DNA of 25,715 nt. Origin: a virus. The stretch lies in IMG/VR virus record IMGVR_UViG_3300037346_000583, positions 1 through 25,715 of that record. One strand, given 5' to 3'. Both the position numbers and the translations under genes were made by a program. This document shows, piece by piece, positions 1 to 25,715 of the stretch. Position 1 is the first letter of the stretch. Each line of letters begins with the position of its first letter. Under the pieces are notes generated by a model. It was not told the origin of the DNA, did no database searches, and saw only the letters and a program-made list of their open reading frames with translations.

Positions 1-1214
1 ACTGAACCAACTGTGGTAATCTGTATATTTCCACCAGTAAGACCAGTTACATTAATACTAGTACCACTTGGTACTGTAACTGTATTTGTAACTTGTGCAG
101 ATCTAGCATATGAAAGATCCGAAACAATTGATGCATGATATGATAGGAAATTAACATCATCTTGGATGCCGCTAGATTGTGAATATTCAATATTATGTCC
201 AATTAGATCAATACCACCTGGTACACCATCAATAAGAAAATCTCCACTAAATAGGTCTTCATTAACTGTACAGAATAAACCTGTAGTTGTAGAGTCAGCA
301 TTGATCACGTTTTCAATGAAAAGATTTCTACCAACAAGGTCTACAAAATCTGGTAATAAACATGCGGTGTAAGTTGCAATTAAGTTAACTTCACTTTCGT
401 TAAAAAATTCTTGTAAAAGTGTATCTGTAGTATCAGATGAAAATTTCTTTCTTTTAATTCCTAATGTTTTATCAAAATAAGTTTGGAATGTTGGGTCAGC
501 CTCAAATCTTTCATAAGGTGTTGCTGTACCAAATTCACCACCAAAATTACCTTCTAATACAAATACATCAACCATAAAATCAGAGATTAAACTATCTCTA
601 TTTAAAAAACCAGGTACATTTGCAGCGCCGTACCACTCTTCAACAGTAACGTTGAATGATGAAACGTTTGCGTTTGCTGATTTCTTTACCATGATTGAAA
701 TTGGATTCTGTCCTAAATTAACAAAGTCCAAAAGATCATTAGTACTAAGAGAACTTAAAGTTGTTCTATTTGCACCAACATTATCTAAAAATGCATCAGT
801 ATCAGGAAAAAAGAATTTATCTCTGTTGTAAAATTTTTGGTATTCACCACTTGCACCTGAATTAATTTGTGCTTCTGGTGTTACAGAGGTACCTAACTTA
901 ATAAAGTCTACGGTGTCATCTGAGTCTAGTGCTAATAGGTTAAGCGCAAGAATTGGGCCTCTCTCTAAGGCAGCCAAACAGCTTCTGTGAAAATATGAAT
1001 CTTTTCTTTCAAGGTTTCTATCAATATCACCAAATACTTGCTTAAAGAAAGCAGTATCAGGTACAAAAACAGGCGTATTAAACGGACCTTTTTTAGAAAA
1101 ACCAACAAGTAGTCGAGTTTGGTTTGCAGGAATACTTACAACTTGACTTTTGTCGAATTCAAATCTGTATGAACCTGCTGCTTTAATAGATGCAATTTTA
1201 GGATCTAGTGCCAT
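1..1214 (-). CDS. 18: Tail sheath protein, gp18-like (3' end outside window)
   Basis: This is probably the contractile tail sheath subunit, which polymerises around the tail tube and contracts on infection. About 404 codons are open from an ATG at 1214 to the window edge; the C-terminus is missing. The translation opens MALDPKIASIKAAGSYRFEF, followed by a segment reading VGFSKKGPFNTPVFVPD and then FKQVFGDID. This N-terminal pattern (a short hydrophobic strand, then G-x-x-KGP-xNTP-x-x-V and a phage-sheath F-x-x-xFG block) is typical of myovirus sheath proteins. T4 gp18 has 659 residues, so roughly a third is absent. A late-promoter-like motif lies 29 bases upstream. It follows terminase large subunit, the T4 order 16-17-18. 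Recognition is by sequence pattern and gene order, not by a database search. Confidence 0.85.
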   Translation of the reverse strand, partial: MALDPKIASIKAAGSYRFEFDKSQVVSIPANQTRLLVGFSKKGPFNTPVFVPDTAFFKQVFGDIDRNLERKDSYFHRSCLAALERGPILALNLLALDSDDTVDFIKLGTSVTPEAQINSGASGEYQKFYNRDKFFFPDTDAFLDNVGANRTTLSSLSTNDLLDFVNLGQNPISIMVKKSANANVSSFNVTVEEWYGAANVPGFLNRDSLISDFMVDVFVLEGNFGGEFGTATPYERFEADPTFQTYFDKTLGIKRKKFSSDTTDTLLQEFFNESEVNLIATYTACLLPDFVDLVGRNLFIENVINADSTTTGLFCTVNEDLFSGDFLIDGVPGGIDLIGHNIEYSQSSGIQDDVNFLSYHASIVSDLSYARSAQVTNTVTVPSGTSINVTGLTGGNIQITTVGS

Positions 1215-1243
1215 TTTTATAATATATTTTTTTTATTGCTTTT

Positions 1244-1254
1244 TTTATATATTC
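1244..1254 (-). promoter_or_regulatory. T4-type late promoter motif before tail sheath gene
   Basis: The minus strand reads GAATATATAAA, close to the T4 late -10 element TATAAATA recognised by gp55. It lies in the short gap after the terminase gene and 29 bases before the sheath ATG. The same 11-base word recurs before several other virion genes here. Confidence 0.6.
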
Positions 1255-1273
1255 AAGGAAGAAATACTTTTTT

Positions 1274-3346
1274 CTACACAAGATCATATATATCATAATT
1301 TAAGTTTCCACCTTTAGAATCTTTTTCTAAGATAATATCAATCTTTTCTTGAATACTATCATCTACTTGGTCATAGATCTCTTCGGCAAAATCAGAAAAG
1401 TCTAATGTAAAGAAAAACTCAGAACTATTTATACTCGTCATAATGAGATCATCATTGCCTAATTGACCAGCATATGAGCCGTTTGGGAGTTTACCAAAAG
1501 TAGATGCTTCATATACAGTTTTCTTGTCTTTCAAAATAATTTTATTTTGAGCAATGTACTTTTTGAAGTTTTGGCAAAAAATAGGTTTATTATCTTTTTT
1601 GATTTTAAGACCAAAGTTTTTAATCTTTGCATCAATACGATGCTTAAATTTTACAACCATTTCTTCATCAAAGTCATTCCTTTGTGGGAAGACTGTTTCA
1701 AGTCTTCTTATAAGTTCTCCACCAAACATATTCCATTCAATAATAAGTTTTAAGTTTTCAGAGTAAAACATATCAAATGCTAAAATATAAATAGATTTTG
1801 CAAATTCTTCAATAGTATGTTCATTACTTCTAAATCTACCAACCTGTCTTAGCCTAAAAAAGTCAGTGAAAGCACCTGGTGAAGTAACTCGTTTCCAATC
1901 ATGTTCATCCATTAATTCTATCTTAAAAATATTTACGATAGAGTAGTCACCACCATTACCTTCTGCTATATCTATAGAAAATACCCAATAGTTAGAGTCT
2001 TCTTCTATTTCATCTAAATCAAAATTAGGATCCCATAAAAGTCCTGCATAATCAATATCTTCATCTTCAAATTCTGGAATTTCCCTATGAACAAATTCTA
2101 TTTGTTCATTCTGTAATTTTTTAAGACTATCAGCACTTAGTAATAAAGAAGACCCAGCTATAAATTGATTTCCATATTGGCGATTAAATGCTTCCTCGGA
2201 ACCAAGATTAGCAACTTCCTGTCTCATCCATGCATCATCTCTACCAGGTACATCCCACCAATCAACCCTAAATGGACTATATTCATTCAATCCCTTTTCG
2301 GATGCTGAATAAATGTCATAGAATTTATTAAAGCCGTTCGGGGTACTAGTAATAATTACCTTTGAGTTTATAGATGCAGATACTGTAGGATAAACGTTTT
2401 CATAAAAAGTTTCCACGAAGTTTTGTGGGATATGTGCAAACTCATCCATAAATAATAAATGAATGGTAAAACCAATCGCAGCTTTCTTTGTTGTGGTTTG
2501 TCCAATAATACGACAACCATTATCAAATTTTGAATTAAATACATCCCATTTAAGAACACCAGGTTTTAAAAAGAATGGTAAATGTTCAAGAATAGTTTTA
2601 CCCTTATCGATAATTTCTCTAGTAGTAGCACCTTTATTTGAAAGTATAAGAGAATTTTTATCATAATTAAATAAGGAATACCATGCAATGAAAATCGACG
2701 AGCAAATTGTGTTATGTGAAAGTATTCCATTACTCCAATATCTATGATTTTGACTATCAACACTTACATCAAACATAGAAACAGTAGAGTTATGCTTAAT
2801 TATGTTTGTGACTATAATAGGCCCATCCAATGTGATTACATAATCGCCAGGCTTAATATTCTTTAGAAAAACTTCCTCATACTCTCTATTAAAAAGTATA
2901 TGGTTATCGGCACCTTCTAAATATAACCCATTAAACAATTCAATTCTATATACATCATACGGTTGTGTTATATGAATATTTGAAATAGGTTCCCAACCGG
3001 TATCTGTATCAATCCAAATATTATTTAGTTCTAATGAATTTAGAAGTTTTTTCTTTATATCATTTTGATCCAAGATCATGTGCCTATATTCAATATGTTC
3101 TATAAATTGAATTAGATTAAGTATGATATTTTTTAGTATATTAATCATGTAAAAGTTGTATACATTTTTTATAGTTTCAGTTGGATTTTCATTATATTCT
3201 TTCTCCCATATAACAAGAACTTGGTAATTGTATACTTCAGCTAATTGATTTTTATTCTTGTCATAATTCCAAATTTCCTTTACAGTTAAACCTTTATTTT
3301 TATTTAGATGGTACTTTCTTTCTATTAAAAGAGTCAAGCTTTTCAT
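1274..3346 (-). CDS. 17: Terminase large subunit, C-terminal part, preceded by C-intein (split gene)
   Basis: This frame encodes most of the DNA-packaging motor. Residues about 90-212 are a C-terminal intein half ending HRYWSNGILSHN; Thr213 onward is the terminase C-extein. The extein carries Walker B LLFMDE (about 297-302), a coupling motif VIITSTPNG (about 331-339), and a nuclease domain with the acidic motif SIDIAEGNGGDYS. It lacks its own Walker A, which is on the neighbouring frame at 3300-3872. Joining 127 N-extein and 478 C-extein residues gives 605, against 610 for T4 gp17. Residues about 20-66 match the C-terminal block of a Vsr-like endonuclease. The true start is uncertain: ATGs at 3346, 3148 and 3079 are possible, and 3079 would give a 123-residue C-intein. 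The first ATG overlaps the upstream frame by 47 bases. Function needs protein trans-splicing, or the frames are one intein broken by a 1-base insertion. Confidence 0.9.
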   Translation of the reverse strand: MKSLTLLIERKYHLNKNKGLTVKEIWNYDKNKNQLAEVYNYQVLVIWEKEYNENPTETIKNVYNFYMINILKNIILNLIQFIEHIEYRHMILDQNDIKKKLLNSLELNNIWIDTDTGWEPISNIHITQPYDVYRIELFNGLYLEGADNHILFNREYEEVFLKNIKPGDYVITLDGPIIVTNIIKHNSTVSMFDVSVDSQNHRYWSNGILSHNTICSSIFIAWYSLFNYDKNSLILSNKGATTREIIDKGKTILEHLPFFLKPGVLKWDVFNSKFDNGCRIIGQTTTKKAAIGFTIHLLFMDEFAHIPQNFVETFYENVYPTVSASINSKVIITSTPNGFNKFYDIYSASEKGLNEYSPFRVDWWDVPGRDDAWMRQEVANLGSEEAFNRQYGNQFIAGSSLLLSADSLKKLQNEQIEFVHREIPEFEDEDIDYAGLLWDPNFDLDEIEEDSNYWVFSIDIAEGNGGDYSIVNIFKIELMDEHDWKRVTSPGAFTDFFRLRQVGRFRSNEHTIEEFAKSIYILAFDMFYSENLKLIIEWNMFGGELIRRLETVFPQRNDFDEEMVVKFKHRIDAKIKNFGLKIKKDNKPIFCQNFKKYIAQNKIILKDKKTVYEASTFGKLPNGSYAGQLGNDDLIMTSINSSEFFFTLDFSDFAEEIYDQVDDSIQEKIDIILEKDSKGGNLNYDIYDLV
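2711..3079 (-). other. C-terminal half of terminase intein
   Basis: This is a 123-residue intein segment counted from the ATG at 3079. It contains the block B-type motif GADNHILF (histidine for N-S shift chemistry), a GD turn (KPGDYVI), a block F-like stretch (MFDVSVDSQNHRYW), and the terminal His-Asn followed by Thr+1 of the extein. Block B is normally on the N-terminal half of canonical split inteins. Here it is on the C-half, as in the atypical metagenomic AceL-TerL type. It is clearly homologous to the C-intein at 10536-10883 (shared DTGW, GADNHILF, NHRY, LSHN). Confidence 0.88.
3149..3289 (-). pseudogene. Remnant of Vsr/EDxHD-like homing endonuclease in terminase intein
   Basis: Residues about 20-66 of the downstream frame read KEIWNYDKNKNQLAEV and then NYQVLVIWEKEY. 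This resembles the last helix-strand block of Vsr-fold nucleases; in E. coli Vsr the equivalent is GWRVLIVWEC. The catalytic N-terminal part of such an enzyme is not present upstream. The same block remains at 10887-11042 in the gp44 intein. It is read in frame with the C-intein only if the ATG at 3346 is used. Assignment is from motif memory, not a profile search. Confidence 0.6.
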
Positions 3347-3872
3347 ATAATTTCCATAAAAAATATTTAGCTTTTTCTATCAAGGAAAGTTTACGTTGCA
3401 TTTTAAGTGTTTCAAAATATAATCTACCAATAGTTGTTTTAACCCCCTGGCCGTCCTTTAAAATTAGAATTTCAGTAGAATGCAAAGAGCATTTGCCAAT
3501 TTGTCTACTTGCTAAACATACATTAAACCTTTCCTTCTGAAACTGTTTTAACATTTCTTCCTGGTACGGTCGTAATTCAATAGTCTGCAAACCAAAATCG
3601 GTCATAACAGTACAATAAGTATTAGCAAAGTATACAATATCAGTTGCACACCTTTTTATTTCCTTTATTTCATGAGAGGTATAATTAAAAACCATGTTAC
3701 CCTTTCTTAGATTTGAATTACCTTCGTAAAATGGTGTTGACTTTGGTTTATAACCCTCTTCTATTGCAATCATAAGCTGTTCAACCTTTTCACTTGTCCA
3801 TGAAAAAGATTCTTCAGTCTTACCTATCTGTAATTCAAATCCAGCACTAGGTGCTTGTGGTTTTTGCGCCAT
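3300..3872 (-). CDS. 17: Terminase large subunit, N-terminal part, followed by N-intein (split gene)
   Basis: Residues 1-127 are the N-terminal segment of gp17, ending at the P-loop ASRQIGK (T4 gp17 has SRQLGKTT). The extein then stops: Cys128 begins an intein with block A CSLHSTEILILKDG, and the frame runs 63 residues into intein before a stop. Only about 25-30 of these look like core N-intein; the last ~33 (RKLSLIEKAKYFLWKLYEKL) look like the linker into an endonuclease insertion. The start ATG at 3872 follows the stop of the GroES gene by a few bases, with an A/T-rich leader and no Shine-Dalgarno. A 1-base deletion near 3310-3320 would join this frame to the downstream one, so a contiguous intein damaged by one frameshift (or a sequencing error) is the alternative to a genuine split. 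Confidence 0.88.
   Translation of the reverse strand: MAQKPQAPSAGFELQIGKTEESFSWTSEKVEQLMIAIEEGYKPKSTPFYEGNSNLRKGNMVFNYTSHEIKEIKRCATDIVYFANTYCTVMTDFGLQTIELRPYQEEMLKQFQKERFNVCLASRQIGKCSLHSTEILILKDGQGVKTTIGRLYFETLKMQRKLSLIEKAKYFLWKLYEKLDSFNRKKVPSK
3402..3491 (-). other. N-terminal half of terminase intein (core)
   Basis: The intein begins at Cys128 (codon 3491-3489), immediately after Lys of the Walker A motif, and carries only splicing block A (CSLHSTEILI, compare CLSYETEIL in DnaE inteins). About 30 residues are core; the distal boundary is an estimate. Confidence 0.8.
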
Positions 3873-3876
3873 AAAT

Positions 3877-4131
3877 TTATTCTATAATTCCAAGAACATG
3901 CACTTCATGTAAAATTTCATAATCTTCATCATCTAATGTAAACATAGTACCACGCCCTATGGTTTTAATAATTGTATCACCAACATTAATAACACTAGAG
4001 TCTGAGCATATTGCTGTAGCTTTACGATTATATTTTTCTTCACTCAATATGAGGCCACTTGCTGTTACAACTTCTTGTTTTAGTTCTTTAATAAGAACAT
4101 ATTTATTCTTCATCTTGATCTCCATCGACAT
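3877..4131 (-). CDS. GroES-like co-chaperonin (gp31 role)
   Basis: This small protein of 78-84 residues has a GroES-like layout: an opening strand KNKYVLIKE, a short loop with hydrophobic tripeptide (TASGLILSEE, corresponding to the mobile loop that docks on GroEL), a GDTIIK turn as in GroES VGD-x-V, and an ending EILHEVHVLGIIE that resembles the GroES C-terminus. In T4, gp31 replaces host GroES so GroEL can fold gp23; the same role is inferred here. Starts at 4131, 4125 and 4113 are all ATG; MKNKYVLI at 4113 aligns best with the family. The gene overlaps the end of the terminase small subunit frame by up to 29 bases, indicating translational coupling. It is shorter than GroES (97) and gp31 (111). 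Confidence 0.72.
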   Translation of the reverse strand: MSMEIKMKNKYVLIKELKQEVVTASGLILSEEKYNRKATAICSDSSVINVGDTIIKTIGRGTMFTLDDEDYEILHEVHVLGIIE

Positions 4132-4720
4132 CTCTTATATCTTCTTCGTTAATACTATCTTGTAATGCTCTCATTAAATCTTTAGTTCCTCTTGTCTTGA
4201 TACCAGAAGGTGAGCCTCCTTTTTTAGTGGACTGTGTTTCATTACTACTATGATATACATCAATATCCCTGGATATTTTCTTTGCATTTTCTTCAATTGC
4301 AACCATGTACATTGTTTGGCTTTTGATAATATCTAATAAGGTTCTTTGTAGGTCACTTAAAACTTCAAACATTCTAGGAGATGTATCACCTTCATTGATA
4401 GTATCCATTAGAGTTGATATTGCGGATTCACTATTTTGCATTTGGCGAATTAACATACTCAACGCATATTCATCTAGCTCTGCTTTTGCTTTAATGTATT
4501 CGTGCTCCTCGATAATTTCTTCACTAAGATAAAACTTAAGAAGGTTTTGCATGACCTTTTTTGCTTTATTCTTAGCCCTTTCAGTTAAAACTACCTGAGT
4601 GCTTTCAGATCTAACTTTATGAAGCTGTGGAGTTTCACTTAATCCAGGAACCTCATCTGGTAAGTCATTTAGTAGATCCCCGAGGCTATCTCTAAAACTG
4701 TCTTTAGAATTGTTTTTCAT
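4103..4720 (-). CDS. 16: Probable terminase small subunit, gp16-like
   Basis: The 205-residue product has an acidic, low-complexity N-terminus (LGDLLNDLPDEVPGL), a long predominantly helical middle (about 45-155, ERAKNKAKKVMQNLL through QMQNSESAISTLMDTI), and an acidic C-tail (DVDGDQDEE). T4 gp16 (164 residues) also has a central coiled-coil that oligomerises and recognises concatemer DNA for gp17. Position directly upstream of GroES and gp17 supports the call. I recognise no specific gp16 sequence motif, so the identity rests on size, helical layout and context. Confidence 0.62.
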   Translation of the reverse strand: MKNNSKDSFRDSLGDLLNDLPDEVPGLSETPQLHKVRSESTQVVLTERAKNKAKKVMQNLLKFYLSEEIIEEHEYIKAKAELDEYALSMLIRQMQNSESAISTLMDTINEGDTSPRMFEVLSDLQRTLLDIIKSQTMYMVAIEENAKKISRDIDVYHSSNETQSTKKGGSPSGIKTRGTKDLMRALQDSINEEDIRDVDGDQDEE

Positions 4721-4732
4721 TAACCATTAATT

Positions 4733-4748
4733 TAGAATATATATTCTA
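4733..4748. repeat. 16-bp perfect palindrome in intergenic gap
   Basis: The bases tagaatatatattcta form a perfect inverted repeat between the LamG-like gene and terminase small subunit. It contains GAATATAT, the left part of the late-promoter motif found elsewhere, but not TATAAA. It may be a divergent promoter variant or a small operator; either role is speculative. Confidence 0.4.
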
Positions 4749-4749
4749 C

Positions 4750-6699
4750 TTATCTAGGGTTAGATTCTTTTGATAGTAATAATTGTGGAGCTGCATTATC
4801 AACTAAGAGTGTTAAGTGAGTATCTTGTATAACATATTGAGATAAAACTAATGATTGTAATTCTTGCTCAATAGGTTTCTTCCAAATCCTAATGTTTGTA
4901 ATATCTAACTCACAACCTAGTAATCTCCATGAATTTGAATCAACTACATTGACTGGGGTATAATCCTTAGTTTCAACAAATATATTATTTAATGTAGCAC
5001 TAATGTTTGGATTAATCGCTCCTGAAGGTGCTATAGTTTCATATACAAAAAGACTCAACTGTCTAGCAACATTGTTTAGATTAATTACAACAGCATACCA
5101 GGAGTCTTTATATAATGTAACATTTTGCGCCTTGAAATTATATTTAAAATAATTATCATTAATTTTTAATATGAACCAATTGGGTGTTTGTATAAATGAA
5201 ACCAATTGTGATGGTGGTAAATTTGAATTTTCATATACTAAAAATTGATTGCTAGCTTCTTTATTAAATCTAGGGTTTCCTTGAAAAGTATTGGTGGTAT
5301 ATGTAACATCAATATCTATACTCGTAGTACCAATTGCAATAATTCTATGAATACCATTATATGAAGTTGTACCAATTACATTTACCCAATCACCAATAGC
5401 TAAAGAATTTATCGGTAATCCTGTTGTATTTAATTTAACTTTACCGCTGCTATTACTAATTCCTGTTACTACAACGTTTGATCCTATTGGATTAATATAT
5501 TTTGGTCTAATCCAAAATGTAAATGATCTATCTTGAGAATCGGTCCAACCTTTATCATATCTATATTCAACAGTGTCTGCTGCTTTACTCATTGTTCCTA
5601 ATTGGTAATTATATTTAGAAATGATAGTCCAATTATTATAAATATTTTCTTCTTTAATTAAAACTTTCTTATCTAAGATTCTTCTAACATAATCATTAGA
5701 TAATGTACCTATTGTGTTATACTGATTAGGTTTTCTAACATCATCTAGTTCATTGTTTCTTTCTACATCAAATTTAGATTCACTATTAACTAATGAATCT
5801 TTTATTGCTTCTATGTTTTTGTCAGGATATAAGACAGCTGTTCTCTGTTGATATGGTACTAAACTTACTCTCCAATATGATCCACTATATAAAAAGTCAT
5901 CAGCTTCTGCAACAGAATCAACTTCATACATCTTATTCATATATTGTTCAAAATATAAATAATCTCTCATTTGAGGTTTTGTACCAACACCAAATACTTG
6001 CTGAAACGCGGATTTAACAACGTGAATTTCAAATTGTACTGGAAAATCCATCATAAGAGGGTTAAATTGAATCTCTCGTGTTGGTAATGTATTATCAGGA
6101 AACATTATCTTAACCTCTGCTGTTGAAATAACATTAAATAAAGAATATTCCTTTAAGATAACATCTTTACTTCGTTGATCTGCAGCTGTTTTAAAATACT
6201 TAACACAAAAACCAAAAAGAGTAGATGCAACAGCAGATAACTGATTATATGTTTGTACTGCTCTTGATAGATCATATGGGTTCCATGAACCTGCACAACA
6301 ATCAACAACTAAGTTTTGTGCGCCTGTCATAGAGTCACTATCACAACAATTAATTTGTGGTACTTTACATATAACACCACCGTCTGTAACGATTTCTAAC
6401 GAAATTGATTTGAATTCTAGTGTGCCATCGCCCACCTGTTCATACTTATATTGAATCCAAAATGGATTAATTGGACTTATTAATAAACCCTCTAGACTCA
6501 CATTATTTAATGGAATCCAGTCAGAATATGTGACACTATCTATACCCCATCTAAATGATTTATTATAATATGTAGAAGTAGTTTCACCAACAGTTTCATC
6601 ACTGTAGCTTAGTATTTCAACAACATCTTTATAAGGTTCTTGGAGACTAATTAAAATAGCATCTCCATTTTCGTTCGTTTGTGATCCATTAACAGCCAT
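4750..6699 (-). CDS. Virion structural protein with C-terminal LamG/ConA-like domain
   Basis: This 649-residue protein has no obvious catalytic motif. The N-terminal 110 residues are beta-rich with a Trp pair (SFRWGIDSVTYSDWIPL), resembling tail or neck adaptor folds. Two close Cys-Cys pairs follow (INCCDSD and VDCCAGSW, about residues 119-140). The C-terminal third (about 385-630) has the pattern of a laminin-G/concanavalin jelly roll: SFTFWIRP, then SWYAVVINLNN, QLSLFVYE and finally ITNIRIWKKPI. Such domains bind glycans or decorate phage particles. It starts at an ATG three bases after the upstream membrane-protein stop. Location just before the terminase genes, in the place of T4 neck/whisker genes, suggests a neck, fibre or baseplate role. 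I cannot name the T4 counterpart. Confidence 0.6.
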   Translation of the reverse strand: MAVNGSQTNENGDAILISLQEPYKDVVEILSYSDETVGETTSTYYNKSFRWGIDSVTYSDWIPLNNVSLEGLLISPINPFWIQYKYEQVGDGTLEFKSISLEIVTDGGVICKVPQINCCDSDSMTGAQNLVVDCCAGSWNPYDLSRAVQTYNQLSAVASTLFGFCVKYFKTAADQRSKDVILKEYSLFNVISTAEVKIMFPDNTLPTREIQFNPLMMDFPVQFEIHVVKSAFQQVFGVGTKPQMRDYLYFEQYMNKMYEVDSVAEADDFLYSGSYWRVSLVPYQQRTAVLYPDKNIEAIKDSLVNSESKFDVERNNELDDVRKPNQYNTIGTLSNDYVRRILDKKVLIKEENIYNNWTIISKYNYQLGTMSKAADTVEYRYDKGWTDSQDRSFTFWIRPKYINPIGSNVVVTGISNSSGKVKLNTTGLPINSLAIGDWVNVIGTTSYNGIHRIIAIGTTSIDIDVTYTTNTFQGNPRFNKEASNQFLVYENSNLPPSQLVSFIQTPNWFILKINDNYFKYNFKAQNVTLYKDSWYAVVINLNNVARQLSLFVYETIAPSGAINPNISATLNNIFVETKDYTPVNVVDSNSWRLLGCELDITNIRIWKKPIEQELQSLVLSQYVIQDTHLTLLVDNAAPQLLLSKESNPR

Positions 6700-6702
6700 T
6701 GA

Positions 6703-7134
6703 TTATGAATTTATTTGTTGACGATTATCAGAATTAATTGAGGTATCCTCGCTCTTATAAGTTTCACCAATAATATATGAACCTACAAATGGAGTTAATG
6801 CTGCAAAATACGCAGATGCACCCATTAAGTCATTATTTTTAATAATAACCCAAGTGCCTACAATCAACCATAATAATATGGTAATGTACATCATAGATTC
6901 TCTTCTACTATTTGTACCCAATGAAAATATTGATGTTTTTTTGCTCTTTCTTATACTCTCTCCAAAAATATATGAAGCAACAAAACCAGTAAGAGATATG
7001 AAGTATGCAGCTAAATCAGTAAAATTAGTATCAAAATAGGATGCAAGTATACCAACAGCAACCCAAAGAAATATAACAATATAAGTAATGCATTCTCTCT
7101 TAGATTTACAACATCTTCTTAAAAACTTAATCAT
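6703..7134 (-). CDS. Four-helix membrane protein with internal duplication
   Basis: The 143-residue protein has four hydrophobic segments, at about 15-34, 40-58, 80-98 and 106-122. Residues 13-67 and 78-132 are two copies of one unit: RECITYIVIFLWVAVG matches RESMMYITILLWLIVG, AAYFISLTGFVASYIFGE matches SAYFAALTPFVGSYIIGE, and both units end KxxxTS. The N-terminus is basic (FLRRCCKSKRE), which favours an inside orientation. Function is unknown; phage inner-membrane proteins of this size include holins and superinfection-exclusion proteins, but nothing specific supports either. A late-promoter-like motif lies 15 bases upstream. Confidence 0.65.
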   Translation of the reverse strand: MIKFLRRCCKSKRECITYIVIFLWVAVGILASYFDTNFTDLAAYFISLTGFVASYIFGESIRKSKKTSIFSLGTNSRRESMMYITILLWLIVGTWVIIKNNDLMGASAYFAALTPFVGSYIIGETYKSEDTSINSDNRQQINS

Positions 7135-7149
7135 AAGGTAATATTTTTG

Positions 7150-7160
7150 TTTATATATTC
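7150..7160 (-). promoter_or_regulatory. T4-type late promoter motif before membrane-protein gene
   Basis: The minus strand reads GAATATATAAA, the same word as at 1244-1254. It falls between the stop of the 222-residue gene and the ATG at 7134, and would mark the switch from the replication module to the late module that follows. Confidence 0.6.
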
Positions 7161-7161
7161 C

Positions 7162-7830
7162 TTAATATGGTGTATAATCTGTTATGACTAAAAATATAGG
7201 ATCGTCTTCTTCTAATTTATGATCAATTTGAAGAAGTAAATCAAATGTATTTAATTCACCATCCATTTCAAGCTGACCTAATAAGTCAAAAAGAAGAGAT
7301 GCTTTCATATAAAAATAAGGAGATCTTTCAAGATATTTATTTGGTATAACGCCAAACTGAATTATCTTTTTATTGATAATATCTAATGATTCCCTAAAAT
7401 ATATTTTAGTTAAATCAAAAACCCCTTCGTCTATTCTGAAATAGAAATTAAGAACCTCACGATTTTCTATTTTTATTATTCTAGTAAATTTTTTATCATA
7501 TGATATATCAAAAGTTAACCATTCAAGATTATGTAACCTATCAAGAATAGACCAAAGAAATGATACGGTATTAGGTTTAAGATTAGGTGCAGGGGTTAGC
7601 CCACGTAAGATTACTTTATCAATTTCAGACTTAAGTCTTTTGCTACCAAGAAGAGCAGCTCTAAATGAATTTGTTTTTATAGTATAGGTATTCTCATTAT
7701 CAGTATTCCAATTTTTACACTCTTTTAGAACTCTAGTAATTATGATACTATCAATGTAATCAAATTTATAAAGAGTAAAACTAATATGTGTCGGTATTCC
7801 AAACTCAAATGTATTATCTACTAGCATCAT
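7162..7830 (-). CDS. Protein of unknown function after gp62
   Basis: I do not recognise this 222-residue protein. It is rich in Ile, Leu, Lys and aromatic residues, has no signal peptide or cysteine motif, and looks like a soluble alpha/beta protein. It overlaps the end of the gp62 frame by 17 bases, with two adjacent ATGs (7830 and 7827), so it is translationally coupled to the replication genes. In T4 the gene after 62 is the translational repressor regA (122 residues); size and sequence here do not suggest RegA. The helicase loader gp59 (217 residues) has a similar length, but I see no convincing similarity. Confidence 0.55.
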   Translation of the reverse strand: MMLVDNTFEFGIPTHISFTLYKFDYIDSIIITRVLKECKNWNTDNENTYTIKTNSFRAALLGSKRLKSEIDKVILRGLTPAPNLKPNTVSFLWSILDRLHNLEWLTFDISYDKKFTRIIKIENREVLNFYFRIDEGVFDLTKIYFRESLDIINKKIIQFGVIPNKYLERSPYFYMKASLLFDLLGQLEMDGELNTFDLLLQIDHKLEEDDPIFLVITDYTPY

Positions 7831-8227
7831 TACTTATCTGTTTTTCTAAAACATTAATGGCAGTTTTAACCTCAGCTTGATTATACTTTATAGCTTCAGA
7901 AAATTCTCTATTACCAATTTCATTAAACTTCATATAAAGTTCAACTGCTTTAGGGTCTGGTACCCATTCCTTTTCCTTTGGTTGTTTTTTAACTTTAGTG
8001 TAAATAAAACCAGGTACTTTATTAAATTTAGAAGCAACCATCCGCCATGCCTCAGCTTGACCGACTGGATCAGTTTTTAATGTATTGAATAGATTTGCTT
8101 GTATTGGAAATTTTATGCCCATAAATCTATTTATCATGAATGAATTCCTAGACTTATCGTAATTAGAAACTTTATCCCAATGTTCATCTTTACCAAATAA
8201 AACCTTAATGTAGTCGAATAGTTGCAT
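7814..8227 (-). CDS. 62: Clamp loader small subunit, gp62-like
   Basis: The 137-residue protein starting MQLFDYIKVLFGKDEHWD carries NSFMINRFMGIKFP near its N-terminus. This fits the F-x-INRF-x-S motif I know from clamp-loader small subunits of cyanophage T4-likes. gp62 forms the 4:1 complex with gp44 that loads the sliding clamp gp45. It is encoded after gp44 and RNase H and is shorter than T4 gp62 (187). I chose the ATG at 8227; an in-frame TTG at 8248 would add seven residues (SYKYKK preceding) that look like leader. A TATAAATA word on the minus strand at 8235-8242 lies only 7 bases before the ATG. Confidence 0.6.
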   Translation of the reverse strand: MQLFDYIKVLFGKDEHWDKVSNYDKSRNSFMINRFMGIKFPIQANLFNTLKTDPVGQAEAWRMVASKFNKVPGFIYTKVKKQPKEKEWVPDPKAVELYMKFNEIGNREFSEAIKYNQAEVKTAINVLEKQISNDASR

Positions 8228-8284
8228 CTTTTTATATTTATAAGACAATAATTCTTTTAGTTTTAATAAAAGTCTTAAAACTGA

Positions 8285-9505
8285 TTAAAATATTTTGTTT
8301 TGTGTTTTGTGATCTTTAATAAAAGAAAAATCAGTAGAATCAGATTCATCATCTTTAAAAATTTTAGATGAAATTCCTATAGTAGTTTCTTCTGCTTTAT
8401 ATGGGCTACCCTCCAATAGAGATTTCATTGTAGAAACTTCTTTAAGATCAGGTATAATATGATTTAATGTAGATTCAACATGGCGAAGCATTTCGTCAAG
8501 TATACCTTCAGGAATAGATTCCGAAGAAAGAACCATTATGTTTACGTTAGATCTAATGTTTGTAATGATTTGTTCCCTACTCATATGCTTTGCTTTCATA
8601 ACCCTAATGATTATATTTGCAAGGTCGATTATCAGCTCATTATTATAAAGATACATATGAGAAAGACCACCATGTTTTTGCTTAAACTCTGCTATAATTT
8701 CAGCAGCTTTTTTATCACTGATTCCATATCTTCTATTTTTAAGAATGTACCAATATGCAGGTGAAACATTGTCACCAGAGTCACCAGTTAATACTTTAGC
8801 AAATCTAAATTCTTCAGGGTCTACTTCTAAAATAGAAACCTTTTTCTTTTTTACTAGATTTTGTAATAGTTTCTTAGTTTGATTTTCTGGAGATACCGAT
8901 ACCTTGATCATATCAAAAATATCAGTAGATTCCACTTCATTATCAGAGTTCATCCATTCAGAAAACCCTTGATAAGTATATAGTTTTTTATGAGCTGGTG
9001 AAAATAGAATTGTATATGCACCACTAGTTGATTTATTTACAAGTTGAACAATATCTCTATCACCAGTAAACATAATAACTGATTTTTCATTTGCAATAGA
9101 TTCAGTATTCCATGCATACATTAAGTCATCACCTTCTGCACCATTAATTTTTGATATCTGTACTCCTTTACGAGTAAGGATTGAGATGAAGTCAGTAGAT
9201 ACTTTGGAAAAGTTTTCCCAGTTAATACCACTATCTTGTGTACGATTTCCTTTATAATCTGCCTCTGGGTAAAAGTCCTTACGCCATGAACGTGAATCTA
9301 CAGTCCATACGATTTTATCAATTAAGCCTTCTAGTAATCTAACTTGATATGAAAAATCAGTTGCTAATTTTGATATAAAGGATTGGACTTCTTCATTAGT
9401 TTCTAATAAAGCTTTAGATTTACTACCTCGAGGCAATACATATAAAGTTCTAAATAAAAAGTAATTTCCATCGATTACTAAAGTATGTCTACCGTTCTTT
9501 CTCAT
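8285..9505 (-). CDS. rnh: RNase H / 5'-3' exonuclease (FEN-like)
   Basis: This 406-residue flap-endonuclease-family protein would remove Okazaki-fragment RNA primers in phage replication. Metal-binding acidic residues are visible in order: Asp12 in LVIDGN, Asp70 in VWTVDSR, Glu124/Asp126/Asp127 in GAEGDD, Asp149 and Asp151 in FTGDRDIVQL, and Asp242/Asp245 in LTGDSGDNVSP. The last is followed by a helix-turn-helix-like segment (YGISDKKAAEIIAEF). It is longer than T4 RNase H (305 residues), mainly from an insertion at about 190-230 and a C-terminal extension of about 100 residues. It has its own ATG with an AT-rich leader, 30 bases after the preceding small ORF. Confidence 0.85.
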   Translation of the reverse strand: MRKNGRHTLVIDGNYFLFRTLYVLPRGSKSKALLETNEEVQSFISKLATDFSYQVRLLEGLIDKIVWTVDSRSWRKDFYPEADYKGNRTQDSGINWENFSKVSTDFISILTRKGVQISKINGAEGDDLMYAWNTESIANEKSVIMFTGDRDIVQLVNKSTSGAYTILFSPAHKKLYTYQGFSEWMNSDNEVESTDIFDMIKVSVSPENQTKKLLQNLVKKKKVSILEVDPEEFRFAKVLTGDSGDNVSPAYWYILKNRRYGISDKKAAEIIAEFKQKHGGLSHMYLYNNELIIDLANIIIRVMKAKHMSREQIITNIRSNVNIMVLSSESIPEGILDEMLRHVESTLNHIIPDLKEVSTMKSLLEGSPYKAEETTIGISSKIFKDDESDSTDFSFIKDHKTQNKIF

Positions 9506-9535
9506 TATATTTGTATTTTTATAAATAATAACATG

Positions 9536-9718
9536 TTAATCTGTTTTCTGAAAGCTGATATCACTATTAATGTGTTTTTTAATAAATCTATCTTCAATTT
9601 CATGAATTTCTAGAAATTCATTTTCTTTATGAAAGAAATAAAATTTTCTAATAAGTTCGCCTAATTCAAAATTATTAGGAAACCTGGAGATTATTAATTG
9701 TAAAAGTTTTAGTGTCAT
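9536..9718 (-). CDS. Small hypothetical protein between gp44 and RNase H
   Basis: The 60-residue product begins MTLKLLQLIISRF and ends in a charged helix (NEFLEIHEIEDRFIKKH). The ATG at 9718 follows the gp44 stop by one base (taaTATG arrangement). A GTG three codons earlier is also possible and would overlap gp44. No motif is recognised. Tight coupling to gp44 suggests a real gene with a replication-related or regulatory role, but this is weak. Confidence 0.5.
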   Translation of the reverse strand: MTLKLLQLIISRFPNNFELGELIRKFYFFHKENEFLEIHEIEDRFIKKHINSDISFQKTD

Positions 9719-9719
9719 A

Positions 9720-10883
9720 TTAAGCACCGTTTAGTATACTCTGGACTTCATAGATACACGCCAGCATTGATATAGCAGGATCAATTACTTGTTGTCTTTG
9801 TGATTGGTATTTAGATACAGTTACAACTACTTGTGGAATAAATGAAATGTATGAAGGTCTTTCCTGTTGAATATACTGAATGAATTCTACACCTAATGAA
9901 GATAATACATCATCCACTCTATTTGAATAATTAGATAACATATATTGATAGTTTTTAACAGGATCTGTGTTATCAATCACCAAATCAAATATATCTTTAT
10001 AAACGGAACTAAACTTCTTAATATCATTAACAGTTATCATTTCAATTCCTTGTGATTTAAACCCTTGTAGCTGATTAAGCATGTTTCTTAAATCTGGGAA
10101 TTTGCGCTTTACTAATTCAACAGCTGCATGTTTATCAATACCAATACCTTCTTCTTTACAGATTTGTAAGATTCTAATTATGTAGCCTTTCATAATCTCA
10201 GCTTCCTCTTCCTTTGTAAAATCAAAATCAATCATTTCAAATCTAGATTGAATTGGATCAGGAACTTTATTGATATAGTTACATGTTGCTACAAATCTTG
10301 CGTTAGATGCAAATTGGTCCATAGTTGCACGAAGTGCTTTAAAGAATTGATCTGATACACCATCTATCTCATCAAGTATAATTACTTTAAGTTTACCGGG
10401 TTCATCCATAATTGAACGATTAGCACAAAAATCAGTAATACGATTTCTTACAACATCAACAGATGTATCAGTTGATGCATTAATGTATAGATATGGGTGT
10501 TTAAAATGTTTTACTAGAGCCTTCGCTGCACTCGTATTATGAGATAGGAAGTCATTTGTGTAATATCTATGATTAGTTGTATCAGGCAGTTCTAAATCAT
10601 ACATTTCCTCAAGATAACCTAAATTCTTAATTGATGATAATGTAGCAATACCATTTTTAGTTAATATAGTGTCGCCTATGCTTAAATCTTTAATATAAAC
10701 TTCATTATAATGTTCATCAAACAAAATATGATTATCAGCGCCATTGAGTGTTAGACCGCATGTAGTTTTAACTTCCCATACAGAATATTCGATAGTTTTA
10801 TGTGAAGTTTTAATATCGCACCACCCTGTGTCTGTAAGTACTTCATAATCATTAATTTTTTTACTCTCCGTAAATTTTTTCAT
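9720..10883 (-). CDS. 44: Clamp loader gp44, C-terminal part preceded by C-intein (split gene)
   Basis: Residues 1-116 are an intein C-half; Thr117 onward is the AAA+ clamp-loader body. The extein begins TSAAKALVKHF, completing Walker A, and has Walker B VIILDEIDGV, the switch/arginine region (FKALRATMDQF, sensor VATCNYINKVPDPIQSRF with the SRF arginine finger), and a C-terminal helical collar. Joining 49 N-extein residues (11150-11296) with these 271 gives 320, against 319 for T4 gp44. Without trans-splicing this product lacks the P-loop lysine and would be inactive. Its ATG at 10883 is preceded by an in-frame stop that ends the endonuclease remnant, so the split is real at the reading-frame level: at least two stops separate it from the N-part. 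Confidence 0.92.
   Translation of the reverse strand: MKKFTESKKINDYEVLTDTGWCDIKTSHKTIEYSVWEVKTTCGLTLNGADNHILFDEHYNEVYIKDLSIGDTILTKNGIATLSSIKNLGYLEEMYDLELPDTTNHRYYTNDFLSHNTSAAKALVKHFKHPYLYINASTDTSVDVVRNRITDFCANRSIMDEPGKLKVIILDEIDGVSDQFFKALRATMDQFASNARFVATCNYINKVPDPIQSRFEMIDFDFTKEEEAEIMKGYIIRILQICKEEGIGIDKHAAVELVKRKFPDLRNMLNQLQGFKSQGIEMITVNDIKKFSSVYKDIFDLVIDNTDPVKNYQYMLSNYSNRVDDVLSSLGVEFIQYIQQERPSYISFIPQVVVTVSKYQSQRQQVIDPAISMLACIYEVQSILNGA
10536..10883 (-). other. C-terminal half of gp44 intein
   Basis: This is a 116-residue intein segment from the ATG MKKFTESKK to His-Asn (LSHN) before Thr+1. It contains DTGW, GADNHILF (block B histidine), DLSIGDTIL, YDLELPDTTNHRYY (block F/G) and the terminal Asn. 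It is about the length of the AceL-TerL C-intein (104) and homologous to the terminase C-intein at 2711-3079. Confidence 0.9.
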
Positions 10884-10886
10884 ATT

Positions 10887-11042
10887 TTAATTAGTTAAGA
10901 ATGCTATGCATTGTTTTTGCATATCGTTTTTATTATTCCAATCAGATTCCCATATTGTTAATACGGTATATCCGTGTCTTTCAGCAATTTGAATTTTATT
11001 AAGAGTATGTGCCCATATATCAGAGTTAGCATTACATGGCTG
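10887..11042 (-). pseudogene. Remnant of Vsr/EDxHD-like homing endonuclease in gp44 intein
   Basis: A 51-codon open stretch, bounded by an in-frame TGA (11043-11045) and TAA (10887-10889), reads NSDIWAHTLNKIQIAERH and then GYTVLTIWESDW. It aligns without gaps to the terminase remnant (EIWNYDKNKNQLAEV, NYQVLVIWEKEY). It has no start codon near its beginning, and the catalytic part of a Vsr-fold enzyme is absent. It is in the same frame as the C-intein gene, one stop plus one codon upstream of that gene's ATG. Confidence 0.65.
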
Positions 11043-11059
11043 TCACGGTTACGTATTAT

Positions 11060-11296
11060 TTAAAGTTCATGAAATTCTCTGATTGTCATTGTTGTAATCT
11101 CACCTGTTGTTTTAGATTTAATATTGATACACGTATCACCTGTTACACATTTACCAGTACCAGGTGAGCCATGTAAAAGTAAATGTTGATAGACGCCCTT
11201 TGATAACTTATCACCAACTCTCTTTGGTGTAATAAGATCATTTAAATTTTGTGGACGATACTTCTCTGTAAGAAGGATGTTTTGAATATTTCGCAT
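11060..11296 (-). CDS. 44: Clamp loader gp44, N-terminal part followed by N-intein (split gene)
   Basis: Residues 1-49 are the AAA+ N-terminus: LTEKYRPQNLNDLI (the clamp-loader box II-type KYRP motif) and Walker A HLLLHGSPGTGK. Cys50 starts an intein, CVTGDTCINIKS, and the frame stops 29 residues in, at MTIREFHEL. This is a complete short gene with its own ATG at 11296 and an AT-rich leader. It diverges from the plus-strand gene at 11372. A CATATAAAAATA word upstream on the minus strand (11313-11320 region) may be its promoter. To give functional clamp loader it must trans-splice with the 387-residue product at 9720-10883. Confidence 0.92.
   Translation of the reverse strand: MRNIQNILLTEKYRPQNLNDLITPKRVGDKLSKGVYQHLLLHGSPGTGKCVTGDTCINIKSKTTGEITTMTIREFHEL
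11063..11149 (-). other. N-terminal half of gp44 intein (29 residues)
   Basis: The intein begins at Cys50 (codon 11149-11147), just after the P-loop Lys, and contains only block A (CVTGDTCINIK) plus a strand and the start of a helix (MTIREFHEL). This is close to the 25-residue AceL-TerL N-intein, which begins CVYGDT. Canonical DnaE-type N-inteins are about 100 residues. Confidence 0.9.
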
Positions 11297-11371
11297 ATTG
11301 AGATTGTTTATTTTTATATGTAAAACTATGTGATGGTTTAATGAAAATAAATAAAAAAAATTAATCTATCA

Positions 11372-12172
11372 ATGAGGAGAATACGAAAAATAATTGGATC
11401 CAATAGACAGGTACCTATTATTAAAGAAGATACTAATAATACAATTATCAAAAGAGGTGATAAAACAGATAAAATAAGCAGAATTAATGTTAGGTCTGAA
11501 AATATACCAACACTACAAAGAAGAGATACTAGAGTAAATATTCAAAGAAACGAAAGTAAAATAATTTCTAAAGTAGATCCTATTTGGTCTGGTGAAACGG
11601 TTTATATCATTGGTGGTGGTCCATCTCTTGTGAACTTTGATTGGAATCAGCTAATAGGAAAAAGAACCATTGCAATTAATAAAGCAATAGTATCATATCC
11701 AAACGCGGATGTTCTCTACTGGACAGATTCCAGGATATATGGGTGGTATAAAAACGAGATTGATAAATTCAAAGGACTAAAGTATACAATAAGAGATCAT
11801 AGTTCATATTCAGCAGATTCAAGAATATTAAGAAAAGGTAATGCATTTGGATTAGAAGAATCTCGTGATTCATTATGCCACGGCAATAATAGCGGTTATG
11901 CTGCAATTAATCTTGCATATCTATTTGGTGTTAAAAAAATAGTACTATTAGGATATGATATGCACAATGATGGTAAACAAAGTCATTATCATGATGGCTA
12001 TCCAGTTCCTGCTACTGGTGATAATATCTACAGGGATCAATTTATTCCAGGATTTAAAGTACTTGCAGATATATTAAAAGAGAAAAAAGTTGAGGTCTAT
12101 AATGCGTCAATGACAAGTTCATTAACAGTTTGGCCTAAGATTAGTTTTGAACAAGCGCTAACTCTTAGATGA
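11372..12172 (+). CDS. MptE/DUF115-like phage protein (only plus-strand gene)
   Basis: This 266-residue protein has a basic, probably disordered N-terminus (about 1-68), then a Rossmann-like core: VYIIGGGPSL (nucleotide-binding type glycine loop, 77-86), TIAINKAIVSYP, DVLYWTDSR, and GYAAINLAYLFGVKKIVLLG followed by YDMH. That combination is typical of DUF115 / 6-hydroxymethylpterin pyrophosphokinase MptE-like proteins, often found near surface-glycan genes and in phages. The substrate cannot be told from sequence. It is the only gene on this strand, starts 75 bases from the divergent gp44 start, and its last 15 bases overlap the end of the convergent zinc-ribbon gene. It has no Shine-Dalgarno; the leader is A-rich. 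It may be a cargo (moron-type) insertion between the replication and head modules. Confidence 0.7.
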   Translation: MRRIRKIIGSNRQVPIIKEDTNNTIIKRGDKTDKISRINVRSENIPTLQRRDTRVNIQRNESKIISKVDPIWSGETVYIIGGGPSLVNFDWNQLIGKRTIAINKAIVSYPNADVLYWTDSRIYGWYKNEIDKFKGLKYTIRDHSSYSADSRILRKGNAFGLEESRDSLCHGNNSGYAAINLAYLFGVKKIVLLGYDMHNDGKQSHYHDGYPVPATGDNIYRDQFIPGFKVLADILKEKKVEVYNASMTSSLTVWPKISFEQALTLR

Positions 12173-12649
12173 CCTGCGCACATGTGTTAAAAACTCTCTT
12201 TGTTCATCTTTTAACAGAGATTTACAGTGTTTAGTAAACTTAACAGTGGAATTAATTACTCTTTGATCAACTCTTTTATTAAGTGAGTTATGGACCTCTC
12301 CGCATTTTTTACAAACAAAGTTTTCAACCCTTTTGGAATCCATTCTAGTTTTTATTCCTGTTAAACAAATTGCGCAAGTCCAATCTATAAGATTAGAATC
12401 TGCTTCAATTTCTTTAATTGTAGTAAAAGTTTCCCTATATGTATTCCATAAGATTTTGTTTGGATTCTTTTCGTGCTCATGCATGTCCTCTATTTTAAAA
12501 ACTATTTCAAATGTTTGGGGATCTGATTCTAACCATTTCATATGATGGTTTTCCAAAAGTAATCGTTGCTTTAAAGGAGGCAGATTCTCCAATAGAATTC
12601 CATGCCTCCTTTTATACCAACCAAAATTAATTTTTCTTACCCGATACAT
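12158..12649 (-). CDS. Zinc-ribbon protein of unknown function
   Basis: The 163-residue protein has two CxxC knuckles 18 residues apart, WTCAIC (Cys92, Cys95) and FVCKKC (Cys113, Cys116), which form a likely zinc ribbon. The N-terminus is basic and aromatic (YRVRKINFGWYKRRHG). The C-terminus is a basic helix (VKFTKHCKSLLKDEQREFLTHVRR). A nucleic-acid-binding or transcription-related role is plausible but unproven. It closes the minus-strand head operon, with its stop inside the end of the convergent plus-strand gene, and begins 16 bases after the preceding coiled-coil gene. Confidence 0.6.
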   Translation of the reverse strand: MYRVRKINFGWYKRRHGILLENLPPLKQRLLLENHHMKWLESDPQTFEIVFKIEDMHEHEKNPNKILWNTYRETFTTIKEIEADSNLIDWTCAICLTGIKTRMDSKRVENFVCKKCGEVHNSLNKRVDQRVINSTVKFTKHCKSLLKDEQREFLTHVRRSSKS

Positions 12650-12664
12650 TTAATTTTGTTTAGA

Positions 12665-13762
12665 TTAGTTAAGTTTATTATTCATTAAATATCTAAATTT
12701 ATCTGCAACGGATTCACCAATGTAAACGGCAGATTCCTGTTGTTTAGTTTTTAACTTATCTAATGATTTCTTTTTACCAGCGATTGCAGCTTTAAGAACA
12801 TCTAGACCTGCTTTGTTTTTATTAGGAGACTTTTCAGTATCAGCTAATTCTTTTTCTAAATTAGATATATCAGCCTCTAATTCTTTTATTTTTGGATCTG
12901 TTGTAGGTTCACCGGACTTAACTGCTTCTTTGTAGTTAGCAGTTGCAGTCTTAACAGAAATCTCAGCATTTTTAATCTTTTCGGCGTCGCCTTCTAACTT
13001 AGCTTTCTCTAATTTAGCAGTTTCAATATCTATTTTGATAGTTAATACATCAGGGTGGTTACGAGAGTTTAGAGAATCTGAAGTAGTGGTAAATTTATCA
13101 TTTAATGTAGAAATTTTAGCATCTATCTTCTTGATAGCTTCAGCGTTATCTTTCTTACTAGGTTCTCCTGTTGCAGGTTCTCCTGTTGCAGGTGGTGCTT
13201 GTTGTGAAGTTTCTTCTTCTTCGGATCCTTCGGATCCTTCTTTTTCATAATCCTTGATTGCTCTTTCGGCATCGGCTGCTTTAACATTCAATTCTTTAAT
13301 CCTAATCTTAAGTTGTTTGGTTTCTTCTGCGTCAGCACCTTTAAGTGCAGTTTCAGCTGCAGCTACTTTAGCTTTACTTGTTGCAAGGGTTTTAACTTTT
13401 TGTAAACCTGGTGTAGTTGCTAAATCTGTCATCCTATCAGCAATAGCAGTAGCCGTATCAGTAAGAGCTTGGTTCTTTGCTGCATTTGCTGCCTTAAGAA
13501 CCTCTACCTTATCTTTATCTACAGTTCCACCTGCTGCTTGTTTTTTCTTCTCATAATCAAGATTATTAAGAGCTTTTTGTACAAGAGCTAGTTGATATTT
13601 CTTTGCATTATTTTTAATCTTAGTAAATTTAACAACGCTACCAATTGCAGCTCCGACATTTTCACTGATAACCGACTCGTATACGGAATCAAGGTATCGA
13701 CCAAGCCTGTCCTCGGCTTCCTTTATAATTATAAAGTCTTTAAAGTTAACTAATTGTTTCAT
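12665..13762 (-). CDS. Coiled-coil prohead core/internal head protein candidate
   Basis: This 365-residue protein is highly charged and helical (Lys, Ala, Glu-rich heptads through most of its length). It has a Pro/Gly/Glu-rich hinge (about 183-205) built from a short duplication (PATGEPATGEP). The N-terminus, MKQLVNFKDFIIIKEAE, strongly resembles T4 internal-protein capsid-targeting sequences such as MKTYQEFIAEA, which gp21 cleaves after (I/L)xE; here the site would be IKE|A. The C-terminus (ADKFRYLMNNKLN) has another amphipathic helix. Position just downstream of the major capsid gene supports a core or packaged-protein role. A CATATAAAC word directly before its ATG may be a promoter. Confidence 0.55.
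   Translation of the reverse strand: MKQLVNFKDFIIIKEAEDRLGRYLDSVYESVISENVGAAIGSVVKFTKIKNNAKKYQLALVQKALNNLDYEKKKQAAGGTVDKDKVEVLKAANAAKNQALTDTATAIADRMTDLATTPGLQKVKTLATSKAKVAAAETALKGADAEETKQLKIRIKELNVKAADAERAIKDYEKEGSEGSEEEETSQQAPPATGEPATGEPSKKDNAEAIKKIDAKISTLNDKFTTTSDSLNSRNHPDVLTIKIDIETAKLEKAKLEGDAEKIKNAEISVKTATANYKEAVKSGEPTTDPKIKELEADISNLEKELADTEKSPNKNKAGLDVLKAAIAGKKKSLDKLKTKQQESAVYIGESVADKFRYLMNNKLN
13161..13190 (-). repeat. 15-bp tandem duplication in coding sequence
   Basis: Two perfect adjacent copies of ggttctcctgttgca encode the duplicated pentapeptide TGEPA in the hinge of the coiled-coil head protein. A 9-bp duplication of tcggatcct nearby (13220-13237) encodes repeated GSE. Slippage is the likely origin. 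Confidence 0.8.
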
Positions 13763-13775
13763 GTTTATATGTTTT

Positions 13776-14348
13776 TTATTTTAATTCTTTATCTAAATCT
13801 CTAATTGCTTTAAGATCTTGTGTTTTAAGATCCTTAAGTATTCTACTAGTTTCATTGTCAGCCATGCGAATAGTTGCATCGTTTGCCTTAATACGAATTT
13901 GGAACTTAACCTTATCTACGTATTTTTGTAATTTTTCAGATTCTTGACCAATTTGATCCATTTGATCAATAATAGCTTCTTCGCGATCCTGTAATGATTT
14001 AATCTTTGTTTCTTTTGCTCTATCTACAATTTCTATTTTAACATTAGCAGTTTCATACTCTGTATCACCACTCCTCATTTGATTAAGCTGGGCCTTAAGC
14101 GAATCAATACCATCTTCCTCAATTTCAAGTCTCATTAATTCAATTTTAGTCTTAAGAAGATCTTGTCCAAATTTATCAAGCTTTCTTTTTTGTAAAGGAT
14201 TAATAAATAGACCTTTAATAATATCAAAGAAACCTTCACCAATCAGTTCATCATACTCTTCATAAGACATATGTCCTTCAACTAAATAATATGTTTCTTT
14301 AATAAAACATCTATGATTAAATTGTTCAAAGGTTGGAATGATACTCAT
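13776..14348 (-). CDS. Small coiled-coil head protein with targeting-like N-terminus
   Basis: The 190-residue product starts MSIIPTFEQFNHRCFIKET. The FEQF plus (I/L)xE arrangement (IKE, then LVE and LIGE) is like capsid-targeting leaders processed by the prohead protease. From about residue 55 it is a long charged helix (LDKFGQDLLKTKIELMRLE through ILKDLKTQDLKAIRDLDKE). I chose the ATG at 14348; a TTG two codons earlier is unlikely. A late promoter with an exact TATAAATA lies just upstream. It sits between the capsid gene terminator and the 365-residue coiled-coil gene, and these two probably form one late operon of core or internal proteins. Confidence 0.55.
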   Translation of the reverse strand: MSIIPTFEQFNHRCFIKETYYLVEGHMSYEEYDELIGEGFFDIIKGLFINPLQKRKLDKFGQDLLKTKIELMRLEIEEDGIDSLKAQLNQMRSGDTEYETANVKIEIVDRAKETKIKSLQDREEAIIDQMDQIGQESEKLQKYVDKVKFQIRIKANDATIRMADNETSRILKDLKTQDLKAIRDLDKELK

Positions 14349-14358
14349 AGTCAATTTT

Positions 14359-14371
14359 TATTTATATATTC
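14359..14371 (-). promoter_or_regulatory. T4-type late promoter (exact TATAAATA)
   Basis: The minus strand reads GAATATATAAATA, which contains a perfect T4 late -10 box (14359-14366). It lies directly after the bidirectional terminator of the capsid gene, so it restarts transcription for the two downstream coiled-coil genes. Confidence 0.7.
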
Positions 14372-14385
14372 AAGAAAGTTATGAC

Positions 14386-14416
14386 AAAAAAAAGGTTCAC
14401 CAAAGTGAACCTTTTT
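14386..14416 (-). terminator. Rho-independent terminator after major capsid gene
   Basis: A perfect GGTTCAC/GTGAACC stem with a 4-base loop is followed on the minus strand by eight T. The A-tract on the other side makes it potentially bidirectional. It is 20 bases past the capsid stop codon. Confidence 0.88.
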
Positions 14417-14435
14417 CTATTTAGTTTTAAACATT

Positions 14436-16154
14436 TTAGATTACATCAACACCGTTGAATGCAAAGTTTAATGTGTAATACATAGTTTGTGGGTGGAATC
14501 CTGCATCTACTAAGTCAAATCTAGATTTAACCGCGATTTTAGGAGCCATAGTTCCTTCTGCGATTGTCTCAACAGATTCAGCCATTAAGTAAGGCATAAA
14601 TACCAAACCTGGAGAATTACCGTCACCTTTACGACCTACTGCGATTTTTAAATCGTTAAAGTCTCTATTAGGATCTACATAGATAGTAACACCTGCAACA
14701 GAACCAATTGGGAATAAAGATCCACCGGCTTGATTAACTGTATTAGAAAGTGGATAAGCTACGAATCCAGCAACATCCTGAAGCGCAGTAGCCATTTTAC
14801 CACTTGTCACTGCAAATGTAGCAGGTCCTCTACGACCACGAGTTGCGATCAAGTTAGAAGCAGCAAGTACTTTAGTAAGGATTCTACGTTGTAGAGTACC
14901 TTGAGTTTCTCCACCAGTTGAAACGATTACCGAGTTAACATTTACCGAACGAGCAACACCAGTACTATCAGTTCCAAGAGGAATAGCAACTAATGTACTT
15001 GCACCAGTAGTAAATGCAGCAGAAAGAATAGTTCCATCAACTTGAGATACTTGGAAAGCGTTAGTTACACCATTTTTGAAAATTCTATCTAAGATGTATT
15101 TGTTGATAGATTGAGTTAATTCATTAACCAATACAGCTTCTACTTGAGCTACTGCATCAATACCGAATTGCTTAAGATCTTGTACCTGTTCACGTGTAAC
15201 TGCAGCAGCAACTTGGAAAGTTTTAGCAGCAACAGATTTGTTGAACAATGATAGACCCATGATGTTATCTGGTGTAGATTCACCACTACCTCTTTCATAA
15301 GGATTAGTAGAATCAATAGAGTCAACACCAAATACTGGAGTACCTGTAGAAGGGTTGTTAGCAGCGAATGCATTACCAGAGAAACCTGGAATATGATCTT
15401 CCAAAGCTTTAACTAATTCAGCACCACTATCAAAGTTAACCTTAACAGCAGCTCTAGCATCATCAGTATAACCATCAGTAGCAGCAGTTACTGCAGTGTA
15501 GATAGGTTCGTAACCTTCTTCACCTTGCGTATAAGCATCAGTTCCTTGTGCAACATCAGTACCTTTACCTCTAACGCGGAATATTGAGTAACCATCGATA
15601 CGAGATTTACCAACATAAGTTAATTCATATGCACCGAAAGAACCTGTACCAACGTAAATGATTTCATTAATACCTAAGCTAGCTCCTGTAGCAACAGTAG
15701 TATTAACTTTGATCATTAATGGAGCAGAGTTACCGTTAATGCCACCTGCTTGTGAAGATCTACCACCACCATATACGAAGTCTAAGTAAGTAAGAACTCC
15801 CATAGGACCTTGCATAGGTACAACTGGAACTAAGTCAAGACCTACTGTCTGTGCAGCAACTTGCATAGCAAGTGGAAGTAAAGAAAATGGTCTATCACCA
15901 GAACCTGGTGTTTGTGAATAGAATGCGTTCATTGTCGACGGATCGCCAGGGAACGTAGGAGCGCCCATAGATTGAACGTTCATGTTTGGATTGAGGTGTA
16001 CAGTATTGTAAACACTTTCATTTAAGTTATGGTAATGACAATACTTAGACATCCAAGAGATCTTAGATTTTTCAGTAATACCAGTAGCCTCTTCAATGAT
16101 AGGTGCCCAAGTCTTTTGAACTTCAGCCTCATTAATTAATTGATTTGCGTACAT
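14436..16154 (-). CDS. 23: Major capsid protein, gp23-like
   Basis: This 572-residue protein is the probable head-shell subunit (T4 gp23 has 521). The N-terminus, with NQLINEAEVQKTWAPIIEEA, parallels the gp23 opening (ELLNKWKPLLEG). A conserved core follows: VVPMQGPMGVLTYLDFVYG resembles T4 GVQPMNSPTGQVFALRAVYG. Later come a QDL motif in VTREQVQDLKQFGIDA (T4 has AQDLRAVHGMDA), a VYVD-type VTIYVDPNRDF segment, and the C-terminal MPYLMAESVETI with SRFDLVDAGFHPQTMYY. A prohead-protease site matching (I/L)xE is visible at LNE46|S (T4 cleaves at LTE65|A). Transcription is probably from the promoter at 16228, giving a 70-base A-rich leader, and it ends at a strong hairpin. Isolation between promoter and terminator suits high expression. 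Confidence 0.95.
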   Translation of the reverse strand: MYANQLINEAEVQKTWAPIIEEATGITEKSKISWMSKYCHYHNLNESVYNTVHLNPNMNVQSMGAPTFPGDPSTMNAFYSQTPGSGDRPFSLLPLAMQVAAQTVGLDLVPVVPMQGPMGVLTYLDFVYGGGRSSQAGGINGNSAPLMIKVNTTVATGASLGINEIIYVGTGSFGAYELTYVGKSRIDGYSIFRVRGKGTDVAQGTDAYTQGEEGYEPIYTAVTAATDGYTDDARAAVKVNFDSGAELVKALEDHIPGFSGNAFAANNPSTGTPVFGVDSIDSTNPYERGSGESTPDNIMGLSLFNKSVAAKTFQVAAAVTREQVQDLKQFGIDAVAQVEAVLVNELTQSINKYILDRIFKNGVTNAFQVSQVDGTILSAAFTTGASTLVAIPLGTDSTGVARSVNVNSVIVSTGGETQGTLQRRILTKVLAASNLIATRGRRGPATFAVTSGKMATALQDVAGFVAYPLSNTVNQAGGSLFPIGSVAGVTIYVDPNRDFNDLKIAVGRKGDGNSPGLVFMPYLMAESVETIAEGTMAPKIAVKSRFDLVDAGFHPQTMYYTLNFAFNGVDVI

Positions 16155-16227
16155 TTTAATTGTTTGTTTTTATTTGTTTTATTTAATCAATCTGTAGCTC
16201 TTTGCTTCTTAGCTATTAGATTATAGT

Positions 16228-16238
16228 TTTATATATTA
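16228..16238 (-). promoter_or_regulatory. T4-type late promoter motif before major capsid gene
   Basis: The minus strand reads TAATATATAAA, one base off the GAATATATAAA word seen elsewhere. It is 73 bases from the capsid ATG, leaving an unusually long leader compared with the 12-29 bases at other sites. Confidence 0.55.
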
Positions 16239-16279
16239 TAGTTCTTTAAACTTTTTTAAAAAATGTGATTTTATTTGAT

Positions 16280-16386
16280 TTAAGCGTAAAATTCTTCACC
16301 ATCAGTAAATACTACAGCATTCTTACCTTTAAATTTACCTTAACGGCTTAATTTATAAATTGCTCAAATAATCGAATGCGTTTCAT
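16280..16386 (-). pseudogene. Decayed small prohead-core gene (gp67/gp68 position)
   Basis: The gap between the protease-scaffold gene and the capsid gene holds an ATG reading MKRIRLFEQFIN and then a TAA. With that TAA read as GAA and one base restored about nine bases later, the frame continues EAVKGKFKG and NAVVFTDGEEFYA to a stop, 35 residues in all. The opening resembles a capsid-targeting leader with FINE|A. T4 has small core genes (67, 68) in this part of the head cluster. Two lesions in so short a frame indicate decay, although a 12-residue peptide could still be made. This accounts for most of the 244-base gap. Confidence 0.42.
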
Positions 16387-16398
16387 AATTTTATTTTA

Positions 16399-18192
16399 TT
16401 ATCTTCCTAAGTTAAATTTAACTCTATTAATTAAATCAGTTGCAAATGCTTCATTTATCATAGGTTCTTTTTTAGAACCATCGGTTTGTTCAGCAGCAGT
16501 TTTACTTTCATTAATTTTTTCTAGCTCAAATTGAGAAGGTCTTAAATCTCTAGTAGCCCAAAAGTTATTAATAGCATACGGTGTATTTACGCTATGGAAC
16601 TTAGATTCTGCAATGATTTGTGTTTGGCGACCTTCAGAAAGAGCAGCCCATTTAGACATATACTTTTCTGGCATATCATCTATGATATTTAGATCTCTTT
16701 TCTTTTCAATAAATGCAGATTCCCAAATATTCTCAGCCTGATTAGTTGACATAATAGAATTAGCATTCATTGATTCAACAATCGTTTTTTGTTTTTCACT
16801 AGATAAAGAATGAAATTCATTTTTCTTAGACTCAGAAAGGAAGTTCATAAAATGCATTTCAGAAACAACCTTAGTTTCTGCTTTTGCTATTAATCTTTCT
16901 AATTTTTCTGCAATAGATTCATTATATGATTTTGATTCTTTTAAGTCTTCATCAGATACTTCAGGATGCATTTTGGTGATTTCTTCATCAGATGCACCTT
17001 CCTCTTTCATTTTTTTAGCATGGCCTACAAGTTCTTCATTAATATTATTACCATGATTAGAATTTACATTTTCTGCAATATACTCAGTATATCGAATGCT
17101 CTTTTCTAAATCTTCAGCAAGATGCTCAGCGTATGCAATACCTTGATCTACCGTTCCAGCAACATACTCAGTGTATTCAATACCGCGTTCAACATTTTCT
17201 CTAATGTAATTTGAGTATCCTATAGATTGATCAAGCTTTTCAGCAAGATGCTCAGTGTATGCAATACCTTGATCTGCTCGTTCAGCAACATGCTCAGAAT
17301 ATTGAATAGTAGTATCTAATTCTTCAGCTAAATATGCAGTATATGTTTTTATTTGATTTACATTTTCTGCAAGATAATCTGAAAAAGAAATACTCTTATC
17401 TAAATTTTCTGATAAGTATTCTGCGTAATCATTAAGTTGATTAACCTTTTCAGCAACATGCTCAGTGTACTTAACTAGTTTTTCAACTACTTCAGAACTA
17501 TCTGATGTTGAGGATTCTTTAACATTATGTAATACACCTTTTACATATTCAGTATATTTTTGAAAATCCTCTACGGTTACAAAATTAGAGTCTTGTTTTT
17601 GGTTTTCCATTGTAATTTCTTTTTTATCTTCTGTGTTTTTTGTTTTTTCCATTTCGTATATGATTAGATTATCATCGTTAGCAAATCCATAAGATTCATT
17701 TACTCTTGCTAATTCAGCATTTTCAAAACCTGGATCAGCAACTAGGTCATAAGTAAAGAATTTTTTAATTTTAACTTTACCAGCTTCATCTACTGAACCT
17801 GCGGCTCTACTAGAAATATGAAGTGGGATACCATCTTTAATTAAAGATTGTGCTTCTTTACCTTTAGTTGTATTAAGTAAACGAATTCTCCCAATTACTT
17901 GGTTTTTCACAGGATCATAATCTAACGCTTCTATTACGTGAGATACATTAGATAAACTAATATCAAAATCTTTGGGGTGATCAAGTTCTCCTAGTAATTT
18001 ACCAGACTTAACCTTTTCTTTAAGTTCATTAATATGAGGAAGAGTTTCTTTCTCCTCATAAATTCTGTTATTCTTATTACGGACCCCAAACTCAGTAAAA
18101 ACACCCTCTAAAACGATTGCTCCATCTTTTGTGGTATTTTGTGCTAAATTAGCTTGAGATCTCTCAAGAATTAAAAGTTTCTTTCCTGACAT
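16399..18192 (-). CDS. 21: Prohead protease (gp21-like) fused to repetitive scaffold (gp22-like)
   Basis: Residues 1-180 match the T4 gp21 prohead protease (family S80): EGVFTEFGVRNKNNRIY, catalytic His in LLGELDHP (His72), Ser in HISSRAAGS (Ser127/128), and YDLVADPGF (Asp149/153). The remaining ~415 residues are a charged helical scaffold-like region: ten 14-residue repeats (17059-17472), then a helical tail with many (I/L)xE sites (for example MINEAFATDL at the C-terminus). T4 encodes protease (212 residues) and core scaffold gp22 separately. I chose the ATG at 18192 because a late promoter lies just upstream, inside what would otherwise be an extension from a TTG at 18249. An internal ATG at 17610 (MENQKQDSNF), after an A-rich stretch like other starts here, could give the scaffold alone. 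Confidence 0.85.
   Translation of the reverse strand: MSGKKLLILERSQANLAQNTTKDGAIVLEGVFTEFGVRNKNNRIYEEKETLPHINELKEKVKSGKLLGELDHPKDFDISLSNVSHVIEALDYDPVKNQVIGRIRLLNTTKGKEAQSLIKDGIPLHISSRAAGSVDEAGKVKIKKFFTYDLVADPGFENAELARVNESYGFANDDNLIIYEMEKTKNTEDKKEITMENQKQDSNFVTVEDFQKYTEYVKGVLHNVKESSTSDSSEVVEKLVKYTEHVAEKVNQLNDYAEYLSENLDKSISFSDYLAENVNQIKTYTAYLAEELDTTIQYSEHVAERADQGIAYTEHLAEKLDQSIGYSNYIRENVERGIEYTEYVAGTVDQGIAYAEHLAEDLEKSIRYTEYIAENVNSNHGNNINEELVGHAKKMKEEGASDEEITKMHPEVSDEDLKESKSYNESIAEKLERLIAKAETKVVSEMHFMNFLSESKKNEFHSLSSEKQKTIVESMNANSIMSTNQAENIWESAFIEKKRDLNIIDDMPEKYMSKWAALSEGRQTQIIAESKFHSVNTPYAINNFWATRDLRPSQFELEKINESKTAAEQTDGSKKEPMINEAFATDLINRVKFNLGR
17059..17472 (-). repeat. Ten tandem 14-residue (42-bp) repeats in scaffold domain
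   Basis: Units follow the pattern (x)YTEHLAE(K/N)LDQSI, for example KYTEHVAEKVNQLN, AYTEHLAEKLDQSI and RYTEYIAENVNS (last, 12 residues). Fourteen residues equal two heptads, so the array is probably one long regular coiled coil or helical rod. DNA copies are diverged, so the array is not a recent expansion. Confidence 0.85.
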
Positions 18193-18213
18193 GTCTTTTA
18201 AAATATTATTTGA

Positions 18214-18224
18214 TTTATATATTA
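18214..18224 (-). promoter_or_regulatory. T4-type late promoter motif before protease-scaffold gene
   Basis: The minus strand reads TAATATATAAA followed by TC. It lies 21 bases before the ATG at 18192 and just after the portal stop, and this decides the start of the protease gene. Confidence 0.55.
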
Positions 18225-18241
18225 CAAACTTTGTAAAGTTT

Positions 18242-19894
18242 TTATTCAATGCCTGCTAAAGGATCTTCTTCAACATCATTAGTAGCACCCGCCAGCTTAA
18301 AATCTTTTTTATCAGCACCTAAAAGGATTTTATCTATATCGTCTTCATCATAACCTTCTTCCTTCAATTTAGTTCTACGCAAAGCTCTTTCATTTGATCT
18401 AAGATCATCTCTAGTAAAACCACCATATCTTTTAATTAACCACCCTAGATCAAAGAAAGGTACTTCAGTCATGTTTTCATCCATTATACTTAATTGAGTT
18501 TTCATATTACCAATAAAATCAACTCTTCTGGTTTGGAGATCCATTTCCTTTAATTCCTCAAATACATTATCCTTAACAAAGTCTAATCCTAAACCTGCCT
18601 TAAACGCAATATCATTCTTAAGTTCTGGATGATTAAGACACATTTGAAGATATACCGGCTTAACTAAAATTTCCTGAAATATTGATCTTAAACGACTAAC
18701 AAATTTTGAAAATTTAATTTCGTCTCTTAGCATACCGCTTGCTTCCATATCATAGGTACTACCACCTTCTTTATCAAATCTTGAAAACGGTATTTTAGAT
18801 GCAAGTTTTAATTTATCTGAAAAGTATCTTAATGATTCGGTATCTCCTAAATCAGGACCGTCACCACCAATAGTACTAATTTGAGGCTGTTCACCATCCT
18901 TTGAAGGTAACCAATATTCTTTATTAAACGGCATCATTGGTTTACCGTTAGTTTGGATTTCACCGCTTTCATAATTAAAGTCAACAACCTCGCGGTATGA
19001 ATTCATTAATTGTGCAAGTGATTGTTTTGCTCTAGTTTTTGATTTACCACCAACAGGTATAATAAACTGTGTTTTGAAAGATGCATTTGAAACAGCCCAG
19101 ATAATTCTAGTTGTTTCCATGACTCTCAATAGGTTAAAAGAACGTATAAGTCTTTCAACATATGATATTCTCTGTGGTGAATTAACCTGTGAATATGAAA
19201 GGTAAAGGATTTGAGAATCCCAAAGCTTTCTTTCCTTTGGACCACCACCTTTATATTGTACCCATAATTTTTTACCAGTATCAGTATCAACACCCGGCAT
19301 TAATGAAATAGGATCCAGTTCTTTAAATCCAATAATTTCAGTTTGTTTGTCATTATAAACAATTTCAAATGTAAGGAATCCATCAACTAACCATTTTCTA
19401 AAATAATTCCAGGGCTGGATAGCATCATTAAAACCAAAGTAATTGTAAATGTTATTGTATACATCACCAATTTCTTCTTCAATCTTATTACTTATTTCAC
19501 CATTAAAATTGCCATACGCAAAATAATTAGTTTCATCAAATACAATAGCTTCATCTGTTATAATATCTAGGATATCTTCTATTTCATCTTGTACTGCAAA
19601 TGTTCTAAGTTGATCTCTTTTCTTTGCATAATCTTTATCAAAATATGAAATATTCTTCTTAAGACTTGTATCTGTTAATGATAGAGCAGCAAATGCTGCA
19701 TACATATCATCTGCATCCGAACCCATAGGATTCATGAAACCATACCCAACCTGATTCTCAGTAAAACCTATTGCACGCGAATTACGAATGATCATGTCAT
19801 CGTATGCCATTCCTAGATTGGAAAGATCTTTAAGAATCTTTCTAACTGGATTTCCTTCAGTTAGAGACCCTCGTCTATCAGTAAAACCTGCCAT
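18242..19894 (-). CDS. 20: Portal protein, gp20-like
   Basis: The 550-residue product (T4 gp20 has 524) is the probable dodecameric portal vertex for DNA entry and exit. Visible family features include the N-terminal block RDQLRTFAVQDEIEDILDII with TDEAIV, the WLVDGFLTFEIVYND and GFKELDPISLMPG strands, and a stem/clip region around SYVERLIRSFNLLRVMETT, then RIIWAVSNASFKTQFIIPVG. The crown region contains SRFDKEGGSTYDMEASGMLR with DEIKFSKFV, a stretch I know from gp20 phylogenies. It follows a conserved virion gene and precedes the protease, the T4 order 20-21-22-23. The ATG at 19894 has an A-rich leader and a late promoter 17-19 bases upstream. Confidence 0.93.
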   Translation of the reverse strand: MAGFTDRRGSLTEGNPVRKILKDLSNLGMAYDDMIIRNSRAIGFTENQVGYGFMNPMGSDADDMYAAFAALSLTDTSLKKNISYFDKDYAKKRDQLRTFAVQDEIEDILDIITDEAIVFDETNYFAYGNFNGEISNKIEEEIGDVYNNIYNYFGFNDAIQPWNYFRKWLVDGFLTFEIVYNDKQTEIIGFKELDPISLMPGVDTDTGKKLWVQYKGGGPKERKLWDSQILYLSYSQVNSPQRISYVERLIRSFNLLRVMETTRIIWAVSNASFKTQFIIPVGGKSKTRAKQSLAQLMNSYREVVDFNYESGEIQTNGKPMMPFNKEYWLPSKDGEQPQISTIGGDGPDLGDTESLRYFSDKLKLASKIPFSRFDKEGGSTYDMEASGMLRDEIKFSKFVSRLRSIFQEILVKPVYLQMCLNHPELKNDIAFKAGLGLDFVKDNVFEELKEMDLQTRRVDFIGNMKTQLSIMDENMTEVPFFDLGWLIKRYGGFTRDDLRSNERALRRTKLKEEGYDEDDIDKILLGADKKDFKLAGATNDVEEDPLAGIE

Positions 19895-19911
19895 CTTTTT
19901 TTATTTTTTGT

Positions 19912-19924
19912 TATTTATATATTC
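19912..19924 (-). promoter_or_regulatory. T4-type late promoter (exact TATAAATA) before portal gene
   Basis: The minus strand reads GAATATATAAATA. The box overlaps the TAA stop codon of the upstream gene (19915-19917), so the same bases serve as the end of one gene and the promoter of the next. Confidence 0.68.
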
Positions 19925-20484
19925 TTGTTATACAATGCTTGTGCTTCATTGATACTTCCACCAAAAAAGAAGTTAGAATCATTAACCGCACCAAGATACC
20001 AATCTTCATATCCTAATACTCTTGGCTTTTTCATTCTATCCATTCTATACTGACGTATTGCATATGTAAGATTGTATTTTTTACCTAAACTTTGCTTAAT
20101 AGCATCATATGTAAAATCTTTCATATACATTTGATTTTTAACTTCACCTGCATATTTTAATTGAGATTCAAATATACCTGAAAATGATCTTACAATATCT
20201 TTGACAAATGATATCCTATAATCGTATGGTATATAGTGTAAATTTATTCCTAATTGATTAAGACCAAAGCTTTTACCTAATCCAATTACAATTGGGTACG
20301 TATCATAAAATGTTTCATCTTCGGTGAAATATCTAAAAGTATACATCCTTCCTTGCTCTAAAGGCCCTTTTGCTGCTATACCAGCACCTTCTAATAGTGT
20401 AGTAGATGCTTTAGATGCACCAGATCGTCCTTTGTTATCATCAAGGAATATATTCAAATCATCTTCAAAATTACCAACTATCAT
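19915..20484 (-). CDS. Conserved T4-like virion-associated protein of unknown role
   Basis: This 189-residue protein has a pattern I associate with a conserved T4-like/cyanophage hypothetical: MYTFRYFTED, then YDTYPIVIGLG and LGINLHYIP with a following basic strand (YDYRISFVKDIV). The C-terminus includes KKPRVLGYEDW. No enzymatic motif is seen. It begins two bases after gp4 ends, so the two are probably co-translated with gp55. A head-completion, neck or baseplate role is possible from context; I cannot choose between them. Confidence 0.6.
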   Translation of the reverse strand: MIVGNFEDDLNIFLDDNKGRSGASKASTTLLEGAGIAAKGPLEQGRMYTFRYFTEDETFYDTYPIVIGLGKSFGLNQLGINLHYIPYDYRISFVKDIVRSFSGIFESQLKYAGEVKNQMYMKDFTYDAIKQSLGKKYNLTYAIRQYRMDRMKKPRVLGYEDWYLGAVNDSNFFFGGSINEAQALYNKNI

Positions 20485-20486
20485 TA

Positions 20487-20963
20487 CTAAAATAAGTTTG
20501 AGTCTTCGGTTAATAGCATAACCTTAAAATTTCTTTGTGCTGCTATTTTATTTAGAGCATCAGTTTTACATAAATTTTTAATATAAGTTTCATACCCATA
20601 TTTAAAATTTTCCATTGCTTTTGCAGTTTTTCTTTTTGGTGGATTTGGTTTTTGTAATTGTGCCTTTGGTTTTATTTCAACCAAGTATTCTTCTATTACG
20701 CCATCCTTATTTAACTTAACATAAAAATCCGGAAAATAATTATGGTTTTTCTTATCAAGTATATTAAAGTATTTAATTGGAAAAGGCTCAGATATCCAGT
20801 GTATAACATTTTCATTATGATCACACCAATGACAAAACTTGCGTTCCCATGAGCTTCGATATATTATCGGTGGTGGACCTATATACTTTGCAGGATATTG
20901 TGGAGTATAATACCCTTGCTTAAAGCCAGACTTATGCGTAGGTTTTACATTCTTTATATTCAT
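20487..20963 (-). CDS. 4: Head completion nuclease, gp4-like
   Basis: The 158-residue protein matches the head-completion family of T4 gp4 (50): GFKQGYYTPQYPAKYIG, IIYRSSWERKFCHWCD, and HNYFPDFYVKL followed by EYLVEIKPK. The E (SSWE), PDF and E-x-K motifs form a PD-(D/E)xK-type nuclease core similar to TnsA-like enzymes; the acidic and lysine residues are intact. Its role is to finish packaged heads before tail joining. The ATG overlaps the gp55 stop codon (TAATG), indicating translational coupling. Confidence 0.82.
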   Translation of the reverse strand: MNIKNVKPTHKSGFKQGYYTPQYPAKYIGPPPIIYRSSWERKFCHWCDHNENVIHWISEPFPIKYFNILDKKNHNYFPDFYVKLNKDGVIEEYLVEIKPKAQLQKPNPPKRKTAKAMENFKYGYETYIKNLCKTDALNKIAAQRNFKVMLLTEDSNLF

Positions 20964-21328
20964 TAGATAGTATAAATACCGTCACTGTCATACCCACAAT
21001 CCATAGAAACAGTACCAGCATATTTTTTAGGATGAATTTTATTCCAACCTTTAGCAAAACCTCTTTTTGCAATTTCCGTAAAATACGCAAAAGCATTTTC
21101 ACTCTTGGCTGGGTTAAAGTTTCTCCAATAGCGATAAAGATCCATGTAAGCAAATGCAATACAATCTTCCCTATCAGCAGGATCTCTATATGATAATTTT
21201 AATGAACATTTGTCAGCTAATAACATTAAAAATTCTAGAGCCTTTGGTGTTAATTCATCCAGTTCTTTTGACTTTTTAATTTCGTCTAAAAGATCTCTAT
21301 TATTAAGATAATTTCTTTTCCTTGCCAT
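20963..21328 (-). CDS. 55: Late transcription sigma factor, gp55-like (short)
   Basis: This 121-residue protein directs host RNA polymerase to late promoters. The start KRNYLNNRDLLDEI corresponds to T4 gp55 YNYVNNKELLQAI. The sigma region 2-like part is DREDCIAFAYMDLYRYWRNF, then NPAKSENAFAYFTEIAKRGF (T4: KYKNPHAYITQACFNAF), followed by a basic helix. T4 gp55 has 185 residues and ends in a clamp-binding SLDFLYE motif. Here the tail after the conserved region is only about 20 residues (SMDCGYDSDGIYTI), so a hydrophobic clamp-binding end is reduced or different. It is downstream of a rho-independent terminator and probably has its own promoter. Confidence 0.75.
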   Translation of the reverse strand: MARKRNYLNNRDLLDEIKKSKELDELTPKALEFLMLLADKCSLKLSYRDPADREDCIAFAYMDLYRYWRNFNPAKSENAFAYFTEIAKRGFAKGWNKIHPKKYAGTVSMDCGYDSDGIYTI

Positions 21329-21354
21329 ATTAAGTTTGGTTTATTATTATATAC

Positions 21355-21384
21355 AAAAAAAGTCGACAGTTTATGCTGTCGACT
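21355..21384 (-). terminator. Rho-independent terminator after the 720-residue gene
   Basis: A perfect 9-bp stem AGTCGACAG/CTGTCGACT with a 6-base loop is followed on the minus strand by six T. It starts about 20 bases after the stop at 21403 and separates the upstream virion gene from the gp55-gp4 operon. The AT-rich stretch just beyond it (TATATAATAATAA on the minus strand) is a candidate promoter for gp55. Confidence 0.88.
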
Positions 21385-21402
21385 CTTAGAATAATAGATT
21401 AC

Positions 21403-23565
21403 TTAAATTTCAACTTTAAGATCACCTTTCTTAATAATCTTTTCTTTTTCAGTAGCAAGGTCTATGATAGTTAATAAATCATTATCACCCATTGATGTAT
21501 ACTCTTCAGCATTTACCATAACAGTTTGACCTTTTTTTAATCCGGCACTAGCCTTAACTACATTAGCTTCAACATAACCATCATTTAAATATTGATCTTT
21601 AGTTTTTTTTTCAACTATTGTATAAGTTTCTTGAAGTTGTTTTTCAAACTTACTTATCTCACTATTAAGTAATTCTAATGATTCTGTTAATTCCTCAGAT
21701 GTACCAATTCTAGCAATTGCTTCACTAACCTTAACTTTATTTTCTTCTAAAAATGAGATTCTTTCAGATAATTCAGTTCTTTTTTTAGTTAACTTAGCTG
21801 CTTCGTTGCCTTCGTCAATTAATCTTTCAGATAATATTGAGGTAACATCATAATTAATAAATTCTTTAATAGTTTTAATCGCTTCAGTTGCAGATGGAAT
21901 AAACTTCATTTCATTTAATTGCATACTAGCATTAACCTTATTAATCCAAACTCCTTCACCAACGGCAATTACCGTTAAATATAGAGATGAATATTCATTT
22001 GATGTAATAGCTGTAAAATTATCCATTTCATAAAGTAATTCTACACTTTCAAAGAATCTTGCAACAGTATCTGCGCTGTTAGTATTCTTATAACCAAAGA
22101 AGTTAGTTGCGAGTAAAGATTCTTTAATTTGGTTAGGATTCAAATCAGTAAGATTGGTTTTACCTAAGGTTAATGTACCTTCAGTTAAATTATATTCTAA
22201 AGATTTATCATTTTGACCAAAAATAACTAAACTGTTATTGATGTGTCTAAATAATTGTAAACCTTCCAATACACTAAAAAATCTACTATCATTGATAACT
22301 GATTCTGATATTTGACCATCTTTCAATGAATATGTTTTTCCATTTAAGAAAAAGTTTAATCCGTTTTCGTTTTCAATAATTGGAGAAAGAACAGAACTTA
22401 CAGTACCTGCTTTATTTGAAAATGCTTTCTTATCCGCAATTGCCATTTCATTCAAAATAGCTTTAACATCAGGTGACCATGGGTACTTTGTAGCAATTTT
22501 TGTAAAACTGCCCTTAACATCAGCTGATTCCTTTAATGTATTATTTAGATCGTTGATTAAAGATTCTGTTAGTTGTCCTTTAACTAATTCGTTTCTCTCT
22601 ATTGCTTCACTTATTCTAAATGACCATTTAGTGTTATTGTACATATCATCAATATATGATCTTAATTCACTAACTGGTGCTAACCAATCATATTGAGTTA
22701 GATTTCTATGTAAAGTTTTAGCAATCTTAAATTTAAGATTAGGATTAACTAAGTCTTCATTAATAGTTGTATCTTCTGATGCTTTTTGATAATTAATAAA
22801 ATTAGAAATTTCATTAATTTTTGCAGGAGTTAATTCAATTATTCTATATGTTGCTGCAGCTTCAGCTTTTCTACTACCGCTTAATTCATTTAATAATCTT
22901 TTAGATTTTTCAATTAGCAATCCTTCACTACTGCTAGTTTCAACAATTACACCTATATGCTTACCAACAAAAACTGAGATAGCTGAAGCGTTTCCTTTAT
23001 TTTCTCCTAGCTTTACAAGGGCAAATTTATCATTCTGATAATCAATTGTATGTAATATTGCAGTATTTTCTGATAAAGCAGCTTTAGCATCGGCATTATT
23101 TGCAATATATTCTACATATGAGCTATGAGGAAACATACTTAGCGCATTTTCTAAAATATTAAAGGCGGTACTAGCAGAGTATGATATTCTAGAATTATCT
23201 TTTTTCATAGTGTTAAGTACATCAACGCTCTTCATGACATTTTCATACAAGTGTGTAAGTGTAAAATTCATTTTATTATGATTTTTTTGTTTATTATTTT
23301 CGTTATACGTTGTTATGGCTGCTTTGTGCGCAGCTATACCAGCTAAAGCCAGTTGTTGAGGTATTCCCATACCTACCAAAATAGCCAAAACCTGACTATC
23401 GGTTTTTCCGCTATTGTAAAACTGAGCAGTTAAATCCAATAACTGTTTGGGTGGTGCATTTAGGTAAGGTGCATTGGTATCAACCCCAAATTGAGGATCA
23501 ATTCTACCATCAGAGTAAACTTGAGTTTGACCCTCGTTTACTAGTTCCTTAATTTCATTATTCAT
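21403..23565 (-). CDS. Large probable head/virion protein of unknown function
   Basis: I do not recognise this 720-residue protein. The first 12 residues contain LVNE|G, a possible prohead-protease site. About 50-85 is an Ala/Gly/Leu-rich helix (VLAILVGMGIPQQLALAGIAAHKAAI), followed by a long alpha-helical body with frequent (I/L)xE sequences. A charged coiled-coil lies at about 585-655 (AAKLTKKRTELSERISFLEE onward), and the end is a small beta-rich module (GLKKGQTVMVNAEEYTSM) that resembles a KOW/SH3-like barrel. It has a late promoter 20 bases upstream and a strong terminator downstream, so it is a single-gene late transcript. An internal head protein is the best guess. Confidence 0.55.
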   Translation of the reverse strand: MNNEIKELVNEGQTQVYSDGRIDPQFGVDTNAPYLNAPPKQLLDLTAQFYNSGKTDSQVLAILVGMGIPQQLALAGIAAHKAAITTYNENNKQKNHNKMNFTLTHLYENVMKSVDVLNTMKKDNSRISYSASTAFNILENALSMFPHSSYVEYIANNADAKAALSENTAILHTIDYQNDKFALVKLGENKGNASAISVFVGKHIGVIVETSSSEGLLIEKSKRLLNELSGSRKAEAAATYRIIELTPAKINEISNFINYQKASEDTTINEDLVNPNLKFKIAKTLHRNLTQYDWLAPVSELRSYIDDMYNNTKWSFRISEAIERNELVKGQLTESLINDLNNTLKESADVKGSFTKIATKYPWSPDVKAILNEMAIADKKAFSNKAGTVSSVLSPIIENENGLNFFLNGKTYSLKDGQISESVINDSRFFSVLEGLQLFRHINNSLVIFGQNDKSLEYNLTEGTLTLGKTNLTDLNPNQIKESLLATNFFGYKNTNSADTVARFFESVELLYEMDNFTAITSNEYSSLYLTVIAVGEGVWINKVNASMQLNEMKFIPSATEAIKTIKEFINYDVTSILSERLIDEGNEAAKLTKKRTELSERISFLEENKVKVSEAIARIGTSEELTESLELLNSEISKFEKQLQETYTIVEKKTKDQYLNDGYVEANVVKASAGLKKGQTVMVNAEEYTSMGDNDLLTIIDLATEKEKIIKKGDLKVEI

Positions 23566-23585
23566 ATTGAAATACTTTTATTTGT

Positions 23586-23596
23586 TTTATATATTC
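23586..23596 (-). promoter_or_regulatory. T4-type late promoter motif before 720-residue gene
   Basis: The minus strand reads GAATATATAAA, identical to 1244-1254 and 7150-7160, 20 bases from the ATG at 23565. Confidence 0.6.
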
Positions 23597-23612
23597 TAAG
23601 ATTGTAAAGTTA

Positions 23613-24566
23613 TTATACCTCTTCGTCGTTTGCATTTCGATATGTTTTACTTTCACCTGTTTCTGGAATAATAGGTGCAGAGTCTAACTCAGTATCAAGA
23701 AAGATATCACCAGTTCTTATAGAATCAGGATTAATATAACCAGTATTGGATATATTAGACATTGGTGATACTACTGGTGACTTTCTAATGTCATCAACAT
23801 CATATTCAAATTTTTGAAATATACCACCAGATTGAATACCTAGTTCACCTACACTATTACTTCTAATCATTGCAACACCATTATTGATACTTGATTTTCT
23901 CACCAAGTTATCTATTTCAGTTAATAAGACCCCATTTTCAAACACAGGAATAAATGATCGTACTTCGATATCAAACGTAACATTAAATTCCTTTTTATCG
24001 TTTAGTGCAAACTCAAATAACCTGTCCTGGTTATAGTCTTCTGGAACTGCCATAGATGCCTGTACTCTAAACATACCTAAATCTACACTATATGTAGATG
24101 TTTTATATAATTTGCTAAGAATAGATTCTGTAACCTTTAACATTTCAAGATTATTAGAACAAACAACAGTTACGCCAAATGTCATATTTAGTGGTAAGAA
24201 ATTTGTATCTACTGAAAATGTTCGTAATTCTCCATTAGTTTCCCTAACAAATTCACCTCTAATAAACTTATTGGTTTGACTACCTGCATCGATTGAAAGA
24301 GATGATAACTGAAGTACTCCTCTAGGAACCACTTCGTAATCACCGATTGCCTTTCCTTCAGCAACGGAATCATACATAAAATTATCCATTAAGAATCTTT
24401 CATTTCCAGTCACAGAATAGTAAAAAGGAACATCGATTTTTTGTAGAGTGTCTTCGTCTATTCTATTATAATAAAAAACTCTATTTCTTAATTCTGCTAA
24501 TGTTGCAACGATTACATATCTTAAGATAGTATCGTCTTTATTAAACTCTTGATTATATGCTGACAT
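23613..24566 (-). CDS. Conserved phage structural protein (function unassigned)
   Basis: This 317-residue beta-rich protein contains PFYYSVTGNERFLMDNF, then GDYEVVPRGVLQLSSL, and a central strand block (FLPLNMTFGVTVVC, TYSVDLGMFRVQASM). The pattern resembles T4-like virion proteins seen in cyanophage and Bacteroidetes phage genomes, but I cannot assign a T4 gene number. The C-terminal 80 residues are low-complexity Ser/Asn/Asp-rich. It begins 33 bases after gp46 ends; the minus strand there reads GAATAAATATATGG, a weak late-promoter variant. A tail, neck or baseplate role is inferred only from composition and context. Confidence 0.55.
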   Translation of the reverse strand: MSAYNQEFNKDDTILRYVIVATLAELRNRVFYYNRIDEDTLQKIDVPFYYSVTGNERFLMDNFMYDSVAEGKAIGDYEVVPRGVLQLSSLSIDAGSQTNKFIRGEFVRETNGELRTFSVDTNFLPLNMTFGVTVVCSNNLEMLKVTESILSKLYKTSTYSVDLGMFRVQASMAVPEDYNQDRLFEFALNDKKEFNVTFDIEVRSFIPVFENGVLLTEIDNLVRKSSINNGVAMIRSNSVGELGIQSGGIFQKFEYDVDDIRKSPVVSPMSNISNTGYINPDSIRTGDIFLDTELDSAPIIPETGESKTYRNANDEEV

Positions 24567-24599
24567 TTATAAATTTTATTTTGCTACCATATATTTATT

Positions 24600-25715
24600 C
24601 TATCCGATACTTTCAATAGTAAACTCTGAAAATCCACCATCATTAGTAATTTCTACTTTTTTATCAAAATATTCTGAAGGTAATACTGTATGATTGATTA
24701 CAAATGTATTTAAACCAATATCATGAACGGTTTCATGTAATATTTTAATGATGTGGTGTACACCTGATGCGTCTATAGAAGAAAAGATTTCATCTAAAAA
24801 TAATATATTTAAACTAGAAAATCTAATTTTTATCATCTTAATTAAAGCCATAATAATAACAAAATCAATTTTCTTCCTTTCACCAGTGCTTAATGTCTTT
24901 GGACTAACTTCTTGACCTAAGTGATGTATACTACAATTAAATTTATCATCAAACTTAACACCAAAAGGAATTCCCATCTCCTTTGCCATTAGGAGTACAT
25001 TATTATTAAAAGTTGGTAAAATTGATCTTACTGCTAAATTCTTTATCCCATCATCACCCATTAGAGTTTCAAGAATTGATAGATAATAATCTTCGCCTTC
25101 GCTCTTAAGTCTCCCACTGCCTTTGTCTTCTCTCCTCTTGTTAAATTCAGATATTAATTCTTTAAAATGAAAAGATGACTCATCATCATGTTCTGATAGT
25201 TTAATTAGTTCGTTTTTGAGTGTTGACATTTGAGATTCAAGTTGACCTACTTTAACATAGATCTGTTTACCTTGTTCTCTCAATCCAGCTAATTTAGTAT
25301 CAATATCAGAAACTTCATTTTTTATTTGAGTGTAGCTTTCGCTAAGTGTTTCTAATGTTTCTTCTTTTTCTTTTTTAATATGTTGATGAAACTCAGAGTC
25401 TAAGGGAGAATTACAGGTTGGACATGTATTATTATTATAAAGTTCTAATCCACGCTTTACTGTATTAATTTGTGCTAATAGCTCGGATTCCTTTTTAGAT
25501 TTAGTTCGATATGTTTTATCGTTATCATCAATCCTTGTCTTAGTAGAATCGTTAGCATCTTTTAATTTTTGCCTAGCCTCATTTAATTTAACAAGCTTGT
25601 TTTTTAGTTCAGTAATTTGCGTAGCGCCTTTTCTTTTTGACGCAGCTTCGTACTGGGTTATTTTTGTTAACACTGATTGAATAGATTCATCCAATGTACG
25701 GATCTCATCATCCAA
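24600..25715 (-). CDS. 46: Recombination endonuclease subunit, gp46/Rad50-like (5' end outside window)
   Basis: This is the C-terminal 371 codons of an SbcC/Rad50-type ATPase, partner of the gp47 nuclease in recombination-dependent replication and host DNA degradation. Visible parts are two coiled-coil arms flanking a zinc hook (CPTC, Cys98 and Cys101 of this fragment), the ABC signature LSTGE (275-279), Walker B NILFLDE (303-309), a D-loop SSIDASG, and an H-loop in TFVINHTV. The N-terminal lobe with Walker A is beyond the right edge; the first codon shown is TTG and is not a real start. T4 gp46 has 560 residues. Confidence 0.9.
   Translation of the reverse strand: MDDEIRTLDESIQSVLTKITQYEAASKRKGATQITELKNKLVKLNEARQKLKDANDSTKTRIDDNDKTYRTKSKKESELLAQINTVKRGLELYNNNTCPTCNSPLDSEFHQHIKKEKEETLETLSESYTQIKNEVSDIDTKLAGLREQGKQIYVKVGQLESQMSTLKNELIKLSEHDDESSFHFKELISEFNKRREDKGSGRLKSEGEDYYLSILETLMGDDGIKNLAVRSILPTFNNNVLLMAKEMGIPFGVKFDDKFNCSIHHLGQEVSPKTLSTGERKKIDFVIIMALIKMIKIRFSSLNILFLDEIFSSIDASGVHHIIKILHETVHDIGLNTFVINHTVLPSEYFDKKVEITNDGGFSEFTIESIG

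What the first reader, a model, noticed from the sequence alone, without database searches (positions are those of the whole stretch)
10536..11149. Clamp loader gp44 split by a second, related intein with a 29-residue N-half
Seen: gp44 is cut at GSPGTGK|T. The upstream gene stops 29 residues into the intein (CVTGDT... to HEL). The downstream gene starts with a 116-residue C-intein, and the frames are separated by more than one stop. Exteins sum to 320 residues, T4 gp44 being 319. The sigma factor, portal and capsid genes around it are intact, so the phage looks functional and a working gp44 is expected. Inference: an essential replication ATPase assembled by trans-splicing from two proteins, with one of the shortest natural N-inteins. 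I do not recall a described split intein in gp44 of this type.
Basis: partly seen in the sequence, partly recalled or inferred. Interest (0 to 1): 0.88.

Follow-up and report, generated by a model that had tools for sequence, protein, structure and literature searches.

The report
Split-intein phage clamp loader gene
A phage's DNA-replication clamp loader is encoded in two separate genes that almost certainly get stitched together by a naturally split, self-removing protein element, left behind after its DNA-cutting partner gene decayed; it is a new host gene for a known kind of element.

Summary
Confirmed. gp44 (clamp loader, PHROG 168) is cut at the Walker A lysine GSPGTGK|T into a 78-aa gene (49-aa extein + 29-aa IntN) and a 387-aa gene (116-aa IntC + 271-aa extein), in different frames. 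The exteins sum to 320 aa and align without a gap to intact relatives (304/320 identical). All class-1 splicing residues are present. The modelled IntC is a Hint fold (pLDDT 95), closest to the atypically split inteins VidaL and Cat.

The 176-nt gap holds the last ~46 codons of a Vsr-like homing endonuclease. Three other lineages split gp44 at the same codon and still carry that endonuclease: L003-L005 and L172 intact, L188 in a frame interrupted by N bases. So the stops are real, and the window is a "fractured gene" that lost its endonuclease but kept the split intein.

It belongs to a large phage family of short-IntN inteins in Walker A motifs (TerL, DnaB-like helicase, Clp ATPase, SbcC-like, gp44). 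"One of the shortest N-inteins" is wrong: 15-37 aa are published. The window's TerL intein is a distant cousin, not the source. Trans-splicing is inferred, not measured. Novelty: new host gene for a known kind.

The parts
11150..11296 (-). gp44 N-extein, 49 aa, ends ...LLHGSPGTGK (Walker A lysine)
   Evidence: translation; PHROG 168 positions 9-56
11063..11149 (-). IntN, 29 aa, CVTGDTCINIKSKTTGEITTMTIREFHEL; stop codon at 11060-11062
   Evidence: aligned with 21 other IntNs, C1 invariant; length and boundary shared with L003, L172 and L188
10887..11042 (-). Remnant of a free-standing Vsr/EDxHD-like homing endonuclease (last ~46 codons plus a degraded lead-in; no usable start; catalytic region gone)
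   Evidence: profile of 19 endonucleases matches 10890-11024 at 37 bits, E = 1e-10; best of 1000 shuffled controls 7 bits
10536..10883 (-). IntC, 116 aa, MKKFTESKK...GADNHILF...NHRYYTNDFLSHN
   Evidence: AlphaFold2 pLDDT 95.3; Hint fold, VidaL Z 14.9, Cat IntC Z 14.0; block B His, penultimate His and terminal Asn invariant in 48 aligned IntCs
9723..10535 (-). gp44 C-extein, 271 aa, starts T(+1)SAAKALVKHF; stop at 9720-9722
   Evidence: PHROG 168 positions 56-310, E = 1.7e-51; AAA and Gp44_lid in Pfam
3303..3491 (-). IntN (63 aa with tail) of the second split intein, in TerL; same family, separate acquisition
3152..3316 (-). Endonuclease C-terminal remnant between the TerL intein halves
   Evidence: endonuclease profile 54 bits, E = 1e-15; intact endonuclease at the same place in relative L086
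2711..3052 (-). IntC of the TerL split intein
   Evidence: alignment A1; L113 TerL is its nearest relative, 67%

Best explanation
gp44 is a former 'fractured gene'. A mobile unit made of an atypically split class-1 intein (short IntN, long IntC) with a free-standing Vsr-like homing endonuclease between the halves inserted at the Walker A codon GK|T. In this phage the endonuclease has since been deleted down to a ~46-codon remnant, while the split intein stayed because an uncut P-loop is needed. The two gene products meet, IntN docks onto IntC to complete the Hint fold, Cys1 makes the N-terminal thioester, Thr+1 takes over the N-extein, Asn116 with His115 cyclises, and a seamless 320-aa gp44 is released. 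Shown: the anatomy, the residues, the predicted fold of IntC, the remnant, the intact relatives and the empty sites. Inferred: the splicing itself, its rate, and that this is the phage's only gp44.
For: Exteins join in frame to a full-length gp44 with no missing or extra residue; 77 of 77 fetched relatives L006-L082 hold an uninterrupted gp44. The same split is at the same codon in L003-L005, L172 and L188; the endonuclease between the halves is intact in L003-L005 and L172, and in L188 it lies in ORFs with N bases among them. C1 is invariant in 22 IntNs; the block B His, penultimate His and Asn116 are invariant in 48 IntCs; +1 is always T or S. The IntC profile hits VidaL 7e-13, gp41-1 2e-11, CatC 8e-8; the model matches VidaL and Cat at Z 14-15. 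Window against L003: dN/dS 0.21 for the intein (dS ~1.4) and 0.07 for the C-extein (dS ~2.1), i.e. purifying selection. Endonuclease remnant E = 1e-10. The endonuclease catalytic domain models as Vsr (Z 11.5) and I-Bth0305I (Z 10.2).
Against: No splicing was measured. The record is a 25.7-kb fragment, so an intact gp44 elsewhere cannot be strictly excluded. dS is near saturation, and much of the window-L003 divergence may predate loss of the endonuclease. The sequence-only match of the endonuclease profile to I-Bth0305I is weak (E = 0.11).
Confidence: 0.9

Rival explanations
1. The split copy is a dead or dying gp44, and the phage relies on another intact copy or on the host's clamp loader.
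For: The window is a fragment; the endonuclease part is degraded.
Against: Extein and intein reading frames are clean, dN/dS is 0.07 and 0.21, and 13 related intein-free contigs of up to 182 kb hold a single gp44 each.
Confidence: 0.05
2. The two gp44 pieces work as a non-covalent two-piece enzyme without splicing, as reported for the split NrdA of phage Aeh1 and the split gene 43 (reviewed in PMC2988022).
For: Such split phage enzymes without inteins exist.
Against: The break is inside the P-loop between Lys and Thr; each piece carries a conserved intein half with every catalytic residue kept.
Confidence: 0.03
3. Assembly or sequencing artefact that broke one contiguous intein-containing gene.
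For: The record is metagenomic.
Against: The same boundary in independent contigs of three further lineages; about 60 different inteins of the family, most of them split near the same place.
Confidence: 0.01

Closest known systems
AceL-TerL / GOS-TerL / Cat (consensus TerL) atypically split inteins
   Same: Cys1 (AceL-TerL, Cat), short IntN (25, 37, 30 aa) and ~104-115-aa IntC, split after the first helix (S2 site) (PMC11766414, PMC13014065); Hint fold (Z 14.0 to Cat IntC)
   Different: Those are in terminase; this is in gp44, with C1/T+1, and only distantly similar in sequence (CatC E = 8e-8, CatN E = 0.03)
VidaL atypically split intein
   Same: Best PDB match by sequence profile and by fold
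   Different: VidaL IntN is 16 aa, split after beta-strand 2 (S1; PMC13014065); here 29 aa
Fractured genes of Dassa et al. 2009 (gp41-1, NrdJ-1, IMPDH-1 ...; own knowledge, paper not held)
   Same: Enzyme gene broken by a split intein with a free-standing Vsr-like homing endonuclease between, seen intact in L003-L005 and L172
   Different: gp41-1/NrdJ-1 types are split at the canonical site (long IntN, short IntC); here the split is near the N-end, and in the window the endonuclease is only a remnant
Archaeal RFC small-subunit inteins
   Same: Intein in a homologous clamp loader; listed for archaeal RFC in PMC5874633
   Different: From own knowledge those are contiguous, many with LAGLIDADG endonucleases; not compared in detail here

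Membership tests
Class-1 split inteins | Nucleophile at position 1, block B His, penultimate His, terminal Asn, nucleophile at +1 | tested here: met
   C1, H52 of IntC, H115, N116, T+1; conserved across the family
Class-1 split inteins | Hint (horseshoe) fold | tested here: met
   AlphaFold2 pLDDT 95.3; 46 PDB matches at E <= 0.001, all inteins or intein-like domains
Class-1 split inteins | Ligates its exteins in trans | not testable with these tools
   needs an experiment
Atypically split inteins (AceL-TerL/Cat type) | Naturally split near the N-end, IntN about 15-37 aa | tested here: met
   29 aa; the IntC model aligns to Cat from Cat residue 26 on; ranges from PMC13014065
Fractured genes (Dassa et al. 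2009) | Free-standing homing endonuclease gene between the intein halves | tested here: not met
   Not intact in the window, only a C-terminal remnant; met in relatives L003-L005 and L172. The window is therefore a derivative of a fractured gene
EDxHD/Vsr-like homing endonucleases (the gene lost here) | Vsr-like catalytic core with conserved E..G...H..D | tested here: met
   I-E-x-x-G-x-x-x-H invariant and a downstream Asp nearly so in 19 endonucleases; Vsr Z 11.5, I-Bth0305I Z 10.2; sequence profile alone is weak, E = 0.11
T4 gp44 clamp loader | AAA+ core and gp44 lid, colinear with PHROG 168 | tested here: met

The most novel reading that the evidence does not exclude
gp44 is a repeated target of two different split-intein lineages at its two ATP-site motifs: the short-IntN type at Walker A (four lineages here) and the canonical long-IntN type at Walker B (LR756500 and relatives). 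In both, losing the endonuclease leaves the gene permanently split, so an essential replisome ATPase is locked into dependence on trans-splicing, which could add a dose- or temperature-dependent control on replication.
Probability: 0.35. Interest if true: 0.65.

Novelty: new member of a known kind. Interest (0 to 1): 0.5.

Why it matters
It adds the sliding-clamp loader to the phage enzymes that seem to depend on protein trans-splicing, and shows the step after the 'fractured gene': endonuclease gone, split kept. The family found around it (about 60 different inteins in TerL, DnaB-like helicase, Clp-like ATPase, SbcC-like and gp44 genes, in P-loops) is a ready source of short-IntN split inteins for protein chemistry and shows stages with endonuclease, without it, and fused.

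Tried and rejected
Group I intron or other known RNA in the gap: Rfam gave no match anywhere in the window. Duplication of the gp44 intein from the TerL intein in the same window: rejected (AU p = 0.0007). A single origin of the gp44 inteins of the window, L090 and L172: neither shown nor rejected (p = 0.53); L188 was not in that tree. Single-sequence Pfam and PDB searches were too weak to name the intein; profiles were needed. Foldseek's top two matches for the endonuclease model (mitoribosomal chains, TM 0.15-0.19) are meaningless; Vsr and I-Bth0305I come next and are among the leaders by VIA-align. Dassa et al. 2009 and Bachmann & Mootz 2015 are not held, so I could not check whether a clamp loader is among the enzyme types of 2009; searches for 'intein' with 'clamp loader' or 'gp44' gave no phage clamp-loader intein in the papers I opened.

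Full report
Observation. On the minus strand gp44 lies in two ORFs, 11060-11296 (78 aa) and 9720-10883 (387 aa). The first ends in ...LLHGSPGTGK + CVTGDTCINIKSKTTGEITTMTIREFHEL; the second starts with 116 residues ending ...NHRYYTNDFLSHN, then TSAAKALVKHF. Removing 29 + 116 residues leaves 320 aa that align without a gap to the uninterrupted gp44 of L007, 304/320 identical. PHROG 168 (clamp loader) matches the first ORF at profile positions 9-56 and the second at 56-310.

Not an error, not chance. A scan of IMG/VR with the C-part found three contigs (L003-L005, one lineage) with the same cut. Junction-pattern scans added L172, and the genome collection added L188, a contig binned with a bacterial MAG, whose C-extein is PHROG 168. 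Their IntNs are 30, 32 and 33 aa. The 77 other gp44 loci fetched, L006-L082, are uninterrupted at the same codon.

Origin. In L003-L005 and L172 a free-standing ORF of about 375 aa lies between the halves; in L188 the same kind of protein is there in pieces among N bases. A profile of 19 such proteins matches the window's gap at 10890-11024 with 37 bits (E = 1e-10), against 7 bits for the best of 1000 shuffles. The window thus keeps the last ~46 codons of the endonuclease; its catalytic region is gone. The same profile finds a second remnant (54 bits) between the halves of the window's split TerL, where relative L086 has an intact endonuclease. The endonuclease's C-terminal domain models with good confidence and matches Vsr (Z 11.5) and the I-Bth0305I catalytic domain (Z 10.2); by sequence the match is weak (E = 0.11).

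The intein. With an alignment of 48 IntCs, the IntC model has pLDDT 95.3; the PDB matches are led by inteins, VidaL and Cat among the closest. Profile search gives VidaL 7e-13, gp41-1 2e-11, CatC 8e-8, and the IntN profile's best hit is CatN, E = 0.03. Catalytic positions are complete and conserved. dN/dS against L003 is 0.21 for the intein and 0.07 for the C-extein; dS is ~1.4 for the intein and ~2.1 for the C-extein, so these are rough.

The family. Among about 60 different inteins tallied by script, 45 have an IntN found on the contig: 31 split with a gap over 260 nt, mostly an endonuclease, and 14 split with a short gap (gp44 and TerL of the window among them); 4 more are contiguous and 10 had no IntN found (pattern-based, so approximate). 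Hosts by PHROG on sampled loci: terminase, DnaB-like helicase, ATP-dependent protease (Clp-like), SbcC-like, and gp44. The window's gp44 intein groups with L090 (= L003) gp44 (100/91); its TerL intein sits in another clade.

Mechanism. Class-1 trans-splicing as described under Best explanation. Splicing is inferred. Whether the split copy is the only gp44 is likely, not shown: 13 related intein-free contigs of 54-182 kb each carry one gp44.

What is known. Natural atypically split inteins have IntNs of 15-37 aa (PMC13014065; PMC11766414), so 29 aa is ordinary for the kind. Fractured genes with Vsr-like endonucleases were described by Dassa et al. 2009 (own knowledge; cited in PMC7090010, text not held). 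A clamp-loader case was not found in the papers I could search. Verdict: real, functional-looking, new host gene for a known kind.

Noticed in passing
window 1274-3872: TerL is also split by an intein of the same family, with an endonuclease C-terminal remnant fused in frame ahead of IntC; both split genes of this phage have lost their endonucleases.
   Followed up: partly
L170 (LR756500.1 204139-212825, reverse complement), L179-L182: gp44 is independently invaded at Walker B (ILDE|CDG) by a canonical intein: split with a gene in between in L170/L179, split with a short gap in L181, contiguous in L180 and L182.
   Followed up: partly
L174, reverse-complement coordinates 8009-10363: A Clp-like ATPase gene cut twice by this intein family, at both Walker A motifs, so the protein would need two trans-splicing events from three pieces.
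   Followed up: no
L114 vs L115; L141 vs L128: Near-identical split inteins with and without the intervening gene (gaps 10 vs 1472 nt, 12 vs 991 nt): apparently recent losses that kept the split.
   Followed up: partly
L138, L140, L157, L159: Contiguous members of the same family, IntN and IntC in one ORF.
   Followed up: no
L177, L178: Another AAA+ ATPase cut at GxPGTGK|C by this intein family; the host gene was not identified by a family search.
   Followed up: no
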